DNA from: Oscillospiraceae bacterium
Lineage (GTDB): Bacteria > Bacillota > Clostridia > Oscillospirales > Oscillospiraceae
Direction: 5' to 3'
NCBI GenBank assembly: GCA_022846075.1
Contig: AP025582.1
Coordinates: forward strand, 1,612,001-1,676,000
DNA: 64,000 nt
Shown here: in pieces, positions 1 to 64,000 of the stretch
Layout: every line of letters begins with the position of its first letter
How positions within the stretch are numbered: the stretch's first letter is position 1
The notes under the pieces: model-generated
Told to the model about the DNA's origin: nothing
Databases searched by the model: none
What the model saw: the letters and a program-made list of their open reading frames with translations, nothing else
Position numbers and translations under genes: made by a program

Positions 1-321
1 GTGGCCGCGGACCTGCGTGGAAAGGGCTTTGACCTTGTGGCCGCCGGCTGGCACTGCCGGATGGGGGAGATCGACCTGATCGCCTCCGATGGGCGATACC
101 TCTGTTTTGTGGAGGTCAAGCTGCGCAAGAATGCCCGTTTTGCCCAGGCACGGGAGGCGGTGGACCGGCGCAAGCAGGAGAAGCTGCGCCTTGCCGCCCA
201 GCTCTATCTGGCGGAAAACCCCACCTGGCTCCAGCCTCGGTTTGATGTGGCGGAGGTCTACGCCCCGGAGGGTACCGCCACCCGCCAGCCCAAAATCCAA
301 TATATAGAGGACGCGTTTTGA
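1..321 (+). CDS. YraN/UPF0102 endonuclease-like protein, 5' end cut by window edge
   Basis: The visible 106 codons match the UPF0102 (YraN) family, a small PD-(D/E)XK nuclease-like fold of unknown precise role. The core GEIDLIA segment followed by FVEVK carries the acidic and lysine residues expected of the nuclease-like fold. Family members are about 115-125 aa and begin with a short stretch ending in GE-x-A-A; here the frame is open at base 1, so 10-15 N-terminal residues probably lie upstream and the GTG at base 1 is not a convincing start. The stop overlaps the ATG of the next gene, implying translational coupling. Confidence 0.8.
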   Translation: MAADLRGKGFDLVAAGWHCRMGEIDLIASDGRYLCFVEVKLRKNARFAQAREAVDRRKQEKLRLAAQLYLAENPTWLQPRFDVAEVYAPEGTATRQPKIQYIEDAF

Positions 322-1256
322 TGAGAGTTTTCGACGGACACTGTGATACCATTCTCCGTTGTTATGAAACCGGCGGGGGATTTCGGAAAAACGAGGGACA
401 TTTAGACCTGGAGCGGATGGGAAGGTATGAGAATTACGCCCAGTTCTTTGCCATCTTCGCCTCAAAAGAGGAGGCCGGGGGCAAGCCGCTGTTCCAGATC
501 TTCCAGGAGGAGTACGCCCTCTTCCACCGGGAGATGTCGGCCAACGCCGGCCTGGTGGTCCACTGCCGGACGGCCCAGGAAGCGGAGGCGGCCTGGAAAA
601 GGGGGCGGGCCGCCGCCTTTCTCTCCGTGGAGGGGGCCGAGCTGCTGGACTGCGACCTCCACAAGCTGGAGCGGGCCTGCGAGCTGGGAGTCCGGGCGGT
701 GAACCTGACCTGGAACTACGAAAACACCCTCTCGGGCAGCAACGCCGAGGGGGCCGGCAAGGGACTCACCGAACAGGGAAGGGCCTTCGTGGAGCGGATG
801 CAGGGCCTTGGGATGCTGGTGGACGTGTCCCACCTGTCAGACCCGGGCTTCTGGGACGTGATGGCATTGGCGAAAAAGCCGGTCATTGCCAGCCATTTCA
901 ACGCCAGGGCCCTCTGCGGGCACAAACGGAACTTGACCGACGCGCAATTTACTGCCATAATAGGCAATCATGGAGTGGCGGGTCTCAATATGTGCCCTGA
1001 TTTTCTGGGGGAGGAGCCGGACCAGGACAGAGTGGTGGCCCATATCGAGCACTGGTTTTCCCTGGGGGGAGAGAAAAACGTCTCCCTGGGGGGAGACTGG
1101 GATGGGATCGCCAGCACCCCCCGAGACATCCGGGGCATCCAGGATCTCGATTCCCTGGCCCAGCGGCTCCTGCGGATGAATTATCGAGAGGAACAGGTTA
1201 GGGACCTGTTTTGCAATAACTTGATGAGGGTTGTGAGAGAAGTATGTACTATGTAA
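321..1256 (+). CDS. Dipeptidase, peptidase family M19 (renal dipeptidase type)
   Basis: A zinc-dependent membrane-dipeptidase homologue of 311 aa. The N-terminal HCD (H7, D9) gives the HxD metal pair; downstream SVEGAE, DVSHLSD and ASHFNAR supply the remaining metal and substrate ligands of the M19 fold. No signal peptide is seen, so it is probably cytosolic and hydrolyses dipeptides. The ATG at 321 overlaps the yraN stop (TGATG); a TTG three bases earlier is also possible. Its 3' end overlaps the threonine synthase start by 13 bases, so the genes are co-transcribed. Confidence 0.88.
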   Translation: MRVFDGHCDTILRCYETGGGFRKNEGHLDLERMGRYENYAQFFAIFASKEEAGGKPLFQIFQEEYALFHREMSANAGLVVHCRTAQEAEAAWKRGRAAAFLSVEGAELLDCDLHKLERACELGVRAVNLTWNYENTLSGSNAEGAGKGLTEQGRAFVERMQGLGMLVDVSHLSDPGFWDVMALAKKPVIASHFNARALCGHKRNLTDAQFTAIIGNHGVAGLNMCPDFLGEEPDQDRVVAHIEHWFSLGGEKNVSLGGDWDGIASTPRDIRGIQDLDSLAQRLLRMNYREEQVRDLFCNNLMRVVREVCTM

Positions 1257-2731
1257 GCACCAGAGACAAGCTGAGAAAGACCCCGGTGGCGGGGGCCATC
1301 GCCTATGGTCTGGCGCCCGACGGCGGCCTCTATACCCCGGAGGCCATCCCGACCCTGGCCGGAAACGCCCTGAACACCCTCAAGAGCATGACCTATCAGC
1401 AGCGGGCGGTCTATCTGATGAGCATATATTTGGACAGCTATTCCGCCTCTGAGCTGGCCGGCTTCTGTTCCCGTGCCTACGGGCCGGAAAAGTTCGACGA
1501 CGCCCGGGTGGCTCCGGTCCGCACGGTGGACGAGACGACCTATGCCCTGGAGCTGTGGCACGGGCCCACCTGCGCCTTTAAGGATCTCGCCCTTCAAATG
1601 CTGCCCTACCTGCTTACCGCCGCCCTTCAGAAGGAGGGGGAGCGGAAAACCGCCTGCATCCTGGTGGCCACCTCCGGCGATACCGGCAAGGGGGCCCTGG
1701 AGGGTTTCAAGGACGTGGCGGGCACCCGCATCCTGGTGTTTTATCCCAAGGACGGGGTCTCCGCCATCCAGGAGCTTCAGATGAACACCCAGGAGGGCGC
1801 CAACGTGGGCGTCTGTTCCGTGGTGGGCAATTTTGACGACGCACAGACCGGAGTGAAGCGGATCTTTTCCGACCCGGAGCTGCGGGAGGAGCTGGCCCAG
1901 CGGGGGTTCTTCCTCTCCTCGGCCAACTCCATCAACTGGGGCCGGGTACTGCCCCAGATCGTCTACTATGTCTCCGCCTACTGCGACCTCATGAGGGACG
2001 GAGTGCTGGAGAAGGCGGATAAGCTCAACGTCTGCGTCCCCACCGGCAACTTCGGCAATATCCTGGCGGCGTACTACGCCAAGCAGATGGGGGTGCCCCT
2101 GGGACGGCTGATCTGCGCCTCCAACCAGAATAACGTCCTCACAGACTTCATCCAGACCGGTACCTATGATCGGAACCGGCCCTTCTACAATACCATCTCT
2201 CCCTCCATGGACATTCTGATCTCCTCCAACCTGGAGCGGCTGCTCCACGCCTTCACCTGCGGGGATGCGCCCCAGGTTCGGGATTACATGGACCGTCTGT
2301 CCGCCGAGGGCCGCTATCAGGTCTCCGGGGAGGTAAAGAAGAAGCTGGACCGGGAGTTCGCCGCGGCCTTCTGCGACGATGCCCAGGCCAAGCGGGCCAT
2401 CGCCAAGGTATGGAATGAGAAGCACTACCTCATCGACCCTCACACCGCCGTGGCCATGGACGCCCTGGAGCAGTACCGGGCCAGGACGGGGGACGCCACG
2501 CCCACGCTGGTGGTCTCCACCGCCAGCCCCTTCAAGTTCGGCCCCGCCGTCATGGAGGCCCTGGGGGTGGCGGAGCCCATCCGGGGTTTGGAGAGCATCC
2601 GGCAGCTCAGCGACCTTACCGGCGTTGCCGCCCCGGCGCCTCTGGCCTCCCTGGCCGGGAAGCAGATCCGCTTCTCCGACACCGTGGAGAAGGACCATAT
2701 GGCCGACAAGGTCCGGGAGATGCTGAAGTAA
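1244..2731 (+). CDS. thrC: Threonine synthase
   Basis: A PLP-dependent enzyme converting O-phosphohomoserine to threonine, 495 aa, the length of the long (type I) threonine synthases. The PLP lysine lies in TCAFKDLALQ near residue 110, and the phosphate-binding TSGDTGKG loop follows near 147. The N-terminal YYVSTRD is typical. The start lies inside the preceding dipeptidase gene. The next gene starts on the stop codon (TAATG). The other threonine-branch genes (hom and an aspartokinase) are at the far right end of the window, so the pathway is split. Confidence 0.95.
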   Translation: MYYVSTRDKLRKTPVAGAIAYGLAPDGGLYTPEAIPTLAGNALNTLKSMTYQQRAVYLMSIYLDSYSASELAGFCSRAYGPEKFDDARVAPVRTVDETTYALELWHGPTCAFKDLALQMLPYLLTAALQKEGERKTACILVATSGDTGKGALEGFKDVAGTRILVFYPKDGVSAIQELQMNTQEGANVGVCSVVGNFDDAQTGVKRIFSDPELREELAQRGFFLSSANSINWGRVLPQIVYYVSAYCDLMRDGVLEKADKLNVCVPTGNFGNILAAYYAKQMGVPLGRLICASNQNNVLTDFIQTGTYDRNRPFYNTISPSMDILISSNLERLLHAFTCGDAPQVRDYMDRLSAEGRYQVSGEVKKKLDREFAAAFCDDAQAKRAIAKVWNEKHYLIDPHTAVAMDALEQYRARTGDATPTLVVSTASPFKFGPAVMEALGVAEPIRGLESIRQLSDLTGVAAPAPLASLAGKQIRFSDTVEKDHMADKVREMLK

Positions 2732-3426
2732 TGGCCCTCTATGCCATCGGAGACACCCATCTCTCCCTGGGCGGGAAGAAAGCCATGGACACGTTCGGGG
2801 GCGCCTGGGAGGGGTATGTGGAAAAGCTGCGTCTCGGCTTTTCCGGGCTGACGGAGCGGGATGAGATCGTGCTCTGCGGGGACCTTTCCTGGGGGATGAG
2901 CCTGGAGGAAGCCCTGCCGGATTTTCAGTTTTTGGAGTGCCTATTTCCTGGGAAAAAGTATCTCCTGAAGGGGAACCACGACTATTGGTGGACCACCGCC
3001 AATAAAATGATGAGCTTTTTCAATGACCACGGGCTGGAAAACTTCGCCCTGCTCCACAATAACTGCCAGTTTTACGGGGACGTGGCCCTCTGCGGCACCC
3101 GGGGGTGGTTTTTTGAGGAGGAGGCCGACGGCCACAACGAAAAGGTCTTTCACCGGGAGATCCTGCGGCTGGAGACATCGCTGAAGGCGGCGGGGGAGGC
3201 GGAAAAGCTCTGCTTCCTTCACTATCCCCCCCTCTATCAGGGCTATATCTGCCAGGAGATCGTAGACCTTTTGGAGCTCTACAAGGTAAAAGCCTGCTAT
3301 TACGGCCATCTTCACGGGGGCAGCCACCGGCTGGCCCAGGAGGGACGACGTGGGAGCGTGGAATACCACCTGATCGCGGGGGATTATGTGGGATTTGTCC
3401 CCCAAAAAGTCCTGGATGGGGACTGA
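2731..3426 (+). CDS. Metallophosphoesterase (calcineurin-like)
   Basis: A 231-aa calcineurin-like phosphoesterase. The dimetal motifs appear in order: GDTHLS near the N-terminus, GDLSWG, GNHDYWW, and the C-terminal GHLHGG. No signal peptide or membrane segment is visible. The family includes phosphodiesterases with varied substrates, so the substrate cannot be named. Its start overlaps the thrC stop by one base, making it the last gene of the yraN-dipeptidase-thrC run; the gap after it holds the promoter of tig. Confidence 0.85.
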   Translation: MALYAIGDTHLSLGGKKAMDTFGGAWEGYVEKLRLGFSGLTERDEIVLCGDLSWGMSLEEALPDFQFLECLFPGKKYLLKGNHDYWWTTANKMMSFFNDHGLENFALLHNNCQFYGDVALCGTRGWFFEEEADGHNEKVFHREILRLETSLKAAGEAEKLCFLHYPPLYQGYICQEIVDLLELYKVKACYYGHLHGGSHRLAQEGRRGSVEYHLIAGDYVGFVPQKVLDGD

Positions 3427-3461
3427 AATTGAAAAAGTTCTGTGAATTCCTGAAAAAACGC

Positions 3462-3490
3462 TGGAAATATGACGCTACGTCTGATACAAT
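3462..3490 (+). promoter_or_regulatory. Predicted sigma-A promoter of tig
   Basis: TGGAAA (3462-3467), a 17-bp spacer and TACAAT (3485-3490) lie in an AT-rich patch about 75 bases upstream of the trigger factor start. The -35 matches consensus at 4 of 6 bases. The 139-bp gap shows no other structure. Confidence 0.5.
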
Positions 3491-3565
3491 AAAAAAGATT
3501 TCGTAAACGGGCGCTGCCGGCCAAGAGAGAAGGTAGGGCCTGCGCCGACAGGAGGAAGTACAAAC

Positions 3566-5059
3566 ATGAATGTCAAGAGCGTGGAGAAACTGGAAAAGAG
3601 CATGGTCGCCCTGACCATCGAGGCGAGCGCCGCCGAGCTGGAGGCCGCCGTCGACAAGGTCTACAAGAAGCAGCGGGGCAAGATCATGATCCCCGGCTTC
3701 CGGAAGGGCCACGCGCCCCGTAAGATCATCGAGGCCATGTATGGAACCGACGTCTTCTACGAGGACGCCGTCAACGAGATTTACCCCGACCTCTTCGCCC
3801 AGGCGGCGGAGCAGGAGAAGCTGGACACCGTGGCCTATCCCGAGGTGGAGCTGCAGGACATCAACAAGGAAGGCTTTACCTTTAAGGCCACCGTGGCCGT
3901 CCGTCCCGAGGTCACCCTGGGCGACTACAAGGGCCTGACCGCCCCCAAGGAGACCGTGAAGGTCACCGACAAGGATATTGACGAGGAGCTCAAGCCCTAC
4001 ATCCAGCGGGCCACCAGCATGAAGGACGTGGACCGCAAGGCCAAGAAGGGCGACACCGTCACCATCGACTTCGAGGGCTTCATGGACGGCAAGGCCTTCG
4101 AGGGCGGCAAGGCCGAGGGTCATGATCTGGAGCTGGGTTCCGGCTCCTTTATCCCCGGTTTTGAGGATCAGCTCATCGGCGCCAAGGCCGGCGAGGACAA
4201 GGAAGTGAAGGTCACCTTCCCCGCCGAGTACCAGGCGGAGGAGCTGGCCGGCAAAGAGGCCACCTTTAAGGTGACCGTCCACGCCGTCAAGGAGAAGGTG
4301 GAGCCCACCCTGGACGACGAGTTTGCCAAGGACGTCTCCGAGTTTGAGACCCTGGAGGCCCTTCGCAAGGACCTGGGCGACAAGCTCACCGAGCGCCGGG
4401 AGCGCGCCGCCCGCAGCGCCTTTGAGGAGGCCCTGCTGGACCAGGTGACCGAGAACATGACCGCCGACATCCCCGACGCCATGGTGAATTTCCGGGCTCA
4501 GCGGATGCTGGAGGATTACAGCCAGCGCATCACCTCCCAGGGCATCCCCTTTGACCAGTATTTGGCCATGACCGGACTCACCGTGGACATGCTCAAGGAG
4601 CAGGCCATGGAGGGGGCTCTCCGTCAGGTCAAGACCGACCTGGCCCTGGGTGCCGTCGCCAAGGCCGAGGGGATCGAGGTCACCGACGCCGACATCGACG
4701 CCGAGTGCGCCCGTCTGGGGGAGCAGTACCATATGACCGCCGAGGACGTGAAGAAGGTGGTGCCCCTGGGCGACCTGAAGAACGACCTGACCAACCAGAA
4801 GGCGGCCAACATCGTCTTTGATTCCGCCAAGGCGGGCAAGGCCCCCGCCAAGAAGGCGGCTAAAAAGGCCGAGGACGAGGGCGAGGAGAAGAAGCCTGCC
4901 GCTAAGAAGACCACCGCCAAGAAGGCCGCCAAGGCCGACGAGGGCGAGGAGAAGCCCGCCGCCAAGAAGAAGGCCCCCGCCAAGAAGGCTGAGGGGGAGG
5001 CTGAAAAGAAGCCCGCCGCGAAAAAGACCACCAAGAAAGCGGAGAAGACTGAGGAATAA
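3566..5059 (+). CDS. tig: Trigger factor, ribosome-bound chaperone/prolyl isomerase, with Lys/Ala-rich tail
   Basis: Trigger factor binds at the ribosome exit tunnel and folds nascent chains. The ribosome-docking signature GFRKG sits at residues 44-48, the FKBP-type prolyl isomerase domain spans about 150-245, and the helical C-terminal chaperone arms about 250-420. Unlike the usual ~430-aa protein, this one is 497 aa: from about residue 425 it runs into a low-complexity tail of KKA, AAKK and EGEEK repeats, highly charged and probably disordered. SD AGGAGG at 3551-3556 supports the ATG. It heads the tig-clpP-clpX-lon-ysxC block. Confidence 0.96.
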   Translation: MNVKSVEKLEKSMVALTIEASAAELEAAVDKVYKKQRGKIMIPGFRKGHAPRKIIEAMYGTDVFYEDAVNEIYPDLFAQAAEQEKLDTVAYPEVELQDINKEGFTFKATVAVRPEVTLGDYKGLTAPKETVKVTDKDIDEELKPYIQRATSMKDVDRKAKKGDTVTIDFEGFMDGKAFEGGKAEGHDLELGSGSFIPGFEDQLIGAKAGEDKEVKVTFPAEYQAEELAGKEATFKVTVHAVKEKVEPTLDDEFAKDVSEFETLEALRKDLGDKLTERRERAARSAFEEALLDQVTENMTADIPDAMVNFRAQRMLEDYSQRITSQGIPFDQYLAMTGLTVDMLKEQAMEGALRQVKTDLALGAVAKAEGIEVTDADIDAECARLGEQYHMTAEDVKKVVPLGDLKNDLTNQKAANIVFDSAKAGKAPAKKAAKKAEDEGEEKKPAAKKTTAKKAAKADEGEEKPAAKKKAPAKKAEGEAEKKPAAKKTTKKAEKTEE

Positions 5060-5134
5060 TCCAGACCGGTTTGGGGATACTATGGTGTGTGTTTGTGTTC
5101 TCTGTGTCAATTTGGTAAAGGAGATAAGTCAATC

Positions 5135-5716
5135 ATGAGTTTAGTTCCCTATGTAGTAGAGCAGACCAGCCGGGGCGAGCGTTCTTACGACATCTTTTCC
5201 CGACTGCTCAACGACCGGATCGTCTTCCTGGGGGAAGAGGTCAACGCCACCACCGCCAGTCTGGTGGTCGCCCAGCTTTTGTATCTGGAGGCCCAGGACC
5301 CCGATAAGGAGATCCAGTTCTACATCAACAGCCCCGGCGGCTCCGTTACCGACGGCATGGCCATCTATGACACCATGCAGTACGTCAAGTGTGACGTGTC
5401 CACCATCTGCATCGGCATGGCCGCCTCCATGGGCGCGTTCCTGCTCTCCTCCGGCACCAAGGGCAAGCGCCTGGCCCTGCCCAACGCCGAGATCATGATC
5501 CACCAGCCCTCCGCCGGGACCCAGGGTCAGATCACCGACATGGCTATCCACCTGAAACGGCTGGAGGTCATTAAGAAGCGGATGAACAAGATCCTGGCCG
5601 ACAACACTGGAAAGTCCATCGAGGAAGTCACCGCCGCCTGTGAGCGGGACAACTTCATGTCCGCCGAGGAGGCCAAGGACTTCGGATTGGTTGACAAGGT
5701 CATCTATCAGCGTTAA
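5135..5716 (+). CDS. clpP: ATP-dependent Clp protease proteolytic subunit
   Basis: The serine peptidase that forms the double-heptamer chamber used by ClpX. With the start at 5135 the protein is 193 aa and the catalytic triad falls at S98 (GMAASMG), H123 (MIHQP) and D172, matching the mature E. coli positions within one residue. An in-frame ATG at 5087 would add 16 residues with no family match, whereas the ATG at 5135 has an excellent AAAGGAGAT SD at 5118-5126. A GC-rich stem-loop separates it from clpX. Confidence 0.97.
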
Positions 5717-5731
5717 AATATCCTCTTAAGG

Positions 5732-5759
5732 GGAGCGGGGCCGTTCGCCCCGCTCCTTT
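5732..5759 (+). terminator. Stem-loop between clpP and clpX (weak intrinsic terminator)
   Basis: A perfect 10-bp stem, GGAGCGGGGC (5732-5741) with GCCCCGCTCC (5747-5756), has a 5-base loop and only TTTG after it. The short U-tract suggests partial termination or an mRNA stabiliser rather than a full stop. Confidence 0.5.
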
Positions 5760-5791
5760 GAGTATGAACACCCAAGGATGAGGGAAACATT

Positions 5792-7108
5792 ATGCCGAAA
5801 AACGACGAACATAAATCTGTCCGCTGCTCCTTCTGCGGAAAGCATCAGGAGCAGGTGTCCCGCATTATCGCGGGGCCGGGAGCCTATATCTGCAACGAGT
5901 GCGTCCATCTGTGCATGTCCATTCTGGACGACGCGGAGGATCAGGCGGAGACCTTCAGCCCGGAGGTCCCCGACGCGATCCCCACCCCCAAAGAGATCCA
6001 CCAGGTGTTGGATCAGTATATCATCGGCCAGGACGGCGCCAAGGTGGCTCTGTCGGTGGCGGTGTATAACCACTATAAGCGCATTTACTTCGGCGGCGCC
6101 GACGACGTGGAGCTCCAGAAGAGCAATATCCTTCTGGTGGGTCCCACCGGCTGCGGCAAAACGCTCTTTGCCCAAACGCTGGCCAAGGTGCTGAAGGTGC
6201 CCTTCGCCATCGCCGACGCCACCACCCTCACCGAGGCGGGCTACGTGGGCGACGACGTGGAGAACATCCTTCTGCGCCTGGTGCAGGCCGCCGACTACGA
6301 CGTGGAGCTGGCGGAGCGGGGCATCATCTATATCGACGAGATGGATAAAATCGCCCGGAAGAGCGAAAACACCTCCATCACCCGGGATGTGTCCGGCGAG
6401 GGTGTCCAGCAAGCTCTGCTGAAGATCCTGGAGGGGACCGTGGCCAACGTGCCGCCCCAGGGCGGGCGGAAGCACCCTCATCAGGAGTTCATCCAGGTCA
6501 ACACCAAGAATATCCTCTTCATCTGCGGCGGTGCCTTCGACGGTCTGGAGAAGATCATCGAGCAGCGTCTGGACAAAAAGACCATCGGCTTCGGCGCGGA
6601 GATCAAGAGCAAGGAGGAGCGGAACACCGGCGAGCTCTTTGCCCAGGTCCAGCCCCACGACCTCATCAAGTTCGGCATCATTCCCGAGCTGGTGGGCCGT
6701 CTGCCCGTGGTGACCACCCTGGGCTCCCTGAACCGGGAGCAGCTGGTCCGGATCCTGACCGAGCCCAAGAACGCTCTGGTGCGTCAGTATGAGAAGCTGA
6801 TGGAATACGACGACGTGGAGCTGGAATTCCGGCCCGAGGCGTTGGACGCCGCCGCCGGCAAGGCCATCGAGCGCGGGATCGGCGCCCGCGGCCTGCGGGC
6901 GGTGCTGGAGGACGTCATGGCTCAGACCATGTACGAGGTGCCCTCCGACCCCACGATCTCCAAGGTCATCATCACCGCCGAGAGCGTCAACGACGGGGTG
7001 CCCCCCGAGGTGGTCCACGACCGGGACAAGACGGAGCGGCCCAGGCTGGGCGGCGCCGCCCTCCACTCGGCCCAGGGCGGGACGCCCATGCGGGATACCG
7101 CGTCTTAA
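5792..7108 (+). CDS. clpX: ATP-dependent Clp protease ATP-binding subunit ClpX
   Basis: The AAA+ unfoldase that feeds substrates to ClpP; 438 aa. The N-terminal C4 zinc finger is intact (C12, C15, C34, C37). Walker A GPTGCGKT is at 117-124, Walker [11 protein letters not shown] follows, and the IGF-type loop that docks on ClpP is present as KTIGFGAE. The last 25 residues are a variable tail. It lies directly after clpP, separated by a small hairpin, and before lon, separated by a strong hairpin, so expression may step down along the operon. Confidence 0.97.
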
Positions 7109-7123
7109 ATCATCTAACGAGCC

Positions 7124-7155
7124 GTGGGGCGGGGGAGACCCCGCCCCACTTTTTC
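7124..7155 (+). terminator. Intrinsic terminator between clpX and lon
   Basis: An 11-bp perfect GC stem, GTGGGGCGGGG (7124-7134) with CCCCGCCCCAC (7139-7149), has a GAGA loop and a following run of five T. This is a strong terminator, yet no clear promoter is visible between it and lon, so some read-through is likely. Confidence 0.8.
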
Positions 7156-7175
7156 AAAGGAAGGAAGTGTTTGCC

Positions 7176-9575
7176 GTGGCGGAGGAGAAAATTCCTGTCA
7201 CGATCCCCGCGCTGGCCCTCCGGGGCCTGACCATTTTCCCCAGTATGCTCCTCCACTTCGACGTGAGCCGGGAGACCTCCATCCGGGCGCTGGACGAGGC
7301 CATGTCCAGCAACTCCATGGTGTTCCTGGTCTCTCAGCGGGATCTGGCGGTGGAGGAGCCGGGGGAGCGGGATCTGTTCCACATCGGCACCATCTGCAGC
7401 ATCCGCCAGCTCCTGCGCATGCCGGGGGACAACGTGCGGGTGATGGTGGAGGGCGTGAGCCGGGGGCGGCTCCTGTCTCTGACCCAGACCGCGCCGTACC
7501 TGATGGCGGAGGTCCAGGAATTGGAGCCGGAACCGGCGGGACGCAGAAATGCCCGGACGGAGGCGCTGATCCGCTCCACCTATAATCTCTTTGAATCGTA
7601 CATCGAGCTCTCCTCCCATATGACCTCCGATGTGCTGCTCAGTGTGCTGTCCAGCGATGACCCTGGCTATATCGCCGACTACATCGCCCAGAATATCCCC
7701 ATGCGCACCGAGGACAAGCAGGCCATCCTGGAGGAGATCCACCCCGTTCGGCGGCTGAGCCGGCTCAACCGGTGCCTGCGCAGGGAGATCGAGGTGCTGG
7801 AGGTGGAGCAGGACCTGGAATCCAAGGCCCGCCAGCAGATCGCCGGGACCCAGCGGGATTTTGTCCTGCGGGAACAGCTCAAGGTCATTCAAAGCGAACT
7901 GGGGGAGAATGGGGGAGACGATGAACCAGGGGAGTACCGCCGCCGGATCGCCGCCGCCGATTTGCCCCGGGAGTCCAAGGAGAAGCTGGAAAAAGAGGTC
8001 TCCCGTCTGGAGAAACAGCCCTTCGGCTCTGCCGAGGCGTCGGTCCTCCGGGGATATCTGGACACCTGCCTGGACCTGCCCTGGGGGAAGCGCACCAAGG
8101 ACCGGCTGGACGTGGGAGCGGTGCGGAAGGCCCTGGACGCTGACCACTATGGCCTGGACAAGGTGAAGGAGCGGGTCCTGGAATTCCTGGCGGTCAAACA
8201 GCTGGCCCCGGATCTGAAGGGGCAGATCATCTGCCTGGTGGGCCCGCCCGGCGTGGGAAAGACCTCGGTGGCCCTCTCCGTGGCCAAGGCCACCCGGCGG
8301 AAGCTGGCCCGGGTCTCCCTGGGCGGCATCCACGACGAGGCGGAGATCCGGGGGCACCGCAAGACCTATGTGGGGGCCATGCCGGGACGGATCATCGCCG
8401 CCGTTCAGCAGGCGGGGAGCTGCAATCCTCTGCTGGTGCTGGATGAGATCGATAAACTGGGCAATGACCAGAGGGGGGACCCGGCTTCGGCCCTTTTGGA
8501 AGTGCTGGACCCGGAGCAGAACGGTTCCTTCCGGGATCATTTTTTGGAGATCCCTTTCGATCTCTCCGAGGTGATGTTCATCACCACTGCCAATACCACT
8601 GATACCATTCCCCGGCCCCTGCTGGACCGGATGGAAGTCATCGAACTGCCCAGCTATACCGATGAGGAAAAGCTCCTGATCGTCCGGCGGCATCTGCTGC
8701 CCAAACAGCTGAAACGCCACGGTCTGAAAAAAAGCCAACTCAAAATCAGTGACGGAGCTCTCCGGGCCCTGATCGCGGGGTATACCAAGGAGTCCGGGGT
8801 CCGGCTCCTGGAGCGTGAGCTGGCCTCTGTGTGCCGGAAAACGGCAATGCGCTTAGTCTCAACAGATGTAAAGTCAGTTTCCATAACAGAAAAAGATCTG
8901 GAGCCCATGCTGGGGCCGCGGAAGTTCCAGCCTGAACTGCGGGATCACGCCCCCAGGCTGGGCGTGGTCAACGGTCTGGCCTGGACCAGTGTGGGCGGTG
9001 AACTGCTGGAGGTAGAGGTCAACGTGGTCCCCGGCTCCGGCAAGCTGGAGCTTACCGGGAATTTGGGGGATGTGATGAAGGAGTCCTGCCGGGCCGCCCT
9101 CAGTTATATCCGCGCCCATGCGGGGGAGCTGGGGATCCAGGAGGACTTTTACAGGAAAAAGGATGTCCATGTCCACTTTCCAGAGGGGGCCGTACCCAAG
9201 GACGGGCCCTCCGCCGGAGTGGCGGTCACCACCGCCATGGTCTCCGCCCTTACCGGAACCCCGGTGCGGGGAGATGTGGCTATGACAGGTGAAGTAACTT
9301 TACGGGGAAGGGTGCTGCGAATCGGCGGCCTGCGGGAAAAGACCATGGCGGCTCTGCGGGAGGGGATCCGCACCGTGATCCTGCCGGAGGGGAATCTCCC
9401 GGACCTGGAGGAGATCGACCCGCTGGTGCGCTCCGCTCTGCGGTTTGTTCCCGCCGGGCAGGTGGATGCCGTGCTGGACAGCGCCCTTGTGCGGGAAAAA
9501 GTGAATGCGGAGCTGCCACCCTTGCCGGAGGCGGCGGCCAATATAGTCCAGGGCCAGCGGCCCTGGGCACAGTGA
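7176..9575 (+). CDS. lon: ATP-dependent protease Lon (LonA type)
   Basis: A cytosolic AAA+ serine protease that degrades misfolded and regulatory proteins; 799 aa, normal for LonA. Order: N-terminal substrate-binding domain (about 1-200), coiled-coil linker, AAA+ module with GPPGVGKTS, and C-terminal protease domain with the catalytic serine in PKDGPSAG and the lysine further on. There is no membrane segment, so it is not LonB. A GTG at 7167 is in frame but only one base after the AAAGGAAGG SD (7157-7165); the GTG at 7176 has proper spacing and is preferred. Confidence 0.96.
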
Positions 9576-9583
9576 GGTGAGCT

Positions 9584-10183
9584 ATGGGACTGAATACACA
9601 AAAGGCGGAGTTTGTACGCTCCGCCGCCGGGGCCAAGGACTTTCCGAGGGATCTTTTGCCGCAGATCGCCTTCGCGGGCCGTTCCAATGTGGGCAAATCG
9701 TCTGTCATCAACCGGCTTCTCAACCGGAAGAACTTTGCCCGGGTGGGCGCGGCGCCGGGAAAGACCACCCATATCAACTATTTCCGTATCGATGAAAAAA
9801 TCTATCTGGTGGACCTCCCGGGTTATGGCTACGCCAAGGTCTCCCAGACGGAAAAGGCCCGCTGGGCGGGACTGATCCAGAGTTGGTTCGACGACCGCTC
9901 CCTCATGACCCTGGGGGTCCTGATCGTAGACGCCCGCCATAAGCCCACCGGGGACGATAAGATCATGTCGGACTATTTCAAGGGGACGGGCCGGCCCTTT
10001 GCCGTCGTGGCCAACAAGCTGGACAAGCTGAAAAAAAGCGAGATCGAACCCAATTTGGCTCTTATCCGGGAGACTTTAGAGCTGCCTGATGATGTAAAGG
10101 TAATTCCCTTTTCAGCCGAGAAGGGGACAGGCAGGGAAGAATTGCTGGGACTGATTTTAGATCATATGGGGGGAACAGTATGA
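9584..10183 (+). CDS. ysxC: Ribosome biogenesis GTP-binding protein YsxC/EngB
   Basis: A small TrmE-Era-class GTPase needed for 50S subunit assembly; 199 aa. G1 GRSNVGKS is at 32-39, G3 is DLPGYGYA and G4 is NKLDK. It follows lon by 8 bases, the same lon-ysxC order as in Bacillus. Its stop overlaps the start of the FAH-family gene (ATGA). Confidence 0.95.
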   Translation: MGLNTQKAEFVRSAAGAKDFPRDLLPQIAFAGRSNVGKSSVINRLLNRKNFARVGAAPGKTTHINYFRIDEKIYLVDLPGYGYAKVSQTEKARWAGLIQSWFDDRSLMTLGVLIVDARHKPTGDDKIMSDYFKGTGRPFAVVANKLDKLKKSEIEPNLALIRETLELPDDVKVIPFSAEKGTGREELLGLILDHMGGTV

Positions 10184-10932
10184 AATACGTCCGCATCCTG
10201 CGCCGGGACACGCCGGTCTGGGGCGTGCTGAAAGGGGAGACGGTACGGACCCTGTCCGCCGCGCCCTATGAGAGCATCCAATATGACGGGGAGAGCCTGC
10301 CTCTGTCCAGCTGCCGCCTGCTGGCGCCCTGCGAGCCTACGAAAATCGTGTGCATCGGGAAGAACTATTTCGACCATGTGAAGGAAATGGGGGGCGAGGC
10401 TCCCGCCAAGCCTCTGCTGTTCATCAAGGCGCCCAACACCCTCAACCACCCGGAGGGTCAGGTCCATGCCCCCGGCTTCGTGGAGCGGCTGGACTATGAG
10501 GGAGAGCTGGCCCTGGTCATCAAAAAGCGGGCCAAGGATGTGGCGCCGGAGCACTTTGAAGAGTATGTCCTGGGCTATACCTGTCTCAACGACGTCACGG
10601 CCAGGGATATCCAATATGGAGACGGCCAATGGACCCGGGGGAAGAGCATGGACGGCTTTGCCCCGGTGGGGCCGCTGGTCACGGATGAGATCGACGGGGC
10701 CTGTGCCGACGTGGAGACCCGCCTCAATGGTCAGGTGGTCCAGAAGGGGAATACCGAGCTCTTTATGCACAAGCTCCCGGAACTGATCGCCTTCATCACT
10801 GCCTCCATGACCCTGGAGCCCGGCGATGTGGTCACCACGGGGACTCCTGCCGGCGTGGGGCCCATGAAGCCCGGGGACACGGTGGAAGTGGAGATTCGGG
10901 GGATCGGCGTCCTGCGCAATCACATTGTCTGA
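10180..10932 (+). CDS. Fumarylacetoacetate hydrolase (FAH) family protein
   Basis: A 250-aa FAH-fold enzyme. The metal-binding glutamates lie in DYEGELALV and the family signature GYTCLNDVTARDIQ is clear, followed by KSMDGFAPVGP and the terminal GTPAGVGPM motif. Homologues act as 2-hydroxyhepta-2,4-diene-1,7-dioate isomerases, acylpyruvases or oxaloacetate decarboxylases; the substrate cannot be read from sequence. It is coupled by overlap to ysxC and closes the operon at a bidirectional terminator. Confidence 0.85.
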   Translation: MKYVRILRRDTPVWGVLKGETVRTLSAAPYESIQYDGESLPLSSCRLLAPCEPTKIVCIGKNYFDHVKEMGGEAPAKPLLFIKAPNTLNHPEGQVHAPGFVERLDYEGELALVIKKRAKDVAPEHFEEYVLGYTCLNDVTARDIQYGDGQWTRGKSMDGFAPVGPLVTDEIDGACADVETRLNGQVVQKGNTELFMHKLPELIAFITASMTLEPGDVVTTGTPAGVGPMKPGDTVEVEIRGIGVLRNHIV

Positions 10933-10945
10933 GCGAACGGATAAG

Positions 10946-10982
10946 AAAAGGCCTCACTCTGTCGTGGAGTGAGGCCTTTTTC
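10946..10982. terminator. Bidirectional intrinsic terminator
   Basis: A 14-bp perfect stem, AAAAGGCCTCACTC (10946-10959) with GAGTGAGGCCTTTT (10967-10980), gives T-runs in both directions. It serves the FAH gene (plus) and the convergent diguanylate cyclase (minus). Confidence 0.9.
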
Positions 10983-10987
10983 TATCC

Positions 10988-12148
10988 TTAAGTTCCGTGG
11001 TACTGCTGCTTGTCCAGATACATGGCGTCGTCGGCCCGGTGGTAGGCTGCGGACAGGTCACCGTCACGGGTGGGGTCAAAGGTGGCCCAACCGGCGGAGA
11101 ACGACAGGGGCGCGGTCCAATTCTCGGGGCGGAGCCGTTCCAGGCTGTGACGGACACGCTCTACCAGCTGTTTGATGTCCGCGTCTTCCTGGAGAGGCGT
11201 AATGATGGCGAACTCGTCTCCGCCGATCCGATAGGCAATGTCCTGCTTGTCCAGGGCGGCGCGGATGGCCTGGGCGGCCAGCTGGAGGTAGAGATCCCCG
11301 GAGTTATGCCCCAGAGAATCATTGACCAATTTGAGCTCGTTTAGATCAAGAAGGATCATGCTGCACCCAGGGAGGGCGGTCCGGCGGGCGTTGGCGTTGC
11401 TGAGATCGGTTTGGAAGGCGTTGCGGCTTTTCAAACCGGTGAGATAGTCGGTGTTGGACGCATCCTGGAAGGTGGGGTTGGAGATCCGCCGAAAAACCCG
11501 CAGGGCCAGCAATCCGGCCAGCAGGCAAGTGAGCAGGATGATCAGCGGTGTGATGAACTTGAGGGTGCGGTAGGTGTTGAACTGGCTCTCCGCCTCGAAT
11601 TCCACGCCCAGAACGCCTACCACCTGGTCATCCGTGTCGTCGTGGATCGGGATATAGGCGATGAAGATTTTGCCCCATTCGGTATTTTTAATGCTGTCCG
11701 GCAGTACGGGATGGTCAGTCATCGCATATTCCAGCTCTGGGATGATCTCCGGCTCGATGGGGTCGCCGGGATGACGAAAATCCTCGGCGGACAGATCCAG
11801 TCCGTCCACCAGGTAGATGAAGTCCCCATCTTCGGTGCGGGTGGCGGTATAGAGGTACCGCACGCCGGTGCCCAGCTTGATCCGGTAGAGCTCCTCCTGA
11901 GATCGAAGGTAGAGATCGCTGTTCATGTCCTCCTCATCATACAGCTTGAAGAAACCTTCTTTATCCAAGAGGGAATCCGCCGCATTGGCAATGGAGTAGA
12001 CCCGCTCCTCCAAAACATGGATCATGTTCTTATAGGTCAGGCGATAGCTGACGGCGTATAGGGGAAGGCAGGAGAGAAGGACCATCAAAGCGGTGAAGAG
12101 GGACACTTGAACGTCCATACGCTGTATGGCCCGGTGTAATTTGCCCAT
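10988..12148 (-). CDS. Membrane-bound diguanylate cyclase (GGDEF)
   Basis: Predicted to make cyclic di-GMP from two GTP. The 386 aa comprise a first membrane helix (about 17-36), an extracytoplasmic sensor region of about 155 residues that looks Cache/PAS-like, a second helix (about 197-216) and a C-terminal GGDEF domain (about 230-386). The active-site loop is intact (RIGGDEFAI). The usual RxxD inhibitory site five residues before GGDEF reads DKQD, so the key arginine is missing and product inhibition at that site is unlikely. No EAL domain is attached. It stands alone, divergent from the XRE gene. Confidence 0.9.
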   Translation of the reverse strand: MGKLHRAIQRMDVQVSLFTALMVLLSCLPLYAVSYRLTYKNMIHVLEERVYSIANAADSLLDKEGFFKLYDEEDMNSDLYLRSQEELYRIKLGTGVRYLYTATRTEDGDFIYLVDGLDLSAEDFRHPGDPIEPEIIPELEYAMTDHPVLPDSIKNTEWGKIFIAYIPIHDDTDDQVVGVLGVEFEAESQFNTYRTLKFITPLIILLTCLLAGLLALRVFRRISNPTFQDASNTDYLTGLKSRNAFQTDLSNANARRTALPGCSMILLDLNELKLVNDSLGHNSGDLYLQLAAQAIRAALDKQDIAYRIGGDEFAIITPLQEDADIKQLVERVRHSLERLRPENWTAPLSFSAGWATFDPTRDGDLSAAYHRADDAMYLDKQQYHGT

Positions 12149-12343
12149 TGGATCACCTACTCACGTTATTTCAAAAGGGAAATGAAAGAAAATAAAATAG
12201 TCATTTTTTTGCTCAAAAAGAATTTATAAACGGCGGGATATTACTTAATCATCTTTTTTATAATTACGGGGTTGGGTTCATGTTATTGTCAATTCGGCAT
12301 ACTATACGAAAGATGATCTGGATGGAAAAGGTAGGGTATACGG

Positions 12344-12589
12344 GTGCGCCTGTCGCTTCAAAATGAAAAGTCCAATATTTCAGGCGCCCGTGTAAGACTG
12401 GCCCGCCAGTTTATCGGGCTGTCCCAGGAGGCGCTGGCGGGCCGTCTGCAGCTGATGGGGCTGCAGCTGGGCCAGATGGCCATCAGCCGGATCGAGACCG
12501 GAAAACGGATCGTGCCCGACTTTGAACTTCCTCTGCTGGCCCGGGCTTTGAACGTCAAGGTGAGCTGGCTCCTGGGACTGGAGGAATAA
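12344..12589 (+). CDS. Small XRE-family helix-turn-helix DNA-binding protein
   Basis: An 81-aa protein that is almost entirely one Cro/CI-type HTH domain (about 14-77): RLARQFIGLSQEAL gives helices 1-2 and MAISRIETGKR the recognition helix and signature. No sensor domain is attached. The start is GTG with only a weak upstream SD. It sits alone, divergent from the diguanylate cyclase across a 195-bp AT-rich gap and ended by its own terminator. Targets are unknown; the cyclase is an obvious candidate by position. Confidence 0.82.
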   Translation: MRLSLQNEKSNISGARVRLARQFIGLSQEALAGRLQLMGLQLGQMAISRIETGKRIVPDFELPLLARALNVKVSWLLGLEE

Positions 12590-12600
12590 AATAAAAAGAA

Positions 12601-12627
12601 ACAGCCGTGTGTCGCGGCTGTTTTTTA
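12601..12627 (+). terminator. Intrinsic terminator of the XRE gene
   Basis: ACAGCCG (12601-12607) pairs with CGGCTGT (12615-12621) and is followed by a run of T, eleven bases after the stop codon. Confidence 0.8.
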
Positions 12628-12730
12628 TTTTGCAGAAAGCTTTTTGAGATAGTATTTCTGAAATCATTATACAAGATTCGGCGCAAAGAGGCAAGGGCAT
12701 ATCTGCTTTTCCGCAACCTCTGCCGGGCAC

Positions 12731-12759
12731 TTGTGTGAAGTTAAAAAATTTGGTATAAT
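12731..12759 (+). promoter_or_regulatory. Predicted extended -10 promoter upstream of the M50 protease/scpAB genes
   Basis: TTGTGT (12731-12736), a 17-bp spacer and TATAAT (12754-12759) preceded by TG (extended -10: TGGTATAAT). The weak -35 is compensated by the extended -10. Confidence 0.6.
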
Positions 12760-12791
12760 ATCTTTTATTCAAATCGGGAGGAGGCTCTGCT

Positions 12792-13505
12792 TTGCGGGAT
12801 TTGACGGAATTCTTGAACAGCATGGACTGGTGGGGCCTCGTCGGGCTTTTGGTATCCGCCCTGGCGGCCCTTTTCTGCATCACCTTCCATGAGCTTTCCC
12901 ACGGCCTGGTGGCCTACCGGCTGGGTGATCCCACCGCCAAGAACGCCGGACGGCTGACCTTCAACCCCATCCGGCATATCGATCCCATCGGCCTGTTGAT
13001 GATGCTGGTGGCCAAGGTGGGCTGGGCCAAGCCTGTGCCTGTTGATATGCGCTATTTCAAGCATCCCAAACGGGATATGGCCATCACCGCCCTGGCGGGC
13101 CCCCTATCCAATTTTTTGCTGGCCTTTCTCGCCTTGGCGGTAAGCTCGCTGATCTATCATTTCACCCGCCTGGGCAACGCCGCCTTGGTGGTGCTGTGCT
13201 TCCTTTCAAATTTGGCGGTGCTGAGCACGGGGCTTGGGATATTCAACCTCATCCCAATTTCCCCTCTGGACGGCTCCAAAGTCCTGTTCGCCTTTCTGCC
13301 GGATAAGGCGTATCTGACGATCCTGCGGTATGAGCGGTATGTGATGATCCTGGTCATCGTACTGACCATGGCGGGCACCTTTCAGGGGCCCCTGTCCCGC
13401 CTGATCCTGACGGCGCTGCAAGGACTATGCTCCCTGGTGGGCTATCCCCTGGGCGCGGTATTCGCCACCCAGGACATCTCTTCTCTGATTCGGCTATTTT
13501 CCTGA
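12792..13505 (+). CDS. Site-2 protease family (M50) membrane metalloprotease
   Basis: An intramembrane zinc metalloprotease of 237 aa with 5-6 hydrophobic segments. The zinc motif HELSH is at 33-37 inside the first helix, and the second ligand motif lies in NLIPISPLDGSKV about 125 residues later. It resembles the short YwhC-like group, which lacks a PDZ domain. The start is TTG with a near-perfect [11 protein letters not shown] at 12777-12785. It is followed by scpA-scpB as in many Clostridia. Substrates are not known. Confidence 0.85.
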   Translation: MRDLTEFLNSMDWWGLVGLLVSALAALFCITFHELSHGLVAYRLGDPTAKNAGRLTFNPIRHIDPIGLLMMLVAKVGWAKPVPVDMRYFKHPKRDMAITALAGPLSNFLLAFLALAVSSLIYHFTRLGNAALVVLCFLSNLAVLSTGLGIFNLIPISPLDGSKVLFAFLPDKAYLTILRYERYVMILVIVLTMAGTFQGPLSRLILTALQGLCSLVGYPLGAVFATQDISSLIRLFS

Positions 13506-13523
13506 AAAGGCAGGTGAGACTCC

Positions 13524-14321
13524 ATGGACGCTCCGATCTATCATCTGGAAAAAGTGGTGCGGGTCCGCGCGGACGACGTGGAGGATTTTACCGGCCCTCT
13601 GGACCTTATCTTGAGCCTGCTGGCCAAGAACAAGATGGAGATCCAGGACATTCAGATCTCTTTGATTTTGGATCAGTACATGGCTTGGATGAACAAGCGC
13701 CGGGCCCTGGACCTGGAGGTGGCCAGCGAGTTTATGTCCATGGCCGCCCAGCTCATGTTTATCAAGACCCGAATGCTGCTGTCCATCCACGACGAGGAAG
13801 CCATCTCCGAGCTGGATCAGCTCATTGCCTCTCTGGAGGAGCACCAGAGGCACGAAAACTATGTCCGCATCCAGTCCATCGTCCCCATGTTCTCGGATCG
13901 GTATGCGGTGTGCCGGGACTACATCACCAAAGTGCCGGAGCATCTGCCGGTAAACAAGGTATACCGGTACAGCCACAAACCGGAGGACCTCTTTCGGGCC
14001 ATTTCTTCGGCGCTGGAACGGGTGGACAACCAGCTTCCGCCGCCCATGGCCGCCTTTGAGGGCATCGTGGGCCGGGAACCCTACCCGGTGGCGGATAAGG
14101 CGGGGGAAATCATGGACCGGCTGCGCCAGTTCGGGGTCACCCGGTTCCACGCTCTGTTCCGCGGCAACCGGAGCCGCTCCGAGGTAGTGGCTACCTTCCT
14201 GGCGGTGCTGGAGCTGTGCAAGGCCCGGCGGCTGCGCCTGGCGGGGACCGAGACCGACTGCACCGTCACCAGCATCGGGGGCGGGGAAGAGGACTTTGAA
14301 TTCTCTTCCGACGCCTATTAA
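13524..14321 (+). CDS. scpA: Segregation and condensation protein A (kleisin)
   Basis: The kleisin subunit that bridges the two SMC heads in the bacterial condensin. The N-terminal block DFTGPLDLILSLLAKNKM is the hallmark of ScpA, and a winged-helix C-terminal domain follows (about 180-255). The length of 265 aa is typical. It is followed 15 bases later by scpB, its obligate partner. Confidence 0.95.
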   Translation: MDAPIYHLEKVVRVRADDVEDFTGPLDLILSLLAKNKMEIQDIQISLILDQYMAWMNKRRALDLEVASEFMSMAAQLMFIKTRMLLSIHDEEAISELDQLIASLEEHQRHENYVRIQSIVPMFSDRYAVCRDYITKVPEHLPVNKVYRYSHKPEDLFRAISSALERVDNQLPPPMAAFEGIVGREPYPVADKAGEIMDRLRQFGVTRFHALFRGNRSRSEVVATFLAVLELCKARRLRLAGTETDCTVTSIGGGEEDFEFSSDAY

Positions 14322-14336
14322 AGGGAGGGGCTTTCT

Positions 14337-15062
14337 ATGGAATTGAAGGAAGTGGAGTCCGCCATCGAAGGCATCCTCTTCGCCGCCGGGGAGCCGGTGG
14401 GGGTGGAGCGTCTTTGCATGACGCTGGAGATCGACAGGGCCACCGCCGACGCCGTGTGCCAGCGGTTGGCCGATCAATACAGCTATGAGCGCCGGGGCAT
14501 CCGGCTGGTGAAGCTGGAGAACTGCTACCAGCTGTGTTCTGCGCCCGAGTACGCCGGATATATCCGAAAGGCCTTTGAGAGCCGAAAGCCCGCCCGGCTG
14601 TCCCAACCGGCTCTGGAGGTATTGGCCATCATCGCCTATTATCAGCCTACCACAAAGGCCTATGTGGACCAGATCCGGGGCGTGGACAGCGCCTATACCG
14701 TGGGCCTGCTCACCGAGCGGGAGCTAATCGAGGAGTGCGGACGGCTGGCGGTGCCCGGCCGGCCGATCCTCTACCGGACAACCCAAAACTTTTTGCGCTC
14801 CTTCGGCCTCTCCAGCCTGGAGGAGCTGCCAGACCTGCCCAGCGCCTCGGCGGAGGACGAACAGCTGACGCTGGATATGCAGATGGAAGTGGAACGGCTT
14901 CAGGAAGAGGAGAAGAAGCCGGAGGAAGAGCCGGGCATCACCGATGAGGAGCTGGAGGCCGCCGCCCGGGAGCTGGCCGAGCGGGAAGCGCTGGCCGCCG
15001 GGGCCGGGGGAGAAGATGAGCCGGCGGAAGACGGAGACGCCCCGGAGGCGCCTGTCCCATGA
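14337..15062 (+). CDS. scpB: Segregation and condensation protein B
   Basis: The dimeric winged-helix partner of ScpA; 241 aa. Two winged-helix units span about 1-80 and 85-165, with the recognisable EVLAIIAYYQPTTKAYVDQIRG block. The C-terminal ~65 residues are very acidic low complexity (EEEKKPEEEPG and similar), longer than in Bacillus. The stop overlaps the next start by four bases. Confidence 0.95.
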   Translation: MELKEVESAIEGILFAAGEPVGVERLCMTLEIDRATADAVCQRLADQYSYERRGIRLVKLENCYQLCSAPEYAGYIRKAFESRKPARLSQPALEVLAIIAYYQPTTKAYVDQIRGVDSAYTVGLLTERELIEECGRLAVPGRPILYRTTQNFLRSFGLSSLEELPDLPSASAEDEQLTLDMQMEVERLQEEEKKPEEEPGITDEELEAAARELAEREALAAGAGGEDEPAEDGDAPEAPVP

Positions 15063-15673
15063 GCGGGTGGATGGTGTGCCTTATCATTCTGGCGGTTCTG
15101 ATTCTGCTCGCCATGGTCCGCGTGGGCGGCGCGGCGGAGTTTTCCGCGGGCGGCCTGATCGTATGGGGCCGGGCGGGGTGCTTCCGATGGAAGGTCTATC
15201 CCAGGAAGAAGCGGGAAGAAAAGGAGCCCCGGAAGGCGCGAAAAGCGAAGCAGGAGAAAGAAGGGGGAGGACCCCAGCATAAACCGGGCGGAGCAAGGGA
15301 GACCCTCCGGCGGTTTCTGCCGCTGATTGGGGAGGCGGCTGGGGAATTAAAACGACGCATCCGAATCGACACGCTTCATTTGGATTTTGTTGCCGCGGCG
15401 CCCGACGCGGCAATGGCGGCCATGGCCTTTGGCGGAGCTAACGCGGCCGTCGGTATGATTTGGCCCATTTTCGAGCAGAATTTTGATATTAGAGATCACA
15501 GAATCCGTACTGCGGTGGATTTTCAAGCCGGCAAGCCCACGGTCTACCTTTATGCCGCCTTTTCCGGCCGGATCGGGCAGTTCGTGAGTTTCGGGGCGCG
15601 GTACGCCGTCAAGTGCCTGAGGATATACCAAAGCGGGAAACGGCCCGCCAACACACAGAAAGAGGCGATTTAA
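15059..15673 (+). CDS. DUF2953 domain protein (YtfI-like)
   Basis: A 204-aa protein with one N-terminal membrane helix (about 5-25), a basic low-complexity linker (KKREEKEPRKARKAK) and a DUF2953-like C-terminal domain. In Bacillus the homologue ytfI lies directly before ytfJ, and the same order is found here, which supports the assignment and a sporulation-linked role. It overlaps scpB by four bases and abuts ytfJ. The biochemical function is unknown. Confidence 0.75.
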   Translation: MSGWMVCLIILAVLILLAMVRVGGAAEFSAGGLIVWGRAGCFRWKVYPRKKREEKEPRKARKAKQEKEGGGPQHKPGGARETLRRFLPLIGEAAGELKRRIRIDTLHLDFVAAAPDAAMAAMAFGGANAAVGMIWPIFEQNFDIRDHRIRTAVDFQAGKPTVYLYAAFSGRIGQFVSFGARYAVKCLRIYQSGKRPANTQKEAI

Positions 15674-16084
15674 GTGGAGAAGAAAGAACATCCCCTCAGC
15701 GACCTCATGAGCGCCACCATGGAAAAGATCCGGACGATGGTGGACGTGAACACCATCGTGGGCCAGCCCATCCTGGCCGGCGAGGTCACGATCATCCCCG
15801 TGTCCAAGGTGAGCTTTGGCTTTGCCTCCGGCGGCAGCGATTTCGCCACCAAGAACCAGAAGCCGGACGCCGACAACTCTTTCGGCGGCGGCAGCGGCGC
15901 CGGGGTGAACATCAACCCCATCGCCTTCCTGGTGGTCCGGGGGGATACGGTGAAACTTCTGCCTGTGGCGCCTCCTCCCGACGGGGCGGTGGACCGGGTG
16001 GTGGACATGGTTCCCGAGCTGGTGGACAAGGTCACCGGGTTTATTGAAAAGCAGCAGGAGAAGAAGGATAACGCCGACTTCTAA
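15674..16084 (+). CDS. ytfJ: Sporulation protein YtfJ (GerW family)
   Basis: A 136-aa GerW/YtfJ homologue. The characteristic HPLSDLMSATMEKIR start, TIVGQPI, VSFGFASGG and the Gly-rich GGGSGAGVNI segment are present, then VDMVPELVDKV. In Bacillus the protein is made in the forespore and is needed for germination of the spore. The start is GTG immediately after the DUF2953 stop. A carboxypeptidase gene follows behind an unusual hairpin. Confidence 0.9.
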   Translation: MEKKEHPLSDLMSATMEKIRTMVDVNTIVGQPILAGEVTIIPVSKVSFGFASGGSDFATKNQKPDADNSFGGGSGAGVNINPIAFLVVRGDTVKLLPVAPPPDGAVDRVVDMVPELVDKVTGFIEKQQEKKDNADF

Positions 16085-16094
16085 GGCGCATACT

Positions 16095-16123
16095 GGCACT
16101 ATCTCTTTTTGCGAGGTAGTGCC
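16095..16123 (+). promoter_or_regulatory. Hairpin that buries the ribosome-binding site of the dacF-like gene
   Basis: GGCACTATCTC (16095-16105) pairs over 11 bp (one G-U) with GAGGTAGTGCC (16113-16123), leaving a 7-base loop TTTTTGC. The 3' arm contains the GAGG SD and ends two bases before the ATG at 16126. Translation should need melting or a ribosome arriving from ytfJ. No T-run follows, so it is not a terminator. Confidence 0.7.
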
Positions 16124-16125
16124 AT

Positions 16126-17262
16126 ATGAAACGACTGCTTACGGCCATGCTGGCCGTGTCTTTGCTGTGCCCTGTCTGCTATGGGGCGGAGAGCGCCCCG
16201 GCGGTCTCCGCCGCCTCCGCCATCCTGGTGGACGCGGGGAGCGGGCGGGTCCTCTATGAAAAGAACGCCCATGAAAAACGGCTCATCGCCAGCATTACCA
16301 AGCTGATGACCGCCCTTGTGGCGGTGGAGTCCACGCCCGATCTCCAGAAGGTCATCAAAGTCAAGCCGGAGTACCAGGCGGAGGGTTCCTCCATGTACCT
16401 GCGGACCGGGGAGGAGATCACCCTGGAGGGCCTTCTCTACGGCCTGCTCCTCTCATCGGGAAACGACGCGGCCCTGGCCATCGCCGGGGGCTGCGCGGGG
16501 GATGTGGAGACCTTCGTGGACTGGATGAACCAGCGGGCGGAAACCCTTGGCATGAAGGACACCCACTTTGCCAATCCAAACGGCCTGGACGACGATGAGC
16601 ACTATTCCACCGCCGCCGATATGGCGCTGGTGGCCCGGGCGGTGCTGGAAAACGAGACCCTGTCCATGATGGTGGCCACCCGCTCCATCACCATCGCGGG
16701 CCGAAGCCTGACCAACCATAACAAGCTGCTGTGGCGATACGAGGGATGCGGCGGTATGAAGACCGGCTATACCGACGCCGCCGGGCGCACCCTGGTCTCC
16801 TGTGCCACGAGAGGGGACCAGACCCTTATTTGTGTGACGCTGAAAGACCCGGACGACTGGGACGACCATACCAAGCTCTTCAACTACGGTTTCGACACAT
16901 GGCCCAACCATCCTCTGGCCCACGCGGGGAAGCAGTTCCGCACACTGCGGGTGAGGGGGAGCCTCCTGTCCCAGGTGGGAGTTGAGACCGCCTCCGACGT
17001 TTTCTATCCCTTGGAGGAGCGTGAGAAGGTGCGGGCGCTGATCACTCTGCCCGAGGAGGTGGAGGCGCCGGTGGAACAGGGGGCCATCGCCGGAAAGCTC
17101 ACCTTTTTGATCGGAGAAGAGGTCATCGGTGAGACCTACCTTTTATATACCGCCGATGTGCCGGTGAACAAGCCCCAGCTCAGCCTGTTCCAGCGGATCA
17201 CGGAATATCTGCGCGGCGGGGGAGACAGCTCCCTGGCCGCGCTTTTGACGCAGACGAGGTGA
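16126..17262 (+). CDS. D-alanyl-D-alanine carboxypeptidase (DacF/PBP5 family)
   Basis: A low-molecular-weight penicillin-binding protein that trims the terminal D-Ala from peptidoglycan stem peptides outside the membrane; 378 aa. A signal peptide covers about residues 1-23. The three active-site motifs are intact: SITK (S56-K59), SGN (111-113) and KTG (213-215). The C-terminal PBP5-type beta domain follows (about 270-350). Position after ytfJ suggests a sporulation DacF/DacB role, but this is inference. The SD is locked in a hairpin just before the start. Confidence 0.9.
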   Translation: MKRLLTAMLAVSLLCPVCYGAESAPAVSAASAILVDAGSGRVLYEKNAHEKRLIASITKLMTALVAVESTPDLQKVIKVKPEYQAEGSSMYLRTGEEITLEGLLYGLLLSSGNDAALAIAGGCAGDVETFVDWMNQRAETLGMKDTHFANPNGLDDDEHYSTAADMALVARAVLENETLSMMVATRSITIAGRSLTNHNKLLWRYEGCGGMKTGYTDAAGRTLVSCATRGDQTLICVTLKDPDDWDDHTKLFNYGFDTWPNHPLAHAGKQFRTLRVRGSLLSQVGVETASDVFYPLEEREKVRALITLPEEVEAPVEQGAIAGKLTFLIGEEVIGETYLLYTADVPVNKPQLSLFQRITEYLRGGGDSSLAALLTQTR

Positions 17263-17269
17263 GAGGACC

Positions 17270-17974
17270 ATGGAGGAACGACTGCAAAAATTGCTCTCCG
17301 CCGCCGGGATCTGCTCCCGCAGGGCGGCGGAAGGCTATCTGGCTTCGGGCCGGGTGGCTGTAAACGGCGCGGCGGCCAAGGTGGGCGACAAGGCCGACCC
17401 GGACCGGGATACCGTCACAGTGGACGGCATCCCCCTTCCCAAGCCGGACAGCCCGGTATGGCTCATGCTGAACAAGCCCAGGGGCTATGTCACGACCCTG
17501 TCGGATGAAAAGGGGAGACGTACGGCGGCGGAGCTGGTGGCCGGCTGCGGCTGCCGGGTATGGCCGGTGGGGCGGCTGGATCTGGATTCTGAGGGTTTGC
17601 TTCTCTTCACCAACGACGGGGAGGGGACCAACCGGCTCCTTCACCCCAGCCAGGAGGTTGAGAAGGAGTACCACGTGTCGGTGACCGGGGATCTGGAGAG
17701 GGCACTGCCCATCCTGTCGGGGCCGTTGGAGCTGGACGGCGCCCTTCTTTCCCCGGCCCGGGTCTCCGTCCTGCGGAGGGACGGGACGGGGGGAGCGCTG
17801 TCCGTGGTGATCCACGAGGGGAAGAACCGCCAGGTGCGGCGCATGTGCGCCCTGGCGGGGCTGACGGTACATCGCCTGCGCCGGGTCCGGGAGGGAACGC
17901 TGTCTTTGGGCAGCCTGCCCATAGGGGCCTGGCGGTGGCTCACCCCGCGGGAGCGGGCGGAGCTGATCCACTGA
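17270..17974 (+). CDS. Ribosomal pseudouridine synthase, RsuA/RluB family
   Basis: A 234-aa rRNA-modifying enzyme. The N-terminal S4 RNA-binding domain (about 2-60) is followed by the catalytic domain with the invariant Asp in GRLDLDSEGLLL and the later motif EGKNRQVRRM. In Firmicutes the gene next to scpAB/ytfJ is normally rluB, which modifies 23S rRNA; RsuA-type specificity cannot be excluded. The SD overlaps the end of the carboxypeptidase gene. Confidence 0.88.
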   Translation: MEERLQKLLSAAGICSRRAAEGYLASGRVAVNGAAAKVGDKADPDRDTVTVDGIPLPKPDSPVWLMLNKPRGYVTTLSDEKGRRTAAELVAGCGCRVWPVGRLDLDSEGLLLFTNDGEGTNRLLHPSQEVEKEYHVSVTGDLERALPILSGPLELDGALLSPARVSVLRRDGTGGALSVVIHEGKNRQVRRMCALAGLTVHRLRRVREGTLSLGSLPIGAWRWLTPRERAELIH

Positions 17975-17989
17975 AGCCATATGCTTCCA

Positions 17990-18020
17990 TTTTGCAAGAT
18001 GAAGTGCAGAACTTGCAAAA
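17990..18020. repeat. Inverted repeat upstream of rpiR-family gene, candidate operator
   Basis: TTTTGCAAG (17990-17998) and CTTGCAAAA (18012-18020) form a perfect 9-bp inverted repeat with a 13-base spacer, centred about 20 bases before the -35 of the regulator gene. The half-site centres are 22 bp apart, about two helical turns, which suits a dimer or tetramer. There is no T-run, so it is not a normal terminator. Confidence 0.5.
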
Positions 18021-18025
18021 AACGG

Positions 18026-18054
18026 TTGCTTTTCCGGCGGAATCCGGCTATGAT
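18026..18054 (+). promoter_or_regulatory. Predicted sigma-A promoter of the RpiR-family gene
   Basis: TTGCTT (18026-18031), a 17-bp spacer and TATGAT (18049-18054), about 55 bases upstream of the ATG. Confidence 0.6.
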
Positions 18055-18108
18055 AACGGAGTGATTATCTCCCCTGAAAGCGGGGAAATAGCCGGAGGAT
18101 CGTTTCAT

Positions 18109-18972
18109 ATGACAAAAGATATTTTAACTGTGATCCAAAGCGAGATGAGCACCTTTTCCAAGGGGCAAAAGCTCATCGCCAATTACATCCTGAATTCATA
18201 CGACAAGGCGGCCTTCATGACCGCCAGCAAGCTGGGCAAAACGGTGAACGTCAGTGAGTCCACCGTGGTGCGCTTTGCCGCGGAGCTGGGCTATAACGGC
18301 TATCCCGCCATGCAGAAGGCCTTGCAGGAGATGATCCGCAACAAGCTCACGGCGGTGCAGCGGATCGAGGTCTCCAACGACCGCATCGGCAACCATGAGA
18401 TCCTGCCCATGGTGATGCATGCGGATGCCGAGAATATCCGCATGACCCTGGAAGAGGTGGACCGCCGGGATTTTGACCATACGGTGAGTGCGATCCTCTC
18501 GGCCCGGAAGGTATATATCCTGGGGGTACGCTCCGCCTTTGCCCTGTCCAGCTTTCTGGGCTTTTATTTTAACATGATGTTTGAAAACGTGGTGGTGGCC
18601 CACACCAATTCCTCCAGTGAACTTTTTGAGCAGATCCTGCGCATCGGGGAGGGAGACGTGATCATCGGCATCAGCTTCCCCAGGTACTCCAAGCGCACAG
18701 TGAAGGCCATGCAGTATGCGAAGGACCGGGGGGCCACCGTGGTCGGGATCACCGACAGCGGAGCCTCTCCTCTGGCGGAGATCGCCGACCACACCCTGAT
18801 GGCCAAAAGCGATATGGCCTCCTTTGTGGACTCCCTGGTGGCGCCCCTTTCCCTGGTCAACGCCTTGATCGTGGCGGTGAGCCGGAAGAAGAGCGAAGAG
18901 CTTTCCGGGACCTTCAGCAAGCTGGAAAAGATCTGGGACGAGTACGAGGTCTATGAAAAGACCGACGAATAG
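18109..18972 (+). CDS. MurR/RpiR family transcriptional regulator
   Basis: A 287-aa regulator. An N-terminal HTH_6 domain (about 1-77, with VNVSESTVVRFA as recognition region) is joined to a C-terminal SIS sugar-phosphate-binding domain (about 120-265, GDVIIGISFPRYS). Such proteins sense phosphosugars. The start at 18109 has a GGAGG SD at 18094-18098; the frame is open further upstream but without family similarity. A promoter and an inverted repeat precede it. The effector is unknown; no sugar genes adjoin, so it may act on distant targets or on itself. Confidence 0.88.
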   Translation: MTKDILTVIQSEMSTFSKGQKLIANYILNSYDKAAFMTASKLGKTVNVSESTVVRFAAELGYNGYPAMQKALQEMIRNKLTAVQRIEVSNDRIGNHEILPMVMHADAENIRMTLEEVDRRDFDHTVSAILSARKVYILGVRSAFALSSFLGFYFNMMFENVVVAHTNSSSELFEQILRIGEGDVIIGISFPRYSKRTVKAMQYAKDRGATVVGITDSGASPLAEIADHTLMAKSDMASFVDSLVAPLSLVNALIVAVSRKKSEELSGTFSKLEKIWDEYEVYEKTDE

Positions 18973-18984
18973 GAGTTATTTGGA

Positions 18985-20241
18985 TTGACCTCTGATATCA
19001 TCGTGATCGGCGGCGGCGCGGCCGGCTGTATGGCGGCTCTGGCCGCCGCTTCCATGGGCGCCCGCGTGACTCTTTTGGAGCGCAACCAGAAAATCGGCCG
19101 CAAGCTGTACATTACGGGCAAGGGCCGGTGCAACGTGACCAACCACTGCTCTGTGCAGGAGGTCTTGGCCAACGTGCCCCACAACGCCCGCTTCCTCACC
19201 AGCACCGTCACCCGCTTCCCGCCGGAGGAGGTCATGGCCTTTTTCGAGGGCCTAGGCGTGCCGCTGAAAACGGAGCGGGGGAACCGGGTGTTTCCCCAGT
19301 CCGACCGGGCGGCCGACGTCATCGACGCCCTTCTTCTGGCCTTGCGGAAAAGCAGGGTAGAACTGATCCAGGATCGGGCGGTCTCCCTGGAGATCGTGGA
19401 GGGTTCCGTCACCGCGGTCAGGGGGGAGAGCGGAACCCGCTACCCCTGCAAGGCGGCCGTCGTGGCCACCGGCGGGGTGTCCTACCCCGCCACCGGCTCC
19501 ACCGGGGACGGCTACGAGCTGGCCCGGCAGGCGGGGCACACGGTCCAGCCCACCAGAGGCTCTCTGGTGCCGCTGGTGGCGGAGGACTGCGCCGGGATGC
19601 AGGGCTTGTCTCTCCGAAATGTAGCTCTGAAAATCAAGAACAGCAAAAAGAAAACGGTGTTTCAGGAGCAGGGGGAACTGCTCTTTACCCATTTTGGACT
19701 GTCCGGCCCCCTGGTCCTCAGCGCCAGCGCCCATCTTCGGGACTTTGACAAGGACCGCTACACGGCCAGCATCGATTTGAAACCGGCCCTGGACGAGGAG
19801 ACATTGGACCGGCGTCTGGTGCGGGAATTGACCGAAGGGGCCAACAAAGACCTGCGCCATGTGCTGGAAACGCTGGAGCCCCACTCCTTGATCCCCCTTT
19901 TGCTGGAGCGGGCCGGGGTATCGGGAAGTGAAAAGGCAAACGCCTTGACACGACCTCAGCGCCGGAGGCTTTTGGAGACCATCAAAGCCCTGGACTTTTC
20001 CATTTTGGGCCCCAGGCCGGTGGAAGAGGCCATCGTCACAGCCGGAGGCGTGACGGTGAAAGAGGTGTCACCCAGCGACATGTCCTCCAAAAGGGCCAAG
20101 GGCCTCTTTTTGGCGGGGGAGGTGCTGGACGTGGACGCCTACACCGGAGGCTTCAACCTTCAGATCGCTTGGTCCACGGGCCGGGCGGCGGGGCTGGGCG
20201 CCGCGAGTTTTTGCCGGGAGGAAAACCGATATGAAGTATAA
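18985..20241 (+). CDS. FAD-dependent oxidoreductase, HI0933/BaiN family
   Basis: A 418-aa flavoprotein. The dinucleotide loop IIVIGGGAAGCMAA at the N-terminus binds FAD; KLYITGKGRCNVTN is a family signature, and GEVLDVDAYTGGFNLQ gives the C-terminal flavin contact. The family includes BaiN-annotated flavoproteins of gut Clostridia, but most members are uncharacterised. The start is TTG with an AGGAG SD eight bases upstream. The stop lies 11 bases inside cmk. Confidence 0.88.
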   Translation: MTSDIIVIGGGAAGCMAALAAASMGARVTLLERNQKIGRKLYITGKGRCNVTNHCSVQEVLANVPHNARFLTSTVTRFPPEEVMAFFEGLGVPLKTERGNRVFPQSDRAADVIDALLLALRKSRVELIQDRAVSLEIVEGSVTAVRGESGTRYPCKAAVVATGGVSYPATGSTGDGYELARQAGHTVQPTRGSLVPLVAEDCAGMQGLSLRNVALKIKNSKKKTVFQEQGELLFTHFGLSGPLVLSASAHLRDFDKDRYTASIDLKPALDEETLDRRLVRELTEGANKDLRHVLETLEPHSLIPLLLERAGVSGSEKANALTRPQRRRLLETIKALDFSILGPRPVEEAIVTAGGVTVKEVSPSDMSSKRAKGLFLAGEVLDVDAYTGGFNLQIAWSTGRAAGLGAASFCREENRYEV

Positions 20242-20905
20242 AAGCATTGCCGTGGACGGCCCCTCCGGGGCAGGGAAGAGCACGATGGCGAAAAAACTGG
20301 CCCGAGCGTTGGGCTTTCTCTATGTGGATACGGGGGCTATCTACCGCACTCTGGGGCTGTTTGCCCTGAGGCAGGGGATTTCCCCGGAGGACGAGGCGGC
20401 GGTGTCGAAGCTGCTGCCCATGGTGTCCATCCGGCTGGACTACGGGGAGGACTGGGTCCAGAAAATGTACCTGAACGGGGAGGATGTAACCGACGCCATC
20501 CGCACGCCGGAGGTGTCCACCGCAGCCTCCCAGATCTCCGCCATTCCCGGTGTACGGGATTTTTTGATGGATATGCAGAGGGACCTGGCCAAACAGGGCA
20601 ACGTTATCATGGACGGCCGGGATATTGGGACGGTGGTGCTGCCCGATGCCGATGTGAAAATATTCCTCACCGCATCGGCGGAGGACCGGGCCCGGCGGCG
20701 GTTCGAGGAGCTGGCGGCCCGGGGCAGCCGGACCGATTATGGGACGGTGCTGGCCGATATCCGGGAGCGGGACCACCGGGACTCCACCCGGTCTGCCGCG
20801 CCTCTCCGCCAGGCGGAGGACGCCTTGCTGGTGGACACCACAGGAAATTCCATGGAGGAGAGCTTTGAAGTCCTCCTTCAGACAGTTCGGGAGAAATTGG
20901 CATGA
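20231..20905 (+). CDS. cmk: Cytidylate kinase
   Basis: Phosphorylates CMP and dCMP with ATP; 224 aa. The P-loop GPSGAGKST is near residues 10-18, FLYVDTGAIYR is the conserved base-binding segment, and the lid region contains RDHRDSTR. The order BaiN-like, cmk, plsC, ispH-S1 is a conserved Clostridial string; each gene here overlaps the next. Confidence 0.95.
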   Translation: MKYKSIAVDGPSGAGKSTMAKKLARALGFLYVDTGAIYRTLGLFALRQGISPEDEAAVSKLLPMVSIRLDYGEDWVQKMYLNGEDVTDAIRTPEVSTAASQISAIPGVRDFLMDMQRDLAKQGNVIMDGRDIGTVVLPDADVKIFLTASAEDRARRRFEELAARGSRTDYGTVLADIRERDHRDSTRSAAPLRQAEDALLVDTTGNSMEESFEVLLQTVREKLA

Positions 20906-21495
20906 AGCGCGCGTATGCTGTTGTCTATTCCATCGTCTGGCCTTTTTTTAATCTGGTGCATCCCTGCAAGGCCATCGGCAGGGAGTGTATCCCCGACGGG
21001 CCGGTGATCCTGTGCCCCAACCATACAGGGCTTTCCGACCCATTGTTCGTGGCCTTTGCCATGACGCTGAAACACCGGCCCCAGGTCATGGCGAAAGCGG
21101 AGCTGCTGGAGGTCCCCATCATTGGCTGGATCCTCAAAAAGGCGGGGATCTTTGCCGTGGAGCGGGGCAAATCTGACGTGGCCGCCGTCAAACGGGCGAT
21201 GAAATGCCTGAAGAGCGGGGATAAGCTGATGCTGTTCCCCGAGGGGACCCGCCAGAAAGACGGACAGCTGGGGGAGGCCAAGACCGGCGTGGCCATGTTC
21301 TCCCTGCGCACCGGGGCCCCCATCCTGCCCATTTACATCCCGGCCAAGAAAAAGTGGTTCGGCCGCACTCCGGTGGTTTTTGGAGAGCCCTATCTGCCCC
21401 AGACGGAGACCCGTCACGGCTCGGCCTTGGAGTATGAGGAGATCGCTAGGGATCTGATGGCTCGCATCGCGGCGCTGGAGGAACAGGTAAAATGA
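20902..21495 (+). CDS. plsC: 1-acyl-sn-glycerol-3-phosphate acyltransferase
   Basis: Converts lysophosphatidic acid to phosphatidic acid at the membrane; 197 aa. The catalytic HX4D motif is seen in NHTGLSD and the acceptor-binding motif in FPEGTR. The N-terminus has a hydrophobic stretch for membrane association. It overlaps cmk and ispH by four bases each. Confidence 0.92.
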   Translation: MKRAYAVVYSIVWPFFNLVHPCKAIGRECIPDGPVILCPNHTGLSDPLFVAFAMTLKHRPQVMAKAELLEVPIIGWILKKAGIFAVERGKSDVAAVKRAMKCLKSGDKLMLFPEGTRQKDGQLGEAKTGVAMFSLRTGAPILPIYIPAKKKWFGRTPVVFGEPYLPQTETRHGSALEYEEIARDLMARIAALEEQVK

Positions 21496-23498
21496 AACTG
21501 ACGGTGGCAAAATCCGCCGGTTTTTGCTACGGGGTCCGCCGGGCGGTGGAGATGGCCCGGGACGCCGCCCAGAGCGGAGCCCCCTGCGTTATGCTGGGGC
21601 CGGTCATCCATAATCAGGCGGTCATCGACAGCCTGACGGGACTGGGCGTCACTCTCGTTGACCGCCCGGAGGATATTCCTGAGGGGGCGGCTGTCATCCT
21701 CCGCTCTCACGGGGAGGGGGAGGCGGTACACCGCCTGCTTCAATCGAAAAACGCCAGGGTCGTCGACACCACCTGCCCCAACGTCTCCCGCATCCATAAG
21801 CTGGTGGCCCAGGCCCAGGAAGAGGGACGGCGGGTCATCGTGATCGGCGCTCCGGGACATCCCGAAGTGAAGGCCATCGCCGCCTGGTGCCGGGATCCTT
21901 TGATCTTTCAGGATGGGAAAGCGCTGGAGAAATACCTGCTGGCCCATCCCGCCGTCGCGGAAGAGCCGGTGACGATGGTGTCACAAACCACCTCGACCCA
22001 GGCAACTTGGAATTTTTGCGTGGAAAACGCAAAAAAACTGTGTACAAATATCAAAGTTTTTGATACAATATGTAATGCTACCTGCGCCCGGCAATCCGAA
22101 GCCCAGCGACTGGCCGCCCAAAACGACGCCGTGGTCGTCATAGGAGGGCGGGACAGCGCCAATACCCGCCGGCTCTATGAGCTGTGCGCCGCGGTCTGTC
22201 CTGACACAGTCTGGGTAGAACGCTCGGACGAGCTGGACCCGTCCCGTTTTGTGGGAAGGGCTTGCGTGGCAATCACCGCGGGCGCCTCCACGCCCGTGTG
22301 GATCATAAAGGAGGTATTTGACAAAATGAGCGAAGAAAACATGGAGATCGAGGAATCCTTTGCCGAACTGCTGGAGAAATCGATCAAAACTTTAAATACG
22401 GGGGAGAAAGTCACGGGCGTTGTCACGGACATTACGCCGACTGAGATCTACGTGGATCTCGGGACCAAGCACGCCGGTTACATACCGGTGTCTGAGCTGA
22501 CCGACGACCCCACGGTCAAGGTCGAGGATCTGGTTCATGTGGGCGACGAGATTGAGACTTACGTCATGCGCGTCAACGACGCGGAGGGCGTGGTCACCCT
22601 GTCCAAAAAGCGTCTGGATACCGTCAAGAGCTGGGATGACGTGGCCCAGGCCTGCGAGGACCGCACCACCGTCGAGGGCGTGGTCACCGAGGAGAACAAG
22701 GGCGGCGTCGTGGTGAGCGTCAAGGGCGTTCGCGTGTTCGTGCCCGCCTCCCAGACCGGGATTCCCCGTGACACGCCCATGACTGAGCTTCTCAAGAAGA
22801 AGGTCAAGCTGCGCATCACCGAGGTCAACCGCGCCCGCCGCCGGGTGGTGGGTTCCATCCGCGCCGTCGGCGCCGCGGAGCGGGCCGAGAAGGCCGCTGA
22901 GGTGTGGGCTGGCATTGAGGAGGGCAAGCACTACCACGGCGTGGTGAAGTCCCTCACTTCCTATGGCGCTTTTGTGGACATCGGCGGCGTGGACGGCATG
23001 GTCCACATCTCCGAGCTCAGCTGGAGCCGCGTGAAGCACCCCTCCGAGGTAGTCAACCCCGGCGACGAGGTGGATGTGTACGTGATCTCCTTTGACCCCG
23101 AGAAGAAGAAGATCTCTCTGGGCATGAAGGACCGAGGCCAGGATCCCTGGGCCAACTTCACCGACAAGTACAAGGTGGACGATACCGCCACTGTGCGCGT
23201 GGTGAAGCTGATGACCTTCGGCGCCTTCGCCGAGGTCGTGCCCGGTGTGGACGGCCTGATCCATATCTCCCAGATCGCCGACCACCGCATCGACAAGCCC
23301 GGCGACGTGCTGAGCGAGGGCGATCAGGTGGAAGTGAAGATCACCGATATTGACTATGACCGCAAGAAGGTCTCCCTGTCTATCCGTGCCGTGCTGGAAG
23401 ATGCCCAGCGGACCAACGATGACAGCGACGAGGACACCGTGGTGGCCAGCTCCGACGGCGAGACCACCGAGGTGGCTCCCGACTTTGACGGCGAGTAA
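21492..23498 (+). CDS. ispH: Fusion of HMBPP reductase (IspH) and ribosomal protein S1
   Basis: A 668-aa bifunctional protein of a kind known from Clostridia. Residues 1-278 are IspH, the iron-sulfur enzyme that makes IPP and DMAPP in the last MEP-pathway step; cluster cysteines lie in GFCYGVR, DTTCPN and NATCARQ. Residues 279-668 carry four S1 RNA-binding domains (about 298-370, 383-450, 465-540, 552-625) as in ribosomal protein S1. A perfect SD and an in-frame ATG at exactly the junction suggest that the S1 part is also made separately. A strong terminator follows. Confidence 0.93.
   Translation: MKLTVAKSAGFCYGVRRAVEMARDAAQSGAPCVMLGPVIHNQAVIDSLTGLGVTLVDRPEDIPEGAAVILRSHGEGEAVHRLLQSKNARVVDTTCPNVSRIHKLVAQAQEEGRRVIVIGAPGHPEVKAIAAWCRDPLIFQDGKALEKYLLAHPAVAEEPVTMVSQTTSTQATWNFCVENAKKLCTNIKVFDTICNATCARQSEAQRLAAQNDAVVVIGGRDSANTRRLYELCAAVCPDTVWVERSDELDPSRFVGRACVAITAGASTPVWIIKEVFDKMSEENMEIEESFAELLEKSIKTLNTGEKVTGVVTDITPTEIYVDLGTKHAGYIPVSELTDDPTVKVEDLVHVGDEIETYVMRVNDAEGVVTLSKKRLDTVKSWDDVAQACEDRTTVEGVVTEENKGGVVVSVKGVRVFVPASQTGIPRDTPMTELLKKKVKLRITEVNRARRRVVGSIRAVGAAERAEKAAEVWAGIEEGKHYHGVVKSLTSYGAFVDIGGVDGMVHISELSWSRVKHPSEVVNPGDEVDVYVISFDPEKKKISLGMKDRGQDPWANFTDKYKVDDTATVRVVKLMTFGAFAEVVPGVDGLIHISQIADHRIDKPGDVLSEGDQVEVKITDIDYDRKKVSLSIRAVLEDAQRTNDDSDEDTVVASSDGETTEVAPDFDGE
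22041..22069 (+). promoter_or_regulatory. Possible promoter inside the IspH half
   Basis: TGTACA (22041-22046), a 17-bp spacer and TACAAT (22064-22069) lie in a conspicuous AT-rich patch in an otherwise GC-rich gene, about 260 bases before the internal S1 start. The -35 matches 4 of 6 bases. The patch also codes the conserved cysteine region, so base use may be coincidental. Confidence 0.3.
22307..22328 (+). promoter_or_regulatory. Internal Shine-Dalgarno and start codon for stand-alone S1
   Basis: AAAGGAGGT (22307-22315) stands nine bases before an in-frame ATG (22326-22328), which is residue 279 of the fusion and the first residue of the S1 part (MSEENMEIEE). This is one of the best SD sequences in the window. 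Confidence 0.65.
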
Positions 23499-23518
23499 GT
23501 CCCCTCTGCCGCGTTTCA

Positions 23519-23556
23519 AAACATCCTCCGGCTTTCGCCGGGGGATGTTTTCTTTT
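23519..23556 (+). terminator. Intrinsic terminator after ispH-S1
   Basis: ACATCCTCCGGC (23521-23532) pairs with GCCGGGGGATGT (23537-23548), 12 bp with one G-U, around a TTTC loop and followed by TTTCTTTTT. Confidence 0.9.
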
Positions 23557-23666
23557 TCCGACAGCCCCGCCCCGCTGGCCTGTGATTTGAAAAATAGAAT
23601 ATGTTCTTTTTCTTGTCAAATAATGGTGTGGTTTTGGCGTGGTTTTTATGATTTTCTGGATTATTC

Positions 23667-23695
23667 TTGCAAAATTCAGAAAATAAGGCTATAAT
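23667..23695 (+). promoter_or_regulatory. Predicted sigma-A promoter of carD
   Basis: TTGCAA (23667-23672), a 17-bp spacer and a perfect TATAAT (23690-23695), 41 bases before the ATG, in an AT-rich upstream region. Confidence 0.75.
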
Positions 23696-23736
23696 ACTCT
23701 TTGTTAAGATTTGTATACGGAGCAAGGAGGCGCGGA

Positions 23737-24216
23737 ATGTTCCACGTTGGGGATAAAATCGTCCATCCCATGCACGGTGCTGGCGTGATCGACAGCATCG
23801 TCACCAAAAAAGTCAACGGAGTGGTGCGGGATTATTATATTCTGAAGCTGCCCGTGGGCGGGATGCTGGTGATGATCCCGACGGAGAATTCGGATGAGAT
23901 CGGCGTGCGTCCCATTGTGGACCCGGATCAGGCCGACCAGGTCATCAACGCGCTGCCCGGCATCGAGGTGGACACAGACCCGAACTGGAACCGGCGCTAC
24001 CGGGAGAATATGCTGCGGCTGAAAAGCGGAGACATCCTGGAGGTGGCCCGGGTGGTGAAAAGCCTCATGCTTCGGGACGGGGAGCGGGGGCTGTCCACCG
24101 GGGAGCGGAAGATGCTCCACTCCGCCAAGCAGATTTTGATTTCGGAGATCGTGCTTTCAGAGAGCGCCAGCTATGAAGAGGTCGAGTCCCGCATCAATCG
24201 GGCCGTGGCGCAATAA
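23737..24216 (+). CDS. CarD family transcriptional regulator (RNA polymerase-binding)
   Basis: A 159-aa CarD/CdnL-type protein that binds the RNA polymerase beta subunit and stabilises open promoter complexes. The N-terminal Tudor-like RNAP-interaction domain starts with FHVGDKIVHPMHGAGVI; the rest is a helical DNA-binding domain. The ATG at 23737 has an AAGGAGG SD at 23724-23730; the 12 codons upstream are not conserved. It has its own promoter and terminator, and is followed by ispD-ispF. Confidence 0.9.
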   Translation: MFHVGDKIVHPMHGAGVIDSIVTKKVNGVVRDYYILKLPVGGMLVMIPTENSDEIGVRPIVDPDQADQVINALPGIEVDTDPNWNRRYRENMLRLKSGDILEVARVVKSLMLRDGERGLSTGERKMLHSAKQILISEIVLSESASYEEVESRINRAVAQ

Positions 24217-24230
24217 GATAGAGGAAAGAG

Positions 24231-24257
24231 AAAAAGGAACCGTAGGGTTCCTTTTTT
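24231..24257 (+). terminator. Intrinsic terminator after carD
   Basis: AAAAAGGAACC (24231-24241) pairs with GGTTCC plus the following T-run around a GTAG loop. Confidence 0.85.
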
Positions 24258-24285
24258 CGATTCGGAGAAAGAAGGGGGAGCCCCT

Positions 24286-25014
24286 ATGGGATTGTTGAAC
24301 CGCCTGTTCCGGCGGGAGCGGGAACCCGGCTTTACCTGTTCCGCCGTCGTTCCGGCGGCGGGCCGTTCCACCCGGATGGGGGAGGATAAGGTGCTTTTGC
24401 CTCTGGGAGAGATCCCGGTCCTCATCCGCACGCTCCGGGCGCTGGAGGAGTGTCCCTGGATCACGGAAATTATTGTGGCGGCCCGGGAGGATCTCATCGT
24501 CCCCATAGGGCAGCTGTGCCGGGACGCCGCCTTGGAGAAGGTACATAAAGTGGTGGTTGGGGGAGAGACCCGGACGGAATCCGTATTGGCGGGGATCCGG
24601 GAGGCGGCGCCTGCCGCGGGGCTCATCGCCATCCACGACGCCGCCCGGCCTTTGGTGACATATGAAGTGATAATGGAAGTGATCGAGGCCGCCGCCCAAT
24701 GGGGGGCCGCCGCTCCGGCGGTGCCGGTGAAGGACACCATCAAACGGGCGGTGAATGGCGTGGTGGAGGCCACGCCGGACCGGTCCGAACTTTTCGCCGT
24801 CCAGACGCCCCAGGTCTTTGAACACGGCCTCATCCTGGGGGCGCTGGAAAAGGCCGTGGCGGAGGGGGCGGAACTCACCGATGACTGCTCAGCCGTTGAG
24901 CGGCTCGGTATGCCGGTGCACCTGACCGCCGGGTCCTATGAAAATCTGAAGCTGACGACACCGGAGGACATCGCGCTGGCAGAGTCTATTTTGGAAGGAC
25001 GTGGAGAGCTGTGA
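24286..25014 (+). CDS. ispD: 2-C-methyl-D-erythritol 4-phosphate cytidylyltransferase
   Basis: The third step of the MEP isoprenoid pathway, adding CMP to MEP; 242 aa. The nucleotide-binding AAGRSTRMG loop is near residues 22-30, followed by HDAARPLV and the C-terminal [11 protein letters not shown] motif. About 15 residues precede the usual N-terminus. The gene overlaps ispF by four bases; ispH lies 2.8 kb upstream, so three MEP genes cluster here. Confidence 0.94.
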
Positions 25015-25493
25015 GGATCGGACACGGATATGATGTACACCGCTTGACCCAGGACCGGGAGCTGATCCTCGGCGGCGTACGCGTCCCCTATGAGAAGGGC
25101 CTGCTGGGCCACTCCGACGCCGACGTCCTCACCCACGCCGTGATGGACGCCCTGCTGGGCGCCTGCGCCATGGGGGATATCGGACATCTCTTCCCGGACA
25201 GCGACCCCGCCTTTACCGGGGCGGACAGCCTCAAGCTGCTGGAGGAGGTCATGTCCCGCCTGCGCGCGGGTGGCTTCCGCGTGGGCAATGTGGACGCCAC
25301 CATTGTGGCCCAGGCCCCCAAGCTGGCGCCTTTTTTGGCAGAAATGCGGGAAAACCTGGCCCATCGCCTTGGGGTCCCGGCGGACCGGGTCAACGTCAAA
25401 GCGACCACCGAAGAGCACTTGGGCTTTACGGGAAACGGGGAAGGCATCGCCGCCCACGCCGTAGCTCTGGTGCTGGAGACGGGAGACCGGTAG
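25011..25493 (+). CDS. ispF: 2-C-methyl-D-erythritol 2,4-cyclodiphosphate synthase
   Basis: Cyclises CDP-ME 2-phosphate to MEcPP; trimeric zinc enzyme, 160 aa. Zinc ligands D8 and H10 are in GHGYDVH and the third histidine is in [10 protein letters not shown] (H42). The C-terminal [10 protein letters not shown] signature is intact. The start is GTG, overlapping the ispD stop. Confidence 0.95.
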
Positions 25494-25505
25494 AACCAAG
25501 TTCCG

Positions 25506-25549
25506 AAACGCTCCTCCGGCGCATATGATGCGCTGAGAGGAGCGTTTTT
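25506..25549 (+). terminator. Intrinsic terminator after ispF
   Basis: AAACGCTCCTC (25506-25516) pairs with GAGGAGCGTTT (25537-25547) and is followed by more T. An inner GCGCAT/ATGCGC hairpin caps the structure. Confidence 0.85.
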
Positions 25550-25605
25550 GCCTCTCCCAATGGGAGGCCATTTCTCTCAAGCTTTGGAAAGGAATGGTCA
25601 TTCGG

Positions 25606-25860
25606 ATGGTCTATTATCTCATTGTCTGCCGCTCCCTGACCTACGCCCAGCGGACGCAGGCCGCACTGGAGCGGGCGGGCATCACAGCTCACCTCCTCCG
25701 CTCGCCTAAAGTGATCGACAGCGAGGGGTGCAGCCACTCGGTCAAGGTCTCGGAGCGGAATCTGGCTCCGGCGCTGGTGACGCTGGCCCGTGTAGGTCTC
25801 TCTCCCAAACGGGTATTCATCATGGTCAGCGATGGAAGCTACAAGGAGGTGCTGCTCTGA
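25606..25860 (+). CDS. DUF3343 protein (putative Se/S carrier-like)
   Basis: An 84-aa DUF3343 protein. The family has a ferredoxin-like small fold and is described as a putative selenium or sulfur carrier because it neighbours cysteine desulfurases and selenium genes. The conserved GCSHSVKV segment holds the candidate carrier cysteine. An ATG at 25594 is in frame but touches the AAAGGA SD (25588-25593), so the ATG at 25606 is preferred. The stop overlaps the desulfurase start (TGATGA), implying tight coupling. Confidence 0.75.
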   Translation: MVYYLIVCRSLTYAQRTQAALERAGITAHLLRSPKVIDSEGCSHSVKVSERNLAPALVTLARVGLSPKRVFIMVSDGSYKEVLL

Positions 25861-26984
25861 TGATCTATCTGGACAGCGCGGCCACCACCCTGCAAAAACC
25901 GCCCTCGGTCCGGCGGGCCGTCGCCAATGCCATGGAGCATATGGCAAGCCCCGGGCGGGGCGGGCACAAACCGGCCATGCTGGCGGCTGATACGGCCTTT
26001 GCCTGCCGACAAGCAGCCGCCGAACTCTTTCATCTGGAGGACCCCGGAAACGTGGTCTTTACCCTCAATGCCACCCATGCGCTGAATCTGGCCATCAAAT
26101 CCGTGGTAAAGCCCGGGGATACGGTGGTGGTCTCCGGCTACGAGCACAACGCCGTCACCCGTCCTCTGGCCGCCCTGGGCTGCCGCGTCAAGACCGCCCG
26201 GGCCCCGCTGTTCCGGCCGGACGCCATGCTGGAAGCCTTTGCCGAGCAGCTCACGCCGGAGGTAACGTGCGTCATCTGCACCCACGTCTCCAACGTGTTC
26301 GGCTATATCCTGCCTGTGGCGGGGGTGGCGGAACTGTGCCGGCGCAGAGGAGTGCCCTTTATCCTGGATGCGTCTCAGTCCGCCGGATGCCTCCCTGTCC
26401 ACATGGATGAGCTGGGCTGTGCCTTTATCGGGATGCCGGGGCACAAGGGGCTCTACGGTCCCCAGGGGACCGGCCTCCTGCTCTGCGGGGACGGACAGGG
26501 CACGGCCACCCTGCTGGAGGGCGGTACGGGAAGCCTTTCAGCCAGGCAGGAGATGCCCGACTTCCTCCCGGACCGGCTGGAGGCCGGGACGCACAATGTC
26601 CCCGGCATCGCCGGTCTGCTGGCCGGGATCCGCTATGTGGCGAAGCGGGGGGAGCTGGCGGTCCTTCGGCATGAGCAGTCGCTGGTGTCCCAGGCGGCCA
26701 GGGGACTGGCCGCGATCCCCAACGTTACGGTATACGCCGCCGGGGACGTGGAAAAGCAGGCCGGGGTGCTCTCCTTCTCCGTGGCGGGACAGGACTGCGA
26801 GGCAGTCGGGGAAACGCTGGGGGAGCGGGGGATCGCTGTCCGCGCGGGACTCCACTGCGCCCCCTACGCCCACCAGACCGCCGGGACGCTGGAACGGGGT
26901 ACGGTCCGCTCCAGCTTCTCCGACTTTAACACAGCCGCCGAGGTCAAGCGGTTTGTTTCCGAGGTGAGCCGGCTGGCCGGCTGA
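25860..26984 (+). CDS. Cysteine desulfurase family aminotransferase (class V)
   Basis: A PLP enzyme of 374 aa related to NifS/SufS, of the subgroup often found beside DUF3343. IYLDSAATT opens the protein, the PLP lysine is in MPGHKGLYGPQG, and the catalytic cysteine is in VRAGLHCAPYAHQ near the C-terminus. It would release sulfur (or selenium) from cysteine (or selenocysteine) as a persulfide, with the coupled DUF3343 protein as a likely acceptor. No SUF scaffold genes adjoin, so it is probably not the main Fe-S cluster enzyme. Confidence 0.86.
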   Translation: MIYLDSAATTLQKPPSVRRAVANAMEHMASPGRGGHKPAMLAADTAFACRQAAAELFHLEDPGNVVFTLNATHALNLAIKSVVKPGDTVVVSGYEHNAVTRPLAALGCRVKTARAPLFRPDAMLEAFAEQLTPEVTCVICTHVSNVFGYILPVAGVAELCRRRGVPFILDASQSAGCLPVHMDELGCAFIGMPGHKGLYGPQGTGLLLCGDGQGTATLLEGGTGSLSARQEMPDFLPDRLEAGTHNVPGIAGLLAGIRYVAKRGELAVLRHEQSLVSQAARGLAAIPNVTVYAAGDVEKQAGVLSFSVAGQDCEAVGETLGERGIAVRAGLHCAPYAHQTAGTLERGTVRSSFSDFNTAAEVKRFVSEVSRLAG

Positions 26985-26987
26985 CAG

Positions 26988-27018
26988 AAGAGGGGCCCCT
27001 TCGGGGGCCTCTTTTTTC
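26988..27018 (+). terminator. Intrinsic terminator after the desulfurase
   Basis: AAGAGG and CCCC pair with GGGG and CCTCTT around a short TTC loop, with a small internal bulge, and are followed by six T. Confidence 0.8.
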
Positions 27019-27091
27019 GGTCCATGCAAAAGTGGACGGGCTCACGGTAAAAAAGGAAGATAAATTCAGGAAAAATTCACGTTTGCCGCCC

Positions 27092-27120
27092 TTGCGCAGG
27101 ACATACAAATCAAGTATAAT
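27092..27120 (+). promoter_or_regulatory. Predicted sigma-A promoter of cdaA-cdaR
   Basis: TTGCGC (27092-27097), a 17-bp spacer and TATAAT (27115-27120), 73 bases before the cdaA start. Confidence 0.7.
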
Positions 27121-27193
27121 ATCTTAGATAAGCAGGAGAATGTGTGACCATGCCGGAGCGCGCTGGATTTTTACACGGATGGGAGGGAATGAG

Positions 27194-28084
27194 ATGGACC
27201 AGATGATCGCGATGGTGGAGCGGCTGTTTACCAATTTCGGCAACATCGCCATTACGGATATCATCGATATCGCCATCATGGCCTTCCTCATCTACAAGCT
27301 GATCGACCTGATCCGCTCCACCAGCTCCGGGAAGGTGGCCAAGGGCATCGTGCTGGTGGTGGCCGCGCTGGGGCTGTCCAACCTGTGCCATCTGTATACC
27401 GTCAACTTCCTCCTCAGCAAAATGCTGGAGTGGGGCGTGCTGGCGCTGGTCATCCTCTTCCAGCCCGAGCTGCGCAAGATCCTGGAACAGGTGGGGAGCA
27501 GCAGTCTGGGCACGGTGTTTGTCAGCCACCAGGACGTGCCCGATGAGCTGGAAAACGCCATCGTCCAGACGGTGGAGGCCTATACCTCGCTGTCCAAGAG
27601 CAAGACCGGCGCCCTGATGGTTTTTGAGCGGAAAAACATGCTGGATGACGCCATCCGGACCGGCACGAGCCTGGACGCCGTGGTGAACAGCGAGCTTTTG
27701 AAGAACATTTTCTGGAACAAGGCCCCCCTTCATGACGGGGCTGTCATCGTCCGCAACGGGCATATCGTGGGCGCCGGGTGCATGCTGCCCATGTCCGGAA
27801 ACGTGAATCTCTCCCGGGACCTCGGGATGCGCCACCGGGCCGGGATCGGCGTCAGCGAGCAGACCGACGCTGTGGTGGCCATCGTCTCCGAGGAGACCGG
27901 GTCCATCTCGGTGGCAGTTGGCGGGATGCTGAAACGGCACTTGGCCCCCGAGACGCTGGAGCGGCTGCTCCGCAATGAGCTGCTGCCGGAGCAGAAGGAG
28001 GAGAGCGGTTCCCGCTTTAAGCTGCCCGCTCTGTTCCGAGGGAAGAAGGAGGAGAGGAAAGATGGAGACAGCAAAGAAAAATAA
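27194..28084 (+). CDS. cdaA: Diadenylate cyclase CdaA (c-di-AMP synthase)
   Basis: Makes the second messenger cyclic di-AMP from two ATP at the membrane. The 296 aa comprise three N-terminal membrane helices (within about 18-100) and a DAC domain with the two catalytic motifs DGA (PLHDGAVIV) and RHR (GMRHRAGIG). The C-terminus is a charged tail (KKEERKDGDSKEK). The ATG at 27194 has a GGAGGG SD six bases upstream; two in-frame upstream starts lack one. It overlaps cdaR, its membrane regulator, by 23 bases. Confidence 0.95.
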   Translation: MDQMIAMVERLFTNFGNIAITDIIDIAIMAFLIYKLIDLIRSTSSGKVAKGIVLVVAALGLSNLCHLYTVNFLLSKMLEWGVLALVILFQPELRKILEQVGSSSLGTVFVSHQDVPDELENAIVQTVEAYTSLSKSKTGALMVFERKNMLDDAIRTGTSLDAVVNSELLKNIFWNKAPLHDGAVIVRNGHIVGAGCMLPMSGNVNLSRDLGMRHRAGIGVSEQTDAVVAIVSEETGSISVAVGGMLKRHLAPETLERLLRNELLPEQKEESGSRFKLPALFRGKKEERKDGDSKEK

Positions 28085-29282
28085 GGGGCTGTACATCGTC
28101 CTCTCCGTCCTCATCGCAGTTGTTTTATGGATGTATGTCGGGAAGGTGGTCAACCCCGAGATCGACGGGGTGGTCCGCAACCTGCCCGTAAGTTTTGTGG
28201 GGCTTGACGTTTTGGAAGACCGGGGGCTGATGATCAGTGACGGCCTGGATCGGACCGTCACGATCAATGTCAAAGGGAAGCGGGACCTGGTCAACAAGCT
28301 CTCCGGGGAGACGGTCTCCGTCACCATTGACGTGTCCTCCATCGCTCAGCCGGGGACCTACACGCAGGCCTATCAGGTCACGCCCAGCGTGGGCGGAACG
28401 GTCTCCATCATTGACCGCCATCCGCTGAATGTGGAGTTTACCGTAGCCAAGCTCGCCGTCCGCACCGTGCCGGTTCAGCCCAATTTTACCGGCGGCGTGG
28501 CGGAGGGATACCAGGCCGGAGAATTTTCCTTCTCGCCCGCCACCATTGAAGTCAAGGGAGAGGAGTCGCTGGTCAACCAGATCGACTACGCCCAGGTGAC
28601 TCTGGATAAGACCGAGCTTTCCGAGACTTACAGCGGAGATTTGCCCTATGTCTTCATTTCCTATAACAAAGAGGTGATGGACGGGGCCAATCTGGAGACC
28701 AATGTGCCGCTGATCCGCACAACTCTTCCCGTGGTACAGATCAAAGAGGTTCCTCTCACGGTCAATATCCTGCCCGGCGGCGGTGCCACCAAGGACAATA
28801 TCACATATGAGATCTCGCCCAAGACCATCATGGTGGCCGGCAGCGCCGGAGACCTGGAGGGGGTAAAGGAGATCTCCCTGGGCGATATTGACCTGGCTAA
28901 GGTCCTGGGCAGCGATACGCTCTCGTTCCCCATCACCCTTGCCCCTGAGCTGACCAACGTCAGCGGCGTCAGTGAGGCGGCGGTGACGATCACGGTAGAT
29001 GGGCTGACCACCGCCACGCTGGAGGTGGATAACATCGAGCTGATCAATAAGCCCGCCGGCTATACGGCCACGGCGGTGACTCAGTCCCGCCAGGTCCAGA
29101 TCCGGGGCTCGGAGGAAGCCGTAGCCTCGGTGAGTCCCTCTCAGCTTCGCATTGTGGCCGACCTGGGACAGGCCGTGGCGGCCACCGGCACTCAGACCAT
29201 CCCCGTCAAAGTGTACCTGGACGGCAGGAGTGACGTGGGCGTGGTAGGTGAGTATAACATTGTGGTATCCATCAGCAGATAA
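28062..29282 (+). CDS. cdaR: YbbR-domain protein CdaR, regulator of CdaA
   Basis: A 406-aa membrane-anchored protein: one N-terminal helix (about 10-30) followed by repeated extracytoplasmic YbbR domains of about 80 residues (four can be traced). CdaR binds and modulates CdaA. The start chosen (28062, METAKKNKG) has a GGAGAGG SD at 28050-28056 and lies inside cdaA; the frame is open further upstream but only as the shadow of cdaA. In Bacillus glmM follows cdaR; here an RseC-family gene follows. Confidence 0.9.
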   Translation: METAKKNKGLYIVLSVLIAVVLWMYVGKVVNPEIDGVVRNLPVSFVGLDVLEDRGLMISDGLDRTVTINVKGKRDLVNKLSGETVSVTIDVSSIAQPGTYTQAYQVTPSVGGTVSIIDRHPLNVEFTVAKLAVRTVPVQPNFTGGVAEGYQAGEFSFSPATIEVKGEESLVNQIDYAQVTLDKTELSETYSGDLPYVFISYNKEVMDGANLETNVPLIRTTLPVVQIKEVPLTVNILPGGGATKDNITYEISPKTIMVAGSAGDLEGVKEISLGDIDLAKVLGSDTLSFPITLAPELTNVSGVSEAAVTITVDGLTTATLEVDNIELINKPAGYTATAVTQSRQVQIRGSEEAVASVSPSQLRIVADLGQAVAATGTQTIPVKVYLDGRSDVGVVGEYNIVVSISR

Positions 29283-29297
29283 GGAGTTCTCAGCATT

Positions 29298-29726
29298 ATG
29301 AAACAAACAGCACAAGTCATCCGTTCCGTCAGCCCCGGTTACGCGGAAGTGATGGTCCGCCGGACCTCCGCCTGCGCCAGTGCCCATAAGTGTGGTTCCT
29401 GCGACCATTGCAGCATGATGGAAAACGCGCCCGAGATCATAGTGGTGGCGGAAAATCCCAACGGGGCCCAGCCCGGGGACACCGTCACCGTGGAGAGCGC
29501 CACTTCCAGTGTTTTGGGGGCTGCGGTCCTGTTGTATGTCGTCCCTTTCGTCCTCTTTTTCGCCCTCTATCTTCTGGGGGGGACGATGTCCTTGACGGAA
29601 GGGGTCTCCATCGCCATGGGCGGTGTGGGCTTCGTACTGGGCCTGCTGGCCGCCATGGGGCTGGACCGCTACCGGAAGAACCACAGCCCCGTTATTTTTA
29701 AGATCATTTCCTCTCTCGGGGGCTGA
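29298..29726 (+). CDS. RseC/MucC family (SoxR-reducing system-type) protein
   Basis: A 142-aa membrane protein. The cytosolic N-terminus carries a four-cysteine cluster (C-A-S-A-H-K-C-G-S-C-D-H-C), a likely iron-sulfur or redox site, and two membrane helices follow (about 73-95 and 100-122). In anaerobes such proteins associate with RNF-type electron transport. No rnf genes are in the window, so partners are unknown. It is 15 bases after cdaR. Confidence 0.8.
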   Translation: MKQTAQVIRSVSPGYAEVMVRRTSACASAHKCGSCDHCSMMENAPEIIVVAENPNGAQPGDTVTVESATSSVLGAAVLLYVVPFVLFFALYLLGGTMSLTEGVSIAMGGVGFVLGLLAAMGLDRYRKNHSPVIFKIISSLGG

Positions 29727-29728
29727 GC

Positions 29729-30604
29729 GTGTTCGGCTACGTCAGAGCGAGGCAGGACACCCTTACCCCGGAGTGTTTGGCCGGCTATGAGTCGGCCTAC
29801 TGCGGGCTGTGCCACAGCTTGGGCCGCCGGCGGGGACTGTTCAGCCGCATGTTTCTCAGCTATGACTTTGTCCTGCTGGCCATGCTCCTTGCTCCGGCGG
29901 GAGAGGGAAAACCGGCGGAGTGCCGCCGCTGTCCCGTCCATCCCGTCAAAGGAAAGCTGACGTGCCTGGAGCGGGACTGGCTGGACCTGGCGGCGGACGA
30001 GAGCGTCGTTCTGACCTGGTGGAAGCTTCAGGACACCATCGCCGACGGAGGATTCTTTGCCCGCCTGGGGGCGCGCATCCTGTCTTTGGGGTTGTGTGCC
30101 GCCTATCGGAAGGCCAGGGCAGCCTGCCCCGGCTTTGACGCCCGTGTGGCGGAAGATCTTGTGGAGCTGCGCGCCCTGGAGGGGCGCAGCTGTCCTTTCA
30201 TCGACCAGACGGCGGACTGCTTTGCCCGGCTGCTGAGCGCCGCCGCCCCCATGACAGGGGACGCCGTCCGGGACCGGGCGCTGGAGCAGCTCCTCTACCA
30301 TTTGGGCAGGTGGATCTATCTCGTCGACGCGGTGGACGACCTGGCCGAGGATCAAAAGGCGGGGCGGTATAATCCGGTGGCCTGCCGCTTCCCGGAGTGG
30401 GGGCAGGAGGAGCAGAGCTACCTGCGCCGGACCATGGACCACTCTCTGGCCTTGGCTGGGGCCGCATTCCAGCTGTTGGAGCGGACAGAGTGGTCGCCGG
30501 TGGTGGAGAATATTTTATACAGCGGTCTTCCCGGCGTGGAGGAGTTGGTCTTCTCCGGTCAGTGGCGGGACTATCAAAAGAGACACAGGAGAAACGACCG
30601 ATGA
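29729..30604 (+). CDS. DUF5685 family protein
   Basis: A 291-aa protein recognised as DUF5685 by its start [14 protein letters not shown] and the cysteine motif [10 protein letters not shown], followed by [10 protein letters not shown]. Cysteines recur in CRRCPVH, CLERDW and CPFIDQ, suggesting metal or cluster binding. Helical throughout, with [16 protein letters not shown] typical of the family. The function is unknown. The start is GTG two bases after the RseC stop, and its stop overlaps the J-domain gene, so the three are one unit. Confidence 0.75.
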
Positions 30605-31200
30605 ATGATCCTTACAGCATCCTTGGCGTAGACCCTGGTGCCAGTGACGAGGAGATCAAAAAGGCCTATCGTGATCTGGCCCGGAAGTACCATCCGGACA
30701 ACTACCAGAACAATCCTCTGGCCGACCTGGCCGAGGAAAAGATGAAAGAGATCAACGAGGCCTATGACTCGATCAACCGCTCCCGCTCCGGCGGCGGTGG
30801 GCAGAGCCAATATGGCGGCTACCAGCAGCAGCGGTATCAGCAGCAACAGTATACTCATCAGCAGTATACCGGCGGCGACGCGCTGTACGCCCAGGTGCGG
30901 CAGGCCATCAACCTGGGAAATCTGGCCCAGGCGGAGCAGTTGCTCCGCACGGCACCCCGTCAGGACGCCGAGTGGCATTTTCTCACCGGCTATGTGGCCT
31001 ATCAAAAGGGCTGGCTGGATGAGGCCACCCAGCACTTTCAGACAGCCTGTTCCATGGAGCCTGGGAATACCGAATACCGTCAGGCGTTGTCCATGATGCA
31101 GCAGGGCGGCGCCAGCTACCGGCCCGCGGGATACGGCTACGCCGGGTGCGATCCCTGTACGACCTGCATGTGTATCAGCTGCGCCAGCCCATGCTGCTGA
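30601..31200 (+). CDS. J-domain protein with Gln-rich linker, TPR-like segment and Cys-rich C-terminus
   Basis: A 199-aa co-chaperone-like protein. Residues 1-65 form a J domain with the HPD motif (RKYHPDN), which stimulates DnaK ATPase. A linker of Q/Y repeats (about 68-90) is followed by a helical segment resembling a TPR pair (about 95-165), and the last 20 residues hold seven cysteines (CDPCTTCMC and CASPCC). There is no zinc-finger domain as in DnaJ itself. The ATG overlaps the DUF5685 stop (ATGA), hinting that the two proteins work together. Confidence 0.82.
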
Positions 31201-31210
31201 GGAGCAAGGC

Positions 31211-31239
31211 TTTTCAACAGATCTATTTTGTGGTATAAT
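31211..31239 (+). promoter_or_regulatory. Predicted extended -10 promoter of the yicC-remA-gmk-rpoZ operon
   Basis: TTTTCA (31211-31216), a 17-bp spacer and TATAAT (31234-31239) with an extended -10 (TGGTATAAT), 27 bases before the GTG start. Confidence 0.7.
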
Positions 31240-31266
31240 ACATTGTTCAGAAGGGAAGCGGTGCCT

Positions 31267-32145
31267 GTGATCAAAAGCATGACCGGCTACGGCAGGGGAG
31301 AGTCGGTGTGGAACGGACACGCCATTACCGCTGAGATCCGCTCGGTGAACAACCGCTATCTGGACTGCGGCGTCAAGCTTCCCCGGATGTACAATTTTGC
31401 CGAGGACGCCGTCAAAGCGGCGGTCCAGCGGCGGGTGAGCCGGGGAAAGGTGGAGGTCTATCTCTCCGTGGGCCCCTCTGAGACCGGCGGTGTCTCCATC
31501 TCGGTGAACCGGCCGGTGGCCGACGGGTATTACAGCGCCCTGCGGGAACTGGCCGACGCATACAGCCTGGCTGACGATATCTCCGTATCTCTGCTCTCCC
31601 GGTTCCCCGACGTGTTTTTGGTGGAGCGGACGGAAGAGGATCGGGACGAGGCGGTTGCCGGGCTTTTGGAGGCTCTGGGCAAGGCCTTGGACGAGTTCGA
31701 CGCCATGCGGGAGCGGGAGGGCGTCAAGCTGGCGGAGGATGTGCGGAACCGGGCTGAGACCATCAAACAACTCACCGCCCAGGTGGAGGAGCGCTCCCCC
31801 GGCATCGTGGCCGATTACCGGGCCAAGCTTACCGCCAAATTGCAGGAGATCCTGGGCAGCACCCAGATCGACGAAAGCCGCATCCTCACTGAGGCTGCCA
31901 TTTACGCAGACAAGGTGGCCGTGGACGAGGAGACCGTCCGGCTGAGAAGCCATCTGGATCAGCTGGCCGGGATGCTGGAGCAGGGCGGCAGCGTGGGACG
32001 GAAGCTGGATTTCCTCATTCAGGAGTTCAACCGGGAAGCCAACACCATTGGCTCCAAGTGCAACGACGTGGAGACCGGCCGCCTGGTGGTGGACATCAAG
32101 GCGGAGATTGAGAAGATCCGGGAGCAGATTCAAAACCTGGAATAG
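31267..32145 (+). CDS. yicC: YicC family endoribonuclease/stress protein
   Basis: A 292-aa YicC-like protein; homologues are reported as endoribonucleases. The N-terminal IKSMTGYGRGE and NNRYLDCGVKLPR are family signatures, and the C-terminal DUF1732 part ends FLIQEFNREANTIGSKCND. The GTG at 31267 fits the SD AAGGGAAG (31251-31258) and the family start; the GTG at 31261 is too near the SD. It leads the conserved yicC-remA-gmk-rpoZ-priA string. Confidence 0.9.
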   Translation: MIKSMTGYGRGESVWNGHAITAEIRSVNNRYLDCGVKLPRMYNFAEDAVKAAVQRRVSRGKVEVYLSVGPSETGGVSISVNRPVADGYYSALRELADAYSLADDISVSLLSRFPDVFLVERTEEDRDEAVAGLLEALGKALDEFDAMREREGVKLAEDVRNRAETIKQLTAQVEERSPGIVADYRAKLTAKLQEILGSTQIDESRILTEAAIYADKVAVDEETVRLRSHLDQLAGMLEQGGSVGRKLDFLIQEFNREANTIGSKCNDVETGRLVVDIKAEIEKIREQIQNLE

Positions 32146-32163
32146 AAAAGGAGGGCGAAGCAG

Positions 32164-32436
32164 GTGAAGCTGGTCAATGTGGGCTTTGGCAACATGATTT
32201 CAGCCGGACGGCTCATTGCTATCGTGGGACCTGATTCGGCCCCCATCAAACGGATGGTCCAGGAGGCGCGGGACAGCGGAAACCTAATCGACGCCACCTA
32301 TGGCCGCCGGACCCGGGCCGTCCTCATTATGGACAGTGACCATATCGTCCTCTCGGCTCTCCAGCCGGAGACGGTTGCCGCCAGAGCGGGCGGGAAGGAG
32401 CCGGAGGCGGTCATTGAGGAGGAGGACGCCACGTGA
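32164..32436 (+). CDS. remA: RemA-family DNA-binding regulator (DUF370)
   Basis: A 90-aa homologue of RemA, a ring-forming DNA-binding protein that activates biofilm matrix genes in Bacillus. The core [20 protein letters not shown], then [12 protein letters not shown] and [14 protein letters not shown], is strongly conserved. The start is GTG. In Clostridia the protein is conserved between yicC and gmk; its targets there are largely unknown. Confidence 0.92.
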
Positions 32437-33041
32437 TACGAAAGAAGCAGAGAGGCCAGCTCATCGTTCTCTCCGGGCCCTCGGGCGTGGGAAAGAGCAC
32501 GGTGATCTCCGAACTTCTCAGCGAACGGTCCGACATCTACTTTTCCGTTTCCTTTACCACCCGGAAACCCAGGGTGGGGGAGGAGGACGGCGTCAACTAT
32601 TGTTTTGTCTCCAAAGAAACCTTTGAGGGCATGATCGGCCGTGGCGAGTTTTTAGAGTACGCCCAGTATGTCGATAATTACTACGGGACCTCCCTCAGAG
32701 TGATCGAGGAAAAGCTGGCCGCCGGCATTGACGTGCTGCTGGATATCGAGGTGCAGGGGGCGGCCAAGGTGCGGGACAAGTGTCCCGACGCCGTTTTTAT
32801 TTTTATTATCCCGCCTTCCTTCGAGGAGCTTTCCCGCCGCCTTCACAGCCGCAACACGGATGACGAGTCCGTCATTGAGGGCCGTCTGAGAAAAGCCCGG
32901 GAGGAATATAAGGAGATTTCCCATTACGACTACCTTGTCGTCAACGATAAGGTGTCCGACGCTGCCGCCGAGATCATGTCCATTCTGGTGGCGGAGGGAT
33001 GCCGCACCAAGTACCGGATGAATTTAGTTGAAGGAGTTTGA
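32433..33041 (+). CDS. gmk: Guanylate kinase
   Basis: Phosphorylates GMP to GDP; 202 aa. P-loop GPSGVGKST is near residues 13-21, the GMP-binding segment is [17 protein letters not shown], and DIEVQGA follows. It starts with GTG overlapping the remA stop by four bases. A target of (p)ppGpp control in Firmicutes. Confidence 0.95.
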
Positions 33042-33047
33042 TGTCTT

Positions 33048-33245
33048 ATGATGCTTGAACCCGCTATGAACGACCTTTTGAAACAGGTCCCCAGCCGCTA
33101 TATGCTGGTGAACGTGGTGGCCCACCGGGCCCGGCAGATTGCCAGCCAGGCGGAGGACGAGGGCTATCCTCTGGACGAGAAGCCCGTTACCCTGGCCCTG
33201 AACGAGGTGGCCCGCGGGGATGTGGAGCCCTCTGAGGAAGTGTAA
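33048..33245 (+). CDS. rpoZ: RNA polymerase omega subunit
   Basis: A 65-aa omega subunit that helps assemble RNA polymerase. Recognised by SRYMLVNVVAHRARQIASQA and KPVTLALNEVARG, and by the invariant position after gmk. The start may be 33048 or the adjacent ATG at 33051. A terminator follows, before priA. Confidence 0.92.
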   Translation: MMLEPAMNDLLKQVPSRYMLVNVVAHRARQIASQAEDEGYPLDEKPVTLALNEVARGDVEPSEEV

Positions 33246-33249
33246 CATG

Positions 33250-33290
33250 AAAGGCAAGCGGCGGGTCACGGCCCGGTCGCTTGCCTTTTC
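33250..33290 (+). terminator. Intrinsic terminator after rpoZ
   Basis: AAAGGCAAGCG (33250-33260) pairs perfectly with CGCTTGCCTTT (33278-33288). The loop can itself pair (CGGG with CCCG). Confidence 0.8.
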
Positions 33291-33314
33291 CGGGATATAA
33301 GGGGGGACGCCGGC

Positions 33315-35786
33315 GTGCCGGTTCTGATTGCCAAGATCGCGCTCTCGGCGGCCACATTTGCCATTGACAAGCCCTATGACTATCTGATCCCCGCCGAGCT
33401 GGCCGAACTGTCTCCCGGCGTCCGGGTGATCGTCCCCTTTGGGGCGGGAAACCGGAGGACGGAGGGGATCGTCCTGGCGGTAGAGACCGCTGAGAACCCT
33501 GATAAGCGGCTGAAATCCATTCTGGCCTGTCTGGATGAAGAGCCCGTCCTCACTGACGAGGGCATCCGCACGGCACTTTGGATGCGGGAGCGGTGGTTCT
33601 GTACCGTGTACGACGCCGTCCGGGCCATGCTCCCCGCCGGGCTCTATTACGCCTTGCAGGACTGCTACCGGCTGGCCGACGGCGTAGAGAAAGAGGCCGC
33701 CCTGGAGGCCGCCGGACGTTCCAAATACGAGCGGCAGGTGGTGGAGCTGGTCTCCGTCCGGCAGAGCGGCCTGGAGGCGGCGCAGATCCGGGAAGCCTTT
33801 GGGACCAAAGATCCCGGCCCGGCCCTGCGCGCCCTGGTGGGAAAGGGTATCTTGGCGCTGGAGACCAGTGCCGCCCGCGGCGTGGGGGATAAGACGGAAA
33901 AGCTGATCTCTCTGGCCATCCCGCCGGAAGAGGCCCTGGCACAGGTAACCCCCAAGCGAAAGACGGCGCCTCTGCGCTATGCCGTGGTGGAGCTGTTGGC
34001 GGGGATCGGGGAGGCCGCGGTCAAAGAGGTCTGCTATTTTACGGGCGCCGCCAACGCCACCATACGCTCCCTGGAAAAAAGCGGACTTGTGACCATAACG
34101 GAACAAGAGGTTTTCCGCCGGGCCGGGCCGGATCATGTGGAGCCCGCCGGGCCGGTCAAACTGAACCGGGAGCAGGATGCCGCCTTTCAGGGACTCAACG
34201 CCATAGCGGAGGCGGGGGAGGCGGCGGTGGCCCTCCTGTACGGGGTCACCGGAAGCGGAAAGACCCAGGTTTACCTCCGGTTGATCGAGGAGACATTGAA
34301 GCGGGGCAAGACGGCCCTCACGCTGGTGCCGGAGATCGCCCTCACCCCGCAGCTCATGGCCATCTACACCGCCCATTTCGGGGACGAGGTGGCGGTGCTC
34401 CACAGCTCCCTGCGGGCGGGAGAGCGCTACGATGAGTGGAAGCGGATCCGAACGGGAAAGGCCCGGGTGGTCATCGGGACCCGCTCTGCCGTGTTCGCCC
34501 CCCTGGAACGGCTGGGCCTCGTCATCCTGGACGAGGAGCAGGAGGGGAGCTATAAATCGGAAAACGTGCCACGCTACCACGCCAGGGACGTGGCGAAATA
34601 CCGGGCCCAGCGGAACGGGGCGCTTTTGGTGCTGGGGTCCGCCACCCCCTCGGTGGAGACCATGTACCACGCCCGCCAGGGAGACTACCGTCTCTTTACT
34701 CTGGCCCGGCGCTACAATGAGCGGGAGCTGCCCGCCGTTTTTCTGGCCGATATGAAGGAGGAGCTCCAGGCCGGGAACACCTCTCCGCTGAGCCTTCCCC
34801 TGCGGCAGGCCCTAGAAGAAAACCTGAAGCGGGGCGAGCAGAGCATCCTCTTTCTAAACCGGAGGGGCGCCAGCCGGATGGTGACCTGCGTCCACTGCGG
34901 GCAGGTGCCCAGCTGTCCCAGGTGTTCGGCCTATCTGACGTACCACTCCGCCAATCACCGGCTCATGTGCCATTACTGCGGCCACTCCGAGCCCATGCCG
35001 GACAGCTGTCCCGACTGCGGCGGCGCGCTGGAATTTGTGGGGGCCGGGACCCAGCGGGTGGAGGAGGCGCTCAAGGAGCTCTTTCCCGACGTGGAAGTGA
35101 TGCGGATGGACGCCGATACTGTCACTGCCAGCCAGTCCCACGAAAAGCTTCTGGCCCGATTTCGGGAAGAGAGGATTCCCATTCTGGTGGGGACCCAAAT
35201 GGTGGCCAAGGGGCTGGATTTTGAAAATGTCACGCTGGTGGGGGTCATCTCCGCCGATCAGGGGCTCTACCTGGACGATTACCGGGCGGGAGAGCGCACA
35301 TTTTCTCTCATTACCCAGGTGGTGGGCCGGGCGGGCCGTGGCAGCAAAGCGGGTCGGGCCATCATCCAGACCTTTACCCCGGAAAACGACGTTATCACCG
35401 CCGCCGCCCGGCAGGATTACGACCATTTTTACGAGCAGGAAATCGGGTTGAGAAAGGTCCGCAACTGTCCGCCCTTTTCATCCTTCTTTGTTATTACAGT
35501 CTCCGGCGCCGAGGAGGGACAGACCCTCCGGGTGTGCGCCATGCTGCGGGACACCCTTCTGAGCTGGCTGGGGACGGAGCCCTATCGGGGCTTTTCCTGC
35601 CAAGTCCTGGGACCGGCTCCCGCCGCCATCACAAAGGTAAATAACCGCTACCGCTACCGGCTGACGCTGATGGCGGAAAACATTCGCTTGTTTCGGGCGT
35701 TGGTGGCCCACCTGGTGCGCTGCGCCCAGGCGGACCGAAAAAACCGGGGCGTGTCTATCACAGCGGACATAGACCCCATGAATTAG
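33315..35786 (+). CDS. priA: Primosomal protein PriA (replication restart helicase)
   Basis: A 3'-5' DNA helicase that reloads the replisome at stalled forks; 823 aa. The N-terminal DNA-binding region is followed by Walker A GVTGSGKTQ, the DEEQ-type Walker B (LDEEQEGSYK) and the zinc-binding insert with CVHCGQ, CPRC, CHYCGH and CPDCGG. The start is GTG, 25 bases after the rpoZ terminator; no separate promoter is evident. def follows nine bases after the stop. Confidence 0.96.
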   Translation: MPVLIAKIALSAATFAIDKPYDYLIPAELAELSPGVRVIVPFGAGNRRTEGIVLAVETAENPDKRLKSILACLDEEPVLTDEGIRTALWMRERWFCTVYDAVRAMLPAGLYYALQDCYRLADGVEKEAALEAAGRSKYERQVVELVSVRQSGLEAAQIREAFGTKDPGPALRALVGKGILALETSAARGVGDKTEKLISLAIPPEEALAQVTPKRKTAPLRYAVVELLAGIGEAAVKEVCYFTGAANATIRSLEKSGLVTITEQEVFRRAGPDHVEPAGPVKLNREQDAAFQGLNAIAEAGEAAVALLYGVTGSGKTQVYLRLIEETLKRGKTALTLVPEIALTPQLMAIYTAHFGDEVAVLHSSLRAGERYDEWKRIRTGKARVVIGTRSAVFAPLERLGLVILDEEQEGSYKSENVPRYHARDVAKYRAQRNGALLVLGSATPSVETMYHARQGDYRLFTLARRYNERELPAVFLADMKEELQAGNTSPLSLPLRQALEENLKRGEQSILFLNRRGASRMVTCVHCGQVPSCPRCSAYLTYHSANHRLMCHYCGHSEPMPDSCPDCGGALEFVGAGTQRVEEALKELFPDVEVMRMDADTVTASQSHEKLLARFREERIPILVGTQMVAKGLDFENVTLVGVISADQGLYLDDYRAGERTFSLITQVVGRAGRGSKAGRAIIQTFTPENDVITAAARQDYDHFYEQEIGLRKVRNCPPFSSFFVITVSGAEEGQTLRVCAMLRDTLLSWLGTEPYRGFSCQVLGPAPAAITKVNNRYRYRLTLMAENIRLFRALVAHLVRCAQADRKNRGVSITADIDPMN

Positions 35787-35795
35787 GAGGATATC

Positions 35796-36296
35796 ATGGC
35801 GATACGAAAGATTTTGACCGATGAGGACCCGGTCCTGCACAAGAAGTGCCACCCGGTCACACAGTTTGACGAGAAATTGGGCGCCCTGCTGGACGATCTG
35901 AAGGCCACTTTGGCCAATGCCAACGGAGCCGGCCTGGCCGCGCCCCAAATCGGTATTCTCCGCCGGATCGTGATCGTGGTGGACGCCAACGACGAGATGC
36001 TGGAGCTGGTCAATCCCGAGCTGCTGGATCAGGAGGGGGAGCAGGACGGCTTTGAGGGCTGCCTCTCCGTACCTGGCCGTTGGGGCATGGTGAAGCGGCC
36101 CATGAAGGTCCGGGTAAAGGCCCAGGACCGCAGCGGCAAATGGTTTGAGGCAGAAGGGGAAGAGATGGTGGCCCGCTGCTTCTGCCACGAGATCGAACAT
36201 CTGGACGGCCATATTTTTACCGAGCACACGGACAAACTCTATACTTCCGAGGAGCTGGATGAGCTTCTCACCAGACAGGAGAAAATGCGGAAATGA
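35796..36296 (+). CDS. def: Peptide deformylase
   Basis: Removes the formyl group from new N-terminal methionine; 166 aa metalloenzyme. All three motifs are present: GAGLAAPQIG, EGCLSVPG (metal-binding cysteine) and CHEIEHLDG (HExxH). The AGGAGG SD is six bases before the ATG. It overlaps fmt by four bases, so the enzymes that add and remove formyl groups are coupled. Confidence 0.95.
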   Translation: MAIRKILTDEDPVLHKKCHPVTQFDEKLGALLDDLKATLANANGAGLAAPQIGILRRIVIVVDANDEMLELVNPELLDQEGEQDGFEGCLSVPGRWGMVKRPMKVRVKAQDRSGKWFEAEGEEMVARCFCHEIEHLDGHIFTEHTDKLYTSEELDELLTRQEKMRK

Positions 36297-37213
36297 GGAT
36301 CCTATTCATGGGCACGCCGGATTTTGCCGTGCCCTCCCTGGAGGCCCTGGTGTCCGCTGGGCATACCATCTGCGGCGTATTCACCCAGCCGGACAAACCC
36401 AAAAACCGGGGGATGAAGCTGCTTCCAACGCCTGTAAAGGAATGTGCCCTGTCCCATGATATTCCCGTATTTCAGCCGGTAAAGCTGCGGGACGGGACGG
36501 CGCTGGCTCAAATTCAGGCGTTGGCCCCCCAGCTGATCGTGGTGGCCGCCTACGGCCGTATCCTGCCGCAGGATATCTTGGACTGCCCGCCTTTGGGCTG
36601 TATCAACGTCCATTCGTCCCTGCTGCCAAAGTACCGGGGTGCCGCCCCCATTAACTGGGCCATCCTGAACGGAGACCGGGTGACTGGGATCACCATCATG
36701 CATATGGCCGCGGCCCTGGATGCAGGAGATATCATCTCCCAGACCGAAACGGAGATCGGCCCGGACGAGACCGCCCCCGAGCTCACCGCCCGGCTGGCTG
36801 AGCTGGGCGGGAAACTTTTGGTGGAGACAGTGGGGAAAATCGAGACTGGGACCGCTCCCCGGACGGCCCAGGACGAGAGCCAGGTGACCCTGGCCCCCAT
36901 GCTGGACCGGGAGCTGTCGCCCATGGATTTCACCAGACCCGCCCAGGCCCTTCACGATCAAGTCCGGGGTCTGATCCCCTGGCCCGCCGCCACCGCTCAG
37001 GTAGGCGGTGTGCGCTGTAAGATATTCGCTACGTCGGTGGAGCCGGGAACCGGCAGGCCCGGGACCGTGCTGGAGGCCGGGAAGGGCGGCCTGCTGGTGG
37101 CCTGCGGCGAAGGGGCCCTGCGCGTCCTGGAGCTCCAGCCGGACGGCGGGAAACGGATGCGCTCCGCGGATTACCTTCGGGGGCATCCCCTGGAGACGGG
37201 GAGTGCCCTCTGA
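36293..37213 (+). CDS. fmt: Methionyl-tRNA formyltransferase
   Basis: Formylates initiator Met-tRNA using 10-formyl-THF; 306 aa. MGTPDFAVPSLEAL at the N-terminus and the catalytic block HSSLLPKYRGAAPINWAILNG are clear. The C-terminal OB-like tRNA-binding domain begins near residue 205. Its stop overlaps the rsmB start by one base. Confidence 0.95.
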   Translation: MRILFMGTPDFAVPSLEALVSAGHTICGVFTQPDKPKNRGMKLLPTPVKECALSHDIPVFQPVKLRDGTALAQIQALAPQLIVVAAYGRILPQDILDCPPLGCINVHSSLLPKYRGAAPINWAILNGDRVTGITIMHMAAALDAGDIISQTETEIGPDETAPELTARLAELGGKLLVETVGKIETGTAPRTAQDESQVTLAPMLDRELSPMDFTRPAQALHDQVRGLIPWPAATAQVGGVRCKIFATSVEPGTGRPGTVLEAGKGGLLVACGEGALRVLELQPDGGKRMRSADYLRGHPLETGSAL

Positions 37214-38529
37214 TGGCCCTTTCCGCCCGGGAGGTGGCGCTGAACTGCCTCATTGCCTGTGAAAAGCAGGGGGCCTGGTCCGACGGCTATCTCCGCAACG
37301 CCATCCGGCAGGCCGGGCTGGACGGCCGGGACGCCGGGCTTTGCACCAGGCTGGTCTTTGGCGTCCAGCAAAACAGGCTCCTGCTGGACTGGTATCTGAC
37401 CCGTTTTTCCTCGGTAAAGCCCGAAAAAATGGAGCTTCCGGTACGGGGGGCTCTTCGCCTAGGCCTTTATCAACTCCTGTTTATGGACCGGATCCCGGTC
37501 CATGCCGCGGTCAATGAATCGGTGGCCCTCACCCGGAAACGCAGCCGGAACCCGCGTTCCGCCGCCCTGGTCAACGCCGTTTTACGGACGGTGGAGCGGG
37601 AGCGGAAAGAGGGGCTGCCCCAGCCGGAGGAGCTGTCTGTTCGTTACAGCCACCCGGAATGGCTGGTTAGGGAGCTGACCAATGCGGTGGGCCCGGAGGA
37701 GATCGAGGCGCTGCTGGCCGCGGACAACGGGGAGCCGCCCATCCAGGCCCAGGTCAATACACTGAAGGCCACGGTGGAGGCGGCGGCGGCGGAACTGACG
37801 GCCGCCGGAGTCACTGTGCGCCGCCATCCCTGGCTACCCGACTGCCTGGAGCTGGAGGATACCGGAAATCTGGAAGGGCTGGACGCCTTCCAGAACGGGA
37901 CGATCTATATTCAGGACGCCGCCGCCCGTCTGGCGGTGCTGGCGGCCGGGCCGGAGCCTGGAATGGCCGTGCTGGACGCCTGTGCCGCGCCCGGCGGCAA
38001 ATCTTTCGCTGCCGCCATCGCCATGGGTGACAGCGGCTCTATTTGCTCCTGCGATATTCACCCCCATAAACAGGCGTTGATCGAACAAGGGACAAATCGG
38101 CTCGGCATCCGCAGCATCACCGCCGCCGTGATGGATGGAAAGACCTTTGACCCTGAACTGGCCGGGCGCTTCGACCTGGTCATCGCGGACGTGCCCTGTT
38201 CCGGGCTGGGGATCATTCGGAAAAAGCCGGATATCCGTTATAAGGACCCCGAGCCCTTAGGGGGACTTCCAAGCGTGCAGCGGGCTATTTTAGAGAACGT
38301 TTCCCGCTATGTCCGGCCCGGCGGCGTGCTCCTTTACGCCACCTGTACGCTGCTGCGGCGGGAAAACGAGGCGGTCGTATCCTGGTTTTTGGACAAGGAT
38401 ACTAACTTTACACTTGAGCCGTTTACCCTTCCCGGGCCTGTGGGGGCCTCGGAAGGGATGGTGACCCTGTGGCCCCACCGCCACGGCACCGATGGATTTT
38501 TCTTTGCCAAGCTGCGCAGGACGCGCTGA
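37213..38529 (+). CDS. rsmB: 16S rRNA (cytosine-967-C5) methyltransferase
   Basis: A 438-aa SAM-dependent rRNA methyltransferase. The N-terminal NusB-like RNA-binding domain (about 1-130) is joined to a Rossmann methyltransferase domain with DACAAPGGKS, the catalytic-site ADVPCSGLG and YATCTL with the second cysteine. The order def-fmt-rsmB-rlmN is standard in Firmicutes. Confidence 0.93.
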   Translation: MALSAREVALNCLIACEKQGAWSDGYLRNAIRQAGLDGRDAGLCTRLVFGVQQNRLLLDWYLTRFSSVKPEKMELPVRGALRLGLYQLLFMDRIPVHAAVNESVALTRKRSRNPRSAALVNAVLRTVERERKEGLPQPEELSVRYSHPEWLVRELTNAVGPEEIEALLAADNGEPPIQAQVNTLKATVEAAAAELTAAGVTVRRHPWLPDCLELEDTGNLEGLDAFQNGTIYIQDAAARLAVLAAGPEPGMAVLDACAAPGGKSFAAAIAMGDSGSICSCDIHPHKQALIEQGTNRLGIRSITAAVMDGKTFDPELAGRFDLVIADVPCSGLGIIRKKPDIRYKDPEPLGGLPSVQRAILENVSRYVRPGGVLLYATCTLLRRENEAVVSWFLDKDTNFTLEPFTLPGPVGASEGMVTLWPHRHGTDGFFFAKLRRTR

Positions 38530-38553
38530 GGGCAAAGGGAAGGAGGAAGCCCG

Positions 38554-39579
38554 TTGCTGAATCTGAAATCAATGACCCTGGCCGAGATGACCAGCCTGAT
38601 GAAAGAGATGGGGGAGCCCGGATTCCGGGGGAAGCAGATTTTCCAATGGCTCCACCGGGGTGTTACCTCTTTCGATGAGATGACGAACCTCTCCAAAGCC
38701 CTGCGGGACAAGCTGGCGCAAACCTGTTTTATCACGGTGCCCGCTGTGGAGCGCAAACAGGAATCCCGGCTGGATGGGACCATCAAGTACTTGTGGCGCC
38801 TGGGAGACGGTAATTGTGTCGAAACCGTTTTGATGCGCTATCACCATGGGAATACTGTCTGTATCTCCTCTCAGGTCGGCTGCCGGATGGGCTGCGTATT
38901 CTGCGCCTCCACCATCGGCGGCAAGGTCAGGAACTTGACACCCGCGGAGATGCTGGATCAGGTATTGTTTACCCAGGTGGATTCCGGCCAGCCGGTGTCC
39001 AACATCGTCTTAATGGGGATCGGAGAGCCGCTGGACAACATGGAGACCGTTCTGCGGTTCCTGGAGCTGGTCAACAGCCCGGATGGGCTGAATATCGGGA
39101 TGCGGCATATCTCGCTGTCCACCTGTGGGCTGATCGAGCAAATTGACAAATTGGCCCAATGTCAGTTACAATTAACCCTGTCGGTCTCGCTCCACGCCCC
39201 GGATGATGAGACCCGTTCCAAGATTATGCCGGTGAACCGAAGTACGGGCGTGGAGGCGCTGTTTTCCTGCTGCCGCCGGTATTTTGAGACCACGGGGCGG
39301 CGGATCTCTTATGAGTACGCTATGATCGACGGGGTCAACGACGCCGACTGGCAGGCCGACCTGCTGGCCAAATATTTGAAAGGGACGCCGGGCCACGTCA
39401 ATCTGATCCCCCTCAACGACGTGGAGGAGAGCCCCCTCAAACCCAGCCGGCGGGTGCGGGAATTTCAGAAACGGTTGGAAGGTCACGGTGTGACGACTAC
39501 CGTCCGGCGGAAGCTGGGCGGAGATATCGATGCGTCCTGTGGGCAACTGCGGCGCAAACGCATGGAGGAAGCAGAATGA
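38554..39579 (+). CDS. rlmN: Dual-specificity 23S rRNA/tRNA (adenine-C2) methyltransferase RlmN
   Basis: A radical-SAM enzyme that methylates A2503 of 23S rRNA; 341 aa. The cluster motif CRMGCVFC (CxxxCxxC) lies near residues 110-117 and the catalytic C-terminal cysteine is in ASCGQL. The start is TTG with a strong AAGGAGGAAG SD (38540-38549). It overlaps prpC by four bases. Confidence 0.95.
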   Translation: MLNLKSMTLAEMTSLMKEMGEPGFRGKQIFQWLHRGVTSFDEMTNLSKALRDKLAQTCFITVPAVERKQESRLDGTIKYLWRLGDGNCVETVLMRYHHGNTVCISSQVGCRMGCVFCASTIGGKVRNLTPAEMLDQVLFTQVDSGQPVSNIVLMGIGEPLDNMETVLRFLELVNSPDGLNIGMRHISLSTCGLIEQIDKLAQCQLQLTLSVSLHAPDDETRSKIMPVNRSTGVEALFSCCRRYFETTGRRISYEYAMIDGVNDADWQADLLAKYLKGTPGHVNLIPLNDVEESPLKPSRRVREFQKRLEGHGVTTTVRRKLGGDIDASCGQLRRKRMEEAE

Positions 39580-40310
39580 TACGAGCTTGGGGTATCACGG
39601 ATCAGGGCGCGGTGCGCGTTCAAAATCAGGATTCATACTACTTAAGCCCCATGGAGGACGATCTGGTCCTGGCCGTGGTGTGCGACGGCATGGGGGGCGC
39701 CCGGGCGGGCAATGTGGCCAGCTCTCTGGCGGTGGAAAAGGCATCGGAATATTTGGAGTCGCTGTCGCCGGAAGAGCTGCTTCAAACGCCGGGAGAGCAC
39801 CTGGCCAAGGCCGCCGCCCTGGCCAACGACGCCGTCTTTCACAAGGCCAGCCAGGAGCCTGAGTGCCGGGGGATGGGAACCACCATGGTGGCTGCCCTGG
39901 TCCACGGCCGGTGCGCCGACGTGCTCAACATCGGGGACAGCCGGGCCTATCGGATCGGGGAAGAGGGCATCGTAAAGGTGACGAGGGATCATTCCGTGGT
40001 GGAGGACCTGGTCCACCGGGGCGACATCACGCCGGAACAGGCCCGGCAGCATCCCCAGAAAAACCTCATCACCCGGGCGCTGGGTTCGGAGCGGCAGTCC
40101 CGCACCGACCTCTACCAGGTGGAACTGAGCGGCGGGGAGTTTTTGCTGCTGTGTACCGATGGGCTCTCCAACACCCTCACCGATCAGGAGCTGCTGTATG
40201 AGGCCCTCCACGGCGGTGAGCCGGAGACCTGCTGCCAGCGGATGCTGGACGTGGCCCTGTCCCGCGGGGCGCCCGACAATGTCACCGCTGTTCTCATCCA
40301 AATCCAGTAA
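39576..40310 (+). CDS. prpC: PP2C-type serine/threonine phosphatase (PrpC/Stp)
   Basis: A 244-aa Mn-dependent phosphatase that reverses the neighbouring PASTA kinase. PP2C motifs are in order: NQDSYY, VVCDGMGG, GDSRAYRI, DHSVVEDLV and LCTDGLSN. There is no membrane segment. It sits 14 bases before the kinase gene, the usual phosphatase-kinase pair. Confidence 0.94.
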   Translation: MIRAWGITDQGAVRVQNQDSYYLSPMEDDLVLAVVCDGMGGARAGNVASSLAVEKASEYLESLSPEELLQTPGEHLAKAAALANDAVFHKASQEPECRGMGTTMVAALVHGRCADVLNIGDSRAYRIGEEGIVKVTRDHSVVEDLVHRGDITPEQARQHPQKNLITRALGSERQSRTDLYQVELSGGEFLLLCTDGLSNTLTDQELLYEALHGGEPETCCQRMLDVALSRGAPDNVTAVLIQIQ

Positions 40311-40324
40311 GGGGGTAATGAACT

Positions 40325-42373
40325 ATGGATCAGTACATAGGGAAATTACTCGACAATCGATATGAGATCCTGGAGCGCATCGGCATCGGCGGCATGGCTG
40401 TGGTCTATAAGGCCAAATGTCACTGGCTCAACCGGTTCGTGGCTGTGAAGATACTCAAGGAAGACCTGGCGCAGGACGAGGAGTTCCGCCGCCGGTTCCA
40501 CGAGGAATCCCAGGCCGTTGCCATGCTCTCCCATCCCAATATCGTCTCGGTGTACGACGTGTCCCGTTCCCCGGAGCTGGATTATATTGTCATGGAGCTG
40601 ATCGAGGGAATCACCCTGAAGCAGTACATGCAAAAGCGGGGCGGAAAGCTCTCCTGGAAGGAGTCACTCCACTTCATCACCCAGATCATGAAGGCGCTTT
40701 CCCACGCCCACAGCCGGGGCATCATCCACCGGGACATCAAGCCCCACAATATTATGGTCCTGCGGGATGGGAGCGTGAAGGTGGCCGATTTCGGCATCGC
40801 CCGCCTGGTCTCCGCCTCCCAGAACACCATGACTCAGGAGGCCCTGGGCTCGGTGCACTATATCTCCCCGGAGCAGGCCCGGGGTAGCCGGATCGACGCC
40901 CGGAGCGATATCTACTCCGCCGGCGTGGTCCTCTATGAGATGCTCACCGGCCGTCTGCCCTACGAGGGGGATTCCCCGGTGTCGGTGGCCATTCAGCACA
41001 TCAACTCCATCCCGCTCTCTCCCAGGGAACTGGAGCCCTCCATCCCGGAGGCTATGGAGGAGATCACCATGAAAGCCATGGCCTCCGACATGGATAAGCG
41101 GTATCTCTCCGCCGACGCCATGCTGGCGGACCTGGAGGAATTTCGGAAAAATCCCAATATCAGCTTTGAGTATACCCCCGCCGATCTGCTGGTGGGGGAG
41201 GGAGACGAGCCCACCCAGGTCCTGGGGGCCAATACGCCCCAGATGGTGGCCGGCCGCCCGGTCCATACGGAGCGCTATGAGGAGCCCAAGGCCAAAAAGG
41301 AGCGGCCCGCACCGGTGCGGGAGCCCGCCGAGGACGAGGACGACTATGACAGCGACGGCGGGGGCAAACGGGCCTTGGTCATCGTCATCGCCCTGCTCCT
41401 GTGTGCGGCGGGGATCGGCGCCTTCCTGTGGGTCACCGTATTCAGCGGCATGACCGGCAATAAAACCTATACCGTCCCGAACCTGGAGGGCTACACCCTG
41501 GAAGAGGCCCGGGAGCTGCCGGAAATCAAGGAAAACGGCTTTACCATAGTTGAGGGCAAACAGGTCGTCAGCGAGACGGTGAAGGCCGGCCAGATCGCCT
41601 CCCAAACCCCTGCCGCCGAGAGCGCGGTCAAAGAAGGCAACCGGGAGATCTCCGTGGACATCAGCATCGGAAACGGCGGCCTCACCATGCCCGACGTCTA
41701 CAACCAGGATCAGCGGGTGGCCACGGCCACTCTGAACGGGATGGGCCTCCAGGTCAATGTAGAGCAGTCCAACTCCTCCGAGATCACCAAGGGCAACGTG
41801 ATGTCCCAGTCCCCGGCGAAGGGAGAGCGCGTGAAGGAGGGCCAGGAGGTCACCATCGTGGTCAGCCTGGGCGTGGATGTGGATCAGGTCACCTTGATCC
41901 CGCTGACCGGAATGACCCTGGAAAAGGCGACCCAGGCCGTCACCGACCTGGGCCTGAAGCTGGGAAAGGTGGATCCGGTGCCCAGCGCGGAGTTTGAGGC
42001 TGGCCAGGTCTGCTATCAGAGCATTCCCGTGGGGACGTCCGTCCCCGCCGATACGGTCATCAACCTTCAGGTCAGTACCGGCCCCGATACCGGGGCGCCC
42101 ACGGAATCCGAAACCCCTGCGGAGTCCGTTTCGCCGGAGCCCACGGCACAGCCCACCACCAAGCGCAAGGATGTGGTCGTCCCCCTGCCGGATGACCGGG
42201 AGACCGTCTATGTGCGGATCACCGTGGGCGGGGTGGAGCAGATCCCCAGCCAGCCGGTGGACACCCGGATCAGGCAGGCCCGCTTCACGCTGGAGGGCAC
42301 CGGGACCCAGCAGATCGTGGTCTATATCGACGAGGTGCAGACCCAGAGCTATGCCCTCAATTTTGACGAATGA
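40325..42373 (+). CDS. prkC: PASTA-domain serine/threonine kinase (PrkC/Stk)
   Basis: A membrane receptor kinase of 682 aa. The cytosolic kinase domain (about 12-275) has the ATP lysine K42, catalytic HRD (135-137) and DFG (155-157). A charged linker leads to one membrane helix (about 353-375), then three extracellular PASTA repeats (about 380-452, 453-520, 521-590) that bind muropeptides, and a Thr/Pro-rich segment with a small C-terminal beta domain. In Bacillus the homologue controls cell-wall growth and spore germination. Confidence 0.95.
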   Translation: MDQYIGKLLDNRYEILERIGIGGMAVVYKAKCHWLNRFVAVKILKEDLAQDEEFRRRFHEESQAVAMLSHPNIVSVYDVSRSPELDYIVMELIEGITLKQYMQKRGGKLSWKESLHFITQIMKALSHAHSRGIIHRDIKPHNIMVLRDGSVKVADFGIARLVSASQNTMTQEALGSVHYISPEQARGSRIDARSDIYSAGVVLYEMLTGRLPYEGDSPVSVAIQHINSIPLSPRELEPSIPEAMEEITMKAMASDMDKRYLSADAMLADLEEFRKNPNISFEYTPADLLVGEGDEPTQVLGANTPQMVAGRPVHTERYEEPKAKKERPAPVREPAEDEDDYDSDGGGKRALVIVIALLLCAAGIGAFLWVTVFSGMTGNKTYTVPNLEGYTLEEARELPEIKENGFTIVEGKQVVSETVKAGQIASQTPAAESAVKEGNREISVDISIGNGGLTMPDVYNQDQRVATATLNGMGLQVNVEQSNSSEITKGNVMSQSPAKGERVKEGQEVTIVVSLGVDVDQVTLIPLTGMTLEKATQAVTDLGLKLGKVDPVPSAEFEAGQVCYQSIPVGTSVPADTVINLQVSTGPDTGAPTESETPAESVSPEPTAQPTTKRKDVVVPLPDDRETVYVRITVGGVEQIPSQPVDTRIRQARFTLEGTGTQQIVVYIDEVQTQSYALNFDE

Positions 42374-43254
42374 GCATGGAAGGGATCATTTTTAAAGCCC
42401 TCTCCGGCTTCTATTACGTGGACTGCGGCGGCCAGACCGTCACCTGCCGGGCCCGGGGGAAATTCCGCCATGAAAAGATAAAGCCGCTGGTGGGGGACCG
42501 GGTCTCCGTCACGGTCCAGGCGGGCGGGTCGGGCACGGTGGATACCGTTCTGCCCCGAAAAAACGAGTTTCAGCGGCCGGCGGTTGCCAATATCGATCTG
42601 TTGGTGGTGGTGGCCTCCGGCGCCGTCCCGGTGACGGATCCCTTCCTCATTGACCGTGTGGTGGCCATGGCGGAGCGCCGGGGCTGTGAAAGCGTGATCT
42701 GCTTCAACAAGTGGGATCTGGAGCAGCCCCAGGGGCTCTTTGAGACATATCAGAAAGCCGGTTTTCCCACCCTCCGGGTGAGCGCGGAGACCGGGGAGGG
42801 GATCGATGCCCTCTCCACACTAATTGCCAAAAAGGTATGTGCCTTTACAGGGAATTCCGGCGTGGGCAAATCCAGCATCCTGAACGCTCTGGAGCCGGGG
42901 TTCCACCTCCAGGTGGGGGACGTCAGCGACAAGCTGGGCCGGGGGCGGCACACCACCCGTCACGTGGAGCTCTACCGTCTGAAAAACGGCGCAGTTGTGG
43001 CCGACACCCCGGGATTTTCTTCCTTTGAGGAGGAGACCGGCGTGGGCTGCGGCCCGGAAGAGGTCCAGTATGCCTTCCGGGAGTTTGCCCCCTATCTGGA
43101 CCGGTGCAGGTTTGTGGGCTGCGCCCATGTAAAGGAAAAAGGCTGTGCGGTGCTGGAGGCCCTGGCGGCCGGGAAGATTGCCCAAAGCCGGCACGACAGC
43201 TACGTCCGGCTCTACGAACAGGCCAAGGAGGTGCCCGAATGGGAACGGAAATGA
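42370..43254 (+). CDS. rsgA: Ribosome small subunit-dependent GTPase RsgA
   Basis: A late 30S assembly GTPase with circularly permuted G motifs, 294 aa. An N-terminal OB fold is followed by NKWDLEQ (G4), GNSGVGKSS (G1), DTPGFSS (G3) and the C-terminal zinc finger (C-x4-C-x-H-x5-C in the RFVGCAHVKEKGC region). It overlaps prkC by four bases and thiN by 16 bases. Confidence 0.95.
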   Translation: MSMEGIIFKALSGFYYVDCGGQTVTCRARGKFRHEKIKPLVGDRVSVTVQAGGSGTVDTVLPRKNEFQRPAVANIDLLVVVASGAVPVTDPFLIDRVVAMAERRGCESVICFNKWDLEQPQGLFETYQKAGFPTLRVSAETGEGIDALSTLIAKKVCAFTGNSGVGKSSILNALEPGFHLQVGDVSDKLGRGRHTTRHVELYRLKNGAVVADTPGFSSFEEETGVGCGPEEVQYAFREFAPYLDRCRFVGCAHVKEKGCAVLEALAAGKIAQSRHDSYVRLYEQAKEVPEWERK

Positions 43255-43886
43255 CCGCCCTCATTTTCGGCTCCATCCCTTCCGAGGGCTGGGATTATCT
43301 GAAAACCTACTGCCCGGCTCCCGGACTGGTGATCTGCGCGGACGGCGGGATCAAGTGCGCCAGGGAGGCGGGGTATGCTCCGGACCTTCTGGTGGGGGAC
43401 TGGGACTCGGGCGGCGGGCCGGAAGAGGGGATCCCCTCCGTCACCCTGCCTCCGGAGAAGGACCTGACCGATCTCCAGGCGGCCGCGGAGCTGGCCTTGG
43501 AGCGTGGATTCCGGCAGATCGTCTTTTGTGCCTGCGTGGGTGGGCGGCTGGATCAGACCGCCGCCAACCTGACCCTTTTGGAGTGGGTCCATGACCATGG
43601 GGGAGAGGCTAAAATCCTGGATACAGGCAACGAGGTCCGCTTTTGGGACGGCAGTCCCCTGACCCTGGACAGGGACACCGGTTACCGCTATCTCTCTCTG
43701 GTCCCGCTGGACCGCACCATCACGGGGGTCCGTCTGCGGGGGGTAAAGTACCCCTTGACGAACGCCACGTTGACCCGGGGGGACACCCTCTCCATCAGCA
43801 ACGAGGTGTCCGGGCCACAGGCCATTCTCTCCGCGGACACCGGGCGTATGCTGGTCATTCGCAGTCAGAAATACACGGAAAAGTGA
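43239..43886 (+). CDS. thiN: Thiamine diphosphokinase
   Basis: Transfers pyrophosphate from ATP to thiamine; 215 aa. The signature ADGGIKCAREAGYAPDLLVGD with WDS is present, then PPEKDLTDLQAA and the C-terminal beta domain ending LRGVKYPL and SISNEVSG. The ATG at 43239 lies inside rsgA and has an AAGGAGG SD at 43225-43231. In Bacillus rpe lies between rsgA and thiN; it is absent here. Confidence 0.9.
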   Translation: MGTEMTALIFGSIPSEGWDYLKTYCPAPGLVICADGGIKCAREAGYAPDLLVGDWDSGGGPEEGIPSVTLPPEKDLTDLQAAAELALERGFRQIVFCACVGGRLDQTAANLTLLEWVHDHGGEAKILDTGNEVRFWDGSPLTLDRDTGYRYLSLVPLDRTITGVRLRGVKYPLTNATLTRGDTLSISNEVSGPQAILSADTGRMLVIRSQKYTEK

Positions 43887-43959
43887 ATCATAAGGCGCAG
43901 AACCAACGGCCGCTCTCTTTCGTATACTGGGGTATCCAGGAAGAAAGGGGGCGGCTTTT

Positions 43960-44130
43960 TTGCTGTCGGATGAGATGAAACGGAATTTAGGTCTGGCCGC
44001 GGCCTGTACCGGAGGGGTAGCCGTGCTGCTGTTTCCCGCCAGTCTGGTCACGTTGGGACTGGGCGTGGCGCTGGGCTATAAGGGCCAGGACTACATCAAG
44101 TCTCTGCTGGGGGGAGGTGAGGGAAAGTGA
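43960..44130 (+). CDS. Small hydrophobic protein coupled to spoVM (56 aa)
   Basis: A short ORF that starts with TTG eight bases after AAAGGGGG (43944-43951). It begins LLSDEMKRNLGLAAACTGG, has one long hydrophobic stretch (about residues 10-38, rich in Ala, Gly, Val and Leu), then YKGQDYIKSLLGGG. An internal ATG at 43975 could also be used. The stop overlaps the GTG of spoVM (GTGA), the usual sign of translational coupling. I recognise no family. It may be a sporulation membrane peptide acting with SpoVM; this is inference from position. Confidence 0.6.
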   Translation: MLSDEMKRNLGLAAACTGGVAVLLFPASLVTLGLGVALGYKGQDYIKSLLGGGEGK

Positions 44131-44198
44131 AGATCGTCGTGGTAAAGTCCCCGAAGGCCCTGCGCGGGATCCTGAAAAGCATCTTTGGTTTAAAGTAG
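44127..44198 (+). CDS. spoVM: Stage V sporulation protein M (SpoVM), 23 aa
   Basis: A 23-residue amphipathic peptide, MKIVVVKSPKALRGILKSIFGLK. Against Bacillus SpoVM it keeps K2, K7, the helix-bending P9, K10, L12, G14, I15 and G21. SpoVM senses the convex outer forespore membrane and recruits SpoIVA. Synteny agrees: thiN-spoVM is the Bacillus order too. The start is GTG with the SD GGAGGTGAGG (44113-44122). It lies about 1.6 kb before spoIVA. Although far below usual gene-length cut-offs, identity is well supported by residues and position. Confidence 0.88.
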   Translation: MKIVVVKSPKALRGILKSIFGLK

Positions 44199-44211
44199 AC
44201 TTTCCAAAATG

Positions 44212-44241
44212 ACATACCGGTCCACCCTTGTACATATAAAT
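44212..44241 (+). promoter_or_regulatory. Possible sigma-E (mother-cell) promoter of sipL-spoIVA
   Basis: ACATACC (44212-44218), a 14-bp spacer and CATATAAAT (44233-44241) resemble the sigma-E pattern (KMATATT, 13-15 bp, CATACAnT) at the right spacing, about 50 bases before the sipL start. The -35 match is partial. No sigma-A promoter is seen in this 92-bp gap. Confidence 0.35.
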
Positions 44242-44290
44242 GCACAGAAGAAACGAGGCGGGATGCCTGTACAAGGAGTGGAACACGCTT

Positions 44291-45817
44291 ATGGAATTAG
44301 AATTGGACAGGACGCAGATGAATGGTTATGATGCCCTGCTGGACACTACCCTGCTCCGGGAAGAGACCCTGGAGATGATCGTGCCGGACGCCTGCCCCGA
44401 CATCCTTCGGGTCGTGGAGACCGATGGAAAGGTCCTTCTACGCAGCAAGGAGGCCATGGAAGGGCGGGTGGAGATCTCCGGGACCTTTAAGGCTTGCGTG
44501 CTTTATCTCCCCGACGGGGAGAGCGGTCTGCGGCACCTGGAGGTCTCCATCCCCTTCACGTGCAGCGCCGAGGGGCGGGAGATCGGCCCCAGCTGCAACG
44601 TGGTGGCCAGCCTCCGGCTGCACCATGCCGACACCAGGGCGGTGAATCCCCGCAAAGTCCTGGTGCGGGCGGAAGCGGCCGTGGATGTGGCCGTCTACGC
44701 TCCCATGACGGAAAGTGTCTGCGGTCAAGTGCTGGACGCGGCGGAGCAGAGCGTGGAACAGCTCACCGAGACACGGGAGGTCTATGTCACCGCCTGTGTC
44801 CAGGAAAAGCCCTTCTCGCTCTCCGACGAGGTGGCTCTCTCCGCCAGCAAGCCGGCGGCCGCGGAACTGCTCAAAAGCCGGATGGAGCTGTGCCGGGGGG
44901 AGTCCAAGATCATTGGGAACAAGCTCATTTTCAAAGGGAGCGCCAACGTCAGCCTTTTCTACCGGGGAGAGGATGACGGCGTATATTCCTCCTCGGCGGA
45001 GCTGCCCTTCTCCCAGATCATGGAGGTCTCCGGGGTGGGGGAGAGCGCGGAGTGCGACCTGTCCTTCACCCTGACCGGCGCCAGCTGTTCCCTTGATTCC
45101 GGAGGGGACGGGCGGACCGTGTCGGTCTCTCTGGAAGCGCTGTCCCAGTCGGTGGTGCGGGAATCCAGGATGCTGGAAGTCCTGAGCGACGCGTACAGCA
45201 CCAGCCAGCCCATGGCGGCGGACTGGGAGAATTACCCCATGTCCGAGCGCGTGGACCGGGGTGTCCGCAGCCAGAGCGTCCGGGAGGTCTGGGAGACCGG
45301 CGGCCCCATCCGGGACGTGTTGGACTGCCGCCTGGCGGTGGGCCAAATCGTGAAAAGCAGGGAGGGGGAGCGGATGGTCCTCACCGCCCAGGTGGAGGTG
45401 ACCGCCCTCTATATCGGAGAGGACGGGGGCCTTTACTCCGCCCAGCGGCAGATGAGTGTGCCCTGCGCCCTGGACCTCCCGGAGGAGAGCCAGTGCTTCT
45501 GCCAGTGCGAGGGGGTGGGAGATGTCTACGCCACCCCAGCCGCCGGAGGCATCGAGGCCCGGTTCACCCTGGACTTCCGTTACTGCGCCACGGCACGGCG
45601 GCAGATCACGGCCCTTTCCGCCCTCCGTCCGGCCGAGGCGGTGGAGGTGGAGGGTCCCCAGCCCTCCCTGGTGCTGCGGATGCTGGAGGGGGGAGAGCGG
45701 CTGTGGGATGTGGCGAAGGCTTACGGCACCACCATCGCCGACATCATGAGCGCCAATGAATTGGCAGACGAGGCCGCCGCCATGGGCAGGCTCCTGCTCA
45801 TTCCCAGGAAGCGGTAA
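44291..45817 (+). CDS. sipL: SipL-type spore coat morphogenetic protein (DUF3794 repeats + LysM)
   Basis: A 508-aa protein with repeated DUF3794 domains (about 30-130, 170-280 and 335-440) and a C-terminal LysM domain (about 465-507: LWDVAKAYGTTIADIM, then LLLIPRK). This is the architecture of C. difficile SipL, which binds SpoIVA through its LysM domain and is essential for coat attachment; it is the functional counterpart of Bacillus SpoVID. The chosen ATG has AAGGAG 12 bases upstream. spoIVA begins 13 bases after the stop, so the partners are co-transcribed. Confidence 0.88.
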   Translation: MELELDRTQMNGYDALLDTTLLREETLEMIVPDACPDILRVVETDGKVLLRSKEAMEGRVEISGTFKACVLYLPDGESGLRHLEVSIPFTCSAEGREIGPSCNVVASLRLHHADTRAVNPRKVLVRAEAAVDVAVYAPMTESVCGQVLDAAEQSVEQLTETREVYVTACVQEKPFSLSDEVALSASKPAAAELLKSRMELCRGESKIIGNKLIFKGSANVSLFYRGEDDGVYSSSAELPFSQIMEVSGVGESAECDLSFTLTGASCSLDSGGDGRTVSVSLEALSQSVVRESRMLEVLSDAYSTSQPMAADWENYPMSERVDRGVRSQSVREVWETGGPIRDVLDCRLAVGQIVKSREGERMVLTAQVEVTALYIGEDGGLYSAQRQMSVPCALDLPEESQCFCQCEGVGDVYATPAAGGIEARFTLDFRYCATARRQITALSALRPAEAVEVEGPQPSLVLRMLEGGERLWDVAKAYGTTIADIMSANELADEAAAMGRLLLIPRKR

Positions 45818-45830
45818 GGGGGAGAGGAAA

Positions 45831-47309
45831 ATGGAAGAAAATAAGCTCTACGACGATATTGCCCAGCGCACGGGCGGAGATATCTACATCGGTGTGGTGG
45901 GGCCGGTCCGCACGGGCAAGTCCACCTTCATCAAGCGGTTCATGGAGACTCTGGTCATCCCCAACATCGAGAACGTCTACCGGCGGGAGCGGGCCCGTGA
46001 CGAGCTGCCCCAGAGCGGTTCGGGCCGGACGGTGATGACCGCCGAGCCCAAATTCGTGCCCGAGGAGGCCGTCCGGGTGGATATGGCCGACGGGGCCTCC
46101 TTCGCCGTCCGCCTCATCGACTGCGTGGGCTATATGGTCCCCGGCGCCGTGGGCCAGACCGAGGACGACGCCCCGCGGATGGTGACCACCCCCTGGTATG
46201 ACCACGACATCCCCATGACCGAGGCTGCGGAGATCGGGACGAGAAAGGTCATCGCCGAGCACTCCACCATCGGCATCGTGGTCACCACCGACGGGACCAT
46301 CACCGACATCCCCCGGGAGGACTACATCGAGGCGGAGGAGCGGGTCATTACCGAGCTCAAGGAGCTGGGCAAGCCCTTCCTGGTCCTCCTGAACTCGGCC
46401 TATCCCCAGTCCGACCGGGCCAAGGCTATCCAGGCCGACATTATGGACCGCTACGACGTGACCTGTATGCGCTGCAACTGCCTGGAGCTGGATGAGGAGG
46501 ACGTCACTTCCATCATCAAAGGGGTCCTCTATGAGTTCCCCGTCAAGGAGCTGGACCTTTTCCTCCCCCCCTGGGTGGACGCCCTGCCCTATGACCACCC
46601 CATCAAAAACGGCCTCTACGCCGCCATCCGGGAGGGCTCGGCGGAGATGCGGCGGGTCCGGGACGTGGATGGGGCCATGGCGGCCATCGGCGCCTGTGAG
46701 AGCGTCAGCAGCGCCAGAGTGACCACCATCAACCTAGGCGCCGGTCTGGCTGCTGCCACCCTGGACCTGCCCAGGAGCCTCTTTTACGATACCATCTCGG
46801 CCCAGTCCGGCTTTACGATCGCGGACGATGGGGATCTCATGAGCCTGCTCACCGATTTGGCCAGCGTGAAACGGGAGTACGACAAGGTGGCCCAGGCCCT
46901 TCAGGAGGTCCGGGAGACGGGCTACGGCATTGTGGCCCCCAGCCCGGAGGAGCTGAAGCTGGAGGAGCCGGAGATCGTCAAGCAGGGGGGCCGCTACGGC
47001 GTGCGCCTGAAGGCTTCCGCCCCCAGCATCCATATGATCCGGGCGGACATCGAGACCGAGGTGTCCCCCATCGTGGGCAGCGAGAAGCAGTCGGAGGAGA
47101 TGGTGGGCTATCTGCTCCAGGAGTTCGAGGGAGACACGGCCAAGATCTGGGACTCCAACATCTTCGGAAAATCCTTCCATGAACTGGTGGGGGAGGATTT
47201 GAACACCAAGCTCAAGCGGATGCCGGACGACGCCCGGGAAAAACTCCGGGAGACCCTGCAAAGGGTCATCAACGAGGGCTCCGGCGGGCTCATCTGCATT
47301 ATCCTGTAA
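45831..47309 (+). CDS. spoIVA: Stage IV sporulation protein A (SpoIVA)
   Basis: The ATPase that polymerises on the forespore surface to form the basal coat layer. The length of 492 aa equals Bacillus SpoIVA. Walker A GPVRTGKS is at 24-31; the GTPase-like fold has DCVGYMVPGA and TTDGTITDIPREDY. The C-terminus, which contacts SpoVM, ends GSGGLICIIL. The ATG follows a GGGGAGAGG SD; the frame is open upstream but only inside sipL. Together with spoVM and sipL it forms a complete coat-nucleation module. Confidence 0.97.
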   Translation: MEENKLYDDIAQRTGGDIYIGVVGPVRTGKSTFIKRFMETLVIPNIENVYRRERARDELPQSGSGRTVMTAEPKFVPEEAVRVDMADGASFAVRLIDCVGYMVPGAVGQTEDDAPRMVTTPWYDHDIPMTEAAEIGTRKVIAEHSTIGIVVTTDGTITDIPREDYIEAEERVITELKELGKPFLVLLNSAYPQSDRAKAIQADIMDRYDVTCMRCNCLELDEEDVTSIIKGVLYEFPVKELDLFLPPWVDALPYDHPIKNGLYAAIREGSAEMRRVRDVDGAMAAIGACESVSSARVTTINLGAGLAAATLDLPRSLFYDTISAQSGFTIADDGDLMSLLTDLASVKREYDKVAQALQEVRETGYGIVAPSPEELKLEEPEIVKQGGRYGVRLKASAPSIHMIRADIETEVSPIVGSEKQSEEMVGYLLQEFEGDTAKIWDSNIFGKSFHELVGEDLNTKLKRMPDDAREKLRETLQRVINEGSGGLICIIL

Positions 47310-47311
47310 TG

Positions 47312-47349
47312 AAACAGCGGGGAGACGAAATTTCGTCTCCCCGCTGTTT
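47312..47349. terminator. Bidirectional terminator between spoIVA and the DMT transporter
   Basis: A perfect 38-base palindrome: AAACAGCGGGGAGACGAAA (47312-47330) followed directly by its reverse complement (47331-47349). T-rich sequence lies on both sides. It serves the two convergent genes. Confidence 0.9.
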
Positions 47350-47356
47350 TGATTTG

Positions 47357-48253
47357 TTATTCCTGGCCCAGGATCACGATGCCGATGGCCGCCACGGCGA
47401 TGACGGCGTACTGGGCTTTGGTAAGCTTCTCCTTCAATATGATCCGGCTCCACAGCAGGGAGGCCACACAATAGGAGGAGATCATGGGGGCGGCCACGAT
47501 GACATTATCCCCAATGGCAAAGATGTAGGCGAACTGGCCGGCGGTCTCACAGAGGGCCGCCGTCAGCTTGTACCCCTCCCGGCGCTCCTGCCGGATCTTC
47601 TGCTTTTTGATGAACACCACGTAGATGAAGGCGAAGACCGCCATCATCAGGAAGGTGAGCTCATAGGCGATATTGGCCTGCTCCTCGGCGATGACGGTCC
47701 CCAGCAGGAGGCCGTCCACGAAGGTGCCCAGGCCGTCGATAAAGCAGTAGAGAAGGGGGAAGGCGATGGCGATGATGCTTTTGGAGTGCTTGGCGTCGGC
47801 CGTAAGGCCCTCCGTGGCCCGAAGGGCGTCGTCCTTCCGTTTTTCGATGACCGACAGGGCAAAGACGCCGGCGCACACCAGAACCACGCCGAAAAGCTGA
47901 AGGCCCGACATAGTCTCGCCCAAAAAGAAGAAGCACAGGATGGCGGCCACCGCGCCGGAGGAATTGCAGACGGGGGAAGAGATGGACAGCTCGATGTACC
48001 GAAGGCCCACATACCCGATGATCATGGAGAGGATATAGCAGAAGGAAGCGGGCAGGTAGGTGATGATGTCCCCCAGAGAGAAGGGGGTGCCGGTGGCGAT
48101 GAGGATGGTGGCATGGGTGCCCATCACGAGGCCCACGGCCATAACCATCTTCCAATGGCTGTACTTATCGTCGGGCTTGGAGCCCATCTTGGAGAAGAGA
48201 TCGGAACCGCTCCAGAAAAGAATGGCGATCAGAGACAGGATGAACCAATTCAT
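47357..48253 (-). CDS. EamA/DMT family membrane transporter
   Basis: A 298-aa drug/metabolite-type transporter with about ten membrane helices in two EamA repeats (about 1-140 and 155-295). The substrate is not predictable from sequence. The ATG at 48253 has an AAAGGA SD eight bases upstream; a TTG at 48271 is in frame but lies across the SD. The SD is in the 3' arm of an 11-bp hairpin, and a ~160-base GC-rich leader precedes it, so expression is probably controlled by RNA structure. Confidence 0.88.
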   Translation of the reverse strand: MNWFILSLIAILFWSGSDLFSKMGSKPDDKYSHWKMVMAVGLVMGTHATILIATGTPFSLGDIITYLPASFCYILSMIIGYVGLRYIELSISSPVCNSSGAVAAILCFFFLGETMSGLQLFGVVLVCAGVFALSVIEKRKDDALRATEGLTADAKHSKSIIAIAFPLLYCFIDGLGTFVDGLLLGTVIAEEQANIAYELTFLMMAVFAFIYVVFIKKQKIRQERREGYKLTAALCETAGQFAYIFAIGDNVIVAAPMISSYCVASLLWSRIILKEKLTKAQYAVIAVAAIGIVILGQE

Positions 48254-48260
48254 ATAATGT

Positions 48261-48300
48261 TGTCCTTTCAAATAGTTGACTCATTTTGCTTGAAAGGACA
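48261..48300 (-). promoter_or_regulatory. SD-sequestering hairpin before the DMT transporter
   Basis: On the minus strand TGTCCTTTCAA (48300-48290) pairs perfectly over 11 bp with TTGAAAGGACA (48271-48261) across an 18-base loop. The 3' arm contains the AAAGGA ribosome-binding site of the transporter. Confidence 0.65.
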
Positions 48301-48416
48301 GCGCGGGGGGCGGCCTGCGGGGAAACCGGGTGTTGTGCCAGCACTGGACACGTTTGGCTGGTCGGTGGATCATAAGGCAAAGCCGCCTCCTTTCCTTGGC
48401 CTAAAAGGGCCATCGG
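48301..48416 (-). promoter_or_regulatory. Structured 5' leader of the DMT transporter, candidate cis-regulatory RNA
   Basis: Between the predicted start of transcription (about 48416) and the SD hairpin, the minus strand can form CTTTCC/GGAAAG enclosing GGCC/GGCC, then a GGCGGC/GCCGCC stem closing a region with a CAGC/GCTG hairpin. I could not match it to TPP, SAM, lysine, guanidine, cobalamin, ZTP or T-box consensus. A long untranslated leader with an SD trap fits a translational riboswitch. Confidence 0.4.
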
Positions 48417-48422
48417 AAAGGT

Positions 48423-48451
48423 ATTATACTGGATTTTCCACCTCTTCGCAA
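48423..48451 (-). promoter_or_regulatory. Predicted promoter of the DMT transporter
   Basis: On the minus strand TTGCGA (48451-48446), a 17-bp spacer and TATAAT (48428-48423). It implies a leader of about 160 bases. Confidence 0.65.
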
Positions 48452-48551
48452 TCTTTTTCTTTCTCCGGTCAGTAACGGAAAGGAAGATGGCGGAGCCGTC
48501 GGAGGCTGTACTGTGTAACGCAAAAAAGAAGGCAGAACCCGTCTGGATTTT

Positions 48552-49166
48552 TTACGGTTCGGATGCGGCGAAGCGTTCCATGGCCCCCCGGTCCAAAAGG
48601 CGTAGGGAGCGGTATCCCGTCTCCAGCCAACCCTGGACGGAAAAGCGGGAGAGAACCCGGCTCACGGTTACCCGGCTCACTCCCACGGCGGAACCCAGCT
48701 CCTCGTGTGTGGCGCGGATCACGCCGTCCTCGCCGGCCCGCTCCAAAAGGACGCTGGCCAGCCGGTGATCGGCGGGGCGGAAGGAAATGTCATCCACGTG
48801 GCCAGACAGCATCCGCACTGTCCGGGCCAGGTAGCGGAGCATGGGGAAGGCCAGCTCTGGGTGGGACTGAAAGACCCGGTCCAGCTGGGTCCGGTCCACA
48901 GAGACCGCCCGGCACTCGGAGACAGCCACAGCGGAGGACACCCGGGGGCACTGGTCAAAAAAAGAGGCCTCACCCATCAGATCGCCGGCCTGATGAATGG
49001 TGAGAAGCCGCTCCGAGCCCTCGGGTGAGCTGATAAAGCTTCTGACGGTCCCCTCCGTCAGGTAGTAAAAAGAGTCCGCCTCCGTTCCCTGGAGGTAGAT
49101 CATCTGTCCGGCGGAATAGCGCTTGGCCTGCCGTCCCTCCGCCAAGGGGGACCAATCCTGTCTCAT
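48552..49166 (-). CDS. Crp/Fnr family transcriptional regulator
   Basis: A 204-aa regulator. The N-terminal cyclic-nucleotide-binding beta-roll (about 15-120: [29 protein letters not shown]) is joined by a dimer helix to a winged HTH (about 140-200) with recognition helix [14 protein letters not shown]. It lacks an Fnr cysteine cluster, so it is not an oxygen-sensing Fnr. The ligand is unknown. The ATG at 49166 has a GAGGTGAAGG SD just upstream. Divergent from leuC, with a palindrome over its own -10. Confidence 0.87.
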
Positions 49167-49186
49167 ATCCTTCACCTCTTTCTGGA

Positions 49187-49216
49187 ATTGTAGCACGTGT
49201 TACATTCTTTTGGCAA
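49187..49216 (-). promoter_or_regulatory. Predicted promoter of the Crp/Fnr gene
   Basis: On the minus strand TTGCCA (49216-49211), an 18-bp spacer and TACAAT (49192-49187), 20 bases before the ATG. Confidence 0.6.
49190..49203. promoter_or_regulatory. Near-palindrome overlapping the Crp/Fnr promoter, candidate operator
   Basis: GTAGCACGTGTTAC is palindromic at 12 of 14 positions and covers part of the -10 and spacer of the regulator promoter. It suits autorepression by a dimeric regulator and could also affect leuC, 60 bases to the right. Confidence 0.4.
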
Positions 49217-49264
49217 GAACTCTGTCATACTGTTTTCAACAAAACCGCAAGGAGGGACCCGAAG

Positions 49265-50524
49265 ATGGGAATGACCATGACGCAAAAGATCCTGGCCAGG
49301 CACGCTGGGCTGGAGCAGGTGGAGGCCGGACAGCTCATCGAGGCCAAGCTGGATCTGGTGCTGGGCAACGACATCACCACCCCGGTTGCCATCACGGAGT
49401 TTGAGAAGGCGGGGCTGACCCAGATCTTTGACAAGGACAAGATTGCCATTGTCCTGGACCACTCCACCCCCTGCAAGGACATCAAGTCCGCCCAGCTGTG
49501 CGCTCAGGCCCGGGAGTTTGCCCACCGCTTCCAGGTCACCCATTTCTACGACGTGGGCCAGATGGGCATTGAACACGCGCTGCTGCCCGAGAAGGGCCTC
49601 GTCGCCCCAGGGGAGGCAATCATCGGGGCGGACTCCCACACCTGTACATACGGCGCCCTGGGGGCCTTCTCCACCGGCGTGGGCTCTACCGACATGGCCG
49701 CGGGCATGGCCACCGGCCTGGCCTGGTTCAAGGTGCCCTCCGCCATCAAGGTGACCTTGACGGGCAGGCTGCCCAAATATGTGGGGGGTAAGGATGTGAT
49801 CCTCCACCTCATCGGCACCATCGGTGTGGACGGCGCCCTTTACAAATCCCTGGAGTTCGCCGGCGAGGGCGTGGCCTCCCTCTCAATGGACGACCGTTTT
49901 ACCATCGCCAACATGGCCATTGAGGCGGGGGCCAAAAACGGCATCTTCCCCGTAGATGAAAAGACCCGGGCCTATTTGAAGGGCCGGGTGGACCGCCCCT
50001 GGGAGGCCGTGGAGCCAGACACCGACGCGGTCTACGACCAGGAGGTGGTCATCGATCTCTCCGCCCTGCGGCCCACTGTGGCCCTGCCCCATCTGCCCTC
50101 CAACACCAGGACGGTGGACGAGGCGGCGGGGATGCCCGTTCAGCAGGTGGTCATCGGCTCCTGCACCAACGGACGGCTGAAGGACCTGGCGGAAGCTGCC
50201 GAGATCCTCAAGGGAAAAAAGGTTTGCGACGGGGTGCGGTGCATCGTCATTCCCGCCACCCAGCAGATCTACATGGACGCCATGAAGGCGGGCTACGTGG
50301 CGATCCTCATCGAGGCTGGCTGCGCCGTCTCCACCCCCACCTGCGGCCCCTGCCTGGGCGGGCATATGGGCGTCCTCTCCGACGGGGAACGGGCGGTTTC
50401 CACCACAAACCGCAATTTTGTGGGCCGCATGGGCCCCGTCAGCTCGGAGATCATCCTGGCCAGCCCCGCCGTGGCGGCGGCCACCGCCATCACCGGCGTC
50501 ATCACCGACCCGGCCAAGGTCTAA
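49265..50524 (+). CDS. leuC: 3-isopropylmalate dehydratase large subunit
   Basis: Isomerises 2- to 3-isopropylmalate in leucine synthesis with LeuD. The 419 aa are typical of the shorter, archaeal/Clostridial LeuC type. Cluster ligands are in GSCTNGR and in [20 protein letters not shown] and [12 protein letters not shown] are aconitase-family signatures. The ATG at 49265 has an AAGGAGG SD nine bases upstream. leuD and leuB follow directly; no leuA is in the window. Confidence 0.95.
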
Positions 50525-50539
50525 CGGAGGTGTAAAGGA

Positions 50540-51025
50540 ATGAAAGTTTACAAGTATGGCGACAACGTGGATACCGACGTTATCATCCCCGCCCGCCACC
50601 TGAATAACCCGGACCCCAAGGCCCTGGCCTCCCACTGCATGGAAGATATCGACGCCGCCTTTGCCTCCACTGTGGAGGAGGGGGACATTATGGTGGGCGG
50701 CGCCAACTTCGGCTGCGGCTCCTCCCGGGAGCACGCCCCTCTGGCCATCAAGGCCAGCGGAATCAAATGCGTCATCGCCAAGAGCTTCGCTCGCATCTTT
50801 TACCGCAACGCCATCAACATCGGTATGCCTATTCTGGAGTGTCCCGAGGCGGTGGACGGCATCGGGGCGGGGGATACGGTCAGTGTGGACTTTGCCACCG
50901 GCAGGATCGTCAATGAGACCAGCGGGGCCTCCTGGCAGGCCGCGCCCTTCCCGGCGTTCATCGACGGCATCATTCAAAGCGGGGGCCTGCTGAAGTCCTT
51001 GAAGGCCCGGGGGGTGGCGAAATGA
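50540..51025 (+). CDS. leuD: 3-isopropylmalate dehydratase small subunit
   Basis: The swivel-domain partner of LeuC; 161 aa. [17 protein letters not shown] and [15 protein letters not shown] are diagnostic. The GGAGGTG SD is at 50526-50532. It overlaps leuB by four bases. Confidence 0.95.
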
Positions 51026-52107
51026 ACTATAAGATCGCGCTCATCCGGGGCGACGGCATCGGCCCCGAGGTGGTGGACGAGGCGGTGGGTGTCCTGAACA
51101 CCGTTGCGGAAAAGTTCGGCCACCAGGTAGAATATGTGGACGTCCTGCTGGGCGGCTGCGCCACGGACGCGGTGGGAAAGAGCTATCCCGACGGCACCGC
51201 CGAGCGGTGCAAGACCTGCGACGCCGTCCTGCTGGGCGCCGTGGGCGGCCCCAAGTGGGGGGCCGACAAGCCCGCCGAGCAGCGGCCTGAGACGGCTCTG
51301 CTGGCCCTCAGAAAGGATCTGGGCCTGTATGCCAATCTCCGACCCGCCAGCCTGCGCCCCGCTATGACGGAAGCCTGCCCGCTGAAAAAAGAGACGGCGG
51401 ATAAGGGCATCGACCTGATGATAGTCCGGGAGCTCACCGGCGGGATCTATTTCGGCAAGCGGAATAAATACCAGACCGAGGACCGGGGAATGGAGGCCAC
51501 CGACCTGATGGCCTACTCCGAACAGGAGATCGAGCGCATCGGCCGCCGGGCCTTTGAGCTGGCCCGGCTCCGCCGGGGCAAGGTGTCCAGCGTGGACAAG
51601 GCCAACGTATTGGAGACCTCCCGGCTGTGGCGGAACGTGATGCACCGCCTGGCGGCGGAATATCCCGACGTCCAATATGAGGATGTGTTGGTGGACAACT
51701 GCGCCATGCAGCTGGTACGGGACCCCGGCCAATTCGACGTGGTGGTTACCGAGAACATGTTCGGCGACATCCTCTCCGACGAGGCCTCCATGGTCACCGG
51801 GTCCATCGGGTTACTGCCCTCCGCCTCCATCGGGGACGGCGCCCCCGGCCTTTATGAGCCTATCCACGGTTCCGCCCCCGACATCGCCGGGCAGGACAAA
51901 GCGAATCCCATCGCCACCATCCTGTCTGTGGCGATGATGTTCCGCTACTCCTTCCAGAGGGCGGCCGAGGCCGACGCTATCGAAAGGGCGGTCGATGCCG
52001 TCTTGGCGGAGGGCTGGCGCACACCTGACATCGCCAAGCCCGGCGAAAAGGCGGTCGGCACCCGGGAGATGGGACGTCTCATCCGTGAAAAAGTAAATAT
52101 GATATAA
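51022..52107 (+). CDS. leuB: 3-isopropylmalate dehydrogenase
   Basis: Oxidatively decarboxylates 3-isopropylmalate with NAD; 361 aa. GDGIGPEVV opens the protein, GAVGGPKWG and [10 protein letters not shown] follow, and the metal-binding [13 protein letters not shown] and [19 protein letters not shown] close the active site. It ends the leuCDB operon at a terminator that also carries the stop codon of the convergent glycosyltransferase. Confidence 0.96.
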
Positions 52108-52110
52108 AAA

Positions 52111-52138
52111 ACCGCCGGTCTCAGACCGGCGGTCTTTC
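52111..52138 (+). terminator. Intrinsic terminator of leuCDB
   Basis: ACCGCCGGTCT (52111-52121) pairs perfectly with AGACCGGCGGT (52123-52133) around a single unpaired base, so the innermost pairs must open to form a loop; CTTTCTT follows. A-rich sequence on the left gives a T-run for the opposite strand, so it can serve both genes. Confidence 0.8.
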
Positions 52139-52975
52139 TTCCATGCCCAGCTTGGGGGAGAGGGGAGGGACGGACCCGTCCGTGGCGGCGGAGAGGAGAT
52201 AGCGGTAGATCCCCGCTTTTTGCTCCTCGTAGAGGTCCAGCTTTTGATAGAGCTCCTTGTAACAGTCAAAAGTCATCCGCTTGGTGGCGATGGTCCTGCG
52301 GAGCGAAGCCTGTGTGTTCACCAGGCTGTCCTCCCGCTTGCGGTAATAATAAAGGGGCTTGGGCACGGTGGCGATGAGACGGGCATATTCGATGTAGTCC
52401 AGGTTGAACAGAAAGTCCTCGCACCAGCTCACCTGAGAGGAACAGCGCAAATGCTGTGCCTCCACGATGGAGCGGCGGTAAAACTTGTTCCAGAGCACCC
52501 CGTAATAATAGTTGGCGGGAGCCTTCATCATCTCCCCGGCAAATTCCTGGCGGGTGAGGACTCCCTCGGTCTTGATATGCCCCCTCTGAATAAGACGGCC
52601 GCCGGCCACCCGGTAAAAATGCACCAGGACCAGGTCGGCCCCCGTACTCTCGGCTGTATGGACAAAGGTCTCGGTGGCGTCGGGCGTGAGCCAGTCGTCC
52701 CCGTCCACAAACTGAAGGTATTTTCCCTGGGCCTGGTCCATGGCCTGGTTCCGGCTGTCGGAGACGCCGGAGTTTGGCTTGTCGATGAGACAGAACCGGC
52801 TGTCGGCGCGCTCATAAGAGCGGCAGATGTAAGGGGAGGCATCGTCGCTGCCGTCGTTGACCAGCAAGACCTCAAACTCCCGGTAAGCCTGAGCCTTGAT
52901 GGAGTCCAGGCATTGCTCCAAATAGGGAGCTACATTATAGACGGGGACGATGATGGATACCAGTGGTTTTCCCAT
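52121..52975 (-). CDS. Glycosyltransferase family 2
   Basis: A 284-aa inverting glycosyltransferase of the GT-A fold. VSIIVPVYNVAPYLEQCLDSI, LLVNDGSDD and the metal-binding FVDGDDW (DxD) are typical of GT2 enzymes that build surface polysaccharide. No membrane helices are apparent. The acceptor and sugar are unknown, and no other polysaccharide genes adjoin. Its final codons form the leuCDB terminator. A TACAAT -10 (53019-53014, minus strand) lies upstream, next to an A6T6 tract shared with the divergent arsR promoter. Confidence 0.87.
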   Translation of the reverse strand: MGKPLVSIIVPVYNVAPYLEQCLDSIKAQAYREFEVLLVNDGSDDASPYICRSYERADSRFCLIDKPNSGVSDSRNQAMDQAQGKYLQFVDGDDWLTPDATETFVHTAESTGADLVLVHFYRVAGGRLIQRGHIKTEGVLTRQEFAGEMMKAPANYYYGVLWNKFYRRSIVEAQHLRCSSQVSWCEDFLFNLDYIEYARLIATVPKPLYYYRKREDSLVNTQASLRRTIATKRMTFDCYKELYQKLDLYEEQKAGIYRYLLSAATDGSVPPLSPKLGMEERPPV

Positions 52976-53046
52976 GGAGGCACCTCGCTTTTCATGATTC
53001 CATGTGCCTGTCTATTGTATCAAAAAATTTTTTAAAAAGAAAGGGT

Positions 53047-53074
53047 TGACAAATTAGAACATTTGAATATAATG
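53047..53074 (+). promoter_or_regulatory. Consensus sigma-A promoter of the arsR-reductase-thioredoxin operon
   Basis: A perfect TTGACA (53047-53052), a 16-bp spacer and a perfect TATAAT (53069-53074), 26 bases before the GTG start. A strong promoter that would need repression. Confidence 0.8.
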
Positions 53075-53080
53075 ATATTG
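53067..53080. promoter_or_regulatory. Inverted repeat over the -10, candidate ArsR operator
   Basis: AATAT (53067-53071), four bases, then ATATT (53076-53080). It covers the -10 box, so binding by the ArsR-type protein encoded just downstream would block RNA polymerase. Half-sites are AT-rich like known ArsR/SmtB sites. Confidence 0.45.
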
Positions 53081-53100
53081 TAAACGATGGAGGTGAGGAC

Positions 53101-53385
53101 GTGGAACCCCAATACGAGGAGGAGGCAGAGCTTCTGAAGGCACTGGCCCATCCGGTACGGCTTGAGATTGTCCATGGACTTTTGACCTGCGGCTGCCGAA
53201 ACGTGGGATGCATGGTGTCCCACACCGGCCAGTCCCAATCCTGCGTATCCCAGCACTTGGCCCGTCTGAAGGCCGCCGGGGTCGTGAAAGCGGAGCGGTC
53301 CGGCAATGAGGTCTATTACGATCTGGACGATCCCCGGGTGGCCGGTCTGCTTCGGGCCCTGTTCCGGGAGGAGGGAAACACATGA
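53101..53385 (+). CDS. ArsR/SmtB family regulator with CxC motif
   Basis: A 94-aa winged-helix repressor. ALAHPVRLEIVHGLL is the first ArsR block; the recognition helix is GQSQSCVSQHLARLKAAG. Cysteines C30, C32, C37 and C48 surround the place where ArsR and CadC proteins carry their ELCVCDL metal or thiol sensor, so it probably senses metal, arsenite or redox state. The start is GTG with the SD GGAGGTGAG. It overlaps the flavoprotein gene by four bases, so it most likely controls the thioredoxin operon. Confidence 0.86.
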   Translation: MEPQYEEEAELLKALAHPVRLEIVHGLLTCGCRNVGCMVSHTGQSQSCVSQHLARLKAAGVVKAERSGNEVYYDLDDPRVAGLLRALFREEGNT

Positions 53386-54239
53386 GCTATGATATCATCG
53401 TCATCGGCGCCGGCCCCGCGGGGCTCTCCGCCGCCGTTCAGGCCCGGGCCAGGGGAAAGACGGTCCTGGTGGTGGCGGGAAGCGATAAGGACAACGCCCT
53501 GTACAAAGCCCAGCGGATCGACAACTACCTTGGGCTGCCCGGGCTGACGGGAGCGGAGATGCTGGCCCGTTTTTCCGACCACGCCCGGGAAAACGGGGTG
53601 GAGCGCCGGATGGGGAGAGTCCTCTCCATCATGCCGGTGAAGGACCGCTTTTATGTCAGCATCGACGCTGATATGGAGGAGGCGGGCGCCGTCGTTCTGG
53701 CTCTGGGCGTGAGCCGGGGAAAGAAGTACACCGGCGAGGCCGAGTTCCTGGGCCGGGGAGTCAGTTATTGCGCCACCTGTGACGGTGCGCTCTACCGGGG
53801 CAAGCCGGTGGCCGTGGTGGGCCTCAGCGCCGACGCCCCCGAGGAGGCGGCCTTCCTCTCCGGCCTTGGCTGCCAGGTAACCTACGTGGCGGTGAAACGG
53901 CCTCAGGAGTTAGAAGAGAGCATCCCCTTCGTCAAGGGCGCCAAGCTGGAGATCCGGGGGGAGAAAACGGTCACCGCTCTGGTGGCCGACGGGGAAAAGC
54001 TCCCCTGCGACGGTATCTTCCTGCTCCGGCCCTCTCTGGCGCCCACCGACCTGCTGCCCGGACTGTGCGTGGAGCAGGGTTACATCACCGTGGATCGGAA
54101 CGGACAGACCAGCGTCCCCGGCGTCTTTGCCGCCGGAGACTGTACCGGATTGCCCCTCCAGGTCTCAAAGGCCGTGGGAGAGGGAATGATGGCTGGGCAC
54201 CGTGCCGCGGAATATTTGGACCATCAGAGACAAAACTAA
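53382..54239 (+). CDS. Thioredoxin reductase-like flavoprotein lacking the standard NADPH motif
   Basis: A 285-aa FAD protein of the thioredoxin reductase fold. The FAD loop IIVIGAGPAGLSAA (5-18) and redox-active CATC (C130, C133) are intact, as is the FAD-contacting FAAGDCTG near the C-terminus. The second Rossmann loop, normally GGGxSA with a following HRRxxxR, reads GLSADAPEEA (147-156) and VAVKRPQELE, so NADPH binding is doubtful. Clostridial ferredoxin-dependent or other non-NADPH reductases show such losses. trxA follows at 30 bases, making thioredoxin the likely substrate. Confidence 0.82.
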   Translation: MSYDIIVIGAGPAGLSAAVQARARGKTVLVVAGSDKDNALYKAQRIDNYLGLPGLTGAEMLARFSDHARENGVERRMGRVLSIMPVKDRFYVSIDADMEEAGAVVLALGVSRGKKYTGEAEFLGRGVSYCATCDGALYRGKPVAVVGLSADAPEEAAFLSGLGCQVTYVAVKRPQELEESIPFVKGAKLEIRGEKTVTALVADGEKLPCDGIFLLRPSLAPTDLLPGLCVEQGYITVDRNGQTSVPGVFAAGDCTGLPLQVSKAVGEGMMAGHRAAEYLDHQRQN

Positions 54240-54269
54240 TACCAACACACAGAAAGGGAGAATTTTATT

Positions 54270-54590
54270 ATGGCACTCATTCATTTCAATCAGGCGGGTT
54301 TTGATAAGGCTCTGAACGCCGGCGGGCTCATGATGGTGGACTTCTGGGCCACCTGGTGCGGCCCCTGTAAGATGCTCACCCCCGTGATGGAGAGCCTGGC
54401 CCAGGATTACGAGGGCAAGGCCATCACCATCGGGAAGGTGGACGTGGATGAAGAGGGCGCGCTGGCCCAGCGCTACGGCGTCATGAGCGTCCCCACCGTC
54501 ATCTTCTTCAAGAACGGTGAGGAGATCGACCGCAAGGTGGGCGCTATGCCTCCCGCCGTATACTCCGCCGCCATCGACGCGAATCTGTAA
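54270..54590 (+). CDS. trxA: Thioredoxin
   Basis: A 106-aa cytosolic disulfide reductant with the classical active site WATWCGPCK (C30, C33) and the cis-proline in MSVPTVIFF. The AAAGGGAG SD lies about ten bases before the ATG. Downstream of the reductase-like gene in the ArsR-led operon. Confidence 0.95.
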   Translation: MALIHFNQAGFDKALNAGGLMMVDFWATWCGPCKMLTPVMESLAQDYEGKAITIGKVDVDEEGALAQRYGVMSVPTVIFFKNGEEIDRKVGAMPPAVYSAAIDANL

Positions 54591-54593
54591 TTC

Positions 54594-55019
54594 ATGAGGA
54601 TCATGGCCATCGATTACGGCGACGCCCGCACGGGCGTCGCCGTGTCCGACCCTACCGGGTTTCTTGCGGGGTTCACCACCGTGATCCAAAGCCATAACGC
54701 CGACTTTGTGGCCGCCGAGCTGGCCCGTCTGGCCAGGACCCAGGGGGCGGAGGAACTGGTGATGGGCTTTCCCCGGAATATGGACGGCACGGAGGGCCCC
54801 CGGGCGGAGCTCTACCGGGCCTTTGCCCAAAAGGTGGAAGAGACGGCCGGGATGCCGGTCCGCCTCTGGGACGAACGCCGTACCACCGTGGAGGCCCACG
54901 CCATCCTGTCCCAGGCGGGGAAAAAGACCAAGCAGCACAAAAAAAACGTGGACGCCGTAGCGGCCACGTTGATTTTGGAGGGATACCTCATATATAAAAG
55001 GGCGCACCCCGACGGCTGA
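54594..55019 (+). CDS. ruvX: Holliday junction resolvase-like / pre-16S rRNA nuclease (RuvX/YqgF)
   Basis: A 141-aa RNase H-fold nuclease implicated in 16S rRNA 5' maturation. MAIDYGDARTGVAVSD carries the first catalytic Asp, LVMGFPRNMDG the next block and LWDERRTTVEAH the third. The ATG at 54594 is three bases after the trxA stop; the ATG at 54603 is an alternative. It converges on a TauE gene with a one-base gap, leaving no room for a terminator. Confidence 0.9.
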   Translation: MRIMAIDYGDARTGVAVSDPTGFLAGFTTVIQSHNADFVAAELARLARTQGAEELVMGFPRNMDGTEGPRAELYRAFAQKVEETAGMPVRLWDERRTTVEAHAILSQAGKKTKQHKKNVDAVAATLILEGYLIYKRAHPDG

Positions 55020-55020
55020 G

Positions 55021-55380
55021 TCACTGTTCCTCAGCCGGTTTTCGAAAGAATTCGGAGATCCCTACATAGATCAAAAAGTACCCGAAAAACCGGTGCAGCT
55101 GATCCACGTCCAGACTTGTGGCCACCCAGGCCGCCAGGGCCGTGCCTACCAGGCCTGTCAATATGGCCGGGACAAGAACGTCCTTTTCAATGAAGCCGTT
55201 TTTGATATGGGCGGGGAGGGCGGCGGCGGCGGTGGGGAGGAAGTAGACCAGATTGATGCCCTGGGCCAAGGTCTGGGGGACCCCCGCCCAGGCGGTCATA
55301 TAGATGAGCAGCAGGGTCCCCCCGCCGATGCCGAACCCGGAGAGCACCCCTGTGACCGCCCCGGCAAAAAAGGCGGCCAT
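55021..55380 (-). CDS. Half-size TauE/SafE membrane protein (second of pair)
   Basis: A 119-aa membrane protein with about four helices and the TauE signature GAVTGVLSGFGIGGGTLLL. Normal TauE/SafE exporters are about 250 aa with two such repeats; this gene encodes one. It starts on the stop codon of the companion gene (TGATG), so the two halves are made together and probably assemble into one transporter for a sulfonate, sulfite or other anion (inference). Confidence 0.82.
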   Translation of the reverse strand: MAAFFAGAVTGVLSGFGIGGGTLLLIYMTAWAGVPQTLAQGINLVYFLPTAAAALPAHIKNGFIEKDVLVPAILTGLVGTALAAWVATSLDVDQLHRFFGYFLIYVGISEFFRKPAEEQ

Positions 55381-55742
55381 CAGCGGAAAAAGGCGGCCTG
55401 GACGCCTGCGTAGAGAATGAACAGGGCAAATATTCGCCGCAGCCAGAGCATGTTCAATTTTTTAAAAAGTTTTCCCCCCAGAATCCCACCCAGACAGCCT
55501 CCCAGCAGATAGGGGAGGGCCTGCATCAGATCCAGCCCTCCCCGGAGCAGATAAATAACGGAGGATAGGGCACACAGGGGCAAGATCACGGCTACGGAAG
55601 TGGCAAAGGCCTTCCGGTCACCCAGTCCCCGCCAGCGGGAGAGGAGGGGGACCAGGAGCATCCCGCCGCCGCCGCCGAAGAAACCGTTGATCAGCCCGGC
55701 GGTACCGCCCGCCACCGCCGAGCGCAATGTATTTTTTTCCAT
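55380..55742 (-). CDS. Half-size TauE/SafE membrane protein (first of pair)
   Basis: A 120-aa membrane protein with the repeat signature GTAGLINGFFGGGGGMLLVPLL and about four helices. The frame ends cleanly before a second single-repeat gene, so this is a genuine split rather than a recent frameshift: both parts have full starts and the second has its own repeat motif. The [10 protein letters not shown] lies in a hairpin that on the opposite strand is a terminator. Confidence 0.82.
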   Translation of the reverse strand: MEKNTLRSAVAGGTAGLINGFFGGGGGMLLVPLLSRWRGLGDRKAFATSVAVILPLCALSSVIYLLRGGLDLMQALPYLLGGCLGGILGGKLFKKLNMLWLRRIFALFILYAGVQAAFFR

Positions 55743-55747
55743 AAAGC

Positions 55748-55787
55748 ATCTCCTCCCCGCCTAGTTTGGCAGGGAGGAGATTTTTTA
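55748..55787 (+). terminator. Plus-strand intrinsic terminator upstream of the TauE pair
   Basis: ATCTCCTCCCCGCC (55748-55761) pairs with GGCAGGGAGGAGAT (55768-55781), 14 bp with one mismatch, followed by TTTTTT in the plus direction. The nearest plus-strand gene ending before it is ruvX, 730 bases back, so the arsR-trx-ruvX transcript probably runs antisense through both TauE genes. On the minus strand the same hairpin covers the TauE SD. Confidence 0.7.
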
Positions 55788-56513
55788 TACTGGAGAGAGC
55801 CGTTCCGTTTCCGTCAGGCGAAGCACCACATCCCCCGCCAGCATAAGCCCGGCGCAGGAGGGGACCCAGGCCACGCTTCCGGGAACACTCCGCCGTCCGG
55901 GCGGAGGAGCCTCCGGCTGGCTGGGCTTTTGGGGCGGCTCGGCGGACCAGAGCACCCGGTGATGGAGGATGCCCCGCTCCCGCAGCTCCTTGCGGACCAC
56001 CCTGGCCAGAGGACAGCCCTGGGTTTTGGAGATATCCGTGATGCGGAACTGGGTGGGGTCCAGCTTGTTGCCTGTGCCCAGAGCGGAAATGATGGGGATT
56101 TCTCTGGACAGGGCGGTCTGGATCAGATCCAGCTTGCAGGAGACAAGGTCGATGGCATCGACGATATAGTCGTAGTGCCCGGCAAAGAAAGTTTCCCGGT
56201 CCTCCGGCGTATAGCGGTAGTTCATCGGGCGAAGGCGGCAGGAAGGGGAGAGCTGCTCGATCCGCCGGGCCATGGCGTCGGCCTTGGGCTGGCCGATGGT
56301 GGCGTGGGTGGCCTCCAGCTGCCGGTTCAGATTGGAGAGGCCCACCTCGTCGCAGTCGGCCAGCGTCAACGCCCCGACGCAGGAGCGGGCCAAGGCCTCC
56401 GCGCACCAGCTGCCCACGCCCCCCAGCCCCAACACGGCCACGTGGCTGCGCGCCAGCTTATCCATGGCCTTCCGGCCCAGGAGCATTTCCGTGCGGAGAA
56501 ACGCTTCATCCAT
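55785..56513 (-). CDS. tcdA: tRNA threonylcarbamoyladenosine dehydratase (TcdA/YgdL)
   Basis: A ThiF/E1-like ATP-dependent enzyme that cyclises t6A37 of tRNA; 242 aa. The nucleotide loop is VLGLGGVGSW, followed by the arginine-containing SNLNRQ and VDAIDLVS. Without ubiquitin-like partners nearby it fits TcdA rather than ThiF or MoeB. A GAGGTGAT SD precedes the ATG. In Bacillus the tcdA homologue yrvM adjoins the 6S-1 RNA gene bsrA; here a 6S-like RNA lies 2 kb upstream on the same strand. Confidence 0.88.
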   Translation of the reverse strand: MDEAFLRTEMLLGRKAMDKLARSHVAVLGLGGVGSWCAEALARSCVGALTLADCDEVGLSNLNRQLEATHATIGQPKADAMARRIEQLSPSCRLRPMNYRYTPEDRETFFAGHYDYIVDAIDLVSCKLDLIQTALSREIPIISALGTGNKLDPTQFRITDISKTQGCPLARVVRKELRERGILHHRVLWSAEPPQKPSQPEAPPPGRRSVPGSVAWVPSCAGLMLAGDVVLRLTETERLSPV

Positions 56514-56530
56514 AGTATCACCTCTTTCAA

Positions 56531-56569
56531 AAAGAGACCGCCCCGCGGAAGTGTCCCACGAGGCGGTCC
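56531..56569 (-). terminator. Intrinsic terminator after the foldase gene
   Basis: On the minus strand GACCGCCTCGTGG pairs with CCGCGGGGCGGTC (with wobbles) and is followed by TCTTTTTG, just after the foldase stop codon. Confidence 0.75.
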
Positions 56570-56581
56570 CTGCTATTCAAA

Positions 56582-58342
56582 TCAAGCCGCGGGGCTCTCG
56601 GAGGGCTCGCCGCCCTCGCTCTCGGCAGGAGCGCTCTCCGCGGGCTCGCCGCTTTCAGTGGGAGCTTCGCTCTCCGCGGGGGCGATGGTGTTCTTGTCGC
56701 CCACGTACTTCATGCCGTCGGCGGCCACGGCCTCCACGCTGGCGTCGATCTCCTCCATCCAGGCGGACTGGTCAGAGCTCTGCTTGGCGGAGATGGCCAC
56801 GCTCTTCCAGTAGGGCTCCTCTACCTTTTCGAAGTAGATGATGTGCCAGCCCTGCTGGCCGGACTGGGTGTTCTCCACCAGGCCGGTATCTCCGGGCTGG
56901 CGGGCGGGATCAAAGATCCATTCGTCAAAGGCGGGGAACATCTGACCCTGACGGACATAGGTGTACTCGCCGCCCTTGGAGGCGGAACCGCCGTCGGCGG
57001 AGTGCTCCTTGGCCAGCTTGCCGAAGCTCTCCTCCGTGGCCTCACCGGACTTCCACTCCTCCAGCAGGGCCTCGGCCTCCGCCTTGGCCGCGTCCAGGGC
57101 CTCCTGGGTGGGGGTGTCGGAGGACTCGTCCACGTCGGCGGTCTCGGGATCGTCCTTGGGAAGCTCAGCCTTGATGAGGATATGGCGGATATCCACGGTA
57201 GAGTCCTGCACCAGGTGGCGGTCCATAAACAGAACCACATAATAGCCGCTGGAAGCCTCCACGGAGGCCACGTCGCCGGCCTTGCGGCCGGAGTCCATCA
57301 GCCAGGAGGCGATGGCGGAGTTGTTGTTGGTAAGGACACTGCCCTGGACCTCTTCGCTCAGGGAGTAGTTGGGATCCACATAGGCCTCTTTGGAGGTCTC
57401 GGAGACATACTTGGGCGCGGCGGCGATGAAAGCGTCCTCCGAATCCGCGGCGGATTTGATCTCCTCCACGGCGGCTTCAGCCTTGGCCTTGGCGGCGTCC
57501 TTGGCGGCCTGCTTCTCCTCGTCGGTGGCGGTCACTGTGTTGCCGTCGGCGTCGGTGAGGGGATCGCCGTTCTCGTCGGTGGGATTGGCGGCGGTGCCGT
57601 CAATGAAGAAGGAGCGGTAGGTGTAGCTGTCCAGATCGTTGGGATGCTCGTCATAGTAAGCCTGGAGATCCTCGTCGGCATAGGAGATATTGTCCTGATG
57701 ATACTGCTGGTACTCAGAGGCCAGAACGGCGTTGGTCAGGTTGCGGGTAAAGACCTTCTCATTCACGCCGTTGCCGTAGACCTGGGCAAAGTAGGAGCCC
57801 CGGGTCAGTCCGTTCTGCGCGCAGATCTTATCGATCTGGGCCATGGTCTCATCGATCTGCGCCTTGCCGTCCTCAGAGAGGGTGTAGCCCTCCGCCTTAG
57901 CGGCCTTGCACAGCGCGGTGACCTGCTTCAAGCTCTCCAGCGCGGACTCACGGAAGTAGTCGGCGTAGGTCTGGCCGTCAGCCTCGCTGTGCCACTGGGC
58001 CCCGTCGGCCTTGGAGGGGTCGTAGCCGGAGGAGATCCCGTACTGGGCGTAGAGCTGATACATGGAATACTCATTGTTGCGGGCCTGCACGTAATAGTAC
58101 TGAAGGTCGGGCACTTTGTAGTCCACGCCGTCCACGGTTGCGGCCACAGCGCCCTTCTCCCAAAAGCTGGAGTTCCACACCAGAAGGGCTACGGCGGCGA
58201 CGGCGCAGATGACGCCCACCACCGAGTAGATCACTTTTTTCCGCTTGGCGGCTTCGGCCTCGGCCAGCTCTTTCAGCTCACGCTGGGTCAGCCCCGCACC
58301 GGCCATGTCCTTGCGCTGCTTTTTCTTATCGGATGCGCTCAT
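56582..58342 (-). CDS. Membrane-anchored peptidyl-prolyl isomerase (SurA/PrsA-type foldase)
   Basis: A 586-aa extracytoplasmic foldase. A basic N-terminus is followed by one membrane helix (37-56), a SurA_N-like helical region (about 65-220) with a low-complexity Glu/Ala/Lys insert, and a parvulin domain (about 385-520: VDIRHILIKAEL, FGKLAKEHSADGGSASKGGEY and TGLVENTQSGQQGWHIIYFE). The C-terminus is Ser/Glu/Pro rich. It lacks a lipobox, unlike PrsA. The ATG at 58342 has a GAGGAC SD; a TTG at 58360 is less likely. Its promoter is strong. Confidence 0.88.
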   Translation of the reverse strand: MSASDKKKQRKDMAGAGLTQRELKELAEAEAAKRKKVIYSVVGVICAVAAVALLVWNSSFWEKGAVAATVDGVDYKVPDLQYYYVQARNNEYSMYQLYAQYGISSGYDPSKADGAQWHSEADGQTYADYFRESALESLKQVTALCKAAKAEGYTLSEDGKAQIDETMAQIDKICAQNGLTRGSYFAQVYGNGVNEKVFTRNLTNAVLASEYQQYHQDNISYADEDLQAYYDEHPNDLDSYTYRSFFIDGTAANPTDENGDPLTDADGNTVTATDEEKQAAKDAAKAKAEAAVEEIKSAADSEDAFIAAAPKYVSETSKEAYVDPNYSLSEEVQGSVLTNNNSAIASWLMDSGRKAGDVASVEASSGYYVVLFMDRHLVQDSTVDIRHILIKAELPKDDPETADVDESSDTPTQEALDAAKAEAEALLEEWKSGEATEESFGKLAKEHSADGGSASKGGEYTYVRQGQMFPAFDEWIFDPARQPGDTGLVENTQSGQQGWHIIYFEKVEEPYWKSVAISAKQSSDQSAWMEEIDASVEAVAADGMKYVGDKNTIAPAESEAPTESGEPAESAPAESEGGEPSESPAA

Positions 58343-58435
58343 GCAGTTCAGTCCTCTCATTTTTTACCTGTCCTCAGGAAGATATCCTCCTGAAACGGGG
58401 CGCCCTGGATACCAGAGCGCTCAACGCATTTTGTT

Positions 58436-58464
58436 ATTATACAGGAAAGCCAACTTCCTTGCAA
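58436..58464 (-). promoter_or_regulatory. Predicted sigma-A promoter of the foldase gene
   Basis: On the minus strand TTGCAA (58464-58459), a 17-bp spacer and TATAAT (58441-58436), about 95 bases before the ATG. Confidence 0.75.
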
Positions 58465-58486
58465 GACCTAAACCGTCTGAAAAAAG

Positions 58487-58512
58487 AAAAAACCGCTGAA
58501 AACAGCGGTTTT
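58487..58512 (-). terminator. Intrinsic terminator of the 6S-like RNA
   Basis: On the minus strand AAAACCGCTG pairs with CAGCGGTTTT around a TTTT loop, followed by TTCTTTTTTC. Confidence 0.8.
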
Positions 58513-58524
58513 AGTCAAGATAAA

Positions 58525-58736
58525 GATTCCCCCGCCACAGCCGTGTGGACTCATTTAAAACCTGCACGTCTCCGGCAGGTGGGTCGCCTCCACGTCGCTT
58601 TACCGCTTCCAACTTCCAGCCCAAGGGCCGGGAGGCCTGCGACCCGCTAAGTGAGTGGGCGTCCCGTTTCATAAATGTGGGTTTAAATAAAGCCCATCAC
58701 GCACCAGGCAGGGGAGAGCCATATGCGGAGGGAATC
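58525..58736 (-). ncRNA. ssrS: Structured RNA of about 210 nt, probable 6S RNA
   Basis: No protein is encoded here, yet the minus strand folds into one long irregular rod. The ends pair (GATTCCC with GGGAATC), GCC/GGC and ATTTAAAC/GTTTTAAAT continue the closing stem, a large open central region follows, and GGGTCG/CGACCC plus CCTCC/GGAGG form the apical stem with a GCCC-TT-GGGC tip. The 3' side of the bubble can form CCTGC/GCAGG, as in known 6S RNAs. 6S RNA mimics an open promoter and holds sigma-A RNA polymerase. Proximity to tcdA agrees with Bacillus. No clear promoter of its own; it may be processed from the DUF1292 mRNA. Confidence 0.55.
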
Positions 58737-59040
58737 ACTCCCCCTCGTTTCCTTCTTCCTCACGGAACAGCTCTTCCATGAATCTGTCATAGACCTCTTC
58801 CAGTTCTTCCTCGCTGTCCAAAGTGGAAAGCTGCTCCTCACCGTTCTCCTCGACGACCTTCAGAATGATGAGACCGCTCTCTTCCTCGTCGTTCTCCTCT
58901 TCGCTCTCGTCGGTGTCGGCAGGGAAAAAGGCCATGTAGACCTGTCCCTTGTGCTCTATGGTGTCCACATGTTCCAGCTCAAATTCATTCCCGTCCTCGT
59001 CGGTGATGGAGATAAAATCGGGGCCGTATTCTTCGCTCAT
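58735..59040 (-). CDS. DUF1292 domain protein
   Basis: A 101-aa, very acidic protein of the DUF1292 (YrzB-like) family, common in Firmicutes and of unknown function. SITDEDGNEFELEHVDTIEHKG and YMAFFPAD are recognisable, followed by an acidic low-complexity loop and GLIILKVVEENGEEQL. The SD is GGGAGGCG. It stands divergent from the penicillin-binding protein gene and upstream of the 6S-like RNA. Confidence 0.85.
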   Translation of the reverse strand: MSEEYGPDFISITDEDGNEFELEHVDTIEHKGQVYMAFFPADTDESEEENDEEESGLIILKVVEENGEEQLSTLDSEEELEEVYDRFMEELFREEEGNEGE

Positions 59041-59066
59041 GCCGCTCGCCTCCCTTTCGTGCCTTT

Positions 59067-59095
59067 ATTGTACCCCGGCCAGTTTAAAAATGCAA
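59067..59095 (-). promoter_or_regulatory. Predicted sigma-A promoter of the DUF1292 gene
   Basis: On the minus strand TTGCAT (59095-59090), a 17-bp spacer and TACAAT (59072-59067), 26 bases before the ATG. Confidence 0.65.
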
Positions 59096-59168
59096 GGCCG
59101 GAGGTTTGAATTTTTTGTCATGTCCCTTGTCATCTGGATACATATCCAAAAAATGTAAATTTTTAGGG

Positions 59169-59196
59169 TGGACAAACTGGCAACTCGTGGTATAAT
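59169..59196 (+). promoter_or_regulatory. Predicted extended -10 promoter of the penicillin-binding protein gene
   Basis: TGGACA (59169-59174), a 16-bp spacer and TATAAT (59191-59196) with an upstream TG (TGGTATAAT). Confidence 0.7.
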
Positions 59197-59255
59197 GTAA
59201 AAACTAGTCCCAGTCCATTTGTTCTATCTCAGACCACCATTCCGGAGGTGTCACC

Positions 59256-61967
59256 GTGGCTGAACAACATACGACCCATCCCCAGGAGCCGACCAACGGC
59301 CAGCCCCCCCGCAAGCGCAAACGCAAGGGCGGCGTTGCCCGCAGGATCCTGACCGTGATCGGCACGCTGTTTCTGGTATTTGCCATCACAAGCTCGTTTC
59401 TGGCCTGCTTTGCCGCCGTCTATATCAAGAACGTGATCCTGCCCGAGACGGCGCTGGACGTGGCCGATTATCCCATGAACCTCTCCAGCACCATCTATTA
59501 TACCGACCCTGTAACGGGGGCGGTGTCGGAATATGAGACCCTCCACGGGGATCAGAACCGGGTGTGGGTGGAGTATAAGGACATTCCCCAGGACCTGATC
59601 CACGCCGCCGTGGCCATCGAGGACAGGCGGTTTTATGAGCACCACGGTGTGGACTGGATCCGAACGGCGAAGAGTGTTCTCACCATGTTTACGGGCGGGA
59701 AGATCCAGGGCGGCTCCACCATCACCCAGCAGCTCATCAAAAACCTGACCACCTATGACGACGTGACGGTCAAGCGCAAGATCCTGGAAATCTTCCGCGC
59801 GCTGGAGTTTGATAAGAAGTACTCCAAGGACGTGACCCTGGAGTGGTATTTGAATTATATTTACTTCGGCCGCCGCTGCTACGGCGTATATACCGCCGCC
59901 CACGAGTACTTCGGCAAGGACGTCTCCGAGCTGAGCCTGGCCGAGTGCGCCAGCCTCATCAGCATCACCAACAATCCCTCTTTGTATAATCCCTATACTT
60001 ACCCCGAAAACAACAAGTTCCGCCAGGGGCTTGTTTTGGACGCCATGTGCAAAGAGGGCTATATCAGCGAGGCGGAACGGGACGCCGCCAAAGCCGAGGT
60101 TCTGGATTTCCACAGCGCCCAGGCCGGAGAGCAGAACAGCACCGTTTACAGCTGGTACACCGAGCAGGTCATCACCGATGTTACCAACGACCTGATGGCC
60201 CAGTACGGGTACTCCGAGACCGTCGCGAAGGACCGGGTCTATTCCGGCGGCCTGTCGATTTACGCCTGTGTGGACCCCAACGTCCAGAAGGCTGTGGACA
60301 ACATTTATTCCAACGTGGAGAATTTGCCCTATACCTCCGCATCGGGCCAGCAGCTTCAGTCCTCCATCGTCATCGTGGACCCCCAGGGCAACGTGGTGGG
60401 TCTGTCCGGCAAGATGGGGGAGAAGACCCCCAAAGACACCCGGGGCTGGAACCGTGCCACCCGCAGCCTGCGGCAGCCCGGCTCCGCCATCAAACCGCTC
60501 TCCGTATATGCCCCCGCATTGGAGATGGGTCTTATCACGCCCTATACCGTCTTTGATGACAGCCCCCCCATGCTGTTGGAGGGGAAGCCATGGCCCTCCA
60601 ACGTCAACCACCGCTACACCGGACTGATGACCGTCAACGAGGCCGTGACCAACTCCACCAATACGGTGGCGGTCCGGGTCCTGGAGGAGGTCACGCCCAA
60701 AGTCTCCTATGAATATCTGGTGGACAAGTTCGGCGTGGATTCGAACCATCTGGTGATGAGCCGGATCATCAACGGGAGAGAGTATTCTGACGTGGGCTAT
60801 GCCCAGCTGGCCCTAGGTGGCCTGACGGACGGCGTATCCACCCTGGACATGGCCGGCGCCTACGCCGTGTTCCCCCGCAACGGCGTCTATATCCAGCCCC
60901 GCACTTATTCCAGGGTATTGGACGTCAATGAGAAGGAGATCCTTACCAAGGAAGCCGTGGGGGAGCCGGTCCTGAAAGAGGGTACGGTCTACTATATCAA
61001 TCAGATGCTCAAAAACGTGGTCAGCCAGGGTTCCGGCACCTACGCCAACTTCTCCGGCATGACCATCGCCGGTAAGACCGGTTCCACTACCTCCAATAAC
61101 GACCGGTACTTTGTGGGCTATACCCCTTATTACACCGCCGCCGTCTGGGTGGGCTATGACAATCCGGAGCGGGTAAGGGCATCCGGCAACCCGGCGGCCA
61201 CGCTGTGGAAGCAGGTCATGAGTCAGGTCCACGAGGGGCTGGAAAAGAAGGACTTCCCAAAACCGGACAATTTGGTGCCGGTGGCGTACTGCCTGGACAG
61301 CGGGTTGCGGGCCACCGACGAGTGCAAGATCGACATGCGCGGAAACCGCACCGCCACAGGCTATCTGCTGCCGGAGGACGTGCCCTCTGAAAACTGCAAC
61401 GTCCATAAGGCCGTAGAAGTATGTACCGCCGATCCGATCCTCAACGATGCGGGGGAGGCCACCGGCCGGTATCACCTAGCCGGGGAATTCTGCCCGGATG
61501 TCACGGCGGGGGCGGATGGACAGCCCACCAAGGGGCGGACCAGAGTTTCCGTCGTGGATATGGCCCGGGACTACCTTGGCGGCGTGATTCCCGAGGACAA
61601 CGGATATTTTCTCAGCGCCCTGGAGGAAGCGGGTACCTGCCACGTCCACACCTCGGAAATCATCGACGAGCCGGAACCCTATGATCCGGCAAAATTTGAT
61701 ATCACAAATCCCTCCACTTGGCCCTCCAAGAGCGATGATCCCAATTTTGATCCCGGCGATCCTGCTACCTGGCCAAACGTTGGGGGGCACGTTCCACCGC
61801 CTACTGTCCCGCCGGAGGAAAGCAGGACGCCGGCTCCGGATGTGACCCACTCACCTCAGCCCTCGCAGCCGCCCAGCACCCCGCCTCCGGCTGTGAGCAG
61901 CACTCCGGAGCCTCTGCCTCCCACCGGCGGCGGGGATGACGATCCGATCCTGCCTCCGGAGGCATAA
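59256..61967 (+). CDS. Class A penicillin-binding protein (glycosyltransferase/transpeptidase)
   Basis: A bifunctional peptidoglycan synthase of 903 aa. A basic cytosolic N-terminus and one membrane helix (31-57) precede the GT51 domain with catalytic E122 (AIEDRRFYEHHG) and GGSTITQQL. The transpeptidase domain has SAIK (SxxK), STN (SxN) and KTG. The C-terminal ~280 residues form a long extension ending in a Pro/Thr/Ser-rich tail with repeats such as NPSTWPS and DPATWPN. The start is GTG. Monocistronic, with its own promoter and a hairpin after it. Confidence 0.95.
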   Translation: MAEQHTTHPQEPTNGQPPRKRKRKGGVARRILTVIGTLFLVFAITSSFLACFAAVYIKNVILPETALDVADYPMNLSSTIYYTDPVTGAVSEYETLHGDQNRVWVEYKDIPQDLIHAAVAIEDRRFYEHHGVDWIRTAKSVLTMFTGGKIQGGSTITQQLIKNLTTYDDVTVKRKILEIFRALEFDKKYSKDVTLEWYLNYIYFGRRCYGVYTAAHEYFGKDVSELSLAECASLISITNNPSLYNPYTYPENNKFRQGLVLDAMCKEGYISEAERDAAKAEVLDFHSAQAGEQNSTVYSWYTEQVITDVTNDLMAQYGYSETVAKDRVYSGGLSIYACVDPNVQKAVDNIYSNVENLPYTSASGQQLQSSIVIVDPQGNVVGLSGKMGEKTPKDTRGWNRATRSLRQPGSAIKPLSVYAPALEMGLITPYTVFDDSPPMLLEGKPWPSNVNHRYTGLMTVNEAVTNSTNTVAVRVLEEVTPKVSYEYLVDKFGVDSNHLVMSRIINGREYSDVGYAQLALGGLTDGVSTLDMAGAYAVFPRNGVYIQPRTYSRVLDVNEKEILTKEAVGEPVLKEGTVYYINQMLKNVVSQGSGTYANFSGMTIAGKTGSTTSNNDRYFVGYTPYYTAAVWVGYDNPERVRASGNPAATLWKQVMSQVHEGLEKKDFPKPDNLVPVAYCLDSGLRATDECKIDMRGNRTATGYLLPEDVPSENCNVHKAVEVCTADPILNDAGEATGRYHLAGEFCPDVTAGADGQPTKGRTRVSVVDMARDYLGGVIPEDNGYFLSALEEAGTCHVHTSEIIDEPEPYDPAKFDITNPSTWPSKSDDPNFDPGDPATWPNVGGHVPPPTVPPEESRTPAPDVTHSPQPSQPPSTPPPAVSSTPEPLPPTGGGDDDPILPPEA

Positions 61968-61980
61968 AGATACCATTTTC

Positions 61981-62012
61981 GAAAGAGCACGCGCAAGCGT
62001 GCTCTTTCGTGA
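61981..62012 (+). terminator. Stem-loop after the penicillin-binding protein gene
   Basis: GAAAGAGCACGC (61981-61992) pairs perfectly with GCGTGCTCTTTC (61997-62008) around a GCAA tetraloop. The T-run after it is short, so termination may be partial or bidirectional. Confidence 0.65.
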
Positions 62013-62075
62013 TTTCCGGCAAAATAGCTTCACTTTTTTGTGTGGATGTTAGGCATATTTTTATGCCGCCGTCCA

Positions 62076-62104
62076 TTGCGCTTCCCGCTTCACTGTGCTA
62101 AAAT
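62076..62104 (+). promoter_or_regulatory. Predicted promoter of the ACT-domain gene and hom
   Basis: TTGCGC (62076-62081), a 17-bp spacer and TAAAAT (62099-62104). The -10 lies within an 18-bp palindrome. Confidence 0.55.
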
Positions 62105-62114
62105 ATATTTTAGC
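62097..62114. promoter_or_regulatory. Perfect 18-bp palindrome over the -10, candidate operator
   Basis: GCTAAAATATATTTTAGC equals its own reverse complement without a spacer. It covers the -10 box and probable transcription start of the gene for an HTH-ACT protein, so autoregulation by amino-acid-bound protein is plausible. It is AT-rich and not followed by a T-run, arguing against a terminator. Confidence 0.5.
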
Positions 62115-62165
62115 TCACATACAAATGACTTCCTCATGTGGACAAATGGGAGGCACAGACATAAG

Positions 62166-62606
62166 ATGGGAAAGCTGCCACAATACTTTATCGTAGACGC
62201 CGAGGCACTGCCTGAGATCTTTCTCAAGGTGGCGGAGGCAAAGCGCCTGCTGGAAACCGGCGAGGCCGGGACCGTCAATCAGGCCGCCCGGAAGGTGGGC
62301 ATCAGCCGCAGTGCCTTTTACAAATACAAAGATGCCGTGCGCCCCTTCAACGACATGCTCAACGGACGTATCGTCACGTTTCAAATCCTGCTGAAAAATG
62401 AGCCGGGCGTCCTGTCGGCCGTTTTGAACATTTTTGCCCTCAGCGGAGCCAACATCCTGACCATCAATCAGGGCATCCCCGCCGGCGGCGGCGCCGCGGT
62501 CAGCATCGGTGCCGAGACCTCGGGGCTTGTCATGACGATGGAGGAGCTTCTGGCTCAGGTGGCCCGGGAGAAGGGCGTGGTCCGTTGCGAGATCCTGGCG
62601 GGTTGA
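62166..62606 (+). CDS. ACT domain-containing protein (UPF0735/PheB-like) with HTH-like N-terminus
   Basis: A 146-aa protein matching the UPF0735 group (PheB-like). Residues about 35-65 form a helix-turn-helix-like unit (NQAARKVGISRSAFYKYKD), and about 72-146 an ACT domain (FQILLKNEPGVLSAVLNIFALSGANILTINQ) that binds amino acids. The frame is open 42 codons upstream but only from ATG 62166 does it match the family. It lies 42 bases before hom, so it is probably a threonine-branch regulator (inference). Confidence 0.85.
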   Translation: MGKLPQYFIVDAEALPEIFLKVAEAKRLLETGEAGTVNQAARKVGISRSAFYKYKDAVRPFNDMLNGRIVTFQILLKNEPGVLSAVLNIFALSGANILTINQGIPAGGGAAVSIGAETSGLVMTMEELLAQVAREKGVVRCEILAG

Positions 62607-62648
62607 TCTGACATTTTGCTGGGCCAAGGCCCGAAAGGAGAAAATTCA

Positions 62649-63863
62649 ATGACGAATGTAGCCATCCTTGGGTTTGGCGTTGTGGGTTCCGGCGTAGCCG
62701 AGGTGCTCAAACGCAACGGCCCCCATATCGACGCCAAGGTCCACGCCCCTGTGGAGCTGAAATATATCCTGGACGTGCGGGATTTCCCCGACAGTCCTTT
62801 CGCGGAGTTTATCGTCCACGATTTTTCCGTGATCGAGAACGACCCCGAGGTAAACGTGGTGGTGGAGACCATCGGCGGCGCCAAGGTGGCCAAGGAGTTT
62901 ACGGAACGGGCGCTGAGAGCAGGGAAGAGCGTGGTCACCTCCAACAAAGAGCTGGTGGCTGAGCACGGGTACGAGCTGATGCGTCTGGCTCAAGAGCACG
63001 GGGCCTGTTACCTTTACGAGGCCAGCGTGGGCGGCGGCATCCCCATCATCCGCCCCCTCAAGCAGTGCTTGGCCGCCAACGAGATCACGGAGATCTGCGG
63101 AATCCTCAATGGAACCACCAACTATATCCTTACCCGCATGATCCGGGCGGGACTGTCCTTCCAGGACGCCCTGAAAGAGGCTCAGCAGAACGGCTACGCC
63201 GAGCAGGATCCCACGGCCGACATCGAGGGCCATGACGCCTGCCGCAAGATCTGCATCCTGGCCTCCCTGGCCTTCGGCCGCCATATTTATCCCGCCCAGG
63301 TGCCCACCGAAGGGATCACCGGGGTCACTCTGGCCGATGTGGCCTACGCCGAGTCCTGCGGCAGGAAGATCAAGCTGCTGGGCCGGGCCATCCAGGGAGA
63401 GGATGGCAAAGTCCGGGCCTTCGTGGCTCCCCACCTGGTCCACGGGGAAGCCCCTCTGGCCGGAGTAGAGGACGTATTCAATGCCATCGCCGTCAAGGGC
63501 AACGCCATCGGAGACGTGATGTTCTACGGCCGGGGCGCCGGAAAGCTGCCCACAGCCTCCGCCGTGGTGGCCGACGTGATGGACGCCGCCCGGAACGCGG
63601 ACCGGCCCAAATATCTGGACTGGGGTCCCGGCGGCGAGGATGTGACAGTCCCGCCCGAGGACGTATCCAGCCCGTGGTATGTCCGGGCGGACGCCGCCGC
63701 CGATCAGATCCGCTCGGCCTTCTCCGAGCCCGCTTTCCTGGCCCGGGCAGGCGCGCCTGCGGGGGAGACCGCCTTCCTGACCTGGTCCATGACCCGGGGA
63801 GAGCTGATGGAAAAGCTGGAGGGGCTCCAGCCCCGTTCCGTCTTTCGTATCCTGGAGAACTGA
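62649..63863 (+). CDS. hom: Homoserine dehydrogenase
   Basis: Reduces aspartate semialdehyde to homoserine; 404 aa. The NAD(P)-binding loop ILGFGVVGSGVAE is at the N-terminus, TSNKEL and the catalytic block GILNGTTNYILTRM with EAQQNGYAEQDPTADIEGHDA follow. The C-terminal part after about residue 330 corresponds to the ACT regulatory domain but is short and divergent. The AAAGGAG SD fits the ATG at 62649. The aspartokinase gene follows after 59 bases. Confidence 0.95.
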   Translation: MTNVAILGFGVVGSGVAEVLKRNGPHIDAKVHAPVELKYILDVRDFPDSPFAEFIVHDFSVIENDPEVNVVVETIGGAKVAKEFTERALRAGKSVVTSNKELVAEHGYELMRLAQEHGACYLYEASVGGGIPIIRPLKQCLAANEITEICGILNGTTNYILTRMIRAGLSFQDALKEAQQNGYAEQDPTADIEGHDACRKICILASLAFGRHIYPAQVPTEGITGVTLADVAYAESCGRKIKLLGRAIQGEDGKVRAFVAPHLVHGEAPLAGVEDVFNAIAVKGNAIGDVMFYGRGAGKLPTASAVVADVMDAARNADRPKYLDWGPGGEDVTVPPEDVSSPWYVRADAAADQIRSAFSEPAFLARAGAPAGETAFLTWSMTRGELMEKLEGLQPRSVFRILEN

Positions 63864-63922
63864 CGGCGGCGCCCGCCCCGGCATAAAATAGTCTAGAAGC
63901 CTACAAGGGGGTACTTGTTCAC

Positions 63923-64000
63923 ATGGGACTCATTGTGCAAAAATTCGGCGGGTCTTCCGTTGCGGATGCGGACCGCATCCGCAACGTGGCCCGTATTATT
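63923..64000 (+). CDS. Aspartate kinase, 3' part beyond the window
   Basis: Only the first 26 codons are visible: GLIVQKFGGSSVADADRIRN is the conserved nucleotide-binding start of aspartokinases. The AAGGGGG SD is at 63905-63911. A TAAAAT hexamer at 63884-63889 with CTGACG 18 bases before could be a separate promoter. With hom it forms the upper part of the threonine pathway completed by thrC at the left end of the window. Confidence 0.9.
   Translation, partial: MGLIVQKFGGSSVADADRIRNVARII

Follow-up and report, generated by a model that had tools for sequence, protein, structure and literature searches.

We consider it somewhat probable that this locus is a four-gene coat-basement nucleation unit carried in two adjoining mother-cell transcription units. 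Within the 64-kb stretch of DNA analysed (the window), spoVM, a SipL-type gene and spoIVA are contiguous, in that order and all on the forward strand, and the evidence says that the locus has a genuine fourth gene, a 56-codon open reading frame directly 5' of spoVM whose product is a short membrane hairpin. Gene order, coding constraint on the small frame, its conserved linkage and two promoter-like blocks carry this view. A sequence-only reading of the same DNA had set the three known genes side by side, with 13 bases between the sipL stop codon and spoIVA; all three are found in those places, profile matches bear out their identities and the gap is as described. Its unit of three genes did not hold: the fourth gene lies inside the same coordinates, and the reading began at 43960, the first base of the 56-codon frame, which is absent from its text.

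42370–43254, forward strand: rsgA (PF03193, E = 2.3e-50); context, prkC-rsgA-thiN neighbourhood
43239–43886, forward strand: thiN, thiamine pyrophosphokinase (TIGR01378, 133.6 bits); context, directly 5' of the unit
43921–43930, forward strand: promoter-like block CGTATACTGG, 5' of the hairpin frame
43960–44130, forward strand: small membrane-hairpin gene, unannotated, 56 aa; TTG start, 4-base overlap with spoVM
44127–44198, forward strand: spoVM, 23 aa; GTG start, NF033436
44213–44238, forward strand: promoter-like block CATA-N16-CATATA of putative mother-cell (sigma-E) type
44294–45817, forward strand: sipL-type gene; SPOCS (DUF3794) stretches (PF12673) and a C-terminal LysM domain (PF01476)
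45831–47309, forward strand: spoIVA, 492 aa (TIGR02836, 722.6 bits)
47310–47351, forward strand: terminator-like hairpin at the end of the unit, 19 pairs and then a T-rich tail (pattern match only)

The sole Rfam match in the 64-kb window is 6S RNA. In the open-access literature we found no description of the cluster or of the small gene beyond CD25622 of C. difficile, discussed below.

The three known genes and their clustering

The spoVM frame runs for 23 codons from a GTG at 44127 to a stop codon ending at 44198. It is the only match in the genome to NF033436 (NCBIfam SpoVM_broad) at E ≤ 1, with E = 3.7e-7 and 30.0 bits against an annotation cut-off of 31. As this is one bit under the cut-off, model-based annotation could miss the gene too, in line with the earlier remark that so short a frame is easily overlooked; we file it as SpoVM on its residues and position as well. 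A broader SpoVM profile (A4), of which the window sequence is itself a row, matches with E = 3.1e-9. Pfam PF08183 was discarded as a finder, since it misses spoVM in this very genome whereas NF033436 and A4 find it. The product, MKIVVVKSPKALRGILKSIFGLK, has P9, G14 and I15, the residues whose non-conservation in relatives would have counted against the earlier reading; Pro9 is fully conserved in the alignment presented in PMC5607322. Among 149 distinct SpoVM sequences, gathered by means of a profile with its own bias towards P9, 145 retain P9 and 94 retain G14, and at position 15 Ile occurs in 81 and Leu in 45, so that this objection to the earlier reading fails.

We place the sipL start at the ATG at 44294, within a longer frame that opens at 44240. 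Its product has three SPOCS stretches (PF12673, E = 2.3e-29) and a C-terminal LysM domain at residues 467–504 (PF01476, E = 8.3e-6), the domain that binds SpoIVA in C. difficile according to PMC6436350; a genome-wide search at E ≤ 0.001 gave no second SPOCS protein. The spoIVA product is a full-length, three-domain equivalog match to TIGR02836 (positions 1–492, cut-off 459.9 bits), with three Pfam domains.

All three genes lie on one strand in 26 of the 81 loci examined, in six families of the order (f1, f2, f6, f11, f13 and f21), and three more loci have spoVM divergent, so the cluster is a recurring arrangement, as had been proposed. sipL adjoins spoIVA in 42 of the 81 order loci, and a sipL-like gene just upstream of spoIVA was seen in none of the 30 loci taken from the rest of the class, in keeping with the separate loci that the earlier reading gave for Bacillus and C. 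difficile. The step from clustering to a three-part complex is not supported, because sipL is not beside spoIVA in 39 of the 81 loci and the pairs hairpin–spoVM and sipL–spoIVA also sit apart (G003, G007, G055, G182 and G183). It is highly improbable that ordinary rearrangement joined three known genes by chance in one lineage and that the small frame is spurious. That account can draw on the prkC-rsgA-thiN neighbourhood, presumably the old one of spoVM and seen in L131 and L113, which means that adjacency of the second pair needs a single event; the arrangement comes and goes, with 11 changes on the SpoIVA tree, and the small frame is missing from half of the named kin. Against it, 11 changes compare with 23.9 on shuffling, so that the trio is clustered on the tree as well as spread over six families, and the small frame is under constraint and linked to spoVM.

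A small gene directly 5' of spoVM

The hairpin frame gives dN/dS values of 0.14–0.23 against four kin, which is purifying selection, although one Flavonifractor group shows weaker constraint (0.28–0.82), which counts against it. Its TTG start aligns with an ATG in L205, where an AGGAGG site lies ahead of the start. We define the hairpin family here as proteins of ∼45–65 residues with a hydrophobic core, a proline turn and a glycine near the end, encoded directly 5' of spoVM (or sipL); the window copy belongs to it by position, P26 and G42. Each of these residues is present in at least 90% of the 30 rows of alignment A3. The 'invariant P26' of alignment A1 is partly an artefact of choice, as its 33 rows were picked by us and omit several members without the proline; Pro is absent from the last 40 residues in eight of 93 distinct candidates.

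The window frame has no Pfam or NCBIfam match, and although DUF6249 weakly matches nine of 33 members (best E = 0.013), no family in either collection convincingly covers the hairpins. A sequence search of the PDB returned no credible relative. The hairpin profile, which includes the window row, finds the window copy genome-wide with E = 1.6e-11; a profile built without the window's family gave no match to the window subtype. In profile–profile comparison, with L170, L173 and L191 still in the template, the subtype scored 14.1 against the rest, which is not significant (HH probability 2.6%; best of 100 column shuffles 12.7, rotated decoy 16.1). A seemingly strong relationship (probability 96) was rejected: the template contained further copies of the window subtype itself (L034, L036, L038, L044 and L042), and the match dropped to chance level once they were removed. 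As similarity outside its own clade is not significant, the window hairpin is a positional counterpart, placed by position and architecture, and not a proven homologue.

A hydrophobic frame precedes 100 of 170 spoVM starts (four of the 100 being unrelated proteins) compared with 151 of 5,484 random places, and precedes none of 18 rsgA starts, none of 11 thiN starts, two of 38 sipL starts and five of 81 spoIVA starts. Seven frames (L170, L173, L174, L175, L176, L180 and L191) 5' of spoVM look like different proteins and were rejected as hairpins, four of them being those noted among the 100; an earlier count of 111/172 still includes all seven, and none is in the profile built from the order only. 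At E ≤ 1e-4 that profile finds 15 loci outside the order, all at spoVM, with no match away from spoVM among 46,425 frames; two matches first scored as lying elsewhere are actually just 5' of spoVM. The phylum scan returned 30 loci, 26 with spoVM directly downstream (the window's own locus included, and three judged by eye); L298, L300, L303 and L312, at this level, proved to be chance matches in longer frames.

Within the order, the hairpin profile matches 125 of 197 genomes, with the best match 10–152 nt before the listed spoVM place in 77 of the 125 and elsewhere in none of the 49 genomes in which a strong spoVM and a hairpin match occur together. It matches 123 of 187 genomes with spoIVA and two of ten without (Fisher P = 0.005), and 21 of the 26 three-gene loci carry the hairpin. 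The frequent absence of the gene counts against the proposed role. A hairpin match at E ≤ 0.01 is lacking in 36 of the 85 order genomes whose spoVM is strong, and among 58 named kin loci that carry spoVM a similar frame lies 5' of it in 29; the other 29 have none by our criterion, among them L230, where a profile match lies just beyond the distance limit. Divergence explains some of the missing matches and a truly missing gene others, close kin (L033, L037, L043, L041 and L271) included.

Alternatively, the frame might serve solely as a translational leader, coupling or tuning the translation of spoVM, in which case the peptide itself would not matter. The window subtype lends itself to this: stop and start codons overlap by up to 4 bases in 14 of its 19 distinct sequences, and 11 of the 19 start with TTG. 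Outside the subtype, however, spoVM is overlapped in only one of 74 cases and the frame ends 0–60 nt before it in 70 of 74 (both counts omitting the seven rejected frames). With the amino-acid constraint, the proline and glycine at fixed places and seven loci in which the hairpin precedes sipL with no recognizable spoVM, this makes a leader function quite unlikely.

Promoter-like blocks

The block CGTATACTGG ahead of the hairpin gene occurs once in 64 kb (0.03 expected), and CGTATA(C/T)TG is present in 16 of 16 aligned sequences, the window among them. GTATACTGG was found in 21 of 106 order loci compared with 0.20 in shuffles, and in none of 52 class loci. The second block, between spoVM and sipL, is likewise unique in the window (0.03 expected). 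CATA-N16-CATA is present in 48 of 73 distinct spoVM–sipL gaps against 0.35 in shuffles; spacings of 15, 12 and 14 occur in four, one and one gaps, respectively, and spacings of 13 or 17–20 in none. By its likeness to the sigma-E consensus, we take this block to be a putative mother-cell promoter element of that type. Its position makes two transcription units likelier than one, so that the common mother-cell control predicted earlier is not supported as written. Two units fit the data reported for C. difficile, in which spoIVA and sipL are expressed 50–100 times more than spoVM and sigma-E controls all three (PMC5607322). As a separate observation, a sigma-70 scan gave one site in the region against 0.5 expected and is left out of the argument.

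A possible membrane base for the coat

SpoVM–SpoIVA binding, binding of SpoIVA by the SipL LysM domain and sigma-E control in C. difficile have been described elsewhere. From these and the locus we infer two transcription units and a hairpin that lies in the membrane, may contact the other three products and acts as an outer-forespore-membrane partner in coat nucleation. The first unit would supply the integral membrane hairpin and SpoVM, membrane-bound peptides that the stop/start overlap in the window suggests are made together and for which we propose the outer forespore membrane as location. The second, from its own promoter, would supply larger amounts of SipL and SpoIVA, a LysM partner and a soluble ATPase polymer. 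Most likely SpoVM would mark the convex membrane, the hairpin would form a stable membrane base next to it and SpoIVA–SipL would polymerize on that base.

Two other roles would leave the hairpin a functional protein. It might act in turnover or quality control of SpoVM or SpoIVA at the membrane, for example with FtsH, and so play in clostridia the part that the CmpA checkpoint plays elsewhere. FtsH degrades SpoVM in Bacillus, small membrane peptides are frequent regulators of membrane proteases and the hairpin gene is co-located with spoVM; however, the likeness to CmpA is one chance-level match (E = 0.26) and the gene is retained in loci with no SpoVM match, and we regard this role as unlikely. 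It is doubtful, if somewhat less so, that the hairpin is a separate SpoVQ-like link between coat and cortex, binding SipL and SpoIVA and tuning the cortex with little tie to SpoVM. According to PMC8265636, SpoVQ is a bitopic membrane protein under sigma-E control, binds SipL as well as SpoIVA and is specific to its family, so a different protein may do this work in other clostridia. The hairpin, moreover, stays next to sipL in loci that lack a spoVM match. Yet SpoVQ binds through a soluble domain, which the hairpin (∼50 residues) lacks, and the linkage to spoVM holds outside the order too, where sipL is not seen beside spoIVA.

SpoVM, which anchors the coat to the forespore in Bacillus, is nearly dispensable in C. 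difficile as reported in PMC5607322. An unannotated membrane peptide whose gene accompanies spoVM, and stays next to sipL where no spoVM is found, offers a concrete candidate to supply the missing contact with the membrane. It may be a coat partner that has been overlooked, present beside coat genes in many relatives but not all. More broadly, we raise as a tentative possibility that in Clostridia a minimal hairpin is a fourth core coat-basement component, inherited with spoVM across the phylum, merged with sipL–spoIVA in this order and anchoring SipL–SpoIVA to the outer forespore membrane even where SpoVM was lost. If true, this would help to explain why SpoVM is essential in Bacillus and nearly dispensable in C. 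difficile. The hairpin searches also revealed SpoVM-like peptides with weak SpoVM profile scores in distant genomes; as a search handle, the hairpin bears on the question, raised by PMC3533761, of whether distant SpoVMs were missed.

Comparison with known systems

The basement layer of B. subtilis (SpoVM–SpoIVA–SpoVID) resembles this locus in its SpoVM and SpoIVA orthologues and in having a LysM protein as third partner, but that partner is SpoVID there and SipL here. The B. subtilis spoVM, spoIVA and spoVID genes lie apart, as do sipL and spoIVA in C. difficile. The C. difficile SipL–SpoIVA pair described in PMC6436350 likewise comprises SpoIVA and a protein with DUF3794/SPOCS and a C-terminal LysM domain; the genes are adjacent here, unlike in the 30 class-level loci outside the order. 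The C. difficile CD25622–spoVM region, near rpmB and sigma-E-controlled, also has a small protein (50 residues) encoded directly 5' of spoVM and cotranscribed with it (PMC5607322), a likeness to the hairpin by description only (size and position). CD25622 is there called unique to Peptostreptococcaceae, and the account of that locus does not describe sipL or spoIVA in it. TargeTron insertions in CD25622, effectively CD25622–spoVM double mutants, are reported to have the same 3–5-fold defect as spoVM alone (PMC5607322), so that CD25622, if it is the hairpin gene, adds little of its own in that species. SpoVQ (CD3457; PMC8265636), at a different locus judging by its locus tag, has a single transmembrane segment and a soluble binding domain instead of a two-helix hairpin; as an outer-forespore-membrane protein tied to SipL and SpoIVA, it is a possible functional analogue.

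The spoVM-sipL-spoIVA locus

The sequence-only reading had placed spoVM, a SipL-type gene and spoIVA side by side in the window (1,612,001-1,676,000 of a 3.23 Mb single-contig genome); the observation is correct, and domains and scores support the identities. Among the closest named kin by SpoIVA are an uncultured Pseudoflavonifractor (88%) as well as Flavonifractor plautii (83%), which places the genome very probably in the Oscillospiraceae. Genome-wide, a single SipL-type protein and a single spoVM were detected.

Features of the window
5' of the 56-codon ORF, + strand: rsgA, then thiN
43960-44130, + strand: 56-codon ORF (hairpin), TTG start
44127-44198, + strand: spoVM (SpoVM_broad, E = 3.7e-7, one bit below the curated cut-off)
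44294-45817, + strand: SipL-type gene, three SPOCS stretches and LysM
45831-47309, + strand: spoIVA (722.6 bits, full length)
47310-47351, + strand: terminator-like hairpin 3' of spoIVA
58525-58717, - strand: 6S RNA (69.4 bits)

Within the order Oscillospirales the cluster recurs. A spoIVA match was present in 187 order genomes, from which we fetched 80 neighbourhoods (all 20 from the window's family and 60 picked non-randomly across other families), giving 81 with the window. In 42 of the 81, sipL ends no more than 400 nt from spoIVA, both genes being on one strand; 26 of these, spread over six families, also have spoVM on that strand no further than 3.2 kb away, and three more have it divergent but adjacent. 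Outside the order, a sipL-like gene just upstream of spoIVA was seen in none of the 30 top-scoring class-level loci (147 genomes, 111 of them matching), a count that very distant SipLs may escape as the profile derives from the order. Mapped onto a SpoIVA tree, the trio (labelled in 29 rows, divergent loci included) requires 11 changes versus 23.9 with shuffled labels, gain and loss being indistinguishable. Four Flavonifractor loci (L034, L036, L038 and L044) keep rsgA-thiN-hairpin-spoVM-sipL together with spoIVA ∼6.6 to 7.5 kb from sipL, on the opposite strand in two of them.

Separately, a split spoIVA, divided near codon 400, was found in four class genomes (147 searched, 111 matching): G313, G246 and G211 (loci L363-L367) and G273, from families f44 (twice), f37 and f47. 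Three of them have the pieces on one strand, at distances of 5.9, 39 and 22 kb, and the fourth has them on two contigs. In the three examined, the 3' piece is abutted by a large serine recombinase of 547-550 residues, with Resolvase, Recombinase and zinc-ribbon domains. The split looks like a skin-type element; in the portions of the literature consulted, including PMC5025042, no such element in spoIVA was found described.

A small membrane protein gene before spoVM

The range given by the earlier reading opens at 43960, which is the TTG of a 56-codon ORF absent from its text. This ORF overlaps spoVM by four bases; in kin the slot is likewise occupied by an ORF, preceded by a purine-rich ribosome site, and one of them (L205) starts with ATG rather than TTG. 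The dN/dS is 0.14-0.23 against four close kin, at synonymous differences near saturation (0.51-0.68 per site), and 0.28-0.82 in a related Flavonifractor group. In the protein an uncharged core (median 31 residues within the Flavonifractor/Pseudoflavonifractor subtype and 31.5 outside it) lies between a basic and a charged tail; this is short for two complete membrane helices, hence the name 'hairpin'. A Pro turn and a following Gly are invariant in alignment A1 (33 rows, selected by us) and at 90% or more in A3 (30 rows), and eight of 93 distinct candidates lack Pro in the last 40 residues. At E ≤ 1 the window protein matches nothing in Pfam or NCBIfam; across all members the lowest E is 0.0027 (Pfam) or 0.0053 (NCBIfam), and DUF6249 matches nine of 33 members, never better than E = 0.013.

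By hydrophobicity alone, such an ORF ends just 5' of 100 of 170 spoVM starts (four of the 100 being unrelated proteins), compared with 151 of 5,484 random positions (2.8%), 0/18 rsgA, 0/11 thiN, 2/38 sipL and 5/81 spoIVA starts. A profile trained on order members alone (70 distinct sequences) and run on all 46,425 frames of at least 30 residues in the collected loci matched the slot before spoVM in 97 loci at E ≤ 1e-4, 15 of them outside the order and absent from training. Two more matches (L148 and L200), first scored as lying elsewhere, are actually just 5' of SpoVM peptides that had scored too weakly with our SpoVM profile. Across whole genomes (E ≤ 0.01) 125 of 197 order genomes have a match, the best lying directly before a strong NF033436 place in 49, before a weaker one in 28 and without a listed spoVM beside it in 48. 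Where a genome has a hairpin match as well as a strong spoVM, the best match never lies away from spoVM; 36 of 85 order genomes with a strong spoVM have no match at this threshold. Phylum-wide, 55 of 299 genomes match. Among the 30 loci listed (including the window's own and one training genome, G010), a SpoVM-like peptide directly follows in 26, three called by eye and three more at E = 0.015-0.067; the other four are chance matches inside longer frames and were rejected.

The gene is not universal: among 58 spoVM-bearing loci of named kin it is present in 29 and absent in 29. Seven of the window's kin (L033, L037, L043, L041, L046, L040 and L271) have neither thiN between rsgA and spoVM nor the hairpin, as if both had gone in one deletion; L035 is the exception.

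With a profile built without the window's family, 14 of that family's hairpins are recovered at E ≤ 1e-3; the Flavonifractor/Pseudoflavonifractor subtype, the window copy included, is not, and profile-profile comparison of this subtype with other hairpins is at chance level. We thus call the window copy a positional counterpart, because identical slot, architecture and constraint carry the link rather than profile similarity.

Hairpins without recognisable SpoVM

The ORF might be a mere leader for spoVM. Of the 48 genomes with a match and no listed spoVM, 20 were fetched; in 12 a SpoVM-like peptide follows the hairpin (some without the usual Pro, some by eye only) and in eight none does. In seven of these eight (L313, L314, L316, L318, L325, L328 and L329) sipL comes next, after a gap of 18 to about 420 nt. 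These seven genomes have SipL and SpoIVA genes but no recognisable SpoVM: a broader profile for it gave only partial matches there (best E = 0.085). They are drafts (92-100% complete), so that spoVM could lie in a gap; the hairpin nevertheless seems to outlive SpoVM beside sipL, which counts against a mere leader role.

Family f21 (L103, L107, L108, L021 and L319-L323) has SpoVM-like peptides with Ser instead of Pro9 and, as judged by eye, with His or Lys there; PMC5607322 (Fig. 1 legend) calls this proline fully conserved and necessary for recognising curvature. In family f164, six genomes from a single genus (L284 and L286-L290) have a hairpin and a SpoVM-like peptide; the one checked (L287) scores 27.2 bits against the NCBIfam cut-off of 31 and could be the kind of distant SpoVM missed in PMC3533761.

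Expression control

CATA-N16-CATATA, at 44213-44238 between spoVM and sipL, occurs once in the 64 kb window (0.03 expected). CATA-N16-CATA is found in 48 of 73 distinct spoVM-sipL gaps versus 0.35 in shuffles, and other spacings from 12 to 20 occur in at most four gaps each. We take this block to resemble sigma-E promoters. A second block, CGTATACTGG, sits 29 nt 5' of the hairpin start; GTATACTGG is in none of 52 class loci, making the upstream block a feature of the order. As promoter-like blocks thus precede both pairs, two adjoining mother-cell units, hairpin-spoVM and sipL-spoIVA, are predicted. In C. difficile sigma-E controls all three known genes, with sipL and spoIVA expressed 50-100 times more than spoVM (PMC5607322, section 6), and the predicted units would fit this inequality.

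Discussion

Many Bacillota encode, linked to spoVM, a conserved, unannotated small membrane protein that has a positional counterpart in the window, and we regard this family as a larger result than the trio cluster itself. The four-gene locus looks like a merger of hairpin-spoVM and sipL-spoIVA, because both pairs exist apart in five genomes (G003, G007, G055, G182 and G183). SpoIVA is bound by SpoVM, which is itself embedded in the forespore membrane. The LysM domain of SipL also binds SpoIVA (PMC6436350). For the hairpin we infer that it is a further membrane element of the base to which SpoVM belongs. In C. difficile, insertions in CD25622 that are polar on spoVM have the phenotype of spoVM mutants (PMC5607322, section 7), which would count against a large hairpin role if CD25622 is the same gene. 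A precedent is SpoVQ, an extra outer-forespore-membrane protein that binds SipL and SpoIVA (PMC8265636); clostridia do employ additional partners of SipL and SpoIVA in this membrane.
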